Virus record (IMG/VR): IMGVR_UViG_3300030389_003133
Location: 1 to 59,669 of that record
DNA: 59,669 nt
Strand: one strand, 5' to 3'
DNA from: a virus
The notes below the pieces were generated by a model, which ran no database searches, had not been told where the DNA came from, and saw only the letters and a program-made list of their open reading frames with translations. The position numbers and the translations under genes were made by a program. Below, piece after piece: positions 1-59,669 of the stretch. Position 1 is the stretch's first letter. Each line of letters starts with the position of its first letter.

Positions 1-98
1 TCTTTTAAAGTACCATCTTCATTGAATAAATTACTGTTAGTTTCCTTAATTTGATTTGTTACTTCTTCTGCTCTTGCTTCTGCTTCAGCAGCTTTTTT
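1..98. repeat. Direct terminal repeat (left copy)
   Basis: Bases 1-98 are identical to 59571-59668; the match stops only at the final base of the window (c versus t). An open frame continues through the joined ends. This is what a circular or terminally redundant genome gives after assembly, and implies a unit length of 59570 bp. The short length looks like an assembler overlap rather than a biological terminal repeat (inference). Confidence 0.93.
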
Positions 99-3000
99 TA
101 ATCTACGCTCATTAAAACGCAGTATACCTTCTTTCTTTTGTTGTTTTAAATCTTCTAAGATACCTTGTGCTTGTTCTAAAGACGCTTCAGGTAGGTCTAT
201 AAATTGGTCATAAGCTAATTGAAGTTGTAGTAAATTTTGCTCGAAGTAATCTATCTCTTCGTTCCTTACTACCTTTTGTGAAGCCTCAAATATTTTTTGT
301 TCATTCTTTAATAAGTAATCAGAAATCTTTCTTACCGCTTCAGCTCTTAGCTCAGGGTCTTTAATTAAAACTGCATCCAACACTTCTTTTATGTTAGCAA
401 AAGTGACCTGTGCAATACCATCGACTCCTTTTAATCTTCTCTTTTTTGACTGTAATCTAAATGAGGATTTGTCTTTTACTATTTTGTATATCTCTGCAAG
501 AGTGTCTCTTTTCATAATAGCACGTTGCTCATCTACTATCTTCATTACTTTTTCTTGAGCTGCGATATACTGCTCAGGTTTTCTTAGATTAGTTACAGAT
601 GCAATAAGTCTATTAATTTTTGCTTGACTATATTTTTTTGATGGAGGTAAACTAGCTCTAATAAAATTCTTTAACTGTATTTTTAAGTTATTAAGATTAG
701 TTGCTCCTACGTTTTGTTGTCTGAGGTTAGCTCGTATATTACTTATCTCTTGTTGAACTTCAGGATTACCTCTATATCCAAGGCTTCTGTCAAACCCTAT
801 TTGTAATTCTTGTTGTACTTGTTCATTCTGTTCTTGGAAGATAGGATTGGCTTTTAATAATTCCTGTGCCTTTTGTCTTATCTCTGAAAAGGTTTTTATT
901 CTTTTACCTGCTTTCATTGAAAAGTCTTGGAGCTTTTGATTGACTTCATTAAAAAGTTTTGCTGCCTTCAATATACCACCCTCTACACGACTAAATTCAG
1001 TCGGCATACTTGTGGTGCCATCTACGTCATAAGTCATCGCCTCGTTGATTATATCAGCACTAAACCCTCTTCCTTTTAATACTTCACGTATAGATGCGTC
1101 TGAAAATGCGTTTTCCCTACCTATACGTACTATCTCAGAAGCAGTGTCATCAGCTCTAAACATAGTCTCAGCTAAGTTCTCAGTCAATGTATTTAGTTGT
1201 TTATCGTCAATCTTCACAGGTTTACCTGAAAGAATGTCAGCAACGGCAGTTCCTAAGAACTCATCTAGTGTGAGGTCTTGTATTTCTTGTGGTGACAAGT
1301 CCTTTGATAATTTAAAGGTCTTCTTTACAAACGTCCATACAGAGTTTATCCAATTTTTTATTTTTTCTTTTAACGATTCGTTTATTACCGTCTCTCCTTT
1401 ATTACCTATTAGAGTAGCCATAGTTTCATCTACGGCTTTGGTTACATCACCATCAAACTTTTTTAAGTTTCTTTTGTAAAGAGCAGTTTGTTTTATCAAA
1501 GCTGCACCTTTATTATATATCTCTTTGCCTTGTATTTTTAAGTTTTCTATCCATACGTGTCCCATCTCGTGTATGGCAGTATTAAATAAATCACTTTTTG
1601 ATTTATGAACTTCAGGGTTGATAAATATTTTACCCTCTTTAGTCATACCATATATTACCTGTCCGTTTTTAATGTAAGGAGTTACATCAGGACTAGCTAT
1701 CATTTTATTAAATGTTTCTTGATTTACAGAAAACTGAACAAAAGGAAAACTCTTGTTGATGAATTGTAAAAATTTACCCACATCATCCATTCCAACATAC
1801 TTGTCTATCAAGTCGTTGGTGTTCATGTTGGTATCAGTATCTTTTACCTCTGTATATTCTTCTGTAGTTATTCCTTCGTTCTCGGCATCACGGTTTATTG
1901 CGAGGAGGATTTTTTCACGAAGGCTTGACCCTTCTTGTCGTTGTTGTAGGGAGCCTTGGCGACCATCTGAAAGAATCTGTTGTCGGCTCTCCTTGCCAAT
2001 ATATCTTGAGTTGATTGCTCTTTTGTCTGAGACTTCATAAGTAATGTTTTTGTCATCTAATATATCTAATAACTTTTCAAGTTTGGCATCCTTTTGGGGG
2101 TCACTAAAATCAAAAATGTCCAACAAAGTTAATGAATTATTTGTTTCGCTCAAAGTAAATTCATCAATACCTGCTTCTTGCAGGGCTTGGAAGGTGCCTT
2201 CCGTATCTGAAACCTTGATAGTAATTTCGTCACCATTATGATTTATCGCACCGTCTGTAGTATATTCAGCAGCAATGCTAGACTCTTGTACTTCAGGTGC
2301 TAATGCAGCAGCGATAGCCGCAAACTCAGAGGCTTGTTCTAGTGTAGCGTCTTTTAAATTTACAACTGTACTTATCTCTCTTATCTTTGTACCGGCATCA
2401 TTTACATAACCTCCGATAGCTTCTTCAATTTCTACTTCTAAACCTAAGTCTTTACCTAAGTCTATTAGGCTTTGCTTATACTGTTCATATTCATTTGATG
2501 TTCTTAAATTACCTGCTTCTGTTGTAGATTCAACTGAAGTGTCAAAGAACGGTGCTACATTTACTGTTGCTCCTCTTTCTTTAGTTCTAAAATCTACTTT
2601 ACCCTCTTGTATGTTTTTCTTTCTTTGGTTTAACTCTTGTATTAAAGCAGACTTAGTAGGTCTGTTTCTTTTGGATGCTCGAATCTTTTTTATTTCTGCA
2701 TCAATCTTTTTTATTTCAGCAGCAATCTTTGCTTTACTTGGTCGTCTTTTTCGTTTTACCTCTTCTTCTGTTTCTCTTACATTAGTCCCTGCTTGAGCGT
2801 TTGCAGTTTTAGGTAGGGTCTTTACCTGTATCCTTTTCTTTGTCTTTTTCTGTGTCTTTGAAGACACTCTTCTTCTTTTTGGAGGTTTGACTCCTTTTTC
2901 TTTGAGAACCTGTTCTAAGTCTTTCGTTTCTTCTGTTATTGCTTCTCGAGTATCAGTATCAACTACTTCTTTTACAGGTAATCCGGCAGCTTTACGTTGT

Positions 3001-6000
3001 CTGTTAGACATTTTGTTTTCTGTCTTAGGATTTCTTACAGTTGTAATGTCTACCTCTTCAGTGGTTTGTATATCTCCTGCAGCATTGGTCAAATATTCTT
3101 CATTAGACAAGGTGTTGTCTTTAGAAATTTTCTGAGTAGTGAAAGTAGTTCCCTCATTATCCGTTAGTCTCATCTCTCTACTACCATCAAGATTTGTGGT
3201 GATAGTAGCATTTTTAGTTTCCCCATTAGCGTCTGTATATGTAAACGCCTGTTGTTTAACAGGGATTTGACTATCCTTTAATGTTTCTACCTCACTCTCC
3301 TGAGTGGTCTCAGGTCCTGCGGTTTGTTCGGATGATACCTCCTCATCCACCTTTTGTATATTTCCGGCTTGTTGAGCTTCATCCACGTTTTCTGCTTTTC
3401 GCTCTTGAATGGCATCTTGTTTAAATTTATCGTTAATAATATCTGTTACTTCTTGGTCATTATCTACCTGAACATTAGAGTCGTTAAACATTTCTAATGT
3501 CATGTTACCAATCTTATCTAACATTTGTTTACGTGTTAGATTCTCTCCATCTATTTTATAAGATGCAGTCACATCACTACGTATATCTGTTTCAGTTTGT
3601 TGAGACGTAGATATACCGCCAATGTTTAGATTAGTTTGTTGGTCTGTTGGTCTTAATTTTTTAGTCTCTGCTAACTCTGCCAACTCTACTTTTACTTCGC
3701 TTATCTTATTACTAAAGACGGCTTTTCTGTTTTGCGTGGCTTCTAATTCATTCTTAGCTGCCATCAACTCCATAGTCCTGTTTAAAACTTCAGGAGTTAT
3801 ATTGCCTTCTGTAGCATTCAACACATTAAGTGCATCTTGTCTCAAACCTAAGTTCAACTGTATACGCTGATTTTGTTCTTTACTTATCTGACCAAGTCTT
3901 TGCATATTATTAGCCCAATTAGAAACTCTCTTAGGACTAACACTTAATTTGTTTTTTAACTCGTTATTTAAGCCTTGTATACTGCTTAAATCGTTGGCTA
4001 TTTCTACGTTATTGTTTGCTCTCATATCAAGAGCCATATTCAATGCAGCAAATGGTGCGTTGTTACCTAAACCACCAAGTCCTTCTGCAAATATTTCCTT
4101 CCAATCAATCTTCTCTCCTGCACTAACTTGAGCCAAATACTCTCCTGTTGCTTCTGCAAGAGGGTCGTACAATACTCTTTCACCTAAAGATAAAGCGGTT
4201 CTCCTACCGTATGATGCAGTTTTACCAACCTGAAACAATCTACCTGCTAAACCGGCTGAAAGAATATCAACAATAGCAATAGGTATACCACGTTGTGCTC
4301 CTCTTTTTGCACCAAAAGCCCACACTCTATCATCTTGCAATGCAGCTTTCATCTGTTCGGGGTCCATTATATCATAATCATACTCTTTTGCTGCATCCAT
4401 TACTGCATTGGTATATTCCAATGCATATCCCGTTGCTGCAAACCCTGTTCTTAACCCCCAACTCAAACCTGTCATAGCACCTCCCGCAGTTGTTACTACA
4501 CCACCGGGACCTGTAACAAAACCTGTAGCACCGACCCCTGCACCTATTGCAGTACCTGTAGCCGCAGTCCCTGAAATAATTTTCCATCCATAAGGTAACA
4601 TTTGAGAGATACTATTTCCGGCAAAACTTAATGCAAGTTCTGCAGGATTATCACTAAATGCATCCCAAGCCTCTCTGAAACCACGGGAAGAATGCCAACG
4701 TGCCATTGCACGGCTTGTTTTACCTGTGTTTCCTGCTTCCATATAATCTACAATTGCTTGTGCTATCTGAGCAGTAGAAGCGTCATCGTCCACGTCTTCT
4801 AGTCCTAGAGCTAGTTTTAATATTTCATTACCTGCTTTTCCACGAAACCAACCTTGCTTGATTTCATTAGACATACCGCTCCAATTTTGGACTATTTCAC
4901 CTCTTAAATTTTTGTCAAATTTTGAATCTAAGTATGTTTCTGCCACTTGATAAGTGTCTGCTGCAGCTTGTTGCACATCTTTTGTTGCTTTATATGATGT
5001 TAATATAGCATCTTTAAGTTCTGCTGCTTCTGCGTTTTGGGGAGTATAATTAGGTAACTGTTCTATGTTAACACCAAACTCAGATAATGATTTAGTAAGT
5101 AATTCGTTTTGAATATACTTAGATGACATATTTTGACGCACTGATTCTTGTGCAATCTTCTGATATTTTTTGTCTATGTAAACATCAAAGTCTTCTCGTA
5201 TCTCTTGTATTTGGTCATCAGTATAGATGGGAGACAAATCGGCTTCGACTTTTTTTTCTTCTTCAAGAATATCTAGTATATCGTTTCTTAAAAAACCATC
5301 GCTTCCGTACAAATCACTATAAAGTTCTTTCTCCTCATCAGTTAAAAATTTTAATTCTCTTGCTCGAGTATCAGAACCACTACGTGCTGCTTCAATAAAA
5401 TCTATCTTGTCTCTTACTCTTTCATACTCTGTGAACTGTTCTTTTATTGCTAAATAGTCTTGACCTCTATCTTTAAAAAACCTATCTGCTTCGACTTCAA
5501 CGTTGTTTATTTCTTTCCAAGAACCTTCAGCAAACAACTCTGCTTGTTCACGGTCTTTAAAACCACTAAACACCTCGCCTCTTTTTTTAGCTTCTTCATA
5601 GGCTTCCATACCATCAAGCTCTACCCAATAATCCGGGTCATTAGTTTGTATGTTTGGGTTTATAGGGAATAACGTGGGATAAACTACTTCTTTTCCGTCA
5701 ATGTTTGCAGATTGAAATAATACAGTAGACTCTTCTCCATTAAGTATACGTGGTGTTGAACGAAGATTTTGAGCTCTTACAACATTTTGCATATAATCGC
5801 TATCAACAAGCTCTCTTTGTTCTTGTGGGGTTTGTGCATATTTAGCAACAAAGTTTCTTAATTTTTCTGCTTCTGATTCATCACCTGCATCAGTAAAGGC
5901 ATCTAGGTCTATGTATTCGGTCTTTACTCCATCCTCTGTATTTATAGAAACTTCTACACCATCAAACTCTTTGTCTATATCTTTTTGGTCAACACCGCCT

Positions 6001-6770
6001 ATATAACTAAAAAACCTCTTCAGTTTGCCTCCCGATTGTCTGACGGTAAAACCATACTTACCAAGTAAGCCACTTAAATATTTCGCACTTACATCCTCGT
6101 CATCATTAGCAAGAACATCACTTGTAATAGTTGCTAAATCGTTTTGAAAAGTTGGGGACTTGTTTATATCAAGATTGTCCTGTCTTTCTTTCAGATATAG
6201 CTCCTTCTTAATTTCATCCTCCTCTGCAGTCATTACATCTAAGTCTGCTTGTGCAGCAGCTACTTGCTCTTTTGTGTATGCTATATCGGCATCTCTTTGT
6301 AACAAAGCATTCTGATACAAAGGGTCTTTTTCAATCAGACTTTGTTTAATCATCATCTCCGAACCCTTTTCAGTATAGTTGCCACTAAACTCTTGGTTTA
6401 ATTTTCTTAATGCCAAACTAGCAGGGTCAATATATCCTGCAGCTCGAGTGTCTCTGCCTTGAATATTGTTGGGGTCTATTGTTTCTAAATAAGCGAAGTC
6501 ATCAACTTTGAATGATTCCGATGAAGTATCCTCTGATGGTAACTCCCCATCGTCTTTTTTTTTTACCGTTCCCACGGCTTGTAAAAAGTCAACCACACTT
6601 ACCTCGTTTTTGTAAGAAGGGTCTATTGAACCCATGTATTCATATATCTGAGCAGCAAATTGTTGTTGCCCCATATTTTCCACAAAAGAATCAAAGGTAA
6701 CGTCAGTCGAGTAAGTCTCGTCTTGTGATACCATATAATCATATAACTGTCTTAAATATTCTTCGTTCAT
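1..6770 (-). CDS. Giant internal virion protein with metallopeptidase motif (N-terminal 2,256 codons; continues at 59570)
   Basis: The ATG at 6770 starts MNEEYLRQLYDY and the frame stays open to base 1, then continues in frame from 59570 down to the stop at 57095, about 3,081 residues in total. It follows two other internal-protein-like genes, the position of the large T7 gp16-type ejection protein. A glycine/alanine-rich hydrophobic stretch lies near 4380-4560. A very basic Lys/Arg-rich linker lies near 2640-2900. A zincin motif HEMGH (codons at 1557-1571, residues 1734-1738) is followed by long charged helices. A protease or peptidoglycan-acting role at DNA entry is inference. One 16-bp GTGTC palindrome lies inside, at 2852. 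Annotation pipelines will split this gene at the contig ends. Confidence 0.88.
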   Translation of the reverse strand, partial: MNEEYLRQLYDYMVSQDETYSTDVTFDSFVENMGQQQFAAQIYEYMGSIDPSYKNEVSVVDFLQAVGTVKKKDDGELPSEDTSSESFKVDDFAYLETIDPNNIQGRDTRAAGYIDPASLALRKLNQEFSGNYTEKGSEMMIKQSLIEKDPLYQNALLQRDADIAYTKEQVAAAQADLDVMTAEEDEIKKELYLKERQDNLDINKSPTFQNDLATITSDVLANDDEDVSAKYLSGLLGKYGFTVRQSGGKLKRFFSYIGGVDQKDIDKEFDGVEVSINTEDGVKTEYIDLDAFTDAGDESEAEKLRNFVAKYAQTPQEQRELVDSDYMQNVVRAQNLRSTPRILNGEESTVLFQSANIDGKEVVYPTLFPINPNIQTNDPDYWVELDGMEAYEEAKKRGEVFSGFKDREQAELFAEGSWKEINNVEVEADRFFKDRGQDYLAIKEQFTEYERVRDKIDFIEAARSGSDTRARELKFLTDEEKELYSDLYGSDGFLRNDILDILEEEKKVEADLSPIYTDDQIQEIREDFDVYIDKKYQKIAQESVRQNMSSKYIQNELLTKSLSEFGVNIEQLPNYTPQNAEAAELKDAILTSYKATKDVQQAAADTYQVAETYLDSKFDKNLRGEIVQNWSGMSNEIKQGWFRGKAGNEILKLALGLEDVDDDASTAQIAQAIVDYMEAGNTGKTSRAMARWHSSRGFREAWDAFSDNPAELALSFAGNSISQMLPYGWKIISGTAATGTAIGAGVGATGFVTGPGGVVTTAGGAMTGLSWGLRTGFAATGYALEYTNAVMDAAKEYDYDIMDPEQMKAALQDDRVWAFGAKRGAQRGIPIAIVDILSAGLAGRLFQVGKTASYGRRTALSLGERVLYDPLAEATGEYLAQVSAGEKIDWKEIFAEGLGGLGNNAPFAALNMALDMRANNNVEIANDLSSIQGLNNELKNKLSVSPKRVSNWANNMQRLGQISKEQNQRIQLNLGLRQDALNVLNATEGNITPEVLNRTMELMAAKNELEATQNRKAVFSNKISEVKVELAELAETKKLRPTDQQTNLNIGGISTSQQTETDIRSDVTASYKIDGENLTRKQMLDKIGNMTLEMFNDSNVQVDNDQEVTDIINDKFKQDAIQERKAENVDEAQQAGNIQKVDEEVSSEQTAGPETTQESEVETLKDSQIPVKQQAFTYTDANGETKNATITTNLDGSREMRLTDNEGTTFTTQKISKDNTLSNEEYLTNAAGDIQTTEEVDITTVRNPKTENKMSNRQRKAAGLPVKEVVDTDTREAITEETKDLEQVLKEKGVKPPKRRRVSSKTQKKTKKRIQVKTLPKTANAQAGTNVRETEEEVKRKRRPSKAKIAAEIKKIDAEIKKIRASKRNRPTKSALIQELNQRKKNIQEGKVDFRTKERGATVNVAPFFDTSVESTTEAGNLRTSNEYEQYKQSLIDLGKDLGLEVEIEEAIGGYVNDAGTKIREISTVVNLKDATLEQASEFAAIAAALAPEVQESSIAAEYTTDGAINHNGDEITIKVSDTEGTFQALQEAGIDEFTLSETNNSLTLLDIFDFSDPQKDAKLEKLLDILDDKNITYEVSDKRAINSRYIGKESRQQILSDGRQGSLQQRQEGSSLREKILLAINRDAENEGITTEEYTEVKDTDTNMNTNDLIDKYVGMDDVGKFLQFINKSFPFVQFSVNQETFNKMIASPDVTPYIKNGQVIYGMTKEGKIFINPEVHKSKSDLFNTAIHEMGHVWIENLKIQGKEIYNKGAALIKQTALYKRNLKKFDGDVTKAVDETMATLIGNKGETVINESLKEKIKNWINSVWTFVKKTFKLSKDLSPQEIQDLTLDEFLGTAVADILSGKPVKIDDKQLNTLTENLAETMFRADDTASEIVRIGRENAFSDASIREVLKGRGFSADIINEAMTYDVDGTTSMPTEFSRVEGGILKAAKLFNEVNQKLQDFSMKAGKRIKTFSEIRQKAQELLKANPIFQEQNEQVQQELQIGFDRSLGYRGNPEVQQEISNIRANLRQQNVGATNLNNLKIQLKNFIRASLPPSKKYSQAKINRLIASVTNLRKPEQYIAAQEKVMKIVDEQRAIMKRDTLAEIYKIVKDKSSFRLQSKKRRLKGVDGIAQVTFANIKEVLDAVLIKDPELRAEAVRKISDYLLKNEQKIFEASQKVVRNEEIDYFEQNLLQLQLAYDQFIDLPEASLEQAQGILEDLKQQKKEGILRFNERRLKKAAEAEARAEEVTNQIKETNSNLFNEDGTLK
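2852..2867. repeat. GTGTC palindrome copy, in giant gene
   Basis: GTGTCTTTGAAGACAC. On the coding (minus) strand it reads V-S-S-K-T inside the basic linker of the giant protein. Confidence 0.95.
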
Positions 6771-6780
6771 AAGACTTTAT

Positions 6781-8733
6781 TTATTGTGGTCTAGGTGGTG
6801 GATTATTTGGTGGGGGTGTGTTTTGATTTGTTTGATTTGTTTGAGCTTCTTTACGTCTACCAAAATCATCTGTATACCTGTTTTTTGCATCTTCATCTAA
6901 TAAAAAGTTTTGTTGGTTGAATGACAGATTGACCAAGAACTCTTTAACTTTTTCTAACTCCTCTTTTGCTTTAGTTGCATTTGATAAATCAATATCAAAT
7001 CTCTTTCTCGGAGTACCTGTTTCGTTATTAGCAGGAACCGTAACAACCAATCCCATTCCTACATTAAAGTCTCTAACTGAAACTTTTTCTAATCCCGGTA
7101 ACGCAGAAATTTGTTTTTTCAATTCTGACTCAGCCGCTTCTTCTTGCTCTTCGCTAATGGCAGCACCCGCATTTTTTGTAAGTGTTACTAGGTCAAACTT
7201 AGCACCTTCGTTTTGCTTAAAGGCTTCTTCAAATGGTAGTTTAACTTCTCCTTGACCTTTGGATGAGAAGGCATAATCTGTTCCTTTCAACAATGGTTTA
7301 TCGAAATTGACATTACCTCTACTAATTACTTCGTTAATATCAGCAATTTTATTTTTATCAGGCAACGCAAAGTTCATACCCGACTCAACAAAGGCTCTTT
7401 GGTCTTGTCCGAACAATATAGTTTCAGAATCTCTTCCGTCGTTGAAATCAATTATTATTCCTTCACCATCATCTGACAACCTTATCTCTCCCACGTTTGG
7501 ATTAAATCCTCGTAAAGCATTTGCTGCTGCTAATTTTTCTTCTTTAGTTCCATAGTATAATTTAGCAAAATTGTTAACTACACTTACTTGTAGGTCTTCA
7601 GAATCTCCTCTCGCTTGATTTGACGTTGGTTCAAATGGTGTAGAACCTGCAGATTTAGTAGTTCTCTTTTGGTCTATTCTTGCACGAATAGCCATTTTTA
7701 CAGTATTTTTTACATCTTCTTCTTGTTGTTTTGTAAACACAGGAGTACCTGCTATAACACCCTCTACAATTGTACCGTCTTTCAATTTTACTTCTTCCCT
7801 TGCTAGAAATATTAAATTACCGTCCGCAGGTTGATTTTCAAATTCTTCTTGATTATAAGTAAATGTATAGGCTTTTCCGTTGGGTGCTTTTTTACCTCTA
7901 TCAGTCAAAACAGAAGATACTTTATTTTTGTTGCCTAAAACAATATCTGCTTCAGCATCTTCCCATTCATTATAAGTTGCTACAAATGCTTTTTCCTCAT
8001 CGGTATAATTACCCTTCATGGCATTTACCTCTGTAACAATAGTATTAAGTTGACCTTCATTAGCTCTAAAAACTGTAGAGTTTTCTATTTCACCTAAACT
8101 ATCCGCAGAAGCGTCTGCAAAGCCATTAAGGTCAAACCTGTCATATTTTTGTTTTAGCCTACTTCTAAGCTCCGGCACTGTAGCAAAATCGCTTGGGTTA
8201 CTAGATATATCACCGGTGCTGCTATCTCTTTTTCCAATACTTACCACACCATTAGTAGGATTTATATATGCACCTACGTTTCTTAAATTAGCAAGACCTT
8301 CAGTTTGTTCCATTTCCCAAACTTCTCTAAACGAAGACTCATCCCCATCCCATCTCTTCATTTTTTCTGTATATTCTGCTTGGTATTCTTTGGCAAGGTC
8401 AAACATTTGAGTTGTTCCACTTGTATTGTTTTGACGATTACGAGTGTAATCACGTAAAGATAACTCACCTGTTTGAAGTAGTCTATCTTGCAAAAGCCTA
8501 TACTCCTGCATTCCGTTACTATAATCACCTATGAAAGTATTACCTGCATCGTAGTCTCCGGTTGGAGCATTTGAAAGTTGTTCACCAAACTTTCTTGAGC
8601 GTTCAGCGATTGCTGCTTTTTCGTTTTCACGAGCAATAGTCTCTGCCTTGAGCATATCGGTAACTCCCTTACCAACTTCTGCCCAATTGATTTGGTCTTT
8701 AACGTCTCTTTCTACATACTTAAAATAAGTCAT
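6781..8733 (-). CDS. Internal virion protein, gp15-like position (650 aa)
   Basis: No family is recognised with certainty. The protein is charged, mostly helical in appearance, without signal peptide or membrane segment, with a Q/N/P-rich C-terminal tail. It lies 10 nt upstream of the giant gene and 3 nt after the 304-aa gene. In podoviruses the three consecutive internal core proteins (T7 gp14, gp15, gp16) have this order and size trend, so an ejectosome role is inferred from position. Confidence 0.6.
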   Translation of the reverse strand: MTYFKYVERDVKDQINWAEVGKGVTDMLKAETIARENEKAAIAERSRKFGEQLSNAPTGDYDAGNTFIGDYSNGMQEYRLLQDRLLQTGELSLRDYTRNRQNNTSGTTQMFDLAKEYQAEYTEKMKRWDGDESSFREVWEMEQTEGLANLRNVGAYINPTNGVVSIGKRDSSTGDISSNPSDFATVPELRSRLKQKYDRFDLNGFADASADSLGEIENSTVFRANEGQLNTIVTEVNAMKGNYTDEEKAFVATYNEWEDAEADIVLGNKNKVSSVLTDRGKKAPNGKAYTFTYNQEEFENQPADGNLIFLAREEVKLKDGTIVEGVIAGTPVFTKQQEEDVKNTVKMAIRARIDQKRTTKSAGSTPFEPTSNQARGDSEDLQVSVVNNFAKLYYGTKEEKLAAANALRGFNPNVGEIRLSDDGEGIIIDFNDGRDSETILFGQDQRAFVESGMNFALPDKNKIADINEVISRGNVNFDKPLLKGTDYAFSSKGQGEVKLPFEEAFKQNEGAKFDLVTLTKNAGAAISEEQEEAAESELKKQISALPGLEKVSVRDFNVGMGLVVTVPANNETGTPRKRFDIDLSNATKAKEELEKVKEFLVNLSFNQQNFLLDEDAKNRYTDDFGRRKEAQTNQTNQNTPPPNNPPPRPQ

Positions 8734-8736
8734 AGA

Positions 8737-9651
8737 TTATTGATTTGGTTGATTCATCATTTGTTGAAACATCATGAATTGTTTCATCATTTCAGGGTCC
8801 ATAGGTGCTGAACCATATTGCATACCAAAAGGATTTGCGACTCCTTGTGGCTTCAATCTATCATAAGCAGTTTTAAATTGTTCACTGCCAAAAGTCTTAT
8901 TAAATTGGTCTGTAGTTAATCCTCTTTTAAATGCTTTAAATTCTTTCCTACTAAGGTCCTGTACTGCTTTGGGATTAAAGTTTGAAGTTGCCCCTTCAGG
9001 AACTGCCCCAAGACCATCAAAGGGACCCATTTCTTTCAATTGCTCATCAGTAAATTGTAACTCACCAAATGCTTTTCGTTGTGCACCAATATTTTGTGAA
9101 AAGAGAGGTACCAATGACAAACCTTGTTGAACTGCTGCACCGGCACTTTGTATACCTTGTTGAATGGCTTGTTGTCGTTGTTTCTCGGCATCGGCTGCTG
9201 CCTGTTGTGCTCCTGCTACTTCCTGTAAGTCTAACTGAACACCTAAATCTCTAAGCCTAGATTCTTCCTTAGCCACTAACTCTTCTATTCTGTTTAACTC
9301 TTGCTCTTGTGCCGCTCTTACTTGTCTTTGACCTGCTTGAGTTGCTAATTGTATTCTACCTGCAGTTGCTGCAGCACCTCTAGCATCACCCTCAACACCT
9401 GCTTGAGTAGCACCTTTAGCTTGAACTAAAACGTTTTCACGTTCAATATCATATATTTCTTTGTTAATACCTAAATCTTCCATAGTATTAACTTCAAGTT
9501 TTCTACGAGCTTCTGCCATTTTTCTTCTAGCCTCTCGTTCCGCTTGTTCTTGTTTTCGTTTTGCTGCACCTGCTTGTGCAAAAGAAGCACCTGCAGTTCC
9601 CGCAGAAATAGCTAAACTTGCACCTACCGCTATAGTTGTGAACGCTGCCAT
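8737..9651 (-). CDS. Internal virion protein, gp14-like (304 aa)
   Basis: The N-terminus is small-residue and hydrophobic (residues 3-28, A/G/S-rich), followed at once by a long alanine/glutamine/glutamate-rich coiled coil (about 30-180) and a Met/Gln/Pro-rich tail. This composition is typical of small internal virion proteins of podoviruses (T7 gp14 type), where the hydrophobic segment inserts in the outer membrane. It is first of a three-gene module with the 650-aa and giant proteins. The start codon lies 2 nt from the stop of the upstream acetyltransferase gene. Confidence 0.6.
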   Translation of the reverse strand: MAAFTTIAVGASLAISAGTAGASFAQAGAAKRKQEQAEREARRKMAEARRKLEVNTMEDLGINKEIYDIERENVLVQAKGATQAGVEGDARGAAATAGRIQLATQAGQRQVRAAQEQELNRIEELVAKEESRLRDLGVQLDLQEVAGAQQAAADAEKQRQQAIQQGIQSAGAAVQQGLSLVPLFSQNIGAQRKAFGELQFTDEQLKEMGPFDGLGAVPEGATSNFNPKAVQDLSRKEFKAFKRGLTTDQFNKTFGSEQFKTAYDRLKPQGVANPFGMQYGSAPMDPEMMKQFMMFQQMMNQPNQ

Positions 9652-9652
9652 A

Positions 9653-10063
9653 TTATAATTTTTTTATTAGTTCAGAGTTATAAACATCACCTTTTATAAA
9701 CCCGAGTGTTTGGTATAGTTCTATCAAAGATTTACTTTTTATCAGTGCATATAAATATTTATGCCCTGTGTTCCTTGCTAATTTTTCTAAACTATCTATA
9801 AGCCATTTTAACGCATTTTGTCGATGAGGTTTTTTGCGATATGTCTTTGAAGACACAATCCAATCTACCCAAGCAACACCTGAATTGGTTGTATAAATGA
9901 AACCTGCACATATTGGTTCGTCTCCATCTAATATCATATACCCACCTGTACCGTTCTCCGGTAAAAAATCTTTTTGCGGTGGATTCCAATTCCAATCATT
10001 CCACCATCCAACGAGGATGGTATCATAATCATCGTCTTTTAATGGTCTTATATTTAATTCCAT
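9653..10063 (-). CDS. GNAT-family acetyltransferase (136 aa)
   Basis: GNAT fold by sequence: N-terminal beta strand NIRPLKDDDYD, a central strand GGYMILDGDEPICAGFIY, a motif-A-like region (VDWIVSSKTYRKKPHRQNA, where the usual Q/R-x-x-G-x-G/A is replaced by a basic segment), and a C-terminal LYQTLGFIKG matching the family's 'y.klGF' signature. The acceptor is unknown. It lies between tail and internal-protein genes, so it could modify a virion or host protein (inference). It carries one GTGTC palindrome with a single mismatch. A TATCTTTG box ends 8 nt before the ATG. Confidence 0.72.
   Translation of the reverse strand: MELNIRPLKDDDYDTILVGWWNDWNWNPPQKDFLPENGTGGYMILDGDEPICAGFIYTTNSGVAWVDWIVSSKTYRKKPHRQNALKWLIDSLEKLARNTGHKYLYALIKSKSLIELYQTLGFIKGDVYNSELIKKL
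9841..9856. repeat. GTGTC palindrome copy, one mismatch
   Basis: ATGTCTTTGAAGACAC; only the first base departs from the consensus. It reads V-S-S-K-T on the coding strand of the acetyltransferase gene. Confidence 0.85.
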
Positions 10064-10070
10064 TTATCTA

Positions 10071-10078
10071 CAAAGATA
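10071..10078 (-). promoter_or_regulatory. Late promoter -7 box (TATCTTTG)
   Basis: The minus strand reads TATCTTTGTAGATAA directly before the ATG at 10063, so initiation would give an almost leaderless transcript. It matches Bacteroidota TAnnTTTG; no clear -33 TTTG is seen. Confidence 0.5.
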
Positions 10079-10085
10079 ATAAAAT

Positions 10086-10919
10086 TTAAGGGAAAGATTT
10101 CATCACTTCAGATTCTACTGCAAAAAGCTCAGATGCATTTATTGCGGTAGTAGCCGGTAATGTAAGTTTAAACTCGCAGTAATGCCCGAGTAAACCATGT
10201 GATTCTGCTATAGGGTTTTTAATTGCTAAAAAATATGCGTCTTGGATAGGAATAGGAACGGCACCTACTACTGTTGGGTCAACAGTAATTTGATTTATAG
10301 GGTTAGGATAACCACCACCTACATATCCGTCCACTAAAATTTCAGTAATGACACCACAAAATTGTGGAGTATCGTACGGTGGTAGTGAAAAATATAAATT
10401 ATCACCAATACTTACTAATGAATTTAAACCTCCTACACTAAAAGGGAAATCTATTGTTGTGCCTAAAGGGTCATTAACAACAACATTACTTTTACCGATT
10501 CCTTGTAAAGAACGCAATTCAAACTGACCTTGAGTAACTTGAGCACCTGTATCACTGTTATTTCTTATAAAACCAAACCAATCACCTTCTTTTTTCTCAT
10601 ACCAATCAGCAGTAATATAACCATTGTTTTGTATGTCTGTATTGCCTTCAAACGTCCAAGCGTCATCACCTTCTAAGTTTATGGTCTTAAATATTTTATT
10701 TTCTACAGGAGCTTCGTTAAAAACGCTTGATATTGTAGATTCATAAGTTGTCCCATAAAAAGTATTGTAATTAGTGTTGACATTATGACGAAACAAATTA
10801 CCGCCTTTAAATGTGTAAAAGAATTGATTCATTCCAATCATATAGTCAGGGAAGAATGAATAAAATGATGGAAAGCCTTTTGAAGTTTCGCTATATGTTA
10901 AAGTATAATTTTGTGACAT
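10086..10919 (-). CDS. Tail/virion structural protein (277 aa)
   Basis: No family recognised. Aromatic- and Asn-rich beta-type sequence (PSFYSFFPDYMIGMNQFFYTF at the N-terminus), no signal peptide, no membrane segment. It lies between the 310-aa fibre-like protein and the acetyltransferase, in the same orientation as the tail genes, and is probably a tail or appendage component (inference from context). Confidence 0.55.
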   Translation of the reverse strand: MSQNYTLTYSETSKGFPSFYSFFPDYMIGMNQFFYTFKGGNLFRHNVNTNYNTFYGTTYESTISSVFNEAPVENKIFKTINLEGDDAWTFEGNTDIQNNGYITADWYEKKEGDWFGFIRNNSDTGAQVTQGQFELRSLQGIGKSNVVVNDPLGTTIDFPFSVGGLNSLVSIGDNLYFSLPPYDTPQFCGVITEILVDGYVGGGYPNPINQITVDPTVVGAVPIPIQDAYFLAIKNPIAESHGLLGHYCEFKLTLPATTAINASELFAVESEVMKSFP

Positions 10920-10929
10920 AATTTTAATT

Positions 10930-11862
10930 TTAAGTGCAAACAGTCATTGCGGTTATTATTCCATCTGTGCTTACTGTAATTTGTCTTCTTTGGCTTCCAA
11001 CTTCAATTACATATTGACCCGCAGGAACTTTAGTATTCCCTTGAGGGTCTTGAACAAAAAACTCATTTATCTGTGGGTCTCCTGCAGTACCACCTCTATT
11101 TGGTATGTTGTAGTAATCATTTGGTAAATTCTCTGTCAAACAAGGACCCGGTGCTAAACCTGAAGTATGAACACTTGTGAGGTCGATAGGACAATTAACT
11201 TCTAGATTCCATAGCGTTCCCGTGCAAGGACCAAAAATTTGTACTGTTACATTTTCGGGTACATTAAATGGTTTGGGTATATACAAGGTTGAATATCCCG
11301 GACTAGCAGCAGTTAATTTTACATCTCCTGAATCACCTGTTACAATTCCTTGACTTCCTGTATTTGTAAACCCGCTTCCATTAAACTCAAAAGTATTAAG
11401 ACCGCTATATCCTCCTCCATTTAAAGTAGCCCCAATACTACAGTCACTACCCTGAGCACCAATAAAAGTATAATGGTCAGAGTTGGGAGTATCAGAAGCT
11501 AAGTAACCAAATGAAGCACTTGTTAATTCATTATAAAATTGATTATTATATAAAACCCTAATACCATCCGGAACCGATTGAGCGTTAAAATAAATAATTA
11601 TACATCCGGTAGAGCTACCTGCAGAAAAAGTCACATCATATATTCCTTGACCACCATTTGCAAAAATAGCTTGACCACAAGGGAAAACGCAAGATGGGCA
11701 AACCACTGTGTTTGTTAGAAGTCCATTTACTTGTTCTCGTACAACTACACCATCAGAATAGAAACCATCGGGTGCGGCAGTAGTCATCTCGTCTGTAGTA
11801 AAGACCGCAGTTGCAACTTGTAAAGTTGAACCGTCTATAAAGTAATTTCCTAATGCAGCCAT
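10930..11862 (-). CDS. Tail fibre-like protein (310 aa)
   Basis: Gly/Ser/Thr/Asn-rich beta sequence with scattered cysteines (VVCPSCVFPCG near 54-64, GPCTG, CLTEN, terminal VCT) and a closing PAGQYVIEVGSQRRQITV module. It follows the 2,355-aa protein by 4 nt and shares that protein's cysteine-bearing beta style. An extracellular appendage or receptor-binding role is inferred. Confidence 0.55.
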   Translation of the reverse strand: MAALGNYFIDGSTLQVATAVFTTDEMTTAAPDGFYSDGVVVREQVNGLLTNTVVCPSCVFPCGQAIFANGGQGIYDVTFSAGSSTGCIIIYFNAQSVPDGIRVLYNNQFYNELTSASFGYLASDTPNSDHYTFIGAQGSDCSIGATLNGGGYSGLNTFEFNGSGFTNTGSQGIVTGDSGDVKLTAASPGYSTLYIPKPFNVPENVTVQIFGPCTGTLWNLEVNCPIDLTSVHTSGLAPGPCLTENLPNDYYNIPNRGGTAGDPQINEFFVQDPQGNTKVPAGQYVIEVGSQRRQITVSTDGIITAMTVCT

Positions 11863-11866
11863 ATTA

Positions 11867-14800
11867 TTATTCTTGACATTGACAATCTGTTTTTACTATA
11901 GTTATACCCGGTGGTAGACTTACAAACTCTCTTACACAAAGGTCAAGACTTCCGTTCGCAGGTATATTATCTGTTATTATTCTAGCCCCAAAGCATCCTA
12001 CATAATCAACCTGTATCAAAAGTGAAGTAGTGTTTGTTACGGTATATTGTTGACAAACCTCAAAACACTCAGTAACAGTAGAAATGGACGCAATAACCTC
12101 TGTTGCGGATTGACTACTAACTGCCAATACTTCCCACACACAATTTGGACTACCCTGTAAATTTACAAAATCTCCAACATTGACTGTAATGCCGCCTAAA
12201 TTATTTGCAGCAATCACTGTTTGTGGGTTAGATTCTTCAGAACATTCTCTTAATGCGTAATTAGTTGCAGGTGGAGTAACATTACAATCGCAATCAGTCA
12301 ACAATAAATCTATATCTTGTGGTTGTTGAAGAGATGCACTTACACATATTATTTCTGTTTGACCTGCTTCAATAGTTATACTTTGCTGATTTCCGTCACA
12401 GTCTTGATATAAATATGTTTCAGATGAATTTCCAATATTTGATGCTTCATAAGTTTGACAAACTTGGTCACAATTAGTTAAAGGTGTACCTTTTGGTGTT
12501 GTGGCTATACCTGTAATCGTTACTCCGGTTACGTTAGCATTAACTCTATCTGTAACCTCCCACACACAATTAGGGTTGTTACTTAGATGAACAAAATCAC
12601 CAACTTGATAAGTCTCTGCAGGAACTACCTCGGTAACTCCACCGGGAGTGTCTAATCTGCACTGAGTAACTTCTAAATTATTTACCACACAATCAACTAA
12701 AGTCAATACCACTCCTGTAGCGGTGGTCAAAGCCGTAGCTGCAACAGTTATGGTGCCACCTGCCGGTATTGAAACGTTAACGGTTTGTCCCGCACAATTT
12801 GTGTATCCATATACTAGAGGACTCGCAGTGCTATTAAATACTGTGTACTCTTGACAAACTTGAGAACAGTCTGTAATATTATCTTCAAGTGTATTGAAGG
12901 TCGCCGTAGGTAATTGAGATGTTGTGCTTATAACTTCCCATATACAATCAGGTAAACCAATAATGGTTACAAAATCTCCTATTTTCAAAGTGTTAGAAGC
13001 AATAATCTTTGTAGCAGTTACTCCATCAGCTCTACATTGTCTAATTTCAAAATTATCAGGCACGTTACAACCGCATCCTGTAAGTTGAACCTCAATGTTG
13101 TCTGAAATCTGTGAAACAATATCTACTTGAGTACAAACATCTACACTTGAATTTGCAGGTACAACTAAACTTATATTTGTTCCACTACAATCCACATAAC
13201 CTACATTTCTGTCAGAATTGTTATTGTTAGTAATTGTATATGTGTTACATTGTTGATTACAATTAAATGAAGTTGAGAAAGAATCAAAACTAACCGGGCT
13301 ATCTGTTCCTGTATAAACTTTAGTAATTTGATAAGCACAACCACCAATAAATATATGGTCGCCAATAGATAATTGATTTAAAGTGTCTTGAATAACCACT
13401 GTCGCAGTCAAGCTCGTTGGTTTATTAGTGCTTTGAATCTCACATATATCTGCCTCATATAGAGTCAGGGCACAAACACAATCAGTTTGTGTTATGGTAT
13501 GAGAACCTCCTGAAATAGCAAACGGCGAACTTGTAGCACAGAAATTAAATGTTTCTCCAATACCAACAATTTCTTGAGTATTTTCACCATTACAATTTTC
13601 ATAATCAATAGTAGTAGGAGTATCAGGACTCGTATTAATTAATTGATAAGTTTGACAAAGGTCTGAGCAATCACTTATAGATGTTACAACAGTTTGAACA
13701 TCATATACCGCAGTAGCACTTGAGTTTATGTTTGTAACTTTCCACACACAAGCAGGACTTGTACCGTCATTTACTGTTACAAAGTCTCCTACACTTAGTT
13801 GGAATTTATCCTCATTTGCATGAGAGGTTACTGCAGGGGTTATAGCACTACATTTTTCAATATCAACCACACTGCTAGGAGGTAATACAGAACAAATACA
13901 ATCAGTTTTTGTAACGGTGAAATCTAAAACTGAATAAGTGGAGATTGATGTAGCACAGATAGTTTCGGTTGAACCTGCGTCTACAACAATGGATTGTAAG
14001 GCTCCTTCACAGTCTCCATAATTTAATGTTTGTTGCGAACCTGAAATGTTAGCAACAGTATAAGTTTGACAAACTTGATTACAGTTTGTTATATCGCTTC
14101 TAACCGTCGTAACACTTGCGTTTGCAGCGTCCGTTGAGTTTTGTATAACTTCATATACACATCCTGCTCCGCCTAAATTAATTTCTACAAAAGAACCTAC
14201 TACTAAACCTTGTGTCTGAGTTATTACATATTCTTGTGGAGTAGTATTTAAACTAGCAGTACATTCTCTTACTAACAACTGAGTTGCTGAACAATCACAA
14301 CAAGCATCAAACTGACTCGTTCCTAAACATAGTTCTATTGCAGTTGGTCTTCTATAATTATATAATAAATATAAAAAGTCCTCACCTGTATTTGGCATAG
14401 CAAAGTCTGCTTGATAAGCATTAGGTCCACCTAAAATTGGAGTGGCTCTTGTAGCTGCCGCTAGTAAAGCAGCCATATCATTTGGTGTGTTTGCATAAAA
14501 AGTATTTGTTCTTAAATACAATAACTCATCTATACTAGGGTCAAACACATAATCATCAACCGGTTGTATTCTGTTGGATGTGATAGTAACTGTAGCAGTA
14601 TCTGAAGGAATGAAGCCTCCTCCTTGTGGACCGGACAATTGTTCGTATTGAGATATTAAAGGGTTTTGATTGCCACTAGCTAACTCTACTTGAGAACTAT
14701 GTAATGGGGAAACAAAAGCTCCATCTATCCAACTATATTCATTATGAATGAATTTACCTGCATCAGCATCTAAAGAATAACAAACTTGTATAATAGTAAT

Positions 14801-17800
14801 TTCTTTTTTTGAAGGACAATTTACAGTAACCTCTAAATCTACAGAACCTGCAGCTATTACTACAATGTCAATAGTATCTTCTGAAACTGTATCTTTATCT
14901 ACAATAAAAGAGCCTGAAGTAGTTGTAGAACCTGAACCAAATGAAACACCGTTGTATTCAGCCGCAACACTAAAACTTCCTGAGTTGTTAATCACCTTGT
15001 AATCCACAACAACATTACCTACAAGACTACCAACATCTACACAAAAAGTGCTAGAGTTTTGAGATGTCACTGACAATGTTCTTGTTATACCACACTCAAT
15101 ACATGGTATGTCTATAGGTAACGGTTCTTCATTTGCACTTAATACAAACTCATTCATATAAGGGTCGTACCCTCCTAATTTTTGAGTATTGAAAGAATTT
15201 AAAAATAAATCTCTAAACCAAGAACGCATACCTGATTCTGAAATAACTGCTAACGCTTCGCTTTGTCCTGAGTTACCTTTTAGTTGAATAACTGCTCCTC
15301 GTTTTGCGTCTGTAAAAAATTTATTGGGACCCCATTTAGCATAACTTTCAGGGTTATGACTAATACCATATTCTTCGATTCTAGCTATCTGAGTACCTAA
15401 AACTTCAGGAACAGAAGCTACTTGACCTCCTCCTGCAGAATCTGATAATAAGTTTTTACCGGCAAGAACATAAGATATTTTATCTTCTTGTAATGTAAGA
15501 ATATCTGTTTCTCTTGCGTCTAGTTTCTGTACGGGACCAAAACTTTCTTCAAGAGGTTTGAAGTTTAATAAACCAAGATTAAACTCGTTTAATTTATTTA
15601 CGTTTGACTCATCATTAAACACACCACTGTATGTTAAATCGGCAAATCTAAACATTTGTTGATAGTCTTGATTGTTGGTAGAAAAAACTCGATTTCCTAA
15701 CTCAAGAGGTTTGCCTTTTATTGAATCTAATACTTGAAAACTTTCAACCCCATTACCCATAGAATAGCAGTTGAAAAACTCTGTATCTATTATTGCAGGA
15801 AGACTTGAACTTTGATTTTGAACATTTCCTGTGTGAGTACCTTCAGCTAATGGAAAACTATCTATTGTTATATTTGCAGTATCAACAGGTGGAGTGGAAG
15901 GGTTTGTTGCCATACTTCCACAAATACCACTTATACCTGTAATTGTTTGGCTTGGTTGAACAATAACTGAAGCTGCAGCATTGTTTAAATCTAAGTAATC
16001 AAATTGAATAGGTTGAGGTTCGTCTGTATCAACTTGTAAACTAAACTCACACTTATCAGTTCCTTGTATTATTGGGTATGAAATAGCACTCTCATACCAA
16101 ACATCAGGTAAAGCATCTTGAGGTTTCGTCTCAAAAGCAATTAAGTTTGCAGTTCTAATAACTTCAATCTGAATTGTTAAACGAGTATTTTTTCTGCTTC
16201 CTGAATAACCTTTTGTACTTTTAAACGTTAAGACAGTACATCCATTTATATCCCTAAACCCTGCATAAAATCTACCTACACTACAACTACCTAAGTTGTT
16301 ACCGCCATTAGGACCTGATATATATTCAAACTCTACATTTGTTCCACTGTCATCTCCGTTACCGGTTATTGCTTGTGCAATGTTGTCACCATTAAACCAA
16401 TCTTGAAAATTATCATAATCTTGAGAAGCGACATAAGTACCCTCTGAAATAAAACTTCTTCTCGATACATTGTTTTTACCATTTCTAAAGTTTTCAATAA
16501 AAATTCTAACACGTGAACCTGCAGGTATAGTATAATCTATACAGGTACCCGGATTAGCAGGGTCATCTATTGTTACGGGATAATTAATAATTCTACAACC
16601 GCTTCCTTTACTTGATTTTCTACCGGGGTTTACTACAGGTGTTTCGTCCTGAGTAATAGAAAACTCATTAGCTCTCATTTTCATATATACTCCTGAAACT
16701 AAGGGTATCTCTACACCACCTGCATCTGTTGGAGGGGGTTGAATAAATTCTCTTGGTTGAGATTTTTTTTCTAAGACAGTAGCGAATGCACATCTATTCA
16801 AAGGACCGGTTGTGTCAGTTTTTACTTGCAATATATCTCCTTCATCAATTTTTTGAGCATTTTCCCCTTCAAGTAAAAAGTAATCAAACCCCGAAGATTG
16901 GTCTCTAAAAAAGAAATTACTATATACGTTAAACCCTCCTTCTTTATCAGCTTTTATGCAAAACTTATATCGTGTTGCCCAAGATGGTGCAATTTGTTGT
17001 GTTGGTATATTAACTCTAATTTGGTTTTGAAGGTCTGATTTTGCACATGGAACACTTACGGTATTGTTTTCGCTAACTTGAACTGTAGTTGCTCTATTAA
17101 AATCATCCATATATACAATACCCACTTCATAACTTCTGTTGGAATGTAAACTTCTTGGATTACCTATTTGTTGGTAAACCACATCTCCTGCCGATATTTT
17201 ATAATATTCAAAAACTCTTTGAGTAATCGCAGCACCTGTAGGGTCGTCAACAAATTCTGCGGCTAATAATTGTATATTTAATATTTGACTTCCTGCAACG
17301 TGATATATCAATAAAGGTTGACCTCCACTTGTAATACCACTATCAAATTTAGTAAGAGCGTCTAAAGTTTGAGGTATAATACAATTAAATTCATCAGTAA
17401 AAGTTCCACCATCACAAGCGTCTGCCATGGGTTGAATTGTAGTAACAGTTCCTATTCTATCTTGGAATTGTTGGCTATTGACTAACTCGGTTAGATTTGC
17501 ATAATCTTGTTGTAAAATAAAATCAAAAGATATTTCACTGTTTTGTGTTGTTTCTGTAGGAAAAGGTTGTTGACCGGTAAATTGTGAGTGGTCAAAATTT
17601 AGTTGAATACTAAACGAAGAGTCTTTTGTAAACTGTATCGGTGATAAAGGAGTTCCTATGTCCCCAAAGTCAATGGATAAAACAGACTCAGCTATAGTTA
17701 CAGTTCCATTTATTTGATAGGTTCCTGATATACTTTCATCTTCTAATGCAGCAAGACCAATTTCGTCTGACACAAGTTCCGTTGTATATCTTAATTGAGT

Positions 17801-18934
17801 TGGCTGACCACCTGCAGTAGTTAAGTCTCTCTGCTCTATATAATTTCCGTAAACAAGTCTATTGCCCATAAGAGTTTGTGCTTGAGCAAATAAAGGAACA
17901 TTGTCATACAATCTTAGTATTTCACTTGTGGGTAGTATCGTAAAGATTTTACTGTTGCTAAATGTATAATCGTATTCGGTATCATTAAATAAACCTAAAT
18001 CTTCTTTATTAAGTTTTTCAATAACTTTAATAACTCCCGTATCCATGTCTTTCCACAATAAATCTACACCGATAACTAAAGGACCTCCTGAATTATAAGT
18101 AATTACACATTGATTTGCCGTATTTTCCATACCATCATTCAATCCTGTTGCTGAATTATAATTAAATGGACCGGGTAAAAATGCCGGACTAGAGAATTGA
18201 GATGTAGCTGAATATTCATTATCAGCATACTTATACCTATAAGCAAAACAACAAAACCTGTCTTCAATAAAATTATTTTGTGAAGCAGTTGCTTGAGGAG
18301 TAACGATTGGTGAATTTAACGGCGGTTTTTTTATAACAAGAATAGCTTCTTGTAATATTTGTGGGAAACCATTATTATCCGTTAAGGATACAGTATTGTT
18401 TGTAGAGGGGTCGGCATATCCGCTAGTTTCATCACCACCTCTCAAAACATTTATAAACCTTGGTGGGTTATAATTATCAGTAAAAAATAACAAAGTTGAA
18501 TCTACAAAATTAACTCCGGTTATTAAATAATCCTCGTTAAAATTCAAAGTTGTGTTTACACCCCCTCCATCATTAACACTTATAATGTGATACGTTAAAA
18601 CATTTTGTTCAACATTTAATGAAACAATTAAGTCTAACTTACCTGTTGGGCTTGAAGAAAATTGTGGGTCGTGAACAAACCAATAGATAGTTTCGTTTGC
18701 TCCATCTTCCAAAGCACCTATACATTTGGCTTCACTTGACAAAGGGTTTCCATCATATTCAAGAGCAGTCAAAGCTACGTTACCTTTGGCATTCTCTACC
18801 GAACCAATCTCGGTTTCTTCTGTAGAACCTAATCTAACGTTTAAAGCATCGACATATTGACCATTAGGAATAAGTCTCTCGTCGAGACCTTTGTTCATTA
18901 TACCCGCTATAAAATTTCTTTGAGTTGTAGGCAT
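11867..18934 (-). CDS. Very large tail hub/fibre protein with Cys-rich repeats (2,355 aa)
   Basis: The N-terminal ~1,100 residues begin RNFIAGIMNKGLDERLIP and resemble the long hub/stabilisation proteins of Bacteroidota podoviruses (recognised from family style, not a search). A C-terminal region from about residue 1,545 holds six tandem modules of ~125 residues, each with C-x3-C-[QN]-x-Y, a following C-x-C pair and a VGDFV...CVWEV strand pair. No membrane segment or signal is seen. The repeats look like extracellular beta modules for host contact (inference). The gene is about 7 kb, joined by 1-5 nt gaps to its neighbours, so it is cotranscribed with the connectors. Confidence 0.75.
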   Translation of the reverse strand: MPTTQRNFIAGIMNKGLDERLIPNGQYVDALNVRLGSTEETEIGSVENAKGNVALTALEYDGNPLSSEAKCIGALEDGANETIYWFVHDPQFSSSPTGKLDLIVSLNVEQNVLTYHIISVNDGGGVNTTLNFNEDYLITGVNFVDSTLLFFTDNYNPPRFINVLRGGDETSGYADPSTNNTVSLTDNNGFPQILQEAILVIKKPPLNSPIVTPQATASQNNFIEDRFCCFAYRYKYADNEYSATSQFSSPAFLPGPFNYNSATGLNDGMENTANQCVITYNSGGPLVIGVDLLWKDMDTGVIKVIEKLNKEDLGLFNDTEYDYTFSNSKIFTILPTSEILRLYDNVPLFAQAQTLMGNRLVYGNYIEQRDLTTAGGQPTQLRYTTELVSDEIGLAALEDESISGTYQINGTVTIAESVLSIDFGDIGTPLSPIQFTKDSSFSIQLNFDHSQFTGQQPFPTETTQNSEISFDFILQQDYANLTELVNSQQFQDRIGTVTTIQPMADACDGGTFTDEFNCIIPQTLDALTKFDSGITSGGQPLLIYHVAGSQILNIQLLAAEFVDDPTGAAITQRVFEYYKISAGDVVYQQIGNPRSLHSNRSYEVGIVYMDDFNRATTVQVSENNTVSVPCAKSDLQNQIRVNIPTQQIAPSWATRYKFCIKADKEGGFNVYSNFFFRDQSSGFDYFLLEGENAQKIDEGDILQVKTDTTGPLNRCAFATVLEKKSQPREFIQPPPTDAGGVEIPLVSGVYMKMRANEFSITQDETPVVNPGRKSSKGSGCRIINYPVTIDDPANPGTCIDYTIPAGSRVRIFIENFRNGKNNVSRRSFISEGTYVASQDYDNFQDWFNGDNIAQAITGNGDDSGTNVEFEYISGPNGGNNLGSCSVGRFYAGFRDINGCTVLTFKSTKGYSGSRKNTRLTIQIEVIRTANLIAFETKPQDALPDVWYESAISYPIIQGTDKCEFSLQVDTDEPQPIQFDYLDLNNAAASVIVQPSQTITGISGICGSMATNPSTPPVDTANITIDSFPLAEGTHTGNVQNQSSSLPAIIDTEFFNCYSMGNGVESFQVLDSIKGKPLELGNRVFSTNNQDYQQMFRFADLTYSGVFNDESNVNKLNEFNLGLLNFKPLEESFGPVQKLDARETDILTLQEDKISYVLAGKNLLSDSAGGGQVASVPEVLGTQIARIEEYGISHNPESYAKWGPNKFFTDAKRGAVIQLKGNSGQSEALAVISESGMRSWFRDLFLNSFNTQKLGGYDPYMNEFVLSANEEPLPIDIPCIECGITRTLSVTSQNSSTFCVDVGSLVGNVVVDYKVINNSGSFSVAAEYNGVSFGSGSTTTSGSFIVDKDTVSEDTIDIVVIAAGSVDLEVTVNCPSKKEITIIQVCYSLDADAGKFIHNEYSWIDGAFVSPLHSSQVELASGNQNPLISQYEQLSGPQGGGFIPSDTATVTITSNRIQPVDDYVFDPSIDELLYLRTNTFYANTPNDMAALLAAATRATPILGGPNAYQADFAMPNTGEDFLYLLYNYRRPTAIELCLGTSQFDACCDCSATQLLVRECTASLNTTPQEYVITQTQGLVVGSFVEINLGGAGCVYEVIQNSTDAANASVTTVRSDITNCNQVCQTYTVANISGSQQTLNYGDCEGALQSIVVDAGSTETICATSISTYSVLDFTVTKTDCICSVLPPSSVVDIEKCSAITPAVTSHANEDKFQLSVGDFVTVNDGTSPACVWKVTNINSSATAVYDVQTVVTSISDCSDLCQTYQLINTSPDTPTTIDYENCNGENTQEIVGIGETFNFCATSSPFAISGGSHTITQTDCVCALTLYEADICEIQSTNKPTSLTATVVIQDTLNQLSIGDHIFIGGCAYQITKVYTGTDSPVSFDSFSTSFNCNQQCNTYTITNNNNSDRNVGYVDCSGTNISLVVPANSSVDVCTQVDIVSQISDNIEVQLTGCGCNVPDNFEIRQCRADGVTATKIIASNTLKIGDFVTIIGLPDCIWEVISTTSQLPTATFNTLEDNITDCSQVCQEYTVFNSTASPLVYGYTNCAGQTVNVSIPAGGTITVAATALTTATGVVLTLVDCVVNNLEVTQCRLDTPGGVTEVVPAETYQVGDFVHLSNNPNCVWEVTDRVNANVTGVTITGIATTPKGTPLTNCDQVCQTYEASNIGNSSETYLYQDCDGNQQSITIEAGQTEIICVSASLQQPQDIDLLLTDCDCNVTPPATNYALRECSEESNPQTVIAANNLGGITVNVGDFVNLQGSPNCVWEVLAVSSQSATEVIASISTVTECFEVCQQYTVTNTTSLLIQVDYVGCFGARIITDNIPANGSLDLCVREFVSLPPGITIVKTDCQCQE
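11870..14300 (-). repeat. Six tandem Cys-rich protein modules within the hub/fibre gene
   Basis: Six successive anchors can be read: CNQVCQTY, CSDLCQTY, CNQQCNTY, CSQVCQEY, CDQVCQTY and CFEVCQQY, spaced ~120-130 codons. Each is followed by a D-C-x-C pair and a VGDFV/CVWEV element. The modules have diverged in sequence but keep the cysteines. Confidence 0.85.
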
Positions 18935-18935
18935 A

Positions 18936-19859
18936 TTACTTTATCCATTTATTTATTCCTCTTATGTTCATCAATAAACGACCCGGATGTATATTACTTA
19001 TTCTTATCTTAGCGTTTCTTAATAATGCACTTTTTCTTTTTTGTGCTCTAGCTATTACATACTGTTGAACTCCTTGTTTAGAACCAAGGATAGCATATTC
19101 AATGTAAGCGTATATATAATCTTCAAACAACTTGTTTACAGTTATTTCTGTATTATCACCATTCTCCATCCCATCTGAAACATATTCTAATACAATGCTA
19201 TGGTTTGCCAAATCTGAACTAAAATTAATAACTCCTCCTTTTTTGTCAATACTAAAAGTAGGGTTGGCATTAGCCGTTTCTGTGTTCAAACCATATCTTG
19301 CTCCTATCTCATAATCGAAGTACCACATCCCGTCACAACAATATCCTTCAAATCCATGAAAGGGATTGTTAGAGTTTAAATAAATTGATTTTTTACCACC
19401 CTTGATTCTGTCTATATCTATTTCAGAAAACTGTGGGCTTAGTGCATTACCATCTTGGTCAAAAAGTATATTACAATTATTGTCTTGTAAATATGCACTA
19501 CTCCAATTAGTTTGAATGTTTTCTGTCAAAGGATACAGTAAACCATTTTTATAACAAGATATTCTAACCCAATTGACGTAGTCTGAAGGTAAAACATATC
19601 TTAATGTGTTACAAACCGTAAGTTGTAAAATCTTAATCTCTTTGAATGCATCGTAATTCAGTTCTTGTATTCCCCTTTTTGCATGAAACAACACCTTATA
19701 TCTTTCTTCGTTATTTACCAAAGAGTGATTACCGGCATACATTAACATAAAATTGTTTACAATATCATACAATGAGACATATTGATATGAACCCCAATTT
19801 TTATTTTCAGGTTGATTACCGTTGTTTTCATAATATTCATATTGTGATATATAAGCCAT
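18936..19859 (-). CDS. Tail/connector protein (307 aa)
   Basis: Starts MAYISQYEYYENNGNQPENKNWGSYQYVSLYDIVNNF. Mixed alpha/beta, no membrane segment, basic helix near the C-terminus (RAQKRKSALLRNAKIR). It sits between the 314-aa connector candidate and the large hub gene, the place of the tail-tube or head-tail adaptor proteins in podovirus maps. Function assigned only by position. Confidence 0.55.
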   Translation of the reverse strand: MAYISQYEYYENNGNQPENKNWGSYQYVSLYDIVNNFMLMYAGNHSLVNNEERYKVLFHAKRGIQELNYDAFKEIKILQLTVCNTLRYVLPSDYVNWVRISCYKNGLLYPLTENIQTNWSSAYLQDNNCNILFDQDGNALSPQFSEIDIDRIKGGKKSIYLNSNNPFHGFEGYCCDGMWYFDYEIGARYGLNTETANANPTFSIDKKGGVINFSSDLANHSIVLEYVSDGMENGDNTEITVNKLFEDYIYAYIEYAILGSKQGVQQYVIARAQKRKSALLRNAKIRISNIHPGRLLMNIRGINKWIK

Positions 19860-19864
19860 AGTTA

Positions 19865-20809
19865 TTATTTTTCAGAGGTTGCTTCTTGTTGTTCTAATCC
19901 TTGTCCAAACTGCACTGCTGCCACTTCTCTGATTGACATTCCTGCATATTGTAAAATCTTTATAACCAAAGTTGGCTCGTCAGATATACTTAATTCAAAA
20001 TCTTGATAATCATTTTGTGATGGGTCAAAAGATGGTTCGCCACCGACGAGGTTTACAAAGGTCCATTTAGGGTCTTTAGGGTATCTTATATACTGACATA
20101 AAACCGCTCCTATGGTATTTATGCTTACCGGAAACAAAGATAAGGTTGGTTCTTGTTGGGTGTAAGCGGGGAACATAGTGGATGGAGCAGTGAGCAAAGA
20201 GTTATTAAGCATCGTTATTTTGCTTTGTGTAACCTTTTCAGCTTCATTTACCACACTATCATCATATATAACATATCCTTCAGGAAAAGTCAAAAATATG
20301 TCAGCATCAAGTTGTAATGTTGTAGCGTTGATTACGCTTGTTACTTTTGCGGTTTGATTGGTAAGAATGTTACCAACTATATCTCCTGCAGAAACACCTG
20401 ATGCAATAAAATCAACAGTTCCATCAATCAATTGATTTGCTACTACTTGGTCGTTAACACCATTTGCTAGTTGTCTTGTGTATGCTAGAACCTTATTTAA
20501 CAAATAATAATTATCATTTGTGGTGGTTGGGCTTGGAGTAAAAAATTTATTCGCACCATTATGTATTAAAAAGTTTTCTACTGAAAAAATATTTATTACT
20601 TCTTCATATCCCTTTGTAATATCCGCATAGCCGGTTCCGGATGCACGAGCATTTTCTTTATTAAGTTGATAGTTATACTGATAAAAATAATCTTCAAAAA
20701 TATCTAATTGAGCTTGTTTAGCAAAAAGATTAAAGTCTGACGGGGAGATGTACCCATAATTATTTTTATTAAGTATAGACAATACTGTATTTCTAACCGA
20801 GTTTATCAT
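19865..20809 (-). CDS. Head-tail connector candidate (314 aa)
   Basis: Begins MINSVRNTVLSILNKNNYGYISPSDFNLFAKQAQLDIFE, a helical N-terminus common in phage neck proteins that dock under the portal. It is first in a transcript preceded by a terminator and a TATCTTTG box, so it starts the tail operon running to the giant gene. Adaptor role is inferred from order (portal, capsid, adaptor, hub). Confidence 0.55.
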   Translation of the reverse strand: MINSVRNTVLSILNKNNYGYISPSDFNLFAKQAQLDIFEDYFYQYNYQLNKENARASGTGYADITKGYEEVINIFSVENFLIHNGANKFFTPSPTTTNDNYYLLNKVLAYTRQLANGVNDQVVANQLIDGTVDFIASGVSAGDIVGNILTNQTAKVTSVINATTLQLDADIFLTFPEGYVIYDDSVVNEAEKVTQSKITMLNNSLLTAPSTMFPAYTQQEPTLSLFPVSINTIGAVLCQYIRYPKDPKWTFVNLVGGEPSFDPSQNDYQDFELSISDEPTLVIKILQYAGMSIREVAAVQFGQGLEQQEATSEK

Positions 20810-20825
20810 CTATAAATCTTTTATA

Positions 20826-20833
20826 CAAAGATA
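20826..20833 (-). promoter_or_regulatory. Late promoter -7 box for the tail operon
   Basis: The minus strand reads TATCTTTGTATAA, 17 nt before the ATG at 20809, directly downstream of a terminator. Confidence 0.55.
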
Positions 20834-20835
20834 AA

Positions 20836-20872
20836 CAAAAAAAAAGAGGACTTCTTAAAAGACCTCTTTCTT
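20836..20872 (-). terminator. Rho-independent terminator after the 244-aa gene
   Basis: AAAGAGG (20843-20849) pairs with CCTCTTT (20863-20869). On the minus strand the hairpin is followed by a run of T (plus-strand A-run 20837-20845). It separates the 244-aa gene from the tail operon. Confidence 0.8.
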
Positions 20873-20896
20873 AACAAACAATCAAAACAACACTAA

Positions 20897-21631
20897 TTAT
20901 TGTGTTTCTAGAAATTTTAAAACTTCTATTCCTTCATCTGAAGCAAACCAATCTGCTAAATATTCATTAGGGTTTACACCAAAAGGTATAGTTGTCATTC
21001 TTTTTTTGTTTCCTTCTAAGTTGAAATAAACATCTCTCTTTTTGTTTCTAAATGCGATAATTTTATTGTCAAAAAAACTTTGAACTTGTGCTTGTAATTT
21101 TAACTTAGGGTCACTTAAAAGGTTTAAAAACCCTGAAGGGTTCCTTTTAGCAAAAACCAAAATGTCTCTTTTAAGTTCTGATGTAGTAATCATAGATACA
21201 TCTTTGTTAAAAAGAACTCTTCCTATGTTTTCCATTTGTTCTATGCTTAAAGACTTTGCTTCAACCAATGCATCTACTTCAGCACTTAGTTGAGCTACTT
21301 CTTCTGCCGCATCTTTACCGTAATCTACTTCAACAAACTTTCTTCCATTTAAAGGATGGTAATGTAAAAACTCTTGTAGAACAGGGTTTTTCTTAGAAAC
21401 CCTAAGCATACCATCTTCAAAAATAATAGGTGTAACAACAGGATTAGCGTCTTGTTCGTCTTTAAAAGGGCTCTTTTGGTTTATGGAATATCTTAGTTCT
21501 CTATTTATTCCTTTGTCTTCGTCAAAATATAACAAAGTACCTCCACGAGAACTTCTTGAGGGGATTATGCACGACAATGGTGCTTTATCTCTTGTGAGTT
21601 TATAAACTCTATCTTTTATTTCTAATTTCAT
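20897..21631 (-). CDS. Conserved-looking phage protein of unknown function (244 aa)
   Basis: Not recognised. Soluble, charged, with an N-terminal beta region (RVYKLTRDKAPLSCIIPSR) and a helical middle (residues ~100-190). It stands alone between two terminators, directly after the major capsid gene, so its dose is uncoupled from that of capsid and tail. A head-completion or head-maturation role would fit the position but is not shown. Confidence 0.5.
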   Translation of the reverse strand: MKLEIKDRVYKLTRDKAPLSCIIPSRSSRGGTLLYFDEDKGINRELRYSINQKSPFKDEQDANPVVTPIIFEDGMLRVSKKNPVLQEFLHYHPLNGRKFVEVDYGKDAAEEVAQLSAEVDALVEAKSLSIEQMENIGRVLFNKDVSMITTSELKRDILVFAKRNPSGFLNLLSDPKLKLQAQVQSFFDNKIIAFRNKKRDVYFNLEGNKKRMTTIPFGVNPNEYLADWFASDEGIEVLKFLETQ

Positions 21632-21670
21632 TTTAATATAATTTAATTTTAATAATTGTATTTAAAAAAA

Positions 21671-21701
21671 AGGAGGTGGTGTCTTTAAAGACACCACTCC
21701 T
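21671..21701 (-). terminator. Terminator behind the capsid gene, built on the GTGTC palindrome
   Basis: The arms AGGAGGTGGTGTCTTT and AAAGACACCACTCCT pair over about 15 bp with one bulged base, and on the minus strand the hairpin runs into a T-tract (plus A-run 21664-21671). It lies 14 nt after the capsid stop codon and limits read-through from the highly expressed capsid gene. Confidence 0.88.
21679..21694. repeat. GTGTC palindrome copy, in terminator stem
   Basis: Perfect GTGTCTTTAAAGACAC forming the top of the capsid-gene terminator. Confidence 0.95.
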
Positions 21702-21714
21702 CTTTTAGATAATA

Positions 21715-23208
21715 TTAATCTTCAAACAGTACGAAGTTGTTTGCACCCATAGTACAAACACATCTTTCTGACAAGAAGTGAACTTCCATAGCATCTAAGC
21801 TAGTAGTAGCTGCACCACCGGCAGAACCTGTTATCCAAGTTTTATATCTTCTGTCTTCTGTTTCTGAAGCTCTATATCTTACGTGTAGATATGGTCTCTT
21901 AGCATTTTTGCCAAGAACTTGGTCATACACAGATGTTGAACCTGCAGGGACAAGAAGCCCATTGATTGAACCCGAACCACTTCCCGGAGGGTTAGGTGCG
22001 GTAGCTAAACCACCACGCATTGTTGGGTCGTTTAGGTATTTCCAATCAGTTTTATAGAAGTCATATCCTCTTCTGAATCCTGAGAATCCTAAGTTAAGAG
22101 CCATTTCCTCGTCGTTGTCAAATAGTCCGTAAGACGTACCACCTGCACCGTATGAGTTTTGTGCTGCTAACATATCATCAATAGCGAATCCGAAATCTCT
22201 GTTTAAGAAGATTACATTTTCTTCAATTGCACCTTGAGCGTCAAGTCTTCCGATAATTGTATCAAAATCTGCTAATGCATCCGGCACACCGCCTGTCCAT
22301 AAGTTACCTCTATCTTGTACTGTATAGAAGATACCTTCTGAACCTTTATTACCATAGTTAGGGTTACTTGCTGCAGTAGCTGCACCTGAACCTGCTTCTG
22401 CAGGAACTGCTTCTACCATTGCAGTTTCTAAGTAGTCATCAAATCTTAGCCTTGTTTCATGCTCAGACTTCATATACCATAAATATCCTGAAGCTCCGTT
22501 TTCAGATGTAATTTCAATCCATCCGATTTGAGCCATATCAGAACCTGATACTGCATATTTATCCTTGATAATAATTGGAGAATTTTCAAAGATGAAGTCA
22601 TCAGATTCTAGTGAACCTTCCATTCCGACTGTACCTTTTTTAAATTCTGAACCATAAATAAATATTGTAACATCAGAGTTTCCTACACCTGTACCTGCCG
22701 TTACAAGACCTGCTGCTTCATAGAAAGCAACTGTAGCCGTGATTGGAGACACAGTTAAGTCAACATCTGTTACAATACCTTTATTTTCACCTGAACCATC
22801 GTTTTGGTGAACTACAACAGTTTGTCCTTCTCTTAAAGCGATACCGCCTTGTGCTGAATAAGGATTTTCACCTGTTATTACTTGACCTGCAGGACCTGCG
22901 GGGTCATTGATTTGAAAAACGGCTTCATCAGCACCTTGTGCTGCTGCTGAACCAACTTGAGTATACTTCACGTGAAGTCTACCTTGTTCTGCCCATTTAA
23001 CTAAATCTGAATTAGACGGAAGCTCTGCTCCAACTAATCTTAAAAATGAACTAATTGTTCTGTTACCATACCTCTCAAATTCCTTTTCATACGTATCAGG
23101 TAGATACTGATTCAAGAAATCAAAGTTCTGTATGTAGTTTGTGCTCAATGGCACTTGTTGTGCCGATGGCTGAAGGTCAAAACCGGGACCTGTAAAATTA
23201 CCTGCCAT
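21715..23208 (-). CDS. Major capsid protein (497 aa)
   Basis: Assigned from position and composition. It follows the portal and an acidic scaffold-like gene, has a strong terminator of its own, and is a soluble mixed alpha/beta protein of usual capsid size. The N-terminal helix region (FLNQYLPDTYEKEFERYGNRTISSFLR is cut here to its start, FLNQYLPDTY) and the long central beta part are compatible with an HK97-type fold, which cannot be proven by eye. The pre-ATG leader AAAATAAAAGTT is shared with several other late genes. Confidence 0.75.
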   Translation of the reverse strand: MAGNFTGPGFDLQPSAQQVPLSTNYIQNFDFLNQYLPDTYEKEFERYGNRTISSFLRLVGAELPSNSDLVKWAEQGRLHVKYTQVGSAAAQGADEAVFQINDPAGPAGQVITGENPYSAQGGIALREGQTVVVHQNDGSGENKGIVTDVDLTVSPITATVAFYEAAGLVTAGTGVGNSDVTIFIYGSEFKKGTVGMEGSLESDDFIFENSPIIIKDKYAVSGSDMAQIGWIEITSENGASGYLWYMKSEHETRLRFDDYLETAMVEAVPAEAGSGAATAASNPNYGNKGSEGIFYTVQDRGNLWTGGVPDALADFDTIIGRLDAQGAIEENVIFLNRDFGFAIDDMLAAQNSYGAGGTSYGLFDNDEEMALNLGFSGFRRGYDFYKTDWKYLNDPTMRGGLATAPNPPGSGSGSINGLLVPAGSTSVYDQVLGKNAKRPYLHVRYRASETEDRRYKTWITGSAGGAATTSLDAMEVHFLSERCVCTMGANNFVLFED

Positions 23209-23234
23209 AACTTTTATTTTTTAAAATTGTTAAT

Positions 23235-24371
23235 TTACTTTTTATTACTTCTAATCTTCAAGCCCCTACTACTTGGCGTAGATATTGACTTGATTTGCAA
23301 TCCATCTTTTCTGCTTCCTACTTGTACTGCTTTACGTTCTGTCATATCGACATTTTTCATTTTACGTACAGTGTTTTCAGTAGCATCAGCTTTACCTTGT
23401 TCATACATGAACTCAGCAAACTTTTGCGGATGCATTGCTACGGCTAACGCCTTATGGTAACCGGAAATATCATTAAACATACCCGTCTCTTGGTCTACAT
23501 ACTTTTTTATAAAAGAGTTAGAATCCAACTGAGCTTGTTTTATTTTATCGCCGTCACCCGGATTGAAAGTCAAAGTAGTATCTCCAATTTTGAAATCAAA
23601 ACCTTTGAAATCTTGAAATACTTCATTGGTTTTATCAACAAACCAATTTCTTTTTCTTTTTAATTCCTCTTGACTATTTTTAGCCTCTGCTAAATATTGC
23701 TTATAACTATCAATTTCTTTTTGTTGCTCTTCAGAAATTCCAACCGTGCTTGACTCAAGTGGTTGTTTATACATTTCTTTTTGCTCATTAAGAAACTTTT
23801 TAGCTTTAGCAATAGCTTTCTTTTTTGCCAACTTAATTTTCTTAATATCTTTTTCATCGTCAAGCTCCTCATCAAAAGTATAGTCATCCATTAAGATGTC
23901 TATATCTTCTTCATCTGTGGCTTCTCCTGAAGAAATAAAATACTCAGACAAAAGTTGGTCTTCAGACAAAGTAGAGTAATCTTTGTTTAGTTTTACATAA
24001 TCTTCAATTCCTCTACCTGTTTTCTTTTTATACTCAAAATAACTTTTTACATCTTCAGGCAACTCTTCGTTTTCGTTTTTAGCGTCGAAGATTTGGTCTA
24101 CAGATGTAAAATCTTTTTCATATCTGTTTTTAATAAATGAAAGAACGTCTTCTTCCTTTAACTCGGAAGATTGAGTTGATTCTTTTTGTGTTTCGTCTTC
24201 CGACGGTACACTTTCTTGCTTTTGTGAGGTGGTGGAACTCTCGTTGCCATCTTCCACTCTTGCCACGTTAGCTGCGTCATTTTTAGATTCCGCATCTTTT
24301 AATAGTTTTTCCTCTATTTCTTGTTGGGATTTTTGTTCAGCTCCCTCAACTGCTCTTACTTTAAATTCCAT
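23235..24371 (-). CDS. Scaffolding-like protein (378 aa)
   Basis: Highly acidic, low-complexity N-terminal half (E/S/D/T-rich, residues 15-80), then lysine/glutamate coiled coils (about 170-240) and a basic C-terminus. This composition, and the place between portal and major capsid genes, is typical of phage scaffolding proteins that fill the procapsid. No protease motif was seen. A TAACTTTG promoter box lies 17 nt upstream. Confidence 0.65.
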   Translation of the reverse strand: MEFKVRAVEGAEQKSQQEIEEKLLKDAESKNDAANVARVEDGNESSTTSQKQESVPSEDETQKESTQSSELKEEDVLSFIKNRYEKDFTSVDQIFDAKNENEELPEDVKSYFEYKKKTGRGIEDYVKLNKDYSTLSEDQLLSEYFISSGEATDEEDIDILMDDYTFDEELDDEKDIKKIKLAKKKAIAKAKKFLNEQKEMYKQPLESSTVGISEEQQKEIDSYKQYLAEAKNSQEELKRKRNWFVDKTNEVFQDFKGFDFKIGDTTLTFNPGDGDKIKQAQLDSNSFIKKYVDQETGMFNDISGYHKALAVAMHPQKFAEFMYEQGKADATENTVRKMKNVDMTERKAVQVGSRKDGLQIKSISTPSSRGLKIRSNKK

Positions 24372-24387
24372 TTGATTTTAATTTATA

Positions 24388-24395
24388 CAAAGTTA
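24388..24395 (-). promoter_or_regulatory. Late promoter -7 box for scaffold/capsid genes
   Basis: The minus strand reads TAACTTTGTATAAATTAAA before the scaffold ATG. A TTG lies 16 nt further upstream, slightly shorter than the usual spacing. Confidence 0.5.
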
Positions 24396-24422
24396 ATAAA
24401 TGTTTTTAATACAATTTATTCA

Positions 24423-26858
24423 CTATCTAGGTCCAAATTCAGCTAAATCAAAGCCATCTAAGCTATCCTCATTTGATTCAAACTTTTGAGGTGGTAAATT
24501 GTTTTTTCGTTGGTTTATTAATTGAGATTGTTCAGTATTCTGTTGCGATATTCTTTTTTCTTTCGCAATCTCTCTTTGAGTCTCTCGTTGTTGTAAAGCG
24601 TTTTCTGAAATCTGTCTTAACTGCTGATTGTAATTAAATTCTTGTTCCATCAGTTGAGATTTCAATTGAGCCTCATTTTTCATCTTCTCAATATCAAATG
24701 CAATCTCAGCTTGTTTCAATTGCATTTTACCTTGTAGTTCTGCTTGTTGTTTTTGCATTGCCATTTGAGCAGCCATCTGTTGTGACTTCTGATTGTTTAT
24801 AGCAACCATTTGTTGTTTTTGAGCTTCGTCGGCAAGTTCTTTTTCTGCTTTTTGTTTACGTTTTAACTTGAGTAATTGATTAGCAAGTTTTATGTTTTTA
24901 AGTTCTCTAATGTCAATTGCATCTTCTAAGTTTATATCATTCTTAGATAAAGCCATTTGTATATTGGCTTCTAGTTTAGCTTTTTCTTCTTCATCAGGTG
25001 CCACTTCAATAAAAATTCCAAAGTCATATATGTATAAATCTGATATTTCATTTAAAATAGAAACATTGTATTTGCCAATCTTGTTTGCAAAATCATCTTT
25101 GAAATCTGAATATTCTAAAATATCAGCTATCCTATAAGTAAGTGCTTCACCCAATGTGCGGTATATATATAAACTTCCATCAAGAATATGTCGAGTTGCA
25201 ACGTTTGAATTTAAAGCGGCAAGTTTCTGCAAACCAACTAAAGAGTTCGGGTCAGGTATTGAAGCATCTCGAGCTTCATTCAAGCCTGTTACAGTTCTAA
25301 TCATATTTAAGTAATGATTGTAGTTTGTAATTAACATTTGTGTTTTAGCTGCTCCTGAGTTGCTATTAAGTTGTTGTATAGGGACCTTCCCTTGATTCAT
25401 GTCTCCATCTTGAGTATAAGACCTACCAATAACGGAACCTGTTTGAAAATACAATCGTAATGCATCTTCAGGATTATAAGCATTTCCCGTTCCTAAGTCC
25501 ACTTCGTTTAAGCCATCAGCATCTATATAGACTCCGTCAGGAACAGTACGAGCAATAACTTGTTGTAATTTTAAATGCGTTAACTGTATTAAATCAGCAA
25601 ATGGAATCATTCTTCTAACTAAAGATTCCAATATGCCTTTATACATTCTTGGTGCTACTGCTACATAATTTGGTAAAGCGTGTTGGCTTGAAGACTTAGG
25701 TCTAACCATATTGGTAGCCAACTCCCACTTGAGTAATATATTAGTTCCCATAACCATAACACCGTCATACCAAACGTCAATGGTTTTTTCAAACTTTTCA
25801 AACTTACCATCTTCCATGCTTTCAGGTGGTGGATTGAATTGGTCATCTTTTTCAATAACCTTGTTATTTCCTGTAGCCATAACTTTTTTCTTATAAACCA
25901 TCTTTTGAGTGGTTTTATAATTGAAGTACAACAAAGTTACAGTGTCTCTGTAGAAAATATCGTTTTCATAAAACTGAGCAACATTATAATAATCATACCA
26001 AGATTGACTGTACTTAGATATTTCCTCTAAATCTGTATTAGTTAGAGTTGGGTCAATTTTTATTAACTCTGTTATTGGAAGAGTTTTGACTTCTCCCCAA
26101 TAAAAACAATCTTTAAAATGTGGGTCTTCTGTATAACTATAAACTATATTTGCAGGGTCTACATAAGATATTTTTACTCCTGAACCTTTTAAGAACTCAT
26201 GTTTTGCTACGCCGATTCCTAATACAGTCAAATCGTAATCAAATCTTTTTCTTAAATCTATATAATGATTTTCTTCAAACAAAGTGTTGATAGCTTCTTC
26301 TTCTGCTATCTCAATTGAAGGTTTGTAATTTAGTTGCATATATAAGGACAACTCTTCATCCGTTTCCGGCAATTCACCTTTATTTACAACAAAGGGGTCA
26401 AATCCCGCTTTCTGTTCTATTATTTCTAGTTGAGGTTTGGCTGCCATTTGTCCTTCAATCATATCTTGATACTTAGACCTTTTGGCTTGTGACATTGCAT
26501 CTTGAGCGTATGCTTTTACTCGGAATAATCTATCTGACATTCCATTTACAACTATGTCTACAAATTTGGGAATAATTGGCACCGGAGTCCAATCAAGGTT
26601 TAAATAAGATAAATCACCGTCTATGGCAAGTTCATTCTTATATTTTCTAATTGACTGTTCTCCTCTTGCGTATAACTTCAACCTATGGAACTCTCTCCAT
26701 TGGTCATAGAATCTGCAACCATTTCCATCTTTACGAAACCATTCATATTGAATGGCTTGTCCAATCATTAATCCGTATTCATCTGTTGCTTTTTCTGCAT
26801 CCGAAACGAATTGACTAGGGAAACCTGCAGATGAAATATTTATCTTTACGTCTTTCAT
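24423..26858 (-). CDS. Portal protein (811 aa)
   Basis: Large portal-type protein directly after the terminase, overlapping it by 4 nt (ATGA), so translationally coupled. Features seen: an early helical DNA-packaging motor region (RFYDQWREFHRLKLYARGE near 50), 'IPKFVDIVVNGMSDRL' (membrane-less clip/wing region common in Bacteroidota phage portals), and a long Gln/Met/Lys-rich coiled-coil C-terminus (about 680-790) likely forming the barrel. The size is at the upper end for portals. Confidence 0.8.
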   Translation of the reverse strand: MKDVKINISSAGFPSQFVSDAEKATDEYGLMIGQAIQYEWFRKDGNGCRFYDQWREFHRLKLYARGEQSIRKYKNELAIDGDLSYLNLDWTPVPIIPKFVDIVVNGMSDRLFRVKAYAQDAMSQAKRSKYQDMIEGQMAAKPQLEIIEQKAGFDPFVVNKGELPETDEELSLYMQLNYKPSIEIAEEEAINTLFEENHYIDLRKRFDYDLTVLGIGVAKHEFLKGSGVKISYVDPANIVYSYTEDPHFKDCFYWGEVKTLPITELIKIDPTLTNTDLEEISKYSQSWYDYYNVAQFYENDIFYRDTVTLLYFNYKTTQKMVYKKKVMATGNNKVIEKDDQFNPPPESMEDGKFEKFEKTIDVWYDGVMVMGTNILLKWELATNMVRPKSSSQHALPNYVAVAPRMYKGILESLVRRMIPFADLIQLTHLKLQQVIARTVPDGVYIDADGLNEVDLGTGNAYNPEDALRLYFQTGSVIGRSYTQDGDMNQGKVPIQQLNSNSGAAKTQMLITNYNHYLNMIRTVTGLNEARDASIPDPNSLVGLQKLAALNSNVATRHILDGSLYIYRTLGEALTYRIADILEYSDFKDDFANKIGKYNVSILNEISDLYIYDFGIFIEVAPDEEEKAKLEANIQMALSKNDINLEDAIDIRELKNIKLANQLLKLKRKQKAEKELADEAQKQQMVAINNQKSQQMAAQMAMQKQQAELQGKMQLKQAEIAFDIEKMKNEAQLKSQLMEQEFNYNQQLRQISENALQQRETQREIAKEKRISQQNTEQSQLINQRKNNLPPQKFESNEDSLDGFDLAEFGPR

Positions 26859-29101
26859 CTAATAATTTGACTTATATTGCCTTTATTGCTATACCTTGCA
26901 AAGTTAATCATAATTCTTGACTCTTTTCGTTCGGGTTGATAAAGGTGTTTTTGACAAGCCATTATAGCCAATCCGGAGCTAATTGATGCGTCAAACTTAG
27001 TTCTATTGCTTATATCAAACCGTGCCCAATCTTCTAAAGTTCTATTAAAATACATCTGTCCCATATCTCCTGAATCTTGCATACCAACGAAACTTTCAAT
27101 ATAAGATTCGATAGCAGCAGCGTGAGCTTGTTTTACATCTTCACTTGAGTTAGGTATACCGCCTAGTTCTTTTTCAGTTTTAGACAACTTTATAAACGTT
27201 TTATCAGGTCTATTCATGCAAAACCCTCTATATCCTCTATTTTTAAAATGATAAAGCAATCGAGGTTTGTTGTTTTCTATAAGAATCGGCATACCATAAA
27301 ACACACAAGCCATTAGTACATCTTCGAAAAAAATCTCTGCAGTTTGTGGTCTTGCTATGTATTCTAAAAAAAATTCATTTGTTGGAGCTTCTTCCATACT
27401 AAACTTGGTTAGTCCGTGTAAAGCTCCGTTAGACCCCACGCCTCCAACCGTTCCGCTTATATCATAGGAATCACAACCAAATGCTCCAATATGTTCATTA
27501 CCGGGATATAAAATGCCGTTCTTTTTTATTACATTATTTTGTATATTACGATTTGGGACCCAAGTAATGTTGAACCTTCCTCTTTTATCGGGGAAAAATT
27601 TGACCTTAGAATCTTTGATTCCATTCTCCCACGAAAATGTTCCTTGAGTTATATAATGCTCTGATAACATTGAATCGTTGTAATCAATTTGTTGATAGAG
27701 TCTAGTAAGGTTAAACAAAGACTGTTTGCTTTCATCACGAAAAGCGTGTGACTCAGTTCTTGGAAACTGTCTGTAATATTCATTCAAAGCATCGGGGTCT
27801 TTTTTTAAAGACTCTACTTCATTTTCCCAATAATCAATAGCACCCATTTGTATATCCTCATCATCTATACCTCTTACTATTGTTTTGGTTGAAAAAACCG
27901 GATTACCATATCTATCTATGAAACCCTCCATATTCCATTCCATAGGTATAAACAAACTATAAAGTCCTGTTTTTGTTTGACCATTTGCATTTCTTTGGGT
28001 TACATCTGAATCATAATAAAGTTGTTTGAAATTATTACCTCCTTTATTCAAAGCATTAGAAGTAGAGCCCATCATACATTTTCCGATTATCTTACTACCT
28101 AATCGTAAACAAGTTTTTGTTACTCTCCAATTGTTTAATATGTTATTTGGTTTTAACCATTTGCCACTTTCATCGTGAACTAACAACAAAAGTTTTTCAC
28201 CATCATAAGAGTTATCGTCAGTATTTTTCCAATCAATAGTTGTATCTAAGCCTTGTATTTCATCTTGTTCAATGTCATACATATTCTTTTTAGTAATCTT
28301 AGCTGCAGGAACTCTGTATGCTAATTCTGTTTTTGGTTTATCCATACCATCCATTATGGGTCTAAAAAAGAAAGGTAAACGACTGTTTATAGGTACCACT
28401 TTATCTGTAAACATTTTTTTTGCATCCGAACCTGTTTTAGATAATATACCTACCCTTGAATCTTTAGCTAACGTTCCTGTATGCACACATTCAGATGAAG
28501 ACATAAAAGAAAATCCTGAACGTCTAATTTTTAAATAAATCATTCCAAAACTTCTTTTATCAGCTTTACACGCTTCCCAAAAAATATATAACAATCTATT
28601 CGCTTCTCTAAAATCAGGATAGCCTACATCTATTTGAGTCCATTGTAAATACATATAGTGAGCTCCTGTAATGTATGTTGGTATGCCATTGTTTTTAAAC
28701 CAATAACCATACTCTCTATAATCAAATTCTTGTTCAATATAATCCACCCAAAGATTCTTAAATGTCTTTGGCATTTCGTTCCATTGAAAAATAGAATTAA
28801 TTCTACTTAAACTTTTTGGTAATTCTTTTCGTTCCCAATATTGTTCTTCTTTGCTTTTGTGTCTTTGAAGACACTTTTTAGGTGCAAGAGGTAAAGCAAT
28901 AGTTAGGTTGTTGATTCTGATAACATCTCCAATTAAACCTGTCTTTGATATAACTATAACATCATATTTAGAGTTATAACCATACAACCAAGACCTGTTT
29001 CTGTTCTTATTAGTAACTACATTCTTAGGAATATAATCAATAAGAACTTTGTATAAATCGCTATTTTGACCTTCTTTCAGCAAACCCTTGTTTTGTTTCA
29101 A
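26855..29101 (-). CDS. terL: Terminase large subunit (748 aa)
   Basis: Packaging ATPase-nuclease. An unusual Walker-A-like segment LKIRRSGFSF (about residues 193-202), a Walker B LLLLVHDESG (about 305-314) with the catalytic DE, and an RNase-H-like nuclease half beginning FGCDSYD (about 540), with further acids downstream. The order small gene, terL, portal, scaffold, capsid is the classic packaging module. The first ~41 nt overlap the upstream 90-aa gene. One GTGTC palindrome at 28859 is read as CLQRH. Confidence 0.9.
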   Translation of the reverse strand: MKQNKGLLKEGQNSDLYKVLIDYIPKNVVTNKNRNRSWLYGYNSKYDVIVISKTGLIGDVIRINNLTIALPLAPKKCLQRHKSKEEQYWERKELPKSLSRINSIFQWNEMPKTFKNLWVDYIEQEFDYREYGYWFKNNGIPTYITGAHYMYLQWTQIDVGYPDFREANRLLYIFWEACKADKRSFGMIYLKIRRSGFSFMSSSECVHTGTLAKDSRVGILSKTGSDAKKMFTDKVVPINSRLPFFFRPIMDGMDKPKTELAYRVPAAKITKKNMYDIEQDEIQGLDTTIDWKNTDDNSYDGEKLLLLVHDESGKWLKPNNILNNWRVTKTCLRLGSKIIGKCMMGSTSNALNKGGNNFKQLYYDSDVTQRNANGQTKTGLYSLFIPMEWNMEGFIDRYGNPVFSTKTIVRGIDDEDIQMGAIDYWENEVESLKKDPDALNEYYRQFPRTESHAFRDESKQSLFNLTRLYQQIDYNDSMLSEHYITQGTFSWENGIKDSKVKFFPDKRGRFNITWVPNRNIQNNVIKKNGILYPGNEHIGAFGCDSYDISGTVGGVGSNGALHGLTKFSMEEAPTNEFFLEYIARPQTAEIFFEDVLMACVFYGMPILIENNKPRLLYHFKNRGYRGFCMNRPDKTFIKLSKTEKELGGIPNSSEDVKQAHAAAIESYIESFVGMQDSGDMGQMYFNRTLEDWARFDISNRTKFDASISSGLAIMACQKHLYQPERKESRIMINFARYSNKGNISQIIR
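28859..28874. repeat. GTGTC palindrome copy, in terL
   Basis: GTGTCTTTGAAGACAC; the coding strand reads C-L-Q-R-H, the third possible register, which would contain a TAA stop if the centre were TTTAAA. Confidence 0.95.
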
Positions 29102-29333
29102 CTTTATTACTACTACCCAACTCTATATTTTCTTTTTCTTCTTCAATCTTTTTTAAAATCTCAAACGCATCAAAGATGCAAAGTTTTTTTGTTGCAGCAG
29201 CATTTTTTAATCTATCTGCTGCTAAATCATCTTCAGGGTCAGGTTTTATTATTTTCTCTTTAGCAACCTTTATAAGTTGCTCTACCGCTTGATGACCTGC
29301 TTCAATTATTTTTAACTTAGTTTCTTTACTCAT
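29061..29333 (-). CDS. Small protein upstream of terL, possible terminase small subunit (90 aa)
   Basis: Short helical protein (KLKIIEAGHQAVEQLIKVAKE near the N-terminus, a KKIEEEKENIEL coiled coil). It overlaps the terL start by 41 nt, as small terminase subunits often precede terL. No clear helix-turn-helix is visible, so the assignment is by position and size only. Confidence 0.45.
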   Translation of the reverse strand: MSKETKLKIIEAGHQAVEQLIKVAKEKIIKPDPEDDLAADRLKNAAATKKLCIFDAFEILKKIEEEKENIELGSSNKVETKQGFAERRSK

Positions 29334-29896
29334 AATACTAAAGTTATACAGTGGTCAAACATCCTCCAAAGTTTTTCACCATCTATGTTAAACTCATATT
29401 CTTGGTTCGGTTTATAACAAACCTTATCACCTATTTTTAAACCTTCTTCTTTTAAGGTTTTATTTATTATTACCATTTCTGCCATTAATGGTTCGTTGCT
29501 GAAAGGTTTATAAATATAACTCTCTTCAGTTGGTATAGGTTTTACAAAACAATACCTATCATATCCATGCCATTTATTATTTTTTTTAAATGCATAGAAT
29601 TGTTCTGAATCTACAAAAAATATATCATCTCTAAAAAAACTTTTTCCACTCTGTCTCCTTCCATACATATCATTATAAAATTTAAAAACGTTATGATGAA
29701 CCAAAAGCGTATCACCCTTTTCAATAGGTCCACAGTAGTTAATAGGAGTTTCTAAAACTATTGCTTGTCTATTAGATGCAGACACATCTTCTTCTGAAGT
29801 GCTGATAATTAAATCAACACCTTCTATTTCTTTGGTATTATTGTAGCGATTTTTATTTAAGGGTTCAACTATAAATTGATATATAGATTTCATCAA
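29330..29896 (-). CDS. GroES-like co-chaperonin, long form (188 aa)
   Basis: The C-terminal part follows the Cpn10 pattern: GLKIGDKVCYKPNQEYEF then DGEKLWRMFDHCITLVL, like the family's GDKV..., IDGEEY and final strand. An earlier half (PIEKGDTLLVHHNVFKFY, residues ~58-75) repeats the GD-hydrophobic roof-strand pattern, suggesting two Cpn10-like units. It overlaps its downstream neighbour by 4 nt and its upstream neighbour by 4 nt. It probably serves with the phage or host GroEL in capsid folding (inference). Confidence 0.65.
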   Translation of the reverse strand: MMKSIYQFIVEPLNKNRYNNTKEIEGVDLIISTSEEDVSASNRQAIVLETPINYCGPIEKGDTLLVHHNVFKFYNDMYGRRQSGKSFFRDDIFFVDSEQFYAFKKNNKWHGYDRYCFVKPIPTEESYIYKPFSNEPLMAEMVIINKTLKEEGLKIGDKVCYKPNQEYEFNIDGEKLWRMFDHCITLVL

Positions 29897-30120
29897 AAGT
29901 TTATATTAAATTCTACGGACACAGGAACAGTGGAAGAAAATTCCTTCCAACATACTATAGCTCCACTTTCTTCTTCAATCCATATCTTATATGAATCAGT
30001 TTCTTCGTAGTGTTTAATAAGATGAATTTTGTAAGAACCGTTTAGAACAGACTGTCCTACTATGTAGTGCATGGCTCCTGACTTGTAGTCAGGACCTATA
30101 GATATTTTTCTAATGTCCAT
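29893..30120 (-). CDS. Small beta-rich protein, unknown (75 aa)
   Basis: MDIRKISIGPDYKSGAMHYI then alternating beta strands (YKIHLIKHYEETDSYKIWIEEE). Not recognised. It is coupled by a 4-nt overlap to the long GroES-like gene. Confidence 0.6.
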   Translation of the reverse strand: MDIRKISIGPDYKSGAMHYIVGQSVLNGSYKIHLIKHYEETDSYKIWIEEESGAIVCWKEFSSTVPVSVEFNINF

Positions 30121-30135
30121 TTAATTAAAATTAAA

Positions 30136-32346
30136 TTACGGTGTAATATTTATTTTTACTACTCCGTTAGTGTGATATAATCCTCCTAGTCCAATTCCTG
30201 CTGCTTTTGCGTCTACATCATTTGCGTAGTTTTGATTAACCAATTGGTCCATGTATATAACTCCAAATAAAGGACCGCCTTCTCTAACCACGTTAAAAGC
30301 ATTTTTCCTGTTCGCTGCACCACTTCCTACACCTACTTGGAAACTTGTTTTACCTTGAGTCGTGTTTACAGTTTCGTCATTGTTTTGTCCAACCACAACA
30401 CTATTTGATGTTGCGTCGGAAACTAAATTACTTCCAAGAAGATTATTGTTTGCCCCTGCCGTTATTTTGTTATTGTTACCCGCTACGAATGAATTATTAA
30501 CAGTTCCTGCGGTACCTAACTCATGACCAAACCCAAATGCTAATGCTCGTTGAGTGCTATTGCCAACTGCTACATTTTGACCAAACACTACGTTTTTATT
30601 TCCTGTAACTGAAAGTCCACCACCATTTAAAAATACGTTATCGTCTCCCGCTATTGTTCCTGCGGCTCCGAATACTGTATTACCGTTTCCTGTTAAATCA
30701 ATAGAAGGGGTGTTAAATAAAAAGTTTTCATCAGACCCATCCGTAATGGTTGCGGTAAGGTTATTACTTCCGATACCCCATAAGAAGTTTTTATCAACGT
30801 TTGATAATTGATATACTGCACTTGGAGTAGTTGCAAAAACAAAATTATCATCTGAATCTACAAGAGAAACAAACGTAGAACCTAAAATATAGTTGTTATT
30901 AGCACCTTGACTTGCAGTTCCGGTTATTGCGTTACTGTCACCATGGATTACTACGTTGCCTTCCAATTCTGCATTGTTGTTTGCAAACATTGTTGTGTTA
31001 GCCGAGTTTACAATAAAACTACCCGTGATACTACCTACACTTACTGCAAGTCCTTGTGGGTCTTCAAACTGTAATTTGTTATTAGAAGCAACACTCGCTC
31101 CACTGCTAAATTTGTCTCCCAATATTATATTATTAGTAACCGCACTTGTAGCGTTAGGGTTTGCTATGTTTGGTGTACCAAGAGTATTAGGACTTACATT
31201 GTTTTGGTATCTGTTTGGGTTTATTACAATATTTTTATCAGTATATACCGCAGTTCTACTACCTACCAAAAAGTTATTTTGTATAGGACCCGGAGCAGTA
31301 AAATTACCTAAGTTATTATCTGAACCGCCTGTGTTAAAAATAACATTACCTCTATAAACATATTTGGTACTGTTGCTTGTTGCACCAAGTATAATATTGT
31401 CTTCTATCGTTAGACCTCTTAAATTGTTTCCTGCATTTTTACCAATAAACACATTCTCTTTAAGAGTAAGGTTGTTTTGGCTGCCCTGTCCGGGATTAAC
31501 GGAATCAGGACCTGCTTTAATACCTAAACCTGCAGATGCTCCAATAACTACGTTTCCATTAAGAGTAGCACCATAACCGCTCACACCTACATTTCTTAAT
31601 GCTCTCATACCTAGTACGGTATTTTGTACCGGTGCGGCACCCGCACTATAAAAAATGTCTGCCATTGCTTGATGACCTACAATTGTATCATTGACATGAC
31701 CACTCGGTAATTCTGAACCTGAGTTTGGATTACCTGCAGAAAAACCTATACCTATACTCCCTTGGTTGTTAGTCATTCCTTGGGTAGTTGCGTCTACTGA
31801 AGAGCCTAGTGCGTTTTTAGATATAGCAACGTTATTAAAACCTACTGTATTTTCTTTTAATGAATCAATACCAATACCAACGTTATTTGTTGATTGTACT
31901 GATTTTGCTAAAGCTCCTACACCCAAAGCAATATTTGCACCGGGTTCAGCAGCACCTGTAACAGGGTTTAATCCTGATGTAAATGATTCTAAAGCACCGT
32001 CTCCAACACCAATATTGAATTGAGGAACTGTTTTATCTGATAAAACTCCTGCATTTTTCCCAACAAATACTGACTCGCCTGTACCTGTAATTCCAATCAA
32101 TCCACCAATACTTATTGTAGTTGGTGCAGTTGTTGAATCTTGTGTGATTACTGAATCTACATAGTCAACTCCATTTGAAATAGGAATATGTAAATCAGTT
32201 ACTATGCTTGGAATTGGTGGTACTAATGCAATAATATCCCCTAATGTATAATTCTTTGTTATGTTAGAATCGTTTACGTCAGTTCCTATAACCTTGTCTT
32301 GCAAGGTAGGTGTTGCGTCAATTGCATAGGTGGATATTTTAGCCAT
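30136..32346 (-). CDS. Fibre/adhesin with YadA-head-like repeats (736 aa)
   Basis: A short N-terminal virion anchor (KISTYAIDATPTLQDKVIG) is followed by many ~14-28-residue repeats of the type N-x-[VI]-[AG]-[IL]-G-x-x-[AS], for example ANIALGVGALA, NNVGIGIDSLK, NNVAISKNALG and ENVFIGKNAG. Such repeats build the left-handed beta-helix head of trimeric autotransporter adhesins. A trimeric receptor-binding fibre is the likely role. No C-terminal chaperone domain was recognised. Confidence 0.7.
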   Translation of the reverse strand: MAKISTYAIDATPTLQDKVIGTDVNDSNITKNYTLGDIIALVPPIPSIVTDLHIPISNGVDYVDSVITQDSTTAPTTISIGGLIGITGTGESVFVGKNAGVLSDKTVPQFNIGVGDGALESFTSGLNPVTGAAEPGANIALGVGALAKSVQSTNNVGIGIDSLKENTVGFNNVAISKNALGSSVDATTQGMTNNQGSIGIGFSAGNPNSGSELPSGHVNDTIVGHQAMADIFYSAGAAPVQNTVLGMRALRNVGVSGYGATLNGNVVIGASAGLGIKAGPDSVNPGQGSQNNLTLKENVFIGKNAGNNLRGLTIEDNIILGATSNSTKYVYRGNVIFNTGGSDNNLGNFTAPGPIQNNFLVGSRTAVYTDKNIVINPNRYQNNVSPNTLGTPNIANPNATSAVTNNIILGDKFSSGASVASNNKLQFEDPQGLAVSVGSITGSFIVNSANTTMFANNNAELEGNVVIHGDSNAITGTASQGANNNYILGSTFVSLVDSDDNFVFATTPSAVYQLSNVDKNFLWGIGSNNLTATITDGSDENFLFNTPSIDLTGNGNTVFGAAGTIAGDDNVFLNGGGLSVTGNKNVVFGQNVAVGNSTQRALAFGFGHELGTAGTVNNSFVAGNNNKITAGANNNLLGSNLVSDATSNSVVVGQNNDETVNTTQGKTSFQVGVGSGAANRKNAFNVVREGGPLFGVIYMDQLVNQNYANDVDAKAAGIGLGGLYHTNGVVKINITP

Positions 32347-32347
32347 G

Positions 32348-32581
32348 TTATTTCTTTTTAACTTCTCCCGTCTTGATATTTATAATCGAATCTTTCCCAT
32401 ATTTTTTTATAAGAGATTGTTCCAATTTTGCAAACTCTTGAGTAAGTCCATTGACTTTACCATACATTTCGAGTTTCTGCATTTCTAACTCACCTAACGA
32501 GAGCTTTAATTTGTTTAATGAATCAGTAGCGATTTGTAGCTTTTCTAATTCTTCTTTTTCTAATTTTACGTTTTCTGCCAT
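32348..32581 (-). CDS. Small coiled-coil protein (77 aa)
   Basis: Heptad-rich (KLEKEELEKLQIATDSLNKL onward), ending in a basic KTGEVKKK tail. It lies 1 nt before the fibre gene and behind its own TATCTTTG box, so it may be a fibre-associated or trimerising factor (inference). Confidence 0.6.
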   Translation of the reverse strand: MAENVKLEKEELEKLQIATDSLNKLKLSLGELEMQKLEMYGKVNGLTQEFAKLEQSLIKKYGKDSIINIKTGEVKKK

Positions 32582-32601
32582 TATACTTAATTTAATTTAT
32601 A

Positions 32602-32609
32602 CAAAGATA
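32602..32609 (-). promoter_or_regulatory. Late promoter -7 box (fibre transcript)
   Basis: The minus strand reads TATCTTTGTATAAATTAAAT, 21 nt before the ATG at 32581. Confidence 0.5.
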
Positions 32610-33011
32610 CTATTTTTTATTTTTAATTTTTTCCCAAGACCTTCCTCCGAAATAGGAAGCGATGACGGTTGCAAGAATTAATTGTAAAAGGGAAATCCAT
32701 TCTTCTTTTACTTCAAATTTAATTGAACCTGCTTCTATAAATATTAAAAGCATTGTGCATACAATTAAAAAGATAAGAACCATTGGTCTTACGTTTTTAG
32801 ACAACCACGAATCGCTAGTCATATCAACTCGCCATCTTTCAGTTACATTCTTCTGCATATCAGCTTCAGCTTGAATAAAAACTTCTGTCATTTCTTTTTC
32901 AAACTTTGCTTTTTCTTCTTTACTGTAAATATGTTTGCCTATAATATCACTAATCTTTTCAGCAATACCTCCGCCTATTTTACCAAATAATTTATTTAAT
33001 ATTTCTTTCAT
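32610..33011 (-). CDS. Holin-like membrane protein (133 aa)
   Basis: A basic/amphipathic N-terminus (KLFGKIGGGIAEKISDIIGK) and two strong hydrophobic helices near the end (PMVLIFLIVCTMLLIFIEAG at about 76-95, LLQLILATVIASYFGG at about 108-123) followed by GRSWEKIKNKK. This matches the style of the GTA/Rhodobacter-type 3-TM holins. It overlaps the amidase by 4 nt, forming a lysis cassette. Confidence 0.72.
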   Translation of the reverse strand: MKEILNKLFGKIGGGIAEKISDIIGKHIYSKEEKAKFEKEMTEVFIQAEADMQKNVTERWRVDMTSDSWLSKNVRPMVLIFLIVCTMLLIFIEAGSIKFEVKEEWISLLQLILATVIASYFGGRSWEKIKNKK

Positions 33012-33436
33012 AATGTACCGTATTCACTTTGAACATCAAAACTCGGACAAGCCTTTGAAGAAAACTCGTTATGTCCGTGTATTGTTGCTTTAGGAAATAT
33101 TTTTTTTAATAATTTTAATAACTCTAACATAGACTCTTTTTGCTGAGGTGTTCGTGTATCTTTTGGTATCCACTTTCCTTTAGTATCTTTTTTATTTTCT
33201 ACTCCTCCGATATAACATATTCCTATGCTTGATTGATTCATGTTCTTAACGTGAGCTCCTACTTGGTCAACCATTCTTCCTAATTCAATTGTTCCGTCAA
33301 TCAAAATTACAAAATGATAACCAATTCCTTTCCAACCTCTGCTTTTGTGCCATTGGTCAATAAGAGCAGCATTTACAGAAGTATCACCTTCTTTGGTGGC
33401 TGAACAATGAATAATAATTTTGTTTATTTCTCTCAT
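33008..33436 (-). CDS. N-acetylmuramoyl-L-alanine amidase, endolysin (142 aa)
   Basis: Amidase_2 (T7 lysozyme) family, full length. Zinc ligands are visible at H10 (IIIHCSAT), H120 or H122 (HGHNEF) and C130 (KACPSFD). GIGYHFVILIDG (37-48) and SIGICYIGG (70-78) are the core strands. It cleaves the bond between N-acetylmuramate and the stem peptide to release progeny. No signal peptide, so it depends on the adjoining holin. ATGA overlaps on both sides. Confidence 0.93.
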   Translation of the reverse strand: MREINKIIIHCSATKEGDTSVNAALIDQWHKSRGWKGIGYHFVILIDGTIELGRMVDQVGAHVKNMNQSSIGICYIGGVENKKDTKGKWIPKDTRTPQQKESMLELLKLLKKIFPKATIHGHNEFSSKACPSFDVQSEYGTL

Positions 33437-33558
33437 CTTCCTTGTCCTCTATATTTTTTTTTATATGAGTTTTGAGACCTACTCGCATTTTTTGAGTGGA
33501 CTCCGGGTCTTTTTTTATTTGGTTTATAGGAGTATTTGGCAATATGAATCTTTGCCAT
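33433..33558 (-). CDS. Very small basic protein (41 aa)
   Basis: MAKIHIAKYSYKPNKKRPG... ending KKKYRGQGR, about one third K/R. Start and stop overlap the neighbours (TAATG upstream, ATGA with the amidase). It resembles the other tiny basic proteins at 34.3-37.8 kb. Function unknown; a virion nucleic-acid-binding role is possible. Confidence 0.65.
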   Translation of the reverse strand: MAKIHIAKYSYKPNKKRPGVHSKNASRSQNSYKKKYRGQGR

Positions 33559-33716
33559 TACTTTTTATTTTGCTCTGAGTTCTTATAGATTTTTTGAACC
33601 GTGTAAACAATGGTGGCTACAAGCAAAATAATTTTAAGTGCCATTTCTATTTGTGTAAATGAGATTGCGAAAACGCTTGAGTTCAGACCGTATATTTTTA
33701 AATCTTCGAAGGACAT
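33558..33716 (-). CDS. Small holin-like single-TM protein (52 aa)
   Basis: MSFEDLKIYGLNSSVFAISF then the hydrophobic helix MALKIILLVATIVYTVQKIY (25-44) and a charged tail. It is coupled by TAATG to the next gene, two genes before the amidase. Size, single TM helix and location fit a holin, antiholin or pinholin-type lysis protein. Confidence 0.6.
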   Translation of the reverse strand: MSFEDLKIYGLNSSVFAISFTQIEMALKIILLVATIVYTVQKIYKNSEQNKK

Positions 33717-33784
33717 TCTACTATTTCATATATTATTTCTAAATCTTCAATCATTAATGTCGTCGTCGATGTCCAATAATTCAT
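33698..33784 (-). CDS. Putative micro-ORF (28 aa)
   Basis: MNYWTSTTTLMIEDLEIIYEIVECPSKI fills the gap between two genes, overlapping the holin-like gene by 19 nt. Too short to be sure; an internal ATG (33754) is an alternative start. Confidence 0.3.
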   Translation of the reverse strand: MNYWTSTTTLMIEDLEIIYEIVECPSKI

Positions 33785-33785
33785 T

Positions 33786-34274
33786 TTACCAAAGAGCTAC
33801 TAGGTTAGATGCGGTTGATGTACTTTGTACTTCACTAACTAAAAGCTGAAGAGCTTCTCCTTCTTTTGGGTTTTCAATACTCACCACATCTCCACCGGCA
33901 GTAACAATATCTAATTTAGTACCTGAACCGCCATCTCCAACATAAATCAAACATCCGTTGTTTGAATCTGTGTTATATACTACAAAGTTTTGTGAGTTCC
34001 CTTGAAAAATATCAGCGTTTAGTCTAAGAGCACTTTCAGCTATCGCAAGAACTTTTGCATACGCTCCGGTAGTCGAATTGTAAACAGTAGCCCCTAAAGT
34101 AACAACCCCTACAAACCCATTAGTTCCTGCTGCTTTAGTAAACAACAAGTGGTCTGCTAAGGTTGAAGCATCTGAAGTTCCTGAAGAAACTTTTGCTCCG
34201 GGGTTAGGTATAATAACGTCGTCGGTTGGTACCCAACTTATTGCTCGTATCGGTTGTAACTTTTGATATGCCAT
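33786..34274 (-). CDS. Capsid decoration/fibre accessory candidate (162 aa)
   Basis: MAYQKLQPIRAISWVPTDDVIIPNPG, followed by a beta-rich Gly/Ala/Thr sequence with no membrane segment. Composition resembles phage head-decoration or fibre-tip proteins, but no family is recognised. The leader AATAGAAAGTTATGG resembles that of the capsid gene, suggesting high expression (inference). Confidence 0.55.
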   Translation of the reverse strand: MAYQKLQPIRAISWVPTDDVIIPNPGAKVSSGTSDASTLADHLLFTKAAGTNGFVGVVTLGATVYNSTTGAYAKVLAIAESALRLNADIFQGNSQNFVVYNTDSNNGCLIYVGDGGSGTKLDIVTAGGDVVSIENPKEGEALQLLVSEVQSTSTASNLVALW

Positions 34275-34280
34275 AACTTT

Positions 34281-34445
34281 CTATTGGTAAGGTATAATTC
34301 GGTTGAGGGTATCTTGTCGCTTTCCGCAACCACAGTCTCGCCCTACCTTTTTCGAAACTGTATCTACCATACTTTTAATACCTGTTATCTGCGTAACTTT
34401 TGCAACGGTATCGCCAAACCCTCTTGATTTTTCACTCCATTTCAT
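34281..34445 (-). CDS. Small conserved-looking phage protein (54 aa)
   Basis: MKWSEKSRGFGDTVAKVTQITGIKSM... with a C-terminal CGCG pair and RQDTLNRIIPYQ. Small proteins of the 'GDT..KVT..TGI...DCGC..R...LN' type recur in marine Bacteroidota phages (from memory, not searched). The start overlaps the upstream stop (ATGA). Role unknown. Confidence 0.65.
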   Translation of the reverse strand: MKWSEKSRGFGDTVAKVTQITGIKSMVDTVSKKVGRDCGCGKRQDTLNRIIPYQ

Positions 34446-34582
34446 TTTTTACAAATACATTGCGAAACAGGACATTCACTAACATCAACTATTAATTTAG
34501 ATACTGCCCAATTCCATTTACATAAAAACTTACACCAAGTCTTTTGTATCCAAAGACCCAATTTTACTAATGCTTTACCCAT
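34442..34582 (-). CDS. Small Cys/Trp-rich protein (46 aa)
   Basis: MGKALVKLGLWIQKTWCKFL, then CKWNW and CPVSQCICKK. Amphipathic, with five cysteines. It is coupled by ATGA to the 54-aa gene. Unknown; could be membrane-associated. Confidence 0.55.
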   Translation of the reverse strand: MGKALVKLGLWIQKTWCKFLCKWNWAVSKLIVDVSECPVSQCICKK

Positions 34583-34586
34583 TGGT

Positions 34587-34799
34587 TTACTTACTAATCA
34601 GTTTTGATAAGTGACCTTTCACACTTGATGGGTAATGCTTATCCATGTGTGCATCGCCACTGTAAGCGTGTCCTGTCATTGCTTTAGCCATTCCTTTAGA
34701 CTCATCACGTCTATCTTTTAATGACTGTGAATGTGGTCCTTTGTGCTTCATGCCTATGGACTCGTCTAATCTATCGTTATAACCTTGTGAATACTTCAT
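34587..34799 (-). CDS. Small basic protein (70 aa)
   Basis: Internal near-repeat: NDRLDESIGMKHKG and KDRRDESKGMAKAM. His/Lys-rich, hydrophilic, no cysteines. One of a chain of tiny basic genes. Unknown function. Confidence 0.6.
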   Translation of the reverse strand: MKYSQGYNDRLDESIGMKHKGPHSQSLKDRRDESKGMAKAMTGHAYSGDAHMDKHYPSSVKGHLSKLISK

Positions 34800-34810
34800 T
34801 TTTCTAATTT

Positions 34811-35002
34811 TTATTTTTTGCTGCAGCCAAAGTTGTTGGCGAAATTAGCCATCTTAACTACTGCGGGTTTATATTTTTTTTTATTCGCCATTACTGCAGA
34901 AGCAGCACTACATACTGATTTGCCCGGCATATTCTTTTTAACCCATGAGGTAAATTTACCTTGGTTTGCTTTTTTAATTTCTATATCTTGTTGCTTTACC
35001 AT
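34811..35002 (-). CDS. Small basic protein (63 aa)
   Basis: Lys/Ala-rich with two cysteines (KSVCSAASAVMANKKKYK, FGCSKK). It is preceded by a TATCTTTG box 16 nt upstream of the ATG. Unknown. Confidence 0.6.
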   Translation of the reverse strand: MVKQQDIEIKKANQGKFTSWVKKNMPGKSVCSAASAVMANKKKYKPAVVKMANFANNFGCSKK

Positions 35003-35017
35003 AACAAATCATTTTTA

Positions 35018-35025
35018 CAAAGATA
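35018..35025 (-). promoter_or_regulatory. Late promoter -7 box
   Basis: The minus strand reads TATCTTTGTAAAAATGATTT before the 63-aa gene. Confidence 0.5.
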
Positions 35026-35047
35026 ACAATATTTTTTTCAATAATTT

Positions 35048-35611
35048 TTAGACCTCCGGTAAGATTTGAATTATCAAATGTATTCTATCATTTAAGGCAT
35101 CTACTATTTCTACCGGCACTATTGTTGCATCGTTACCCACTCCATTGTTTTGCACTTTCATAAGTCCAACTATAATCTCATCGTTTCCATCGTTGGCATA
35201 AGCACTAGCCATAAAAAAGTTGTTTGGGTTTTCTCCTTGTGGGTTTACATAGATAGCAATTCTTCTTGCGTCAGGCATAGTTGATGAAGCAAAACTAATA
35301 GTATATTGACCAAGAGCATTGCCTGTTCCTGCAGTTGCAGTTTGAGGAAAAAATAAAGATGTATTGTTTTCGTGGTCTAATATAATAGCGTCTTGCCCTG
35401 CGATGTTTTGCACTAAAGTAATTTTAGCTTCTGTAAAGACGGGAGGGGTTGGAGGAGGTGGTGGACCACCTTGACACTCAGTGACGGTTTCACAAATGTC
35501 TTCCATTGTGTAGATTCTACGTTGTGAATTAGCATCAGCAGAACCTAAGTTCTCCGTTACTACATCTTTAGATAATGTGTGGAATTTTTGTTCATTTGGA
35601 ATTATAGCCAT
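35048..35611 (-). CDS. Virion accessory protein, paralogue A (187 aa)
   Basis: The N-terminal ~35 residues (KFHTLSKDVVTENLGSADAN, then SQRRIYT) closely match the next gene upstream, while the rest is a different beta-rich domain. The shared segment looks like a common virion-docking peptide carrying different outer domains (inference). A proline-rich linker (GGPPPPPTPP) separates the two parts. Confidence 0.6.
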   Translation of the reverse strand: MAIIPNEQKFHTLSKDVVTENLGSADANSQRRIYTMEDICETVTECQGGPPPPPTPPVFTEAKITLVQNIAGQDAIILDHENNTSLFFPQTATAGTGNALGQYTISFASSTMPDARRIAIYVNPQGENPNNFFMASAYANDGNDEIIVGLMKVQNNGVGNDATIVPVEIVDALNDRIHLIIQILPEV

Positions 35612-35612
35612 C

Positions 35613-36200
35613 TTAAACTTTTTTCATGGTCAACACCACATTAGCCTCTTCGAATGCATTAGCAAATTGTGAAGATGGTACCGCAGTAAAAGCGATTGCT
35701 TGTCCTTTATTTACTTTTATTGACGTTGAAACATCTTCAGTGAAACCGGGGTATGATGGACCTGAAGTATCAACTGTGGTACTTAATGAATAATCTGTCC
35801 AAACACTTGCATCAACCATGTTCTGTCCTAAATCTGCTACGGAAAGTTTAAAAGTTAAAGTCTTTGCGGGATTACCTGCCGCAGTTCCTATCGCTACTGT
35901 TGATGCCCATTGCCAACCTACAGATACTACTTCCATATCAAAAGTTGCAATCACAAAACCTATGTGGTCAGATGCTGCATTTTTTTCAGCACCAAAATCT
36001 GCAGAGTCTCCACCAAGGGGACCTACGTTTGTAGTTTTACCACCAACATTAACCATCGTACCTGCAAAAGCAAGTGGTAAACTAAAGTCCGCAGGAAACG
36101 TATAAACGTTTCTTTGTGCGTTTGCTTGTTTTGAGCCTAGGTTTTCTGTTTCCACATCAGGTGCGACTCCATGAAACTTTGTTCCGATAGGGATTGCCAT
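35613..36200 (-). CDS. Virion accessory protein, paralogue B (195 aa)
   Basis: The N-terminus KFHGVAPDVETENLGSKQAN, then AQRNVYTF, is paralogous to the 187-aa neighbour. The remaining ~150 residues are a Ser/Thr/Val beta domain (FATFDMEVVSVGWQW) resembling a jelly-roll decoration or fibre tip (inference). TATCTTTG box 22 nt upstream. Confidence 0.6.
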   Translation of the reverse strand: MAIPIGTKFHGVAPDVETENLGSKQANAQRNVYTFPADFSLPLAFAGTMVNVGGKTTNVGPLGGDSADFGAEKNAASDHIGFVIATFDMEVVSVGWQWASTVAIGTAAGNPAKTLTFKLSVADLGQNMVDASVWTDYSLSTTVDTSGPSYPGFTEDVSTSIKVNKGQAIAFTAVPSSQFANAFEEANVVLTMKKV

Positions 36201-36222
36201 AACTTTTATTTTTTATATTTTA

Positions 36223-36230
36223 CAAAGATA
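36223..36230 (-). promoter_or_regulatory. Late promoter -7 box
   Basis: The minus strand reads TATCTTTGTAAAATATAAAA, directly abutting the stop of the upstream gene at 36231. Confidence 0.5.
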
Positions 36231-36521
36231 CTAATATTTTCCTTGTCGATTTTTTGGACTTGACTTTGTAGAACCACCCTTACCTGCCCATAAATGTTTA
36301 CACGCCCAATACCTTGCGGTCATTTTAGATTTGGCTTGTCCACACTTGTGTCTCGCTCTGAAGGAGGACCTTGCAGCTCTTGAATAATTATGTCCATATC
36401 CTTTTGCTCCAAAGTGAATAAGTTTTTCTTTTCCGCCTTCACAGGCTTTAACCATTTTTTTCTTACCCGCTCTATCGCTTCGAACAACAACATTACATTT
36501 CATTTTTGATTTGTCCGCCAT
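36231..36521 (-). CDS. Small basic Cys-containing protein (96 aa)
   Basis: Lys/Arg/Gly-rich, with cysteines at four places (MKCNVVV, KACEGG, HKCGQ, WACKHL) and a KGYGHNYSRAARSSFRARHK core. It could bind zinc and nucleic acid. Such proteins recur near structural genes of marine phages; role not established. Confidence 0.6.
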   Translation of the reverse strand: MADKSKMKCNVVVRSDRAGKKKMVKACEGGKEKLIHFGAKGYGHNYSRAARSSFRARHKCGQAKSKMTARYWACKHLWAGKGGSTKSSPKNRQGKY

Positions 36522-36651
36522 CTCTTTTACTTATTGCTACCATCAGGGCTTTGAACTCTGCATAATTTTTTATCCAATCGTCTTTATCTCGATTGCGATT
36601 GTATTGGTCTACATACCAATCATTGCTATGCGTTTCTAACTCTTCCGGCAC
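36493..36651 (-). CDS. Small overlapping ORF with GTG start (52 aa)
   Basis: A GTG at 36651 opens PEELETHSNDWYVDQYNRNR and runs to a TAA at 36493, overlapping both neighbours (26 and 29 nt). It fills what would otherwise be a ~100-nt gap, and its composition (W/Y/D/N, amphipathic helix DDWIKNYAEFKALMVA) is protein-like. Not recognised. Confidence 0.5.
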   Translation of the reverse strand: MPEELETHSNDWYVDQYNRNRDKDDWIKNYAEFKALMVAISKRDGGQIKNEM

Positions 36652-36868
36652 TTGTGTTACTTACAAATTGTTTTCTTCTTCCGCCTTCTCGTTTTTTCTT
36701 ACGAGCAGTAGCTGCACGTTCAGACTTAGACATTGACCTTGCTTTTGCCAAAGGCAAACATCTATCAGGATTCTTTTTATTCTTGCTTGTTCCACAAGCT
36801 CCAAGAATAGAACCATCAGTTCCTATACGAACCCATTTCTGTTCTCTCCACTTTTTTAGTTCACCCAT
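36626..36868 (-). CDS. Small basic protein (80 aa)
   Basis: WVRIGTDGSILGACGTSKNK then RSMSKSERAATARKKKREGG. The CGTSK...PDRCLP pair could bind a metal. Similar short basic proteins occur in marine phage genomes (recalled, unverified). The start overlaps the previous stop (TAATG). Confidence 0.65.
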   Translation of the reverse strand: MGELKKWREQKWVRIGTDGSILGACGTSKNKKNPDRCLPLAKARSMSKSERAATARKKKREGGRRKQFVSNTSAGRVRNA

Positions 36869-37029
36869 TAGTATCCGTATTCTGTTTTTTGCTTATCGGG
36901 ATTGTTTTTTAATTTACCTCCCATTGTTTTTGCAAATTCAAATGCTTGAGCTTTACCCATAGCATTATATGGAAACTTAACGGTTTTCATTTTACCTGTG
37001 TCTTTACATTTATAACTTACTGTTGGCAT
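36868..37029 (-). CDS. Small basic protein (53 aa)
   Basis: MPTVSYKCKDTGKMKTVKFP, then YNAMGKAQAFEFAKTMGGKL. Basic, one cysteine, alpha/beta. The leader AAAGTAAAAGTT precedes the ATG. Unknown. Confidence 0.6.
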   Translation of the reverse strand: MPTVSYKCKDTGKMKTVKFPYNAMGKAQAFEFAKTMGGKLKNNPDKQKTEYGY

Positions 37030-37034
37030 AACTT

Positions 37035-37151
37035 TTACTTTTTACTTTTTTTCTTTTTCTTTTTTAATGCAATAAAATCAGCAGCCGTTATTTTATCAAA
37101 CGGCATTGCTGCTCTTGCAATCATACGCTGCTTCTTACTTAACTTGCTCAT
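37035..37151 (-). CDS. Very small lysine-tailed protein (38 aa)
   Basis: MSKLSKKQRMIARAAMPFDK..., ending in a run of K. It overlaps the upstream gene by ATGA, supporting coupled translation. Confidence 0.6.
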   Translation of the reverse strand: MSKLSKKQRMIARAAMPFDKITAADFIALKKKKKKSKK

Positions 37152-37273
37152 CTTTTTTTCTTTGACATTTTCTGCATATCCTTGATATGCTTTTCAATTA
37201 TTTTTGATTGTGCCAAATGCATCTTTGATGCTTTCTTTAATTGAGACACTACTGACCTTAAACTTTTATCCAT
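37148..37273 (-). CDS. Very small helical basic protein (41 aa)
   Basis: MDKSLRSVVSQLKKASKMHL, ending KMSKKKR. Amphipathic helix. It overlaps the next gene by 4 nt (ATGA). Confidence 0.6.
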   Translation of the reverse strand: MDKSLRSVVSQLKKASKMHLAQSKIIEKHIKDMQKMSKKKR

Positions 37274-37277
37274 GACT

Positions 37278-37649
37278 TTATTTATTTTTACCTATAGTTA
37301 TTTTTCGTTTACCATTCTCATTAGTGACTTTAATAAATTTTGCGTTAGGGTTTGCTTTTTGAACACTGTCAGTAACTCTTTTCATTTCTTCATATTTTAA
37401 TAACCCAAACCTTCCCTCTTTTTTAAGTTTCTCTAACCTTTCGTCATCCTTGCTCCTCTCACGTTTTTTATTTCCTTCAAGTTTAGATTTTACATTAAAG
37501 ATTGTTTTATCTACTTTTTCTTTAACATCGTCTTTAACCTTAGTCTTTTTTTCTTTTCTACAAGCCCTAAGTTTTTGTAGTTCACTTAACGTAAGCTGAT
37601 TACTTCTTTTATTTTCTAACCCTAATTTAGTTTTACAATTATCCGGCAT
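37278..37649 (-). CDS. Basic protein of unknown function (123 aa)
   Basis: About one third K/R/E with a helical middle (VKEKVDKTIFNVKSKLEGNK) and a C-terminal strand FIKVTNENGKRKITIG. Could be a DNA-packing virion protein; not recognised. Confidence 0.6.
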   Translation of the reverse strand: MPDNCKTKLGLENKRSNQLTLSELQKLRACRKEKKTKVKDDVKEKVDKTIFNVKSKLEGNKKRERSKDDERLEKLKKEGRFGLLKYEEMKRVTDSVQKANPNAKFIKVTNENGKRKITIGKNK

Positions 37650-37651
37650 CT

Positions 37652-37813
37652 TTATTTCTTTTTAGATTTCTTGGCATAGTTAGGGTCTTTACAATATTTA
37701 CTTGCAGCCATATTTGCATAAGCTGAAGGGTATCTATCAAAAGTTCGTTTTGCCCATGCAATTCCTGCAGGACATATCTTATTACCTTTTTTCTTTGCTC
37801 TACCTTTTGCCAT
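37652..37813 (-). CDS. Small basic protein (53 aa)
   Basis: MAKGRAKKKGNKICPAGIAW, then AKRTFDRYPSAYANMAASKY, two cysteines (ICPAG, YCKD). The I-C-P-x-G-x-x-W-A core suggests a conserved family of tiny phage proteins, role unknown. Confidence 0.65.
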   Translation of the reverse strand: MAKGRAKKKGNKICPAGIAWAKRTFDRYPSAYANMAASKYCKDPNYAKKSKKK

Positions 37814-37818
37814 TTCTT

Positions 37819-37980
37819 TTATTTTCCAAATTCACCCATGCGTGGGTTTAATACTGATAAACCTTTGAGTATAGATTTAGGACCTTTTAGTTTAGAGGGT
37901 TCTTTACTATAGCTTGGTCGTTTAGGTAACGCCAATCTTTTCTTTACATTCTCTTTAAAAGTGTCACTAACGTAGCTCAT
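37819..37980 (-). CDS. Small basic protein (53 aa)
   Basis: Start placed at the ATG at 37980 (MSYVSDTFKENVKKRLALPK) rather than 38004, because a TAACTTTG promoter box at 38002-38009 overlaps the longer version. Proline/lysine-rich. First gene of the small-protein run. Confidence 0.6.
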   Translation of the reverse strand: MSYVSDTFKENVKKRLALPKRPSYSKEPSKLKGPKSILKGLSVLNPRMGEFGK

Positions 37981-37991
37981 TATTTTTGTTG

Positions 37992-38009
37992 TATCTTTAC
38001 ACAAAGTTA
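37992..38009. promoter_or_regulatory. Divergent, dyad-symmetric promoter
   Basis: TATCTTTA (plus, 37992-37999) and TAACTTTG (minus, 38009-38002) face away from each other across ACAC. The whole, GTATCTTTACACAAAGTTAC, is nearly palindromic. It would serve the plus-strand winged-helix gene and the minus-strand small-protein run, a natural autoregulation site (inference). Confidence 0.5.
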
Positions 38010-38030
38010 CTAAATAAAATTTACTATAAT

Positions 38031-38465
38031 TTGAACTCAGACTATTTAAAGTATTGGAGAGTAATACGTCAATATATAAAAGTAAAATACGAGATTAGTC
38101 AATCAGAGCTTGACGTGTTACTCTTTTTAAAATCTGAAAAGTATTTTTCTAAAGACAAGTTTAAAGAGTTCGATAGAATATTGTCTTGGGATGAAAACAG
38201 GTTCGACAAGTTACTTCGTGATGGTTGGATAGAAGTGTTCAGAAAACGAAAAGGTAAAACAAAAGGACTGTACTCATTATCATATAAGTCAGTAAGGCTA
38301 TTAACATCACTCTATAAAAAATTAAATGGAGAAGAACTACCCACATCTCCTTCTCAAAACCCCATGTTTTTAAAAAATGTTTCATACACGGATAGAAGAT
38401 ATAGAGAAGCTATCATGAAGATGAATGAATTTATTCGACAACAACGACATCACGCTCCTGAATGA
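38031..38465 (+). CDS. Winged-helix DNA-binding-like protein (144 aa)
   Basis: Start TTG at 38031 chosen: there is no in-frame ATG before residue ~100, and upstream codons overlap the promoter. Residues ~20-95 fit a MarR-like winged helix: helices SQSELDVLLFLKSEKYFS and RFDKLLRDGWIEVF, a basic wing RKRKGKTKG, then YSLSYKSVRLLTSLYKK. It is the only plus-strand gene inside the minus block. Its 3' end overlaps the GroES-like gene by 35 nt, antisense. Probably a regulator of late genes (inference). Confidence 0.65.
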   Translation: MNSDYLKYWRVIRQYIKVKYEISQSELDVLLFLKSEKYFSKDKFKEFDRILSWDENRFDKLLRDGWIEVFRKRKGKTKGLYSLSYKSVRLLTSLYKKLNGEELPTSPSQNPMFLKNVSYTDRRYREAIMKMNEFIRQQRHHAPE

Positions 38466-38688
38466 TTGTCACCATCTCACCTTTAATTACAAGCGTATAA
38501 GAGTTTCTAGTATCGTAGTATATAATATCATTTTCTTTTAAATGTATTACATCGGAACCGGGTATTTTTATTTTTCCTTTTTGATACCTAAATGATTTAG
38601 CGTCATTATTTGAAAGAAGTAGTCCGCTCTCAGTGGTTATTTGTTCCTCTATTTTTTCAATGACTATGTTCTTCCCTATTGCTTTCAT
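38431..38688 (-). CDS. GroES-like co-chaperonin (85 aa)
   Basis: Cpn10-like: N-terminal strand AIGKNIVIEKIEEQ, a mobile-loop-like TTESGLLLSNND (about residues 18-29), a KGKIKIPGSD turn, then LKENDIIYYDTRN and a closing VIKGEMVTIIQERDVVVV. Slightly shorter than bacterial GroES (~97 aa). It is last in the groEL operon with overlapping starts, so it would cap the phage GroEL. Confidence 0.8.
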   Translation of the reverse strand: MKAIGKNIVIEKIEEQITTESGLLLSNNDAKSFRYQKGKIKIPGSDVIHLKENDIIYYDTRNSYTLVIKGEMVTIIQERDVVVVE

Positions 38689-38929
38689 CGTCTGCTTTAC
38701 TTAACCAATTACCTTCTAAGTCTCTTATGCCATAGCCTTGTCTTAATAATAATTTAATACATTGAGTTTGTTGTTTGACTCTTTCTTTTATTTTATGTGA
38801 ATAAAACAACTCTCCCTTTATAGGGTTTTCAATAACTATAAAGTTATTATCCTCTAATAGTTTTTGAGCGGCTTCTATCTCTTTTTGTTTAGTTCTAAAT
38901 GCTTCGAATATTTGATTACTTATTACCAT
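38657..38929 (-). CDS. Chaperonin-operon protein, unknown (90 aa)
   Basis: Helical N-terminus (FRTKQKEIEAAQKLLEDNNF) and an IKERVKQQTQCIKLLLRQGY helix. It overlaps GroES-like by 32 nt and the 40-aa gene by 14 nt, so translation is coupled. No family recognised; may bind a substrate of the chaperonin (speculative). Confidence 0.6.
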   Translation of the reverse strand: MVISNQIFEAFRTKQKEIEAAQKLLEDNNFIVIENPIKGELFYSHKIKERVKQQTQCIKLLLRQGYGIRDLEGNWLSKADDESNREEHSH

Positions 38930-39038
38930 CTTTATTTAATTTTTCGTTTTTAAGTTTTGTTTTTTCTCGTACAGATTTATTTGGAAATATTTTATCTATA
39001 TATTTTTTCATTCCGTCTGTATGTTCTCTTTGTCTCAT
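38916..39038 (-). CDS. Small basic protein in chaperonin operon (40 aa)
   Basis: MRQREHTDGMKKYIDKIFPN, then KSVREKTKLKN. The ATG overlaps the GroEL stop (TAATG). Unknown function. Confidence 0.6.
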   Translation of the reverse strand: MRQREHTDGMKKYIDKIFPNKSVREKTKLKNEKLNKDGNK

Positions 39039-40648
39039 TATGCTGAGGTTTCATAACTACGTGCCATAGTAACTATAGCATTAGTTGATAAAATAGTAAC
39101 GGCTACCGATACTGCATTTTGTAAAGCCTGTCTTGTAACTTTTACAGGGTCTATTACTCCAAGAGTCATTAGATAACCATACTTTTCTTTTTTTACATCA
39201 TAACCATAATTAGCACCTTTGCTATTTTTATAAATCTCTTTTAGTTCTAATCCTGCGTTTACTAATATCTGATTCATTGGTGCTGACAATGATTCAGCTA
39301 AAATTGCATAAGCAATTTTTTTTGAAAAATTTTCTTCACTGTTTTCCTGAACCGCACAAGACTTGGCATGATTATATAACGCTAGTCCTCCGCCCGGTAG
39401 TATGCCTTCTTCAAGAGCACTACGTACGGCACACACCGCATCGTCTACTCTATCAAACAATTCTTTTTGTTCTAAGTCTGTATTACCACCAACATATACA
39501 ACACCTATACCTCCGGTTAGCGAAGCTATCCTTTGGTTTATAAAATCTTTATCTTGTTTCTTTGTGGCTTCTTCATACGCCTCATGTAGTTGTGCAACTC
39601 TTTCTTCAACTTCTTCATTGGATGAATCTTCATCTTTCACGATGACTGTTGAGTCACGGCTAACTATCACCTTAGCACAATGACCCAAATCGTTGAAACT
39701 AATCAAACTCAAATCATCGCCTGTCTTTTCGCTAAAGTAAGTTGCACCTATGCTTATTGCAATATCCTGCATTAACTCGTGTTGTCTGTATCCAAAGTCC
39801 GGCGGGACTATGTTACATATCTTTAAACCATTCTTTATTACATTAGCTGCTAAAGTATTTATAACGTTTGTAGAGCACGGAGCTATAATCAAAAGTTTCT
39901 TGCCTTCTGATATTATTGGTTTTAATATATTTTCTATTTGGAGTATGTTGCTTATCTCTCCATCACAAACTAATACGTATGTGTCTTCAAAGACACACTC
40001 ATCTCTCTTTTGGTCATTGATAAATAAGCCTGAAGAATATCCTCTTTTAATTTTTATTCCTTTAGTAGTTTCATAATATGTAGATGAGGTTTTACTTTTT
40101 TCTACTGTGACTACTCCATCCTTACCTACGCTTTCGTAAACGTCCGCAATAATTCCACCAACTTTTTTATCGTTGTTGGCTGATATAATGGCAACGTCCC
40201 GTAATCTTTTTTCGTCTAGCTTCTTGCCTTTTACTTTGAGAGACTTTGAAATTAATTTCGTAATCTCTACCAAATGTCGCAAGACCTCCGTTCGATTTAC
40301 TTTCGAATCTATTAATTTTGTACCTGCATCTACTAATGCTTCTGCTAATACAATAGCAGTTGTCGTTCCATCACCTGCTGAGGTAGCAGTTCTATCTGCA
40401 GCTTCTTTCATCATTCTAACCGCAAGGTTTTCAACCGGGTCTAATAATGAAATTGACTTTGCTACAGTAACACCATCTTTAGTTACTGTTATACCATGTA
40501 AGTGTTCAGGGGATTCTATTAACACAGTGTTTCCTCGAGGACCGAGGGTCGACTTCACTGCGTTAGCGATTTGCTTAATTCCTTTGATTAGTTTTTCTCT
40601 GCCTTCATTATTGAAATGAAGTTCTTTAGGATTGAAACCTTTCTGCAT
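39038..40648 (-). CDS. groEL: Phage-encoded GroEL chaperonin (536 aa)
   Basis: Full-length group I chaperonin. Seen in order: TLGPRGNTVLI (about 38-48), VTKDGVTVAKSI, nucleotide-site GDGTTTAIVLAEAL (about 91-104), ANNDKKVGG, GKDGVVTVEKS, an apical domain with SGLFIND, SLTGGIGVVYVGG, and VDDAVCAVRSALEEG followed by LPGGGLAL. The catalytic Asp residues of the family are in place. The usual Gly-Met-rich tail is missing (ends ARSYETSA). First gene of a four-gene operon with GroES-like last. Likely folds the capsid or the very large fibre and internal proteins (inference). Confidence 0.96.
   Translation of the reverse strand: MQKGFNPKELHFNNEGREKLIKGIKQIANAVKSTLGPRGNTVLIESPEHLHGITVTKDGVTVAKSISLLDPVENLAVRMMKEAADRTATSAGDGTTTAIVLAEALVDAGTKLIDSKVNRTEVLRHLVEITKLISKSLKVKGKKLDEKRLRDVAIISANNDKKVGGIIADVYESVGKDGVVTVEKSKTSSTYYETTKGIKIKRGYSSGLFINDQKRDECVFEDTYVLVCDGEISNILQIENILKPIISEGKKLLIIAPCSTNVINTLAANVIKNGLKICNIVPPDFGYRQHELMQDIAISIGATYFSEKTGDDLSLISFNDLGHCAKVIVSRDSTVIVKDEDSSNEEVEERVAQLHEAYEEATKKQDKDFINQRIASLTGGIGVVYVGGNTDLEQKELFDRVDDAVCAVRSALEEGILPGGGLALYNHAKSCAVQENSEENFSKKIAYAILAESLSAPMNQILVNAGLELKEIYKNSKGANYGYDVKKEKYGYLMTLGVIDPVKVTRQALQNAVSVAVTILSTNAIVTMARSYETSA
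39981..39996. repeat. GTGTC palindrome copy, in groEL
   Basis: GTGTCTTCAAAGACAC; the coding strand reads C-V-F-E-D-T in the apical domain. Confidence 0.95.
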
Positions 40649-40672
40649 ACTAAATTGAATTTAATTGTTATG

Positions 40673-40680
40673 CAAAGGTA
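40673..40680 (-). promoter_or_regulatory. -7 box of the chaperonin operon
   Basis: The minus strand reads TACCTTTGCATAACAATTAA, 25 nt before the groEL ATG. The rest of 40681-40835 is AT-rich with no gene seen; AAGCATTTT is repeated at 40779-40797. Confidence 0.5.
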
Positions 40681-40840
40681 CTAAAATAAATTTAGAAATA
40701 AATGCTTTCTTTTTATGCTGCTATACTACTACTACTCTTATTGCCGATATTCTTTTTTTTTAAATGCGAGGCTTTAAACTAAGCATTTTAAGCATTTTAT
40801 AATTAAGTAGTTGATAGTCAATAAGTTATGAAAAAAAAGT

Positions 40841-40873
40841 AAGCACAAACTGAACACAAACTAAGCACAGAGT
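40841..40873. repeat. Three 11-bp iterons, locus A
   Basis: AAGCACAAACT, GAACACAAACT, AAGCACAGAGT in tandem with 11-bp period, followed by TAAC. The same unit recurs upstream of the primase gene at 50517. One helical turn per unit suggests a protein-binding array, such as a replication-initiator or regulator site. Confidence 0.75.
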
Positions 40874-40882
40874 TAACATAAG

Positions 40883-40925
40883 GGCATAAAAAAAAGGGAC
40901 CTTCCTCTTCCAAAAGCCCCTTTTC
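40883..40925 (-). terminator. Terminator after the 65-aa gene
   Basis: On the minus strand GAAAAGGGG ... CCCTTTTTTT: arms at 40892-40898 and 40918-40924, ending in a T-run. It lies 44 nt after the stop of the gene at 40969. Confidence 0.7.
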
Positions 40926-40968
40926 AATCAAACATCAATCACTATAATTTACGACACTTATAGTATTT

Positions 40969-41166
40969 TTATTTTTTAAATAAGTCTATGTTAGCCTTAG
41001 CAAGTTCATTACCTTCGGCAATCATTTGTACTTTTTTATAACGCTTCATTGAGTTCTTCATATCAATCATTGCAGTGATACCCATTTGAGGTGTGGGTGC
41101 GTTATTGATAAGCCTTCCGTCTTTTACTTCATAGCCCATCATTGAAGGTGGTATTTTAAAATGCAT
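40969..41166 (-). CDS. Small protein of unknown function (65 aa)
   Basis: MHFKIPPSMMGYEVKDGRLI, then a basic helix MKNSMKRYKKVQMIAEGNEL. It has its own promoter box (41189) and terminator, so it is an independent transcript at the edge of the divergence region. Possibly a regulator; not recognised. Confidence 0.65.
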   Translation of the reverse strand: MHFKIPPSMMGYEVKDGRLINNAPTPQMGITAMIDMKNSMKRYKKVQMIAEGNELAKANIDLFKK

Positions 41167-41188
41167 AACTTATAATTTTTTGTTTCTA

Positions 41189-41196
41189 CAAAGATA
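41189..41196 (-). promoter_or_regulatory. -7 box of the 65-aa gene
   Basis: The minus strand reads TATCTTTGTAGAAACAAAAA, 23 nt before the ATG at 41166. Confidence 0.5.
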
Positions 41197-41229
41197 GTAA
41201 AATTTTATTTAGGTGTATGTAGTATTTAG

Positions 41230-41440
41230 GTCCCCCCACCCCACCGGCACCGCACCCTGCTGCGGAAGTCCGTTTTTTTTCTTGGGGGGGGTCGTCGTTT
41301 TTGTGCTGCGGTTCTGATTTTTTTGGCTTTTTCTGTGGTCCCTTTGTCCCTGTGACCTGTAACCTGTTGACGTTCCCCCGTTCCCCCGTTCCTTTGCCCC
41401 CGTTTGGACCGTTAACGTTCCCCCGTTAACGTTCTCCGCC
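41230..41440. other. C/T-rich, iteron-bearing divergence region, possible replication origin
   Basis: There is no gene in 41197-41698. The composition jumps from AT-rich to C/T-rich on the plus strand. A C6 run at 41232-41237 could pair with a G8 run near 41284. GTTCCCCC occurs at 41372, 41380 and 41417. CCGTTAACGTTC is repeated exactly at 41409-41420 and 41423-41434 (14-bp period). TGCTGCGG is repeated near 41260 and 41314. It lies between diverging arms, a usual place for an origin (inference). Confidence 0.5.
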
Positions 41441-41460
41441 CTCTGATTACGTTTTGAAAG

Positions 41461-41468
41461 TATGTTTG
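41461..41468 (+). promoter_or_regulatory. Putative early -7 box next to palindrome
   Basis: TATGTTTG; its last base is the first base of a GTGTC palindrome, which would lie over the start site as an operator would. No -33 box at proper spacing was found. Confidence 0.35.
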
Positions 41469-41483
41469 TGTCTTTAAAGACAC
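41468..41483. repeat. GTGTC palindrome copy, upstream of early operon
   Basis: Perfect GTGTCTTTAAAGACAC in the noncoding leader region, about 150 bp before the main early promoter. Confidence 0.95.
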
Positions 41484-41617
41484 GAAGTTTAAAGGGAACC
41501 GCAAAGCCCCGAAAATTAGAGCATAATAAAACTTAGGGAATTAACAGAGGTCAAAGCCTTGATTTTCAGAGAGAACAAAAGAAAATTAAAAAAAATGTCA
41601 AAAAACACCGTTCAACC

Positions 41618-41648
41618 TTTGGTAGTTTACAGAAAAGAACTATATTTG
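41618..41648 (+). promoter_or_regulatory. Main early promoter (TTTG-N19-TATATTTG)
   Basis: TTTG at 41618-41621 and TATATTTG at 41641-41648 fit the Bacteroidota primary sigma consensus exactly. Start of transcription is expected near 41655. Confidence 0.7.
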
Positions 41649-41652
41649 AACA

Positions 41653-41673
41653 GATGAACGACGAACGTTCATC
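41653..41673 (+). promoter_or_regulatory. 5'-end hairpin of the early transcript
   Basis: GATGAACG pairs perfectly with CGTTCATC around the loop ACGAA, right at the predicted transcript start. It may protect the 5' end or control translation. Confidence 0.6.
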
Positions 41674-41698
41674 GTAATTTAAACTTAAATAATTGAAA

Positions 41699-42325
41699 AT
41701 GAATAATTTAATGCAAATCGAGGCAGATTTTTTAGCCTCACAAAGTGAAGTAAATTTCAGAACTGTTTGGAATTTACAGAATCAAGTAAGCGATGCTAAG
41801 AAATCGAAATTTGATAAGTCGCTAAAGTTAGCGAAGTTAGTGAGCCAATCTTTAGAGTGGTTCAAAAAGCCTGAGACGAAAGGCGAATTACTTGAAGCAG
41901 GTATCGAATGGACCAATGCTGAAGTATTTTTTAACAGAGTGTACGGGTGGCAAAAGTCGTTCGGTCACAAAATGGTTAAAGCAGGTAATCTTGAAACGTC
42001 TTTAGTAACTAAATTCAAGAGAAAATGTACTCAATTAGAGAACAACGGCGAGGATGCAACAAGAAGCATCGAAGCACTTTTGAAATTTGCGAAAGCAGAG
42101 CAAAACGGCGACGAAGCCGAAGTACCAACAAGAGTAAAAACTTTATTCAATTTATCGTTTGCGAAAGACGGTATCAACGGAGAAAGGGGCTATACTTTGA
42201 GAGTAACGGAAACGGGCGAAATCATCGACAACGGCGACGTTGAAAATGATTTAATTGCTAACTACGTTGCGAAACTAGCATCAAGAGTATCAATCGAAAT
42301 TCAAAACTTAAATAATAATCAATAA
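41699..42325 (+). CDS. First early protein, unknown (208 aa)
   Basis: ATG at 41699 chosen over a TTG at 41693. Helical, soluble protein (LKLAKLVSQSLEWFKKPETK, WTNAEVFFNRVYGWQKSFGH) with an acidic C-terminal region. No family recognised. It has the strongest promoter and a leader TTTAAACTTAAAT shared with other early genes; as the first early product it may act on the host (speculative). Confidence 0.75.
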   Translation: MNNLMQIEADFLASQSEVNFRTVWNLQNQVSDAKKSKFDKSLKLAKLVSQSLEWFKKPETKGELLEAGIEWTNAEVFFNRVYGWQKSFGHKMVKAGNLETSLVTKFKRKCTQLENNGEDATRSIEALLKFAKAEQNGDEAEVPTRVKTLFNLSFAKDGINGERGYTLRVTETGEIIDNGDVENDLIANYVAKLASRVSIEIQNLNNNQ

Positions 42326-42329
42326 TTCT

Positions 42330-42345
42330 GTGTCTTTAAAGACAC
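42330..42345. repeat. GTGTC palindrome copy, 4 nt after a stop codon
   Basis: Perfect GTGTCTTTAAAGACAC between the 208-aa and amidoligase-like genes. Confidence 0.95.
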
Positions 42346-42361
42346 CAAAAAACGTAACACA

Positions 42362-43393
42362 ATGAGAAATTTATTAAACAACGGGGTTAAATTCGAAACT
42401 CTAAACGATAACACAAGACGTGGCGAAATTGTCAGTTATCACTGTAAGCCAAACCCCATTGACCGCTCAAAAGCGGAACAAGTCGACATCAACGGTTTAA
42501 AACCCGTCGACCGTCAGAACGTCAAAATTGACGGGGACGAGTTCGAGAGCCGTTTCAAAATTGGTATGGAGTTCGAAAAGAACCGTTTGAATCGTGGTGC
42601 CGTCCAAGAGTACCCGTTATTCTGTGGGTTCGAGAGAGACAGTTCCTGCGGTTTTAGGTCAGGTCAGGGGGGCTATGAAGCGGTAACCCATATAATACCG
42701 CTTATCGGTCCTAGTATGTGGCGAACAAAGGTCTTTAATATGTTCCACGAAGCACGAAAAATAATCGATGATAATTACAGTCCGTCAAACAGTCGTTGCG
42801 GTGGTCATATTACTTTATCGGTTGACGGTATGAGCGGTGCGGACCTGATGCAAAAAGTGAGAAAATTTTCTCCCGTTATACTTGCTATCTTTAGACACCG
42901 CCTGAATAACGGTTATTGTATGGGTAACCCTCAAATGTTGCCTAGTGTATACGACGGGGTCAATTCAAGCCGTTACGACGGCTCCCGTAAGTACGTCGTT
43001 TGTAAGGATACGGGGTTCGGTATCGAGTTCCGTTTGCCGTCCCGTTTCACGTCTGTGAAGCAAACAATAAGACGATACGAGATAATGTATCACCTCTTAG
43101 ATTTTTCGGTCAACAAACCTAATGCGACCTTGCACAAGTTCCATAACACGTTGAAACCTATTTTAATTTCAATGTACGACGGGAATATTGACAAAGTTGA
43201 TGCGGTCATAGATTTGGCGAAGCACTTCGCCAAGTTTATGGAAACGGGCAAAGTGAATCAACACACCGCCCCATGGCTAGAGGGTTGGTGGTCACGACGT
43301 AACCGAGCCTTTGGGTCTTATAGAAGTTGCTATCAAAGAAACTTCAGACCCGACCAAGACACCGTTTTAGAATGGTTGAGGGTTAACGGTTGA
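42362..43393 (+). CDS. Amidoligase-like enzyme (343 aa)
   Basis: Resembles the glutamine-synthetase-fold amidoligases (Amidoligase_2): IGMEFE (67-72) with the metal-binding acids, FERDSSCG (90-97), EAVTHI (106-111), RCGGHI (145-150), and IEFRLPSR (221-228) matching the family's late E-x-R motif. These enzymes are predicted to join amines or amino acids to carboxylates with ATP. In known family neighbourhoods they pair with class II amidotransferase and AIG2-like proteins, and such a fusion lies three small genes downstream. The substrate is unknown. Confidence 0.68.
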   Translation: MRNLLNNGVKFETLNDNTRRGEIVSYHCKPNPIDRSKAEQVDINGLKPVDRQNVKIDGDEFESRFKIGMEFEKNRLNRGAVQEYPLFCGFERDSSCGFRSGQGGYEAVTHIIPLIGPSMWRTKVFNMFHEARKIIDDNYSPSNSRCGGHITLSVDGMSGADLMQKVRKFSPVILAIFRHRLNNGYCMGNPQMLPSVYDGVNSSRYDGSRKYVVCKDTGFGIEFRLPSRFTSVKQTIRRYEIMYHLLDFSVNKPNATLHKFHNTLKPILISMYDGNIDKVDAVIDLAKHFAKFMETGKVNQHTAPWLEGWWSRRNRAFGSYRSCYQRNFRPDQDTVLEWLRVNG

Positions 43394-43431
43394 CACCGAC
43401 ACCAACGGACCTTAGCACGTCCCTAAACTGC

Positions 43432-43484
43432 TACCGTCGGCGGATGTGTATTCGCCCTGATGAGTTCGAAAGAACGAAACGGTA
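43432..43484 (+). ncRNA. Hammerhead ribozyme 1 (type III)
   Basis: Stem III: UACCGU (43432-43437) pairs with ACGGUA (43479-43484). Cleavage triplet GUC, expected cut after 43438. Stem I: GGCGGAU/AUUCGCC, loop GUGU. Core CUGAUGA (43457-43463). Stem II: GUUC-GAAA-GAAC with the preferred G-C closing pair. Core GAA plus A at 43476-43479. All invariant core bases are present. It lies between the amidoligase stop and a small membrane-protein gene, 69 nt before its ATG. Confidence 0.92.
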
Positions 43485-43507
43485 ATTTTAATTTAATACT
43501 TATAAAA

Positions 43508-43729
43508 ATGAAAACTTTAAACATTATTCAAAATTCAATCTTAACAATCGTTACACTGTTTGTAATTTCTACATCAATGCGTATACTTTGGCACGTCATC
43601 ACAACCGACGGGGTCGGGGTATCGTGGGCATCTGTAGGGGTCGGGTTATTGTTGGGGTCGTTCCTTGCCTTTCTATGTGGAATGGTCATCACGTTGGTGG
43701 TCAACCTATGGAAAGAAACAATAGCATAG
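43508..43729 (+). CDS. Small two-TM membrane protein (73 aa)
   Basis: ATG at 43508 (MKTLNIIQNSILTIVTLFVI); longer versions would run through the ribozyme. Two hydrophobic helices (about 6-25 and 42-66) with a G/V-rich second one. Function unknown; membrane localisation likely. Its mRNA would be released by ribozyme 1. Confidence 0.7.
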   Translation: MKTLNIIQNSILTIVTLFVISTSMRILWHVITTDGVGVSWASVGVGLLLGSFLAFLCGMVITLVVNLWKETIA

Positions 43730-43746
43730 GCAGAGTCTAAGGGGTT

Positions 43747-43762
43747 GTGTCTTTAAAGACAC
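43747..43762. repeat. GTGTC palindrome copy, upstream of ribozyme 2
   Basis: Perfect copy, 17 nt after the stop of the 73-aa gene. GGGG and CCCC flank it and extend the stem. Confidence 0.95.
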
Positions 43763-43768
43763 CGCCCC

Positions 43769-43817
43769 CCGTAACGGGATGAGTGTCCCGTCTGATGATT
43801 CCAAAAGGATGAAACGG
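43769..43817 (+). ncRNA. Hammerhead ribozyme 2 (type III)
   Basis: Stem III: CCGU (43769-43772) with ACGG (43814-43817). Cleavage triplet GUA, cut expected after 43773. Stem I: ACGGGA/UCCCGU, loop UGAGUG. Core CUGAUGA (43792-43798). Stem II: UCC/GGA with loop AAAA; the position normally G-C (10.1-11.1) is U-U. GAAA at 43811-43814. 63 nt before the next ATG. The mismatch could slow cleavage. Confidence 0.82.
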
Positions 43818-43836
43818 TAACTTAAAATTTAATAAA

Positions 43837-43974
43837 ATGAAACTAGAAAACTTTAAATGGACAGACGAACTTGTAATGCGATTTGATGGTACATTATTTA
43901 CCTTCGGTCAAAGTAAAGAAAGTAAGATAAAAGAGTTCAAAGAAATGATAATTAATGAATTAAACAATCAATAA
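43837..43974 (+). CDS. Small protein (45 aa)
   Basis: MKLENFKWTDELVMRFDGTL, then FTFGQSKESKIKEFKEMI. Starts just after ribozyme 2 with the leader CTTAAAATTTAATAAA and ends 1 nt before the next ATG. Unknown. Confidence 0.7.
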   Translation: MKLENFKWTDELVMRFDGTLFTFGQSKESKIKEFKEMIINELNNQ

Positions 43975-43975
43975 T

Positions 43976-44161
43976 ATGTATACAGTAGTAGGACCGTGGT
44001 CCAATGAAAAAACCACACAATGTGTAATTGAAAAGATACACAGTTGGAGTTATGAAACCAACAAAGGATACATTAACAAGAATTATTGTTATTGTAATGA
44101 AGCGACCGCAAAGGTTGGCGACACAATAAAAGTAAAGGAAAGATTTTTACAAAACTTTTAA
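43976..44161 (+). CDS. Small protein (61 aa)
   Basis: MYTVVGPWSNEKTTQCVIEK, with a Y/N/C-rich middle and KVGDTIKVKERF at the end, beta-rich. Coupled to its neighbours by 1-nt gaps. Not recognised. Confidence 0.65.
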   Translation: MYTVVGPWSNEKTTQCVIEKIHSWSYETNKGYINKNYCYCNEATAKVGDTIKVKERFLQNF

Positions 44162-44162
44162 T

Positions 44163-44336
44163 ATGGAAGCACTAAAGTCTTATACAATTTACTACAAAGG
44201 AAAGCCCGTCTCACGAGAGGCGGGTTATACCAAGTACCACGCCCTAGACAAGGCGTATACAAATTTGTCTCAAAAATACAAAGGTATCGAGAGAAAAAAC
44301 CTAGACACCAAAAAAAATAAATTTGGTTATGTCTAA
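44163..44336 (+). CDS. Small basic protein (57 aa)
   Basis: MEALKSYTIYYKGKPVSREA, then GYTKYHALDKAYTNLSQKYK. Its 3' end overlaps the -33 box of the promoter for the amidotransferase fusion. Confidence 0.65.
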   Translation: MEALKSYTIYYKGKPVSREAGYTKYHALDKAYTNLSQKYKGIERKNLDTKKNKFGYV

Positions 44337-44353
44337 ATTTTGTCGTATCTTTG
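44322..44353 (+). promoter_or_regulatory. Early promoter (TTTG-N20-TATCTTTG)
   Basis: TTTG 44322-44325 and TATCTTTG 44346-44353, an exact Bacteroidota-type pair, upstream of the amidotransferase fusion. Confidence 0.7.
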
Positions 44354-44373
44354 TTTAATATTAATCGAGTTCT

Positions 44374-44389
44374 GTGTCTTTTTAGGCAC
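44374..44389 (+). repeat. Degenerate GTGTC element in a 5' leader
   Basis: GTGTCTTTTTAGGCAC departs from the palindrome at three positions but can still fold as RNA (GUGUCU/AGGCAC, loop UUUU, one G-U pair). The hairpin thus survives although DNA symmetry is lost. Confidence 0.55.
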
Positions 44390-44408
44390 CGCTCACAAAT
44401 TTAATTTT

Positions 44409-45497
44409 ATGTGTATTATAATAATCAAACAGAAAAACAAAGTAGTACCACGTGAGGTACTCAAAACAAGTTCACGAATCAATCCACACGGGTTGGGTAT
44501 TGTTTGGCTTGACACGTTCGAGACTACATACCACAAGTCAAGAGAATACAAAGTATTGTATACCGACAGACCGTACATCGCTCACTTTAGATATGCTACA
44601 GTTGGGAAAGTTTGCAGAGCAAACACACACCCGTTTGTATGCGGACACAACAAACACGAGTTGCTTATGATGAACGGTACAGTTCACGGGTACGGCAACA
44701 AGAATATGACCGACACCGAGGACCTAGCAATCAAGTTAGGCAGGACACCACGTCACACGTGGAAACAATCCCTAGCCAAGTTTGATGCTCGATTCGTAGC
44801 AATTAACACACGCACACGGTCGTTTCAAATCTTTAACAAGCACCTCTATACATTGAGAGACGGGGTTTGGTATTCAAAGACCAACGTCCTACAAGATAAC
44901 CTCATTGCGGTCTATGGCACATTGCGTAAGGGTAACGGTAACTATTACCGTTACTTGCGTAATGCAAAGCACTTAGGAACGGGAAAGACCAAGTACAAAT
45001 ACCCTATGGTTTCAAACGGTATACCGTACGTCATTCCCGAAAAGGGAAAGGGTCACAACGTAGTTGTTGACGTGTTCAAAGTCAGCGACACCACGTTGCA
45101 GAGAGTGGACAGTTTGGAAGGTCATCCCAAGTGGTACAAGCGAAAGCAGATACTTGTCAAAGTCAATGGCAAGGAGTACCCTTGTTGGTTGTATTTCAAC
45201 GAGGGAGCGAAAACTCAGTGGAACGGGTCAAACCACATCGCCGACTTTAACAACAGACCCAAGCCCAAGTTTACATTTACGAGGCACCCCGAGGCAGATG
45301 CTGAGGACGTGTTCAAGTTTGAGGACTCGCCTGAGTGTACTCAAATAGATATGTATAACGAGTTCGACCGCAGTAAAGAAAAACCGATTTGTATTGACTG
45401 TTATCACGACCTTGAGTTCGACGGGTTTGCTAACTATCATTGCAACGGTTGTGACGGTTGGTTCACGGAAGAAGAAGTGTTACGGTTCCAAGACTAA
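44409..45497 (+). CDS. Class II glutamine amidotransferase fused to AIG2/GGCT domain and zinc ribbon (362 aa)
   Basis: ATG at 44409 chosen because Cys2 (MCIIII) is the Ntn nucleophile after Met removal. Amidotransferase part: PHGLGIVW (26-33), AHFRYATVG (58-66), NTHPF (72-76), NG (89-90) and TDTEDL (101-106). From ~166 an AIG2/gamma-glutamylcyclotransferase domain: VYGTLRKG (168-175) and DSLEGHPKWY (234-243) with the family's catalytic Glu. The C-terminus has C328-x2-C331 and C345-x2-C348, a zinc ribbon. With the amidoligase nearby, it may make or trim gamma-glutamyl/amide conjugates on a peptide or nucleotide target (inference). Confidence 0.85.
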   Translation: MCIIIIKQKNKVVPREVLKTSSRINPHGLGIVWLDTFETTYHKSREYKVLYTDRPYIAHFRYATVGKVCRANTHPFVCGHNKHELLMMNGTVHGYGNKNMTDTEDLAIKLGRTPRHTWKQSLAKFDARFVAINTRTRSFQIFNKHLYTLRDGVWYSKTNVLQDNLIAVYGTLRKGNGNYYRYLRNAKHLGTGKTKYKYPMVSNGIPYVIPEKGKGHNVVVDVFKVSDTTLQRVDSLEGHPKWYKRKQILVKVNGKEYPCWLYFNEGAKTQWNGSNHIADFNNRPKPKFTFTRHPEADAEDVFKFEDSPECTQIDMYNEFDRSKEKPICIDCYHDLEFDGFANYHCNGCDGWFTEEEVLRFQD

Positions 45498-45510
45498 CCT
45501 AAGTAAGCTC

Positions 45511-45526
45511 GTGTCTTCAAAGACAC
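45511..45526. repeat. GTGTC palindrome copy, upstream of ribozyme 3
   Basis: GTGTCTTCAAAGACAC, 13 nt after the stop of the fusion gene. Flanking GCTC/GGGC extend the stem. Confidence 0.95.
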
Positions 45527-45530
45527 GGGC

Positions 45531-45583
45531 TACTGTTCAGGAATGTGTGTTCCTGCTGATGAAGTCAAAAGACAGAAACAGTA
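45531..45583 (+). ncRNA. Hammerhead ribozyme 3 (type III)
   Basis: Stem III: UACUGU (45531-45536) with ACAGUA (45578-45583), showing a C-G to U-A covariation against ribozyme 1. Cleavage triplet GUU, cut expected after 45537. Stem I: CAGGAA/UUCCUG, loop UGUGUG. Core CUGAUGA (45556-45562). Stem II: GUC/GAC, loop AAAA, with A-A at 10.1-11.1. GAAA at 45575-45578. 63 nt before the ATG at 45601. Confidence 0.86.
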
Positions 45584-45600
45584 ACTTTAAATTTAATAAA

Positions 45601-45942
45601 ATGAATATAGACTTAACACATTTGTCAGAACGAAAGGTCGGACAAAGACAAACAGAAAAAACTATATACCACAATCCACGAACTAACTTGTTTGGATTTA
45701 GCGGAGACGGTATTGGTTTTGTGAAGTACGTAAAGAGCCGTGGCGAAATTCAAAAACGTCAGAACGGATTTACGAAATGGTACCACGGGTCGAGCAATAC
45801 TTTAGTGGAAGCGGTCCGCAACATACGTAAGTGGTACGGCTTGAACGTATCGCCAAGTGGTTGGAACAAGTACCGAGTGAAGTACAGAAACTTAGAGACC
45901 AACGAATTAATTAAAACTTTGTATAACGAAATAAATAAATAA
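45601..45942 (+). CDS. Unknown protein (113 aa)
   Basis: ATG at 45601 (MNIDLTHLSERKVGQRQTEK); upstream extension would cross the ribozyme. Basic, mixed alpha/beta, NLFGFSGDGIGFVKYVK core. Not recognised. The mRNA should start with the ribozyme's 3' product. Confidence 0.65.
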   Translation: MNIDLTHLSERKVGQRQTEKTIYHNPRTNLFGFSGDGIGFVKYVKSRGEIQKRQNGFTKWYHGSSNTLVEAVRNIRKWYGLNVSPSGWNKYRVKYRNLETNELIKTLYNEINK

Positions 45943-45946
45943 TCAA

Positions 45947-46261
45947 ATGGAAATCGACAGAATAAAATTAGACTTAATGCACGAAGTATTAGACGAGTGC
46001 GAGAATCTACTAAAAACAGAATATAAAGATTCAGACTTCGAAATTTACGGGCTACCTTATGTGAAGCAAGTTATAGGCTTAGTGAGACAAGGAGAGATGA
46101 TACCCCTAGAGCGAATCAAAAGAATCGCAGAGGACATCAAACAAGACGACGAATGGGTAAACGATAGCCACACGTGGAGAGAACATCACGGAATAAACGT
46201 AGGACTTAATACGTTACTCAGACATTTAGAGCAAACAAAAAACATTAACTTAATAAAATAG
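45947..46261 (+). CDS. Unknown protein (104 aa)
   Basis: Acidic, helical (MHEVLDECENLLKTEYKDSD; IPLERIKRIAEDIKQDDE). Follows the 113-aa gene by 4 nt. No motif recognised. Confidence 0.65.
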   Translation: MEIDRIKLDLMHEVLDECENLLKTEYKDSDFEIYGLPYVKQVIGLVRQGEMIPLERIKRIAEDIKQDDEWVNDSHTWREHHGINVGLNTLLRHLEQTKNINLIK

Positions 46262-46263
46262 AT

Positions 46264-46578
46264 ATGGCAATTTATATAACAAAAAAAGATAAGTTCGTTT
46301 GGTTGGACGTTACCGACGCAATGAAATACGGAAAAAAGAAACGTGATGAGATATGGTTAGGTCACGAACTTTATGCAATACACGACGACGACTCAGACAG
46401 TTTGATTGAGTCACACGAGGAGATAGATGAAGCCCTAGAGTTGGGGCTTCGTATCTGTATTGAAGGCGGATACTTGCCGAAGCAATATCACCCACGTAAT
46501 AGTTGGGATGGCACAAGTAAAAAATTGATAGACGGATATTGGTACGTAAAATTAGCAGACCTAAAACTTGCAAAGTAA
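46264..46578 (+). CDS. Unknown protein (104 aa)
   Basis: Alpha/beta (FVWLDVTDAMKYGKKKRDEI; an acidic DDDSDSLIESHEEIDEALEL). Resembles small phage proteins acting early; no family recognised. Confidence 0.65.
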   Translation: MAIYITKKDKFVWLDVTDAMKYGKKKRDEIWLGHELYAIHDDDSDSLIESHEEIDEALELGLRICIEGGYLPKQYHPRNSWDGTSKKLIDGYWYVKLADLKLAK

Positions 46579-46598
46579 AATAAATTACACTATCTTTA
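46568..46598 (+). promoter_or_regulatory. Putative early promoter (TTG-N20-TATCTTTA)
   Basis: TTG 46568-46570 and TATCTTTA 46591-46598; one mismatch in the -7 box. 24 nt before the ATG at 46622. Confidence 0.5.
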
Positions 46599-46621
46599 GA
46601 CAAACTTTAAACTTAAATAAA

Positions 46622-46783
46622 ATGGAAATCGAATACACCAACGTAAGATACCGCTCCCTTGACACGGGACACAGAGTAATTCAAAACAAAAGCACGGGCG
46701 AATGGACCGACGTAGTAACGAACCGTAAAGTGCCGTCGTATCGTGTGCATAAATACATTTCACTAACATCAAAACCTATATAA
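46622..46783 (+). CDS. Small protein (53 aa)
   Basis: ATG at 46622 chosen (MEIEYTNVRYRSLDTGHRVI) because the longer frame crosses the promoter. Beta-rich, basic. Leader CTTTAAACTTAAATAAA as in other early genes. Confidence 0.65.
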   Translation: MEIEYTNVRYRSLDTGHRVIQNKSTGEWTDVVTNRKVPSYRVHKYISLTSKPI

Positions 46784-46784
46784 C

Positions 46785-47003
46785 ATGGAGAATACATTTA
46801 ACTTTATGAAATCATTTTTGGCAATGGGAGAATTGACCCAAGACAAAAACACGACACTTGCAGACAAAGTAAAATACAAGGAGCGAATTGTTTTTGCTAC
46901 AATGCGAAGTTTAATACCACATTGGGAAGCACCAAGTGATTGGGATAAAATTTCTGATGAGGCTAAATTAGAAAGATTAACTAAAATCGAAAAAGTAATT
47001 TAA
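46785..47003 (+). CDS. Small protein (72 aa)
   Basis: Helical (NFMKSFLAMGELTQDKNTTL; DEAKLERLTKIEKVI). 1-nt gap to the previous gene. Unknown. Confidence 0.6.
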   Translation: MENTFNFMKSFLAMGELTQDKNTTLADKVKYKERIVFATMRSLIPHWEAPSDWDKISDEAKLERLTKIEKVI

Positions 47004-47005
47004 TT

Positions 47006-47365
47006 ATGAAAGCAATATATTTAAAAGAAGCATCGGCAGAAAAGATGCGACCAAACCCACACAAGGGATACATACAAAGACTACAAGTAATGGCAGACAA
47101 AGACAAGCCGTTAACGTTTAGTGTCTTTAAAGACACGGGAACTATTTATCATAGAAAAGATTACGAGAAAGATAATGGTAACTTTTGCGGTCATCAATTA
47201 TTAGACGACACTGAAACTGTTATTGTTTACATTGGTTGCACGATAATAGAATGCAACAAAGACAATGAGTGGTCAGTGCAGATTGGTCAAGACGTTCACA
47301 AAAGTAAAGACGTGGAGGAAGTAGAGAAAAAGTTATATGAATTTTATTTATCAGAAATACAATAA
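47006..47365 (+). CDS. Unknown protein (119 aa)
   Basis: Alpha/beta (DKPLTFSVFKDTGTIYHRKD), with the palindrome encoding S-V-F-K-D-T. The stop overlaps the next ATG by one base (TAATG). Not recognised. Confidence 0.6.
   Translation: MKAIYLKEASAEKMRPNPHKGYIQRLQVMADKDKPLTFSVFKDTGTIYHRKDYEKDNGNFCGHQLLDDTETVIVYIGCTIIECNKDNEWSVQIGQDVHKSKDVEEVEKKLYEFYLSEIQ
47121..47136. repeat. GTGTC palindrome copy, in coding sequence
   Basis: Perfect GTGTCTTTAAAGACAC in the 119-aa gene. Confidence 0.95.
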
Positions 47366-47700
47366 TGGATACTACAGAACTCATTAAAGACGAAGCAAAT
47401 AAGATAATAAATCTTTTGCTTGAAAAGAACAAGGCTTATGGCGACACTGCTAACAACCCCCCGCAAATCTTCAGCAAACTAGAGGCAGTCGAGGGATTGT
47501 GTGCAAGGATAGACGACAAACTATCTAGAATAAAAACCAAAGGCATAACAGACCTAACAGAGGATACGGTATCCGACTTGATTGGATACCTTATCTTGTT
47601 GAAAGTGCAATTAAGAAAACAAGACGAGGTTATAAAAGAAAAACTCATTGCCAAAAAGAATGAGAAAAAAACAGATAATTTTCCCGTCTTCTTTTTCTAA
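47365..47700 (+). CDS. MazG-like/DUF1599-like nucleotide-associated protein (111 aa)
   Basis: The pattern KNKAYGDTANNPPQIFS (19-35), RIDDKLSRIKT (49-59) and EDTVSDLIGYLILLKVQL (67-84) follows the all-alpha NTP-pyrophosphatase-like/'nucleotide modification associated' families, which carry K-x-x-x-Y-G-D and a late E-D-x-x-D-x-x-x-Y. Probably hydrolyses or sanitises nucleotides during phage replication (inference). Confidence 0.65.
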   Translation: MDTTELIKDEANKIINLLLEKNKAYGDTANNPPQIFSKLEAVEGLCARIDDKLSRIKTKGITDLTEDTVSDLIGYLILLKVQLRKQDEVIKEKLIAKKNEKKTDNFPVFFF

Positions 47701-47705
47701 AAAAA

Positions 47706-47737
47706 TTTGCACAAGAAATAGACAATCATTATATTTA
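47706..47737 (+). promoter_or_regulatory. Putative early promoter (TTTG-N20-TATATTTA)
   Basis: TTTG 47706-47709 and TATATTTA 47730-47737; leader AATTAAAATTTAATCAA before the ATG at 47758. Confidence 0.55.
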
Positions 47738-47757
47738 CCTAATTAAAATTTAATCAA

Positions 47758-47958
47758 ATGTCAATATCAAAAAAAATGTTTCACGAAACTCGTGAACAAA
47801 ATCAAGACCACATCGACGACGGATATTTATACGAGCAGTGGATGAGTCAACTAAATAATAAAAGTAAAATCAATAGTGTAAAATCACCCAAGGAGCAACT
47901 CGATGATTTGTTTGAAACGTACGGTAAAATCTTTGGGAACATAAATAAAATTAAATGA
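47758..47958 (+). CDS. Small protein (66 aa)
   Basis: MSISKKMFHETREQNQDHID, helical and charged, overlapping the DnaA-like gene by 4 nt (ATGA). It may work with it, given the coupling. Unknown. Confidence 0.6.
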   Translation: MSISKKMFHETREQNQDHIDDGYLYEQWMSQLNNKSKINSVKSPKEQLDDLFETYGKIFGNINKIK

Positions 47959-48242
47959 AAGAAAAAGCCTTCGACGAATACGTAGCAAAAGTTTGCGACC
48001 TATTTAACTTAACTCCATCAGAGTTATTTACGAAATCAAAACGAAGAGATATAGTAGATGCAAGGCATCTGTTATATTTTTTATGTTATAAAAGACCTAT
48101 GCAAATTCGTTACATCCAAGAGTATATGGGGTATAACGGTTATGAAGTAGGTCACTCAACTATTATCCACGGGATAGAAACAGTGAAAGAAAAAGTAACT
48201 GCGGACAATGATTATGAACTCACCTTTAATCAACTTGCCTAA
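47955..48242 (+). CDS. DnaA domain-IV-like protein (95 aa)
   Basis: Whole length matches the DNA-binding C-terminal domain of DnaA: a VCDLFNLTPSELFTKSKRR helix, the signature DARHLLYFLCYK (36-47), a helix with MGYNGYEVGHSTIIHGIETV (58-78) carrying the D/G-H-[ST]-T-[IV]-x-H-[GA] recognition loop. The AAA+ part is missing. It may bind DnaA-box-like sites at the phage origin or recruit/compete with host DnaA (inference). Confidence 0.8.
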   Translation: MKEKAFDEYVAKVCDLFNLTPSELFTKSKRRDIVDARHLLYFLCYKRPMQIRYIQEYMGYNGYEVGHSTIIHGIETVKEKVTADNDYELTFNQLA

Positions 48243-48672
48243 CTATTCGCCCCAAGATATAATGCAACAAGCAATAGAAGATAACTATGCAGTCGACGTA
48301 AGCGGAGACGGATACATTGGTAAAATTTTATACGGTTGTAAAATATCTATGGACAATGAAAGCAAGGAGGTTGTTATACAATCGACAACAATGGGTGGAG
48401 AATATTACAAAGAAGTCCCGTCAGATATACACGAAATTTTTTTAAAAAAAGGTTGGAGAATTGGTGTCTATGAATTATCTTTGTCTAACTATCGTACAAA
48501 ACTCGATAGGATTGGTCAGAGTATAAAGGCAGAAGTTAACGGTAGAAAAAACCCGAAACAAATTCAGTCACTCAAAGCATCAAGAGAAAGTATCTTAAAG
48601 AGATACAGTAAAATTAAAAGTAAATTAAATCAAATATCAAATGAAACTCAAGACAGTAAACATCAAAGGTAA
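48208..48672 (+). CDS. Unknown protein (154 aa)
   Basis: Overlaps the DnaA-like gene by 35 nt and the next by 32 nt. An N-terminal alpha/beta part (DGYIGKILYGCKISMDNESK) and a basic helical C-terminus (KRYSKIKSKLNQI). ATG at 48214 is an alternative start. Not recognised; may bind DNA. Confidence 0.6.
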   Translation: MIMNSPLINLPNYSPQDIMQQAIEDNYAVDVSGDGYIGKILYGCKISMDNESKEVVIQSTTMGGEYYKEVPSDIHEIFLKKGWRIGVYELSLSNYRTKLDRIGQSIKAEVNGRKNPKQIQSLKASRESILKRYSKIKSKLNQISNETQDSKHQR

Positions 48673-49168
48673 AGAGTATGTTGAGGTAAATGAAAGACTT
48701 ATTTATTTCAGAAAACACTTTCCAAAGCACTCACTAATTACAGAAGTCATAGAGAAAACAGAAAACTCTATTTTAATTATGGCTTATGTTATAGACGAGA
48801 ATGACAACACCATCGCTACGGGGTTGGCAGAAGAAATCAAAGGCAGCACCTTTATTAATAAGACATCATACGTGGAGAACTGCGAAACCTCAGCGTGGGG
48901 TAGAGCGTTAGCAAACTTTGGAATTGGATTAGACACATCAGTCGCATCAGCAGACGAGGTATCTAATGCTATTGCTAATTCAGAAGTGTCTTCAAAGACA
49001 CCAAAGAAACCATTACTTAAATTGGGAACTGCTAATTGGGTCAAGGCACAGAAGTGGATTGATGCTAATAAAAGCAAAGGCATGGATAGTTTGGTCAACA
49101 CATTAGAGACCAAGTATTCTTTGTCAGCAAATGCTAAATCAGAAATCAAAAAAATTCTAGCACAATGA
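48641..49168 (+). CDS. Single-strand annealing protein-like, ERF/Rad52-like (175 aa)
   Basis: The N-terminal ~105 residues, with EYVEVNERLIYFRKHFPKHS and KTSYVENCETSAWGRALANF, match the style of ERF/Sak-type annealing proteins, whose core ends in the SxAxGRAL.G.GI pattern. A lysine-rich tail may bind DNA. It is followed, with 4-nt overlap, by an exonuclease, the usual annealing-protein/exonuclease recombination pair. The palindrome at 48986 codes for the linker VSSKT. Confidence 0.65.
   Translation: MKLKTVNIKGKEYVEVNERLIYFRKHFPKHSLITEVIEKTENSILIMAYVIDENDNTIATGLAEEIKGSTFINKTSYVENCETSAWGRALANFGIGLDTSVASADEVSNAIANSEVSSKTPKKPLLKLGTANWVKAQKWIDANKSKGMDSLVNTLETKYSLSANAKSEIKKILAQ
48986..49001. repeat. 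GTGTC palindrome copy, in coding sequence
   Basis: GTGTCTTCAAAGACAC in the linker of the annealing-protein-like gene (V-S-S-K-T). Confidence 0.95.
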
Positions 49169-49917
49169 CACAAGAGATAATCAATCAACTTAAAGACGAC
49201 AACGAATACTATAATGGAGTAGGAAGACAATACCTTTCTAATTCAGATATAGGAACATTACTTAATAATCCCAAAGAGTTTGGAGCAAAGAGAGAAGATT
49301 CTAAACAATTTGCTATGGGCAGATACTTCCATCAACTTTTTTTAGAACCAAACAAAGCAAAAGATTGGGACTTTATTGATGTTGCATCCCGTAACACAAA
49401 GAAGTATAAAGAGTATGTGGCAGAGTTATCTGCAAACAGTTCAAGACCAAGAGACTTTGCTTTGCTTTTAAAAGAAAAGAATGAAGTAGAGTTTTGGGTT
49501 GAAGCAATGAAAACAAATCTTGATTTTTTTGATTGGATATATGCAGAAGATAACAAGTTTGAAGTACCCGCAGTAAAAGAAATATGCGGGGAAATGTGGA
49601 AAGGAAAGGCAGACATTGTAGGCAAGGATTATCTTTACGATTTGAAGACATCAAGTTCGATTTCAGATTTTAAGTGGAACGCACGTAAGTATAACTACGA
49701 TAGTCAAGCCTACATATATCAAGAATTGTTTGGAAAGCCGATGGTGTTCCTCGTTATAGACAAAACAAGTCTAATGATGGGGGCTTTCACCGTCGGTCAA
49801 GAAAGTTTAGACCGTGGTAAACGTAAGGTAGAAAAAGCGGTTGAAGTTTACCGAACATTTTTTGGCGACAATCCAACAGAAGACATTAATCAATTTTACT
49901 TTAATGAAGAAATTTAA
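49165..49917 (+). CDS. RecE-like PD-(D/E)XK exonuclease (250 aa)
   Basis: An N-terminal YLSNSDIGTLLNNPKEFG, FAMGRYFHQLFLEP with the family's early His (52-65), and catalytic core GKADIVG ... LYDLKTSS (about 150-170) giving D...D-x-K, then YDSQAYIYQELFG. Matches the exonuclease VIII/DUF3799 nuclease group. It would resect double-stranded ends for the adjacent annealing protein. Confidence 0.82.
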   Translation: MTQEIINQLKDDNEYYNGVGRQYLSNSDIGTLLNNPKEFGAKREDSKQFAMGRYFHQLFLEPNKAKDWDFIDVASRNTKKYKEYVAELSANSSRPRDFALLLKEKNEVEFWVEAMKTNLDFFDWIYAEDNKFEVPAVKEICGEMWKGKADIVGKDYLYDLKTSSSISDFKWNARKYNYDSQAYIYQELFGKPMVFLVIDKTSLMMGAFTVGQESLDRGKRKVEKAVEVYRTFFGDNPTEDINQFYFNEEI

Positions 49918-50068
49918 ACTATGGCTTGTGTCTTTAAAGACACGGCTATTTAAAAAGAAACGTGTCCATATAGTCGAAGTTCCAATGACTTGTGAGACTC
50001 GTGCCGAGAAAAGAAAAATTATCTCCGCAACTAGAAAACTTTTGGAACAGAACATAATAATTATATAA
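49904..50068 (+). CDS. Small basic protein (54 aa)
   Basis: Start ATG at 49904 (MKKFKLWLVSLKTRLFKKKR), overlapping the exonuclease by 14 nt. An amphipathic, very basic N-terminus (partly specified by the palindrome at 49928) and a helical tail. Stop/ATG overlap with the SSB-like gene. Confidence 0.6.
   Translation: MKKFKLWLVSLKTRLFKKKRVHIVEVPMTCETRAEKRKIISATRKLLEQNIIII
49928..49943. repeat. GTGTC palindrome copy, in coding sequence
   Basis: Perfect copy reading V-S-L-K-T. Confidence 0.95.
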
Positions 50069-50343
50069 TGGCACAAGCTAATAATAATGAAGAGAAAATA
50101 TTTGCCGACGGTTTCTCTTTTAAAAGACAAGAAAATGCTCCCGACTTTGTTGTCGGTAGAGTGTCGGTTAAATGCGACGATGCAGTTTCATTTATGAAGA
50201 AGCATCAAAAAAATGGGTGGATTAATATGAACATCAAGTATGCCAAGAGTGGTAATCCATACATGGAACTAGATACATGGACACCCGAAAAGAAAGAGGC
50301 AGAGACAGTAGCAACCCCAACGGGAGGCGACTTGCCTTTTTAA
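50068..50343 (+). CDS. SSB-like protein (91 aa)
   Basis: Short OB-like beta sequence (FVVGRVSVKCDDAVSFMKKH; WINMNIKYAKSGNPYMELDT) and the C-terminal tip GGDLPF, like the acidic D-[DL]-L-P-F tip by which SSB recruits partners. It sits with recombination and primase genes and has a terminator directly after it. Confidence 0.7.
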   Translation: MAQANNNEEKIFADGFSFKRQENAPDFVVGRVSVKCDDAVSFMKKHQKNGWINMNIKYAKSGNPYMELDTWTPEKKEAETVATPTGGDLPF

Positions 50344-50364
50344 TTTAGAGTTATTCATTTTCAG

Positions 50365-50389
50365 GGGGGATGAAAGTCCCCCTTTTTTT
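50365..50389 (+). terminator. Strong rho-independent terminator
   Basis: GGGGGA (50365-50370), loop TGAAAG, TCCCCC (50377-50382), then seven T. It ends the first early/recombination transcript; the rest of 50390-50516 is AT-rich with no gene seen. Confidence 0.93.
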
Positions 50390-50516
50390 GGACCTGCTCT
50401 GCTGACTTTTGTCTGCGAAATCTTATAATTATATTTATTATTTATTATTTTATTTTTTTAATACAAGGGAAAAAAGTTAACAAAGTGAGCAACTCATTGA
50501 AAATCAGACAGAAAGA

Positions 50517-50548
50517 AAGCACAAAGTAAGCACAAAGTAAGCACAAAC
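50517..50548. repeat. Three 11-bp iterons, locus B
   Basis: AAGCACAAAGT, AAGCACAAAGT, AAGCACAAAC in tandem, ending 9 nt before the primase ATG. Same unit as at 40841. Confidence 0.8.
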
Positions 50549-50557
50549 ATTAAAATT

Positions 50558-52972
50558 ATGACATCAGACATCACTATATTCAGAAACATTAAATCAACAG
50601 ACACACCATTTTATAGAAAAGTAGAGCATATATTAGACCGCATCAAAGACGGAGCGTCTAAGGAACTTGTAAAGCGTATCAGGCTAGAGCAACGCAAAGC
50701 AGAACGCAATGAACTAAAAAAGAATTTACCCGCTATTTGTTTTTCAGGAAAGTTTATAAAAAGAAACGACAACTCCATCCAAGAACATTCAGGACTTATC
50801 TGTTTAGACTTTGACGGTTACGAGAAAAGCAAAGAATTATTACAAGACAAAGAAAACATAACCAAGTCTCCCTATACTTTTTCAGTTTTTATTTCTCCAA
50901 GCGGTAAGGGATTGAAAGTATTAGTGAAGATACCACAAGACATAGACAATCACGTAAATTATTTTAATTCTTTAAATAAACATTTTAATAATGATAAGTT
51001 TGATGTCACGTGTAAAAACTTATCAAGAGTATGTTATGAAAGTTATGACCCACTAATCTATCACAACCCTAACTCATCTGTATGGGACAAGATAGAAGAG
51101 AAAGAATACCAAGAGAAGCACCAATACAGAGATGCTCCTACCATTCCTATAACAGACGAAAACAAAATCGTTGAAATACTTCTACATTGGTGGAACAAAA
51201 AATATCCAATGGTTGAAGGACAAAGAAATCATAACTGTTATGTACTAGCCTCAGCTTTTAATGACTTTGGAATAAACAAATCGTTAGCAGGATATATTTT
51301 ATCCAACTATCAAACTTCAGATTTTAACGAGACTGAAATAAATAGAACTATTGACAGTGCGTATGCTAACACTCAAAACTTTGGAAGCAAATACTATGAA
51401 GACGAAGACCGAGTTAACAATTTAAAAATAAAACTCAAAAGAGGCACGTCAAAAAAAGAGATTCGCTCCCAACTAGAGGACAGTCAATTGGAGAGCGAGG
51501 TAATAGATGCCGTCCTCACACGTATAGACGAAGAAGCACAAGAGACACAGTTTTGGACCAAGAACGATAAAGGAACTATAAAGATTGTTCACGTTTTATT
51601 TAAACAGTTTTTAGAAGACAACGGCTTTTACAAATACTGCCCCGAGGGAGGAAAGAATTATGTGTTTGTTAAAGTGACTAACAACTTGATAGACCACACT
51701 GACGAAAAAAGTATCAAAGATTTTATTCTAAACTACCTCCTTGATATTGATGACCTAAGTATATACAACTACTTTGCAGACCAAACAAGATTCTTTAGAG
51801 AAGAGTTTTTGACATTGCTTTCTACAATAGATATTTATTTTATTGCTGACAACAAGGATACTTCTTATTTGTATTTCAGAAATTGTGCAGTTAAAGTTAC
51901 ACCCAAAGAAAAAACCATCATTGATTACATAGACTTAGGTGGATACGTTTGGAAAGACCACGTAATAAATAGAAACTTCACTTCTTGTGAAGACAACACA
52001 GACTACAAGACCTTTATTAAAAACATCTGTAAAGGAGAAGAAGACAGAGTAAAGTCAATGGAGAGTACAATAGGTTTTATGATGCATGGACACAAAAACC
52101 TATCTTATTGTCCTGCAGTAATATTAAATGATGAGGTAATATCAGACAATCCTGAAGGCGGCACGGGTAAAGGAATATTTATGAACGCACTAAGCCAAAT
52201 GAAAAAGGTTGTAACCATAGACGGAAAAGCATTTGCATTTGAAAGGTCCTTTGCTTATCAGCTTGTATCAGCAGACACACAGATACTTGTCTTTGATGAT
52301 GTGAAAAAGCATTTTGACTTTGAAAGATTATTTTCTGTTGTCACTGAAGGTTTGACATTAGAAAAGAAAAACAAGGACGCAATTAAAATACCTTTCAGCA
52401 AGTCTCCCAAGATAGCGATTACAACTAACTACGCAATCAAAGGCAGTGGTAATTCTTTTGCGAGACGTAAATGGGAACTAGAACTCCATCAACATTATAA
52501 TAAAAACCATACACCTTTGGACGAGTTTAAAAAACTTCTGTTTGGCGATTGGAACGATGACGAATGGTGTGCGTTTGACAACTATATGATTAACTGTTTA
52601 CAGGGATACCTCAACACAGGATTGGTCCAAAGCAAATTTGTAAACCTTAAAAAGAGACAACTATCTGCAGAAACTTGTCACGACTTTATTGAATGGTGTG
52701 GACTTATAAACGGTAGTGAGCCAAGTGATATGCTTCGAACAGACGTAAGAATTAGTTTGCAAAACGCATACATAGACTTTATCGAACACTATCCTGACTA
52801 TGGACCTAAAGCCAAATTAACCATAAGTAGGATTAGATTCAATAAATGGATGGTTGCCTATGCCGTTTTTAAAACGGGAGCTTCACCCGAGGAAGGTAGA
52901 GACCACTCAGGTAAATGGATGAGATTAAAAAGAGCCGATGAAATTAACCCACAATCAAGATTAAATGTGTGA
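50558..52972 (+). CDS. Primase-polymerase/SF3 helicase fusion (804 aa)
   Basis: The N-terminal ~170 residues are a VirE_N/BT4734-type AEP primase domain with ICLDFDG (81-87) and SPSGKGLK (113-120). A middle region leads to an SF3/D5-like helicase: Walker A GGTGKG (~535), Walker B ILVFDDV (~578) and motif C IAITTNYAI (~620). It primes and unwinds phage DNA. It starts a new transcript after a terminator, with iterons in its leader that may bind this or another replication protein (inference). Confidence 0.9.
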   Translation: MTSDITIFRNIKSTDTPFYRKVEHILDRIKDGASKELVKRIRLEQRKAERNELKKNLPAICFSGKFIKRNDNSIQEHSGLICLDFDGYEKSKELLQDKENITKSPYTFSVFISPSGKGLKVLVKIPQDIDNHVNYFNSLNKHFNNDKFDVTCKNLSRVCYESYDPLIYHNPNSSVWDKIEEKEYQEKHQYRDAPTIPITDENKIVEILLHWWNKKYPMVEGQRNHNCYVLASAFNDFGINKSLAGYILSNYQTSDFNETEINRTIDSAYANTQNFGSKYYEDEDRVNNLKIKLKRGTSKKEIRSQLEDSQLESEVIDAVLTRIDEEAQETQFWTKNDKGTIKIVHVLFKQFLEDNGFYKYCPEGGKNYVFVKVTNNLIDHTDEKSIKDFILNYLLDIDDLSIYNYFADQTRFFREEFLTLLSTIDIYFIADNKDTSYLYFRNCAVKVTPKEKTIIDYIDLGGYVWKDHVINRNFTSCEDNTDYKTFIKNICKGEEDRVKSMESTIGFMMHGHKNLSYCPAVILNDEVISDNPEGGTGKGIFMNALSQMKKVVTIDGKAFAFERSFAYQLVSADTQILVFDDVKKHFDFERLFSVVTEGLTLEKKNKDAIKIPFSKSPKIAITTNYAIKGSGNSFARRKWELELHQHYNKNHTPLDEFKKLLFGDWNDDEWCAFDNYMINCLQGYLNTGLVQSKFVNLKKRQLSAETCHDFIEWCGLINGSEPSDMLRTDVRISLQNAYIDFIEHYPDYGPKAKLTISRIRFNKWMVAYAVFKTGASPEEGRDHSGKWMRLKRADEINPQSRLNV

Positions 52973-53210
52973 TATAAACCAAGCAATGATAAATAGTTTG
53001 AATGTATTAAATGGTGATGTCACCATAGAAGAACTAATTATGCAAGGCGAGGGATGGTTTGTTTTTAATCCGGAGAAGACTGTGTCTTTAAAGACACTTG
53101 AACAGATGCTTCAATATTTTACAGACGTAGAAGATTATGAAAGATGTAGACAAGTATATAATTTAATTAACGATGGCAAAACTATTGGGAAGGACTTCAG
53201 GTTGGAGTGA
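52965..53210 (+). CDS. Small protein (81 aa)
   Basis: Helical (INSLNVLNGDVTIEELIMQG; LEQMLQYFTDVEDYERCRQV), overlapping the primase end by 8 nt. Palindrome copy at 53082. Unknown. Confidence 0.6.
   Translation: MCDINQAMINSLNVLNGDVTIEELIMQGEGWFVFNPEKTVSLKTLEQMLQYFTDVEDYERCRQVYNLINDGKTIGKDFRLE
53082..53097. repeat. GTGTC palindrome copy, in coding sequence
   Basis: Perfect copy reading V-S-L-K-T. Confidence 0.95.
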
Positions 53211-53418
53211 CTGCGAACAACTAAAGCAAATGGAAATATTGTTCAGGGTTATGAACAAAACAAAAACAGTGAAGATAGGCAGAGGAAAGAAAGCCTACAC
53301 CAAGGAAGAGTTTGTTTATCAGTCAGAATCAGACGATGAGGTAAGAGACAATATTAATTTTTCAATTGAACATTATAAAAAACTATGTTTAAATTCAGAG
53401 AATACCAATCAACAATAA
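53173..53418 (+). CDS. Small protein (81 aa)
   Basis: MAKLLGRTSGWSDCEQLKQM, then a basic RGKKAYTKEEF segment. Overlaps both neighbours (38 and 34 nt). Unknown. Confidence 0.55.
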   Translation: MAKLLGRTSGWSDCEQLKQMEILFRVMNKTKTVKIGRGKKAYTKEEFVYQSESDDEVRDNINFSIEHYKKLCLNSENTNQQ

Positions 53419-54629
53419 TAGAAAAGGGTGCTGAGATATGTGCGAAATATAAATTCGTATACTTATCTATGGAGGTCAGAACGGGAAAAACACTCACAAG
53501 CATGGGCATAGCCACAAGACTTCAGTGTAATAATGTTTTGTTTGTTACAAAAAAGAAAGCCATCAGTTCGATTGAAAACGATTATAAACTTCTCAACCCC
53601 GACTTTGAGATAACTGTTATCAACTATGAGTCACTACACAAAGTAAAGAGCAGAGCAAGTAATAGGTTTGATTTTATTGTAGTAGACGAGGCACACTCAT
53701 TAGGTGCATTCCCAAAGCCAAGTAAAAGAGCAAAGGATATAAAAAATTTAATTAATAAAAACAGAAGCCCCTATGTTTGTTTGATGTCGGGAACACCAAC
53801 ACCTGAAAGCTACAGTCAGATGTATCATCAGGTGTTTGGTATCCCAACAAACCCGTTTAAAAAATACGTGAGCTTTTACAAGTTCGCTAAGGATTATGTT
53901 AAGGTTACTCAGAAAATTATTAACTCTGTTTACATAAACGATTACTCAAAAGGAACCTTAAATATTTTGTATGAAATGAAACCATACACTATAAGTTTTA
54001 CACAACAAGAGGCGGGGTTTACCAATACAATAGATGAAGAGGTGCTGAGTGTAAAGATGAAACCTATAACGTATGAACTAACAAAACAGTTAACAAAAGA
54101 TAAAGTAATAAACGGCGTAGGAGATACTATACTTGCAGACACACCTGCTAAAATGATGCAGAAGTTACATCAACTGTATTCCGGAACTATTATATGCGAG
54201 AGCGGTAACGGAATTATTCTCGACGATTCAAAAGCATTATTCATCAAAGAGCATTTTAAAAATAAAAAAATTGCAATCTTTTATAAGTTTAGACAAGAAT
54301 ACAAAGCATTGAAGAGTGTCTTTGAAGACACGCTTTGTAACACTGTTGAAGAGTTTTGTAACACTGATAAATGTATAGCATTGCAAATAGTAAGCGGTAG
54401 AGAAGGCATTAGTTTGAAAGAAGCTGAGGCTATTATTTATTACAACATAGACTTTAGTGCTACAAGTTATTGGCAGAGCAGAGACAGAATGACAACTAAA
54501 GATAGACGACACAGTAAAATTTATTGGGTCTTTTCTGAAAAGGGAATTGAGAAAGATATTTACAAGACAGTGATAAAGAAGAAAGATTACACGGTACAAC
54601 ATTTTAAAAGAGATTTATTAACTTTGTAA
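53385..54629 (+). CDS. SF2 helicase, SNF2-like (414 aa)
   Basis: FKFREYQ at the N-terminus (Q-motif-like), Walker A VRTGKT (31-36), VLFVTKK (Ia), IVVDEAH (98-104), SGTPTP motif III (135-140), and a C-terminal domain with IAIFYKFRQEYKAL, QIVSGREGISLKEA and DRMTTKDRR (motif VI-like). Such compact SNF2-like ATPases are common in phage replication modules, moving along DNA for replication, recombination or repair. Confidence 0.88.
   Translation: MFKFREYQSTIIEKGAEICAKYKFVYLSMEVRTGKTLTSMGIATRLQCNNVLFVTKKKAISSIENDYKLLNPDFEITVINYESLHKVKSRASNRFDFIVVDEAHSLGAFPKPSKRAKDIKNLINKNRSPYVCLMSGTPTPESYSQMYHQVFGIPTNPFKKYVSFYKFAKDYVKVTQKIINSVYINDYSKGTLNILYEMKPYTISFTQQEAGFTNTIDEEVLSVKMKPITYELTKQLTKDKVINGVGDTILADTPAKMMQKLHQLYSGTIICESGNGIILDDSKALFIKEHFKNKKIAIFYKFRQEYKALKSVFEDTLCNTVEEFCNTDKCIALQIVSGREGISLKEAEAIIYYNIDFSATSYWQSRDRMTTKDRRHSKIYWVFSEKGIEKDIYKTVIKKKDYTVQHFKRDLLTL
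54316..54331. repeat. GTGTC palindrome copy, in coding sequence
   Basis: GTGTCTTTGAAGACAC reading S-V-F-E-D-T in the helicase C-terminal domain. Confidence 0.95.
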
Positions 54630-54631
54630 AG

Positions 54632-54853
54632 ATGAAAAAGTTTATTATCTTTTTTGTCATTTGGGTGAGTCAGAACCTCGCTATACCCTTTTGGATTGTT
54701 GGACATATACATTTGACAATGAATGTTTATGCTGACATAAAGGAAATCTTTGCGTCTGTAGGGATGAACTTAATAGTAATAGTAGGTTTTATTTTAGATT
54801 ACAGAAACAGTTTAAAAGATGACCGAACAAGAGATACAGAAAAAAAGAATTAA
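54632..54853 (+). CDS. Small two-TM membrane protein (73 aa)
   Basis: Hydrophobic helices at about 3-24 (FIIFFVIWVSQNLAIPFWIV) and 41-58 (SVGMNLIVIVGFILDY), then a charged tail. Overlaps the VRR-NUC gene by 35 nt. Unknown; possibly host-membrane acting. Confidence 0.65.
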   Translation: MKKFIIFFVIWVSQNLAIPFWIVGHIHLTMNVYADIKEIFASVGMNLIVIVGFILDYRNSLKDDRTRDTEKKN

Positions 54854-55061
54854 GCAGCTTGAAAGTGAAGGTTACTATGTTATCAAGTTAATCAACACAA
54901 ACAAGAATGGAATACCGGACTTAATAGCAATTCCACCAAACGCTAATGTTCTTTTTAGTGAGATTAAAAAACCCAAAGGAAAAACTTCTAAACTACAGGA
55001 GTTTAGAATAAGTGAACTAAAACAATATGGCTTTAAAACAGAGATATATAAAGGCGATTGA
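54819..55061 (+). CDS. VRR-NUC nuclease (80 aa)
   Basis: Stand-alone VRR-NUC domain of usual length. Catalytic residues visible: GIPD (31-34), SEIKKP with E48 and K50, and Q60. The domain typically cleaves branched DNA (Holliday-junction-type), fitting replication/packaging intermediates. Confidence 0.85.
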   Translation: MTEQEIQKKRIKQLESEGYYVIKLINTNKNGIPDLIAIPPNANVLFSEIKKPKGKTSKLQEFRISELKQYGFKTEIYKGD

Positions 55062-55401
55062 CTTGTACTATGAAGTAGATGATTGGTTTGTAACTCAATT
55101 AAAAGAGTTCCCAAGACTTGTAGGCATTGAAATAGCGGCACAAGTAAACTCATCCTACGACTCTTTACCACAAAAAAACGGTTGGTCCCAAATGGTTGGT
55201 GGAGTATGTAAGGACTTCAATCCTCCTATATATTTTGAAGTAGAATACCTTAATCAAGAAGACGAACCCCCTTTCTTTCTTGATGTTCAAACCATCGAGG
55301 TAGACGACTACCTAGATTATATAATAGAAAATAAAACTCTAAAAGCAAAATCAAATGGAATCACTAATAAAAACAAACAGAACCTTTCGTGTCCTCGCTG
55401 A
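55027..55401 (+). CDS. Unknown protein (124 aa)
   Basis: Overlaps the VRR-NUC end by 35 nt and the next gene by 47 nt. Acidic, alpha/beta (FEVEYLNQEDEPPFFLDVQT). No family recognised. Confidence 0.55.
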   Translation: MALKQRYIKAIDLYYEVDDWFVTQLKEFPRLVGIEIAAQVNSSYDSLPQKNGWSQMVGGVCKDFNPPIYFEVEYLNQEDEPPFFLDVQTIEVDDYLDYIIENKTLKAKSNGITNKNKQNLSCPR

Positions 55402-55879
55402 TATAATAGACCAATCTCTAAACGTCTCTATAAAAACTTCTTGTAGAAAAAGAGAAACAGTTAACGGTCGAATGATATATTATAAAATACTTAATGAACT
55501 CAAGTTTGGATGCAGTGCTATTGGAAAAAGTATAGGTAAAAACCACGCCACTGTACTCCACGGATTGAAACAATTTAAAGATTTATGGATAACAGATAAG
55601 AACTTGAGAGAGGAATACCACCTTATAAGAGAACTGTTTTTTAATCACGACGGTGTAAATGCACACGACTCATACAGTAGGAAAGAATTATTTAAAACGG
55701 TTAAATATTTGGAAAACGAAAATAAAAGTTTAACTTTGGAATTAGAACGGTTGAATAATCGTCTAAATTCAAGGAATAAATATAGCGACACTTTAGAAAT
55801 TCTTGAAAGAAGACACCTCAACTCAGAACAACTAAGTAAAATTAACTCAAAGATAATACACATCATAAATGGCGTATAG
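55355..55879 (+). CDS. DnaA domain-IV-like protein with coiled coil (174 aa)
   Basis: Residues ~15-85 fit a DnaA-type helix-turn-helix: SCRKRETVNGRMIYYKILNE and IGKNHATVLHGLKQF with the H-[AT]-T-V-x-H-G loop. The C-terminal half is a long coiled coil (LENENKSLTLELERLNNRLN), so it probably dimerises. This is the second DnaA-DNA-binding-domain protein of the genome, and it also lacks an ATPase. Confidence 0.7.
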   Translation: MESLIKTNRTFRVLADIIDQSLNVSIKTSCRKRETVNGRMIYYKILNELKFGCSAIGKSIGKNHATVLHGLKQFKDLWITDKNLREEYHLIRELFFNHDGVNAHDSYSRKELFKTVKYLENENKSLTLELERLNNRLNSRNKYSDTLEILERRHLNSEQLSKINSKIIHIINGV

Positions 55880-56117
55880 TATTCAAGACATAGATAAGAT
55901 TGTTGAATTTTCTACTTGGAATGGAAAGAAAAAAATCGACGAGCTTCTACGTATTGATTGCAGTATGTATGCTAATTTAGGAATCGACTCAAGCAAAAAG
56001 GACCGGGAGACGGTTAAAATCAATTCACGAAAAATTTACAGATATATAAAAAAAATTAATCCACGCATGGGAAGAGAGTTTCTTAATGCAATGGATAAGG
56101 AAGAACACATAGAATAA
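55869..56117 (+). CDS. Small protein (82 aa)
   Basis: Basic, helical (YSIQDIDKIVEFSTWNGKKK; VKINSRKIYRYIKKINPRMG). Overlaps the DnaA-like gene by 11 nt. Unknown, DNA binding possible. Confidence 0.6.
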   Translation: MAYSIQDIDKIVEFSTWNGKKKIDELLRIDCSMYANLGIDSSKKDRETVKINSRKIYRYIKKINPRMGREFLNAMDKEEHIE

Positions 56118-56119
56118 AA

Positions 56120-56311
56120 ATGGTAGGCATATCGTCCATAGATGCAGAACGCATAAAGCACATCAACTATCTTATGGATGGACTACATAACCGACTTACA
56201 AACTTATATGAAGAACTTGCGGATAAAGAAATAGATAAAGCAAAAATAGAGGTTAAGTCATTAATAGAAGAATTAAAAAGTCTTCAAGACTCTCTCGACG
56301 ATGACCTATAG
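56120..56311 (+). CDS. Small coiled-coil protein (63 aa)
   Basis: Heptad pattern through most of the length (LYEELADKEIDKAKIEVKSL). Overlaps the HNH gene by 11 nt. Unknown. Confidence 0.6.
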   Translation: MVGISSIDAERIKHINYLMDGLHNRLTNLYEELADKEIDKAKIEVKSLIEELKSLQDSLDDDL

Positions 56312-56687
56312 AACCTGTTCACACTGCAATCAAAGAAAACATATATCCGACTTTTATCTTTCAGGTAAGTTTACAAAAGCAGGGAAAAACATCCCTAGCA
56401 GAAAATGTAAAAAGTGTGTCAATGAAATTAAAAAAAACAGAAGACACAATATTAGAGCATGGCTCAAACAATATAAAAGAAATAGTAAATGTTCAATATG
56501 TGGATACTCAAAGGAAACACATCCAAATTTTTCTATACACGCTTTGGAGTTTCATCACCCACAAAACAATAAAGAATTTGCAATAGGAGAAGCAGCAGCA
56601 AGAGGTTTGGCTATAAAAAAAATTAAAAAAGAAATTGATAAATGTGTTATCTTGTGCTCACGTTGTCATACAGAAATTCATCATTAA
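56301..56687 (+). CDS. HNH endonuclease (128 aa)
   Basis: Zinc-binding CSHC (6-9) and CKKC (36-39), then CSICGY and a C-terminal ALEFHHPQ ... CVILCSRCHTEIHH, giving the H-N-H/zinc-knuckle core. It lies near the end of the early operon. Could be a packaging-related nicking enzyme, a host-DNA-degrading enzyme or a homing endonuclease; no intron is seen nearby. Confidence 0.85.
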   Translation: MTYRTCSHCNQRKHISDFYLSGKFTKAGKNIPSRKCKKCVNEIKKNRRHNIRAWLKQYKRNSKCSICGYSKETHPNFSIHALEFHHPQNNKEFAIGEAAARGLAIKKIKKEIDKCVILCSRCHTEIHH

Positions 56688-57098
56688 ATGAGGTTCGAAT
56701 CTAATAAAGATTTAAAAAGAGAAAGAAAAGCAATAGAAAAGTTTGTAAGCAGGTTCAAAGGAACCTATAAGAAACTTGGAGAAAACGACGTAGACTACAG
56801 AGTCTTTGATGAGAACGGCAAACTTATATCCTACGCAGAAGTAAAAGGAAGATACAAAAATATAGCAGACGCATATCCACTTCCTGTGGCAGCAAGAAAA
56901 ATAGTTAAGTTGTGTGATAAAAGACTTAACCCGGTAATTATATGGGCTTGTGATGACGGCATCATATACGGACTTCCGTCAGAAATCAAAGGCGAAGTAC
57001 GTTGGGGAGGAAGAAAACCCCGTAAAGGAGCTTTTAATGACGAAGAGCTTATGTTATATTATCCTAAACAAAAGACTTTTAGGTATTTTAAATATTAA
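56688..57098 (+). CDS. PD-(D/E)XK nuclease-like protein (136 aa)
   Basis: NDVDYRVFDENGKLISYAEVKGR (start quoted NDVDYRVFDENG) gives the D ... E-x-K arrangement of the PD-(D/E)XK fold, followed by a helical stretch and IIWACDDGIIYG. Last gene of the plus arm, convergent with the giant gene; their stops overlap. The sequence GGTTCGAATC at its 5' end resembles a tRNA T-loop but is coding. Confidence 0.65.
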   Translation: MRFESNKDLKRERKAIEKFVSRFKGTYKKLGENDVDYRVFDENGKLISYAEVKGRYKNIADAYPLPVAARKIVKLCDKRLNPVIIWACDDGIIYGLPSEIKGEVRWGGRKPRKGAFNDEELMLYYPKQKTFRYFKY

Positions 57099-59669
57099 TT
57101 TATTGGATACAACTTACCGTTGATTTCTTTAAAACCCATGTCTTTGAGCATTCGTTTTCTTCGCTCTCGTTGTTCTTTTCTAATTCTGTCTTTCTGTCCA
57201 TACTTTAATTCATACAATTCAGGGCTATATCTTTTCAAATCAGACTTTGTTCTGATACCCCCTTGCGGTATAATACCTTTTACTGAAGAGCCTCTTTGTC
57301 CGTAACCCGGTCTATAAGATGGAGTAATACCTAAGAAATCATAGATGGCTTCATAAAATTCTTCTGAATTAACATCCCCAAACACTCCTTTTTGAATTGC
57401 ATTGTATAACCCTACAAATGGGTCTGTCTGTGCTCCTAGTGCTAATTCAATAAGCGGCTCAACTCCTGCAGCAATCTTTTCTCCAAAGCTACCACCTTTT
57501 TCTGTTGCTTCTTCAATCTGTCTAAGAGCTTTCATTAATACGCTTGTTAAGGGGTTTACTATATCATCAACAGGCTTACGTCTATCATCACTAAAATAGT
57601 TGATTCCTTGCTCTGCCGTTGCACCTATGATTGGTATTTGATATAAAAGATTCAGACCCATCATAGCCTTTTTTAGTTTATCAAAAAACGCATCCCTATC
57701 TTCGTTGTCACCTCTTGTTAATAATGCTATGTTTGACACTGCGGTAAACAATACGTTGGCTACTGCAAAGTTTAAATAAAAACTTCTTACTGCTTGTTTA
57801 TTTTCTAAGACTTTTTTCGCTCCGTATACTGTTTTGGTTACTTTGTTGTTACCTTCAACCTTCCCGAGCTGATAGCTTTTAGATAAGTTGTCTAAACTTT
57901 GTCTTACTTTATTTATTTGTAAAAACAATGTACTTCCAAACATCGTAAAGAACCTACTTAACCCGTCTCCTTTTAGTTGTAAAGGAATTTTGTCAGTTGC
58001 TCTACGAGATTGCTGAGTGGAGTTGTAGTCATTAAATGCTTCAAGGGCTTGTGCTTCGCTCATTCCATTCGCTATATTACGTTTGTAGTTTATGTAATAA
58101 CCCATAACACCTAATATATCTCCTATTATTGTAGGACTACCTGAAAGTCTCTTGAAGTTTCTTACGAGCTTTGGAAACACGCCGGTTCCTTTACCGACTT
58201 GTTTTAAAGTGTTAGACCCTGTTTCAAGACCATATACATCTCCTTCCAATCCCTCTGTAACCCTTTGGTCAAAAGTTGCAGACATTTTTCTTGCTTTTGC
58301 AATGGCTCCTTCTTTACCAAAGAAATCAGGCACCATGCTAAAAAGAACTCCTACGGCATCTACTGCAAACATAGCCGCCTCGATTGGTGCTTGGAATACT
58401 TTTGGAATTGTACTATCAGGTTTAAAATAATTGTACTGTGAAAAGGCGTTAACAAATGATGTAGCTTGTTTAGCAATTTGAATTAATTTAAACGCTAATG
58501 CAAACCCTGTAAACTTATTTGCCAAATTACTAATAAACTTACCACCACCGGTTTCTGCAGTTACTGATGCAGATTGTGGATTGACTGCAGCATTGACTGT
58601 AGTCTTTAATAATTTTTTCATTCCTGAAACATCAAGAAGTAAATCAACTGCAGGTATATTAAAGAACTCGTTTAGTTGCTGAACGGGTATTGCAAGAGCT
58701 TTATATCGCTCCATAGTTTCCACATGGTTTTGCATAACGTCTATAAAGCCACCTGTTTTTAAATCAATACCACTTCTTGTGTCGGTTCTTTCTTTAAATG
58801 CAGGAGCGGTTTCTGAAGAAAAGATTCCATTAAAGTTGCCGTCTAACAACATACTTGCATCTACTTTTTGTTTTATTGTTTTAGTTGGGAAATAGTTTTC
58901 GACAAAACCTAAGTTAATACCATTGGCTTGTTTATATACATTGTTGGTTTCATTAAAATATTCGGTGCTGAAATAATTAACTATCTTATCTGCGAACGCT
59001 ATAATGTCAGGACCTAATTCTTGTTTAATGTCTTCTAATATCTCAGGTGTAATACCTTGTCTTAGTAATTTATTTCTTTGTGTTTCATTTTTACTAAGAG
59101 CATAAATACGCAATAATTGATTTGCGTTTTGAGTTATGTTAGTTTTAACGTCTGTTATGTTTCCTGACTTATCTAGTTTGTTTATAACAAGAGTTTTAGT
59201 ATTTGGTCTACCTAACCTATCGAGACCCAAGGCGGTGTTTACTTTTGATTCAAAATCATAGTAACTTTCAAAACCTACTTCCTTAGCAAAGTCATCAAGT
59301 TTTTCACGCATCTTTCTTTGGTTTTGTAAAACCACTTCTGACGCACGGTTTAACCTTCTGTAAACTTTGTCAGTAAATGAAGTAAGACCTTTTGCTTTAT
59401 TATCTAAGAAGGAAGTAACAGTTTCCATATTTGTTATAATGTTCGCTGCCGGTTCTTTAAATGGGCTTTTATTGAATGAACTTAAAATTTTATTAAAGAC
59501 CTTACCGATAATACCTTTGCCTACAAAACCGGCTTTTATATCATCTAAGTCTTGTCTTATTTGTTGTTCATCTTTTAAAGTACCATCTTCATTGAATAAA
59601 TTACTGTTAGTTTCCTTAATTTGATTTGTTACTTCTTCTGCTCTTGCTTCTGCTTCAGCAGCTTTTTTC
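57095..59669 (-). CDS. Giant internal virion protein (C-terminal part, continuing from base 1)
   Basis: This is the last ~825 codons of the giant gene. The ATG at 59428 (METVTSFLDNK) is internal: the codons upstream of it to 59572 have no stop and join the frame arriving from base 1. The region is rich in predicted helices, with hydrophobic stretches (for example FALAFKLIQIA near 58,500 and NFAVANVLFTAVSNIALL near 57,740) suited to membrane contact during DNA ejection (inference). It ends in a basic tail (RKEQRERRKRML). Its TAA overlaps the stop of the convergent plus-strand gene ending at 57098, with no terminator visible between them. Confidence 0.85.
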   Translation of the reverse strand, partial: KKAAEAEARAEEVTNQIKETNSNLFNEDGTLKDEQQIRQDLDDIKAGFVGKGIIGKVFNKILSSFNKSPFKEPAANIITNMETVTSFLDNKAKGLTSFTDKVYRRLNRASEVVLQNQRKMREKLDDFAKEVGFESYYDFESKVNTALGLDRLGRPNTKTLVINKLDKSGNITDVKTNITQNANQLLRIYALSKNETQRNKLLRQGITPEILEDIKQELGPDIIAFADKIVNYFSTEYFNETNNVYKQANGINLGFVENYFPTKTIKQKVDASMLLDGNFNGIFSSETAPAFKERTDTRSGIDLKTGGFIDVMQNHVETMERYKALAIPVQQLNEFFNIPAVDLLLDVSGMKKLLKTTVNAAVNPQSASVTAETGGGKFISNLANKFTGFALAFKLIQIAKQATSFVNAFSQYNYFKPDSTIPKVFQAPIEAAMFAVDAVGVLFSMVPDFFGKEGAIAKARKMSATFDQRVTEGLEGDVYGLETGSNTLKQVGKGTGVFPKLVRNFKRLSGSPTIIGDILGVMGYYINYKRNIANGMSEAQALEAFNDYNSTQQSRRATDKIPLQLKGDGLSRFFTMFGSTLFLQINKVRQSLDNLSKSYQLGKVEGNNKVTKTVYGAKKVLENKQAVRSFYLNFAVANVLFTAVSNIALLTRGDNEDRDAFFDKLKKAMMGLNLLYQIPIIGATAEQGINYFSDDRRKPVDDIVNPLTSVLMKALRQIEEATEKGGSFGEKIAAGVEPLIELALGAQTDPFVGLYNAIQKGVFGDVNSEEFYEAIYDFLGITPSYRPGYGQRGSSVKGIIPQGGIRTKSDLKRYSPELYELKYGQKDRIRKEQRERRKRMLKDMGFKEINGKLYPIN
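59571..59668. repeat. Direct terminal repeat (right copy)
   Basis: Exact copy of bases 1-98. Joining the ends keeps the minus-strand giant gene in frame. Confidence 0.93.

Follow-up and report, generated by a model that had tools for sequence, protein, structure and literature searches.

Why would a phage place three self-cleaving ribozymes in one operon, each in a different gap between genes, and are all three really ribozymes? The question is raised by a 59,669-nt viral record from IMG/VR (this whole stretch is called the window here), in which the first-pass annotation had folded three type III hammerheads, HHR1, HHR2 and HHR3, within a rightward operon starting at about 41.7 kb. The coordinates given there, all on the + strand, are correct, and the core parts can be seen in the sequence (Table 1). 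Each element measures 49-53 nt and carries C3 U4 G5 A6 N7 G8 A9 and G12 A13 A14, the A15.1-U16.1 pair and an H17 other than G; three helices surround the core, with stems I and II closed by loops and stem III open, which is the type III order. The described stem I, CUGAUGA, stem II, GAAA and stem III closing on GUC, GUA or GUU are all present in the respective copies, copies 1 and 3 do differ in stem III by the stated C-G to U-A change, and the start codons said to lie 63-69 nt past the cut are found at 69, 63 and 63 nt. The loops are also alike, loop I being mostly UGNGUG and loop II AAAA or GAAA. The description as "complete" hammerheads holds for copy 1 and is overstated for copies 2 and 3, which have a U.U and an A.A mismatch, respectively, at positions 10.1/11.1, and copy 2 has a stem III of 4 bp. 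These mismatches at the usually invariant G10.1-C11.1 pair had escaped the first-pass annotation. The N10.1-N11.1 pairing that Perreault et al. used as a filter is thus present in HHR1 (G-C) and absent in the other two copies, whose mismatch at the first pair of stem II is of a kind that those authors normally rejected. Since a U.U mismatch has been published as active, failing this filter excludes an element from the strict consensus, not from the hammerhead family.

Table 1. Coordinates of the three hammerheads and neighbouring features in the window
Feature	Position	Strand	Description and basis
Candidate Bacteroidota-type promoter (TTG-N-TAnnTTTG)	41619..41648	+	Before the rightward operon; consensus match only
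343-aa gene 5' of HHR1	42362..43393	+	Possibly amidoligase; weak glutamine-synthetase/YbdK-like fold
HHR1, type III hammerhead	43432..43484	+	Sequence; RF00008 46.7 bits; R2 68.3 bits; orthologue L144:5047-5099. Class G10.1-C11.1/GUC; predicted cut after 43438 (C43438). Stem III 43432-43437/43479-43484; stem I 43439-43445/43450-43456; CUGAUGA 43457-43463; stem II 43464-43467/43472-43475; GAAA 43476-43479
Predicted 69-nt 5'-OH leader, gene at 43508	43439..43507	+	Sequence; stem I, stem II, A/U-rich start region
73-aa protein, probably membrane	43508..43729	+	HHR1-HHR2 interval; translation; homologues in L144, L061
Palindrome GTGTCTTTAAAGACAC	43747..43762	.	Just 5' of HHR2; 16 bp; ends 11 nt before predicted cut
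HHR2, type III hammerhead	43769..43817	+	RF00008 29.3 bits; R2 69.5 bits; Pseudomonas phage match; orthologue L144:5382-5434. Class U10.1.U11.1/GUA; predicted cut after 43773 (A43773). Stem I 43774-43779/43786-43791; stem III 4 bp only
Predicted 63-nt 5'-OH leader, gene at 43837	43774..43836	+	Sequence
45-aa ORF 3' of HHR2	43837..43974	+	Translation
Candidate Bacteroidota-type promoter	44323..44353	+	In the hammerhead-free gap 5' of the 44409 gene; consensus match only
362-aa gene 5' of HHR3	44409..45497	+	GGACT gamma-glutamyl cyclotransferase domain: PF06094 E 8.7e-22; PHROG 2520
Palindrome GTGTCTTCAAAGACAC	45511..45526	.	Just 5' of HHR3; 16 bp; ends 11 nt before predicted cut
HHR3, type III hammerhead	45531..45583	+	R2 70.6 bits; orthologues L144:7025-7077 and L061:2874-2926. 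Class A10.1.A11.1/GUU; predicted cut after 45537 (U45537). Stem I 45538-45543/45550-45555
Predicted 63-nt 5'-OH leader, gene at 45601	45538..45600	+	Sequence
113-aa ORF 3' of HHR3	45601..45942	+	Translation

The pattern CTGATGA-N6-20-GAAAC matches three times in the window versus 0.06 expected, and a strict type III scanner finds three elements there versus one in 200 dinucleotide shuffles of the window. Folding energies of HHR1-3 do not differ significantly from those of shuffled sequences (z -0.8 to -1.8) and are uninformative. An Rfam search of the window at gathering threshold, for which the first-pass annotation had said that the lack of a match would refute it, gave no match. RF00008 (Hammerhead_3) shares its architecture, core and GUH site with the window copies and is the best family match for HHR1 and HHR2, but it leaves all copies below its gathering score of 48.5 bits and does not list HHR3. 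By contrast, all three are matched at 68-71 bits (E about 1e-17; the next window match reaches 13.7) by R2, a covariance model made from 150 hammerheads of other contigs, with the window and its relatives L144 and L061 left out, the rows of which had been gathered with a first model, R1, that did contain the three window copies. Because the sub-threshold RF00008 matches and the window-free model agree, we read the miss at gathering threshold as low model sensitivity; the shortfall reflects the Rfam model, which under-detects this phage subfamily, rather than the elements themselves. Model R1, run on both strands with filters off, finds no fourth hammerhead in the window.

All three hammerheads recur in the same order in L144, whose proteins are mostly 60-98% identical, and in the more distant L061, and the core classes G-C/C17, U.U/A17 and A.A/U17 are preserved in order in both. 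Compensatory changes separate the window from L144: U-A becomes C-G in stem III of HHR3, and the 10.2-11.2 pair of HHR2 turns from U-A to A-U while the adjoining U.U mismatch is unchanged. In 57 diverse cores, the rows of which were preselected for pairing, 91.6% of the pair cells are standard and changes on both sides number 327 versus 89 in shuffles. A cleaner test takes IMG/VR matches to the core letters only and asks how often stems I and III are completed, which occurs in 121 of 131 U.U cores (92%), 168 of 186 G-C cores (90%) and 20 of 31 A.A cores (65%) versus 0.5-0.8% with shuffled flanks. Across 240 cores, both loops show strong conservation (loop I U-G-[UA]-G-U-[GA], loop II AAAA); the tertiary contact between loops I and II on which fast hammerhead cleavage depends is putative in these cores. 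We conclude, with a probability of about 0.8, that HHR1-3 are genuine, selected type III hammerheads, the co-transcriptional self-cleavage of which would split adjacent cistrons.

In the mechanism that we propose, each hammerhead would fold as RNA polymerase passes and cut its own strand after H17 (nucleotides 43438, 43773 and 45537), the 2'-OH of H17 attacking the next phosphate. The upstream message would be left with a 2',3'-cyclic phosphate end, and the downstream message would open with the stem I hairpin, bear a 5'-OH and have its start codon 63-69 nt further on. One polycistronic transcript may in this way become separate mRNAs with their stability and translation uncoupled. The basis for this proposal is sequence, structure, covariation, orthology, gap position and orientation, from which cleavage, its rate and its effect on expression are predicted. 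The role of intercistronic processor suggested by the first-pass annotation is well supported by full covariation, orthologues, the conserved gap position and known active relatives.

The gap position recurs in most of these ribozymes. Among 275 distinct hammerheads with enough flanking sequence, 227 are followed after 10-39 nt by a start codon that opens an ORF of 35 aa or more, versus 36 of 315 random positions, and a co-directional gene stop within 100 nt upstream is likewise found for 227 of the 275. Copies within a locus share one orientation in 88 of 89 loci and lie 270-5855 nt apart (median 1180), with several ordinary genes between them. The genes upstream include 54 amidoligase-like and 30 GGCT genes among 268, which form 110 clusters; those downstream are diverse (166 clusters among 285), the downstream ORFs being also shorter and harder to cluster. 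When IMG/VR loci were picked by the upstream protein alone, 56 of 79 usable loci had a strict hammerhead directly 3' of the amidoligase-like gene, and about nine more had variant hammerheads recognizable by eye, e.g., with a U inserted after A9.

These distances bear on a second reading, in which the main role is to provide a special 5' end, a 5'-OH plus the stem I and II hairpins, that shields the mRNA from 5'-end-dependent decay or insulates the start site, with upstream separation being secondary. It is favored by the distance to the downstream start codon, which is tightly conserved where the upstream distance is looser; however, the conserved upstream neighbours and changing downstream genes point at least equally to the upstream 3' end. 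We regard a main role at the 5' end as possible, at clearly less than even odds.

Other elements may occupy the same slot. In three loci (L329, L334 and L358) it contains an acceptor-stem-plus-T-arm fold resembling half a tRNA, and less perfect versions occur in L337, L343, L364 and L381. Neither ARAGORN nor Rfam calls these folds, and real tRNAs were rejected as occupants of the slot because ARAGORN finds none there. In L394, a type-P3 twister ribozyme lies just 5' of the amidoligase-like gene; it shares with the hammerheads the self-cleaving activity of its family and a location between genes in this phage group, but its fold is unrelated. If the half-tRNA-like folds and the twister also process RNA, what is conserved would be cutting at the slot and not one kind of ribozyme, although this is a lead only.

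Palindromes of the type found just upstream of HHR2 and HHR3 occur within 80 nt upstream of 70 of 117 hammerheads in the protein-picked loci versus 5% expected. They were rejected as intrinsic terminators, as no U-run follows them at HHR2 or HHR3 and many lie within ORFs. After cleavage, such a palindrome might persist as a hairpin on the newly made 3' end; alternatively, because 134 of 479 sites are inside ORFs, it might be a DNA-binding site.

The gene products and relatives of the window give some indication of its biological setting. The product of the 343-aa gene has no match in Pfam or PHROGs, and its predicted fold (pLDDT 65) weakly resembles glutamine synthetase and YbdK (TM 0.2-0.35); this resemblance, together with a gamma-glutamyl cyclotransferase gene five genes beyond, makes amidoligase a fair guess. 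The N-terminus of the 362-aa protein is weakly class II amidotransferase-like. Recombination, primase-like and helicase genes lie downstream, so the designation as an early operon is plausible. The portal protein is closest to that of the uncultured podovirus MW202828 (76%), followed by Maribacter phage Panino, Flavobacterium elemo phages and Cellulophaga phages, and these relatives suggest that the host is likely in Flavobacteriia. MW202828, a relative of the same gene order, has no hammerhead, an observation that counts against our reading; the ribozyme function would thus be dispensable or replaceable. The loop pattern is found in only 18 GTDB genome stretches, several of them Patescibacteria bins, versus at least 119 in IMG/VR, and the subfamily seems to be mainly viral.

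The operon contains one ribozyme of each 10.1/11.1 class (G-C, U.U and A.A), and the identity of H17 varies with the class. In 349 distinct phage-type cores, H17 is C in 159, A in 31 and U in 9 of those with G-C; C in none, A in 115 and U in 13 of those with U.U; and C in 3, A in none and U in 12 of those with A.A, the class of HHR3 that recurs in 14 other loci. For C17, the difference between the G-C and U.U classes has a p of 2e-55. A viral sample unselected on either site gives the same picture (G-C with C 52, A 14, U 1; U.U with A 32, U 6; A.A with U 4, C 1), as do the protein-picked loci, in which 18 of 18 U.U cores have A17, and no other mutual information outside the helices reaches that between H17 and 10.1 or 11.1. 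Rare pairs (G.U and C.U with A17, U.C with C17; few cases) suggest that the partner of H17 is 11.1 rather than 10.1. Watson-Crick complementarity between H17 and 10.1 would fit 83% of the cores, but it was rejected as the best rule, as the off-diagonal pairs, again few cases, follow 11.1. One U.U core does have C17, and it carries a U4C core change. G12, which serves as general base towards the 2'-OH of H17, is directly preceded by nucleotide 11.1, and an indirect effect is therefore plausible. We tentatively propose, as a reading that we hold at clearly less than even odds, that the core classes number three or more, are interchangeable and have H17 tied to 11.1 (C11.1 with C, A or U17; U11.1 with A or U17, almost never C17; A11.1 with U or C17, never A17), that A10.1.A11.1/U17 is an undescribed active core, and that the phage cuts one transcript at graded rates with one ribozyme per class in a fixed order. 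That multi-copy genomes deliberately choose different classes is not supported, mixed pairs being no commoner than expected.

The pattern could also reflect common descent of a few ribozyme lineages without functional coupling. The tree of the upstream protein offers only two well-supported independent contrasts, or 5-6 when every branch is counted, which is not enough for a sign test and leaves room for this explanation. However, the U.U state is scattered over several parts of the same tree and goes with A17 each time; stem and loop sequences do not group the cores by class, as the core most similar to a U.U core has G-C in 13 of 16 cases; and the coupling persists in 43 non-redundant cores differing at more than 12 positions (p 3e-7). 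Common descent alone is therefore unlikely in our view.

Even less probable is that copy 1 alone cleaves and that copies 2 and 3 are relics in decay. The mismatches of these two, the short stem III of copy 2 and their low or absent Rfam scores would all fit such decay, and activity of an A.A core is a prediction. However, the activity of U.U variants is published (PMC3088659), many phages contain cores of the two classes (128 distinct ones with U.U and 15 with A.A) whose stems are intact and covary, and orthologues keep the mismatch while the adjoining pairs change compensatorily. Nor does the pairing of HHR1 with HHR2 make a convincing case for the release of a unit that is ligated into a retrozyme- or viroid-like circular RNA or kept as a small stable RNA. 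Type III hammerheads do release and circularise units in circular RNAs, and these two copies bracket a 335-nt unit with the right ends. Such units would be expected to have regular spacing, whereas here the spacing is highly variable, each unit contains several genes of ordinary type, there is just one copy in many loci and Perreault et al. sought circular products and found none (PMC3088659), which leaves circularisation very improbable.

Setting these alternatives aside, the reading of HHR1-3 as selected intercistronic processors has precedents. Several phage hammerheads flanking genes were published by Perreault et al. in 2011 and read as mRNA processors (PMC3088659); some of them are triples round prophage genes, for which this role was likewise proposed. 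Tandem phage and prophage hammerheads cleave in vitro, those of A. tumefaciens also in E. coli, and PaP3 is listed among the active variants, with a U10.1-U11.1 mismatch tolerated (PMC3088659). The first-pass remark that three in one operon look unusual is not supported, given those triples and a whole-record search of 30 hammerhead-bearing phage records, which yielded 1-5 copies each. The systems of Perreault et al. (the A. tumefaciens ardA locus, C. scindens and A. caulinodans; PMC3088659) consist of co-oriented hammerheads flanking single genes or short blocks and share with the window the phage-type DNA, the core and the proposed cutting of polycistronic RNA; in contrast, the window has other genes, and its three copies are all type III with similar loops. 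The A.A mismatch of HHR3 is not mentioned in the main text of PMC3088659. To judge from mutational work cited there, the cleavage rates would differ among the three copies, the canonical copy 1 probably being the fastest.

HHR2 matches 65 Pseudomonas phage records over 47 nt at 93.6%. The PaP3-type hammerhead of Bruynoghevirus (PaP4, Clew-1 and others) resembles it in the U.U mismatch, A17, stem II and the loops; unlike the three window copies, the element of PaP4 and Clew-1 is a single strong copy adjoining the first annotated rightward ORF. From the sequences of PaP4 and Clew-1, the only two in which the element was read, we infer that the tested active variant of PaP3 is HHR2-like. Thus, phage hammerheads, triples and the processing idea were already known, and what is new as far as searched is the A.A/U17 class, the coupling of H17 with 11.1 and the conserved slot. 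The literature searched, which included few subscription journals, contained no report of coupling between H17 and 10.1/11.1, nor of the A.A/U17 class or of a conserved slot following the amidoligase-like gene.

What small self-cleaving ribozymes do in bacteria and phages is still described as unclear (PMC7151607). The hammerheads described here provide a large natural data set in which phage ribozymes occupy one defined kind of place, the gap that separates a stop codon from the start codon after it, and persist there across large divergence. As related copies exist in cultured Flavobacterium and Pseudomonas phages, the predicted 5'-OH mRNA ends would be directly accessible there. The coupling of H17 with 11.1, if functional, may be viewed as nature's mutational experiment on one of the best-studied ribozymes.

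The amidoligase-like gene upstream of the first window hammerhead encodes an unassigned 343-aa protein whose predicted fold weakly resembles glutamine synthetase, and lies in one operon with a gene whose product joins a gamma-glutamyl cyclotransferase to an amidotransferase-like domain; the two products possibly constitute a phage peptide-modification pair. In three comparison loci (see the table), and in less perfect form in L337, L343, L364 and L381, the amidoligase-like gene is followed by an acceptor-stem and T-arm fold whose loop reads TTCGANT but which falls short of a complete tRNA; other phages have a hammerhead in this slot. These folds are possible RNase P substrates. In a related phage (L394), a type-P3 twister ribozyme scoring above the cut-off immediately precedes this gene. 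Core variants of the hammerhead were also found: a U is inserted after A9 behind the amidoligase-like gene in L319, L326 and L376, and U4C occurs in L205.

The 16-bp palindrome GTGTCTTNNAAGACAC is dispersed in the window, with 15 sites against 0.4 expected when up to two mismatches are allowed. Counted over the window together with the retrieved loci, its core has 479 distinct sites, 134 of them within ORFs, and sites are strongly enriched directly upstream of hammerheads. The palindrome may be an operator- or stoperator-like DNA site, or else an RNA hairpin.

Features and their positions (L, comparison locus)
Feature	Position	Strand	Score (bits)
Amidoligase-like gene	window 42362-43393	+	
Cyclotransferase/amidotransferase-like gene	window 44409-45497		
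Acceptor-stem/T-arm fold	L334:3880-3922		
Acceptor-stem/T-arm fold	L358:3879-3921		
Acceptor-stem/T-arm fold	L329:3970-4027		
Type-P3 twister	L394:2901-2978		61.8
U4C hammerhead	L205:10164-10216		
Palindrome	window 2852, 9841, 21679, 28859, 39981, 41468, 42330, 43747, 45511, 47121, 48986, 49928, 53082, 54316		
Type III hammerhead	MT497065 18490-18544	-	45.3
Type III hammerhead	NC_055853 17866-17920	-	45.3
Weak hammerhead-like match	L003:1705-1760 (PaP4)		18
Weak hammerhead-like match	L004:2349-2402 (Clew-1)		18

Genome bins assigned to Patescibacteria and further CPR groups (L298, L299, L302-L304, L307, L309-L311, L313-L315) also contain the hammerhead subfamily of the window. The Pseudomonas phages PaP4 and Clew-1 each have a second, weak hammerhead-like match ahead of a different gene, in which no stem I pairing was found by eye. 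Type III hammerheads with a start codon a short way downstream occur in two cultured Flavobacterium phages of the genus Elemovirus; these phages are a good laboratory system.
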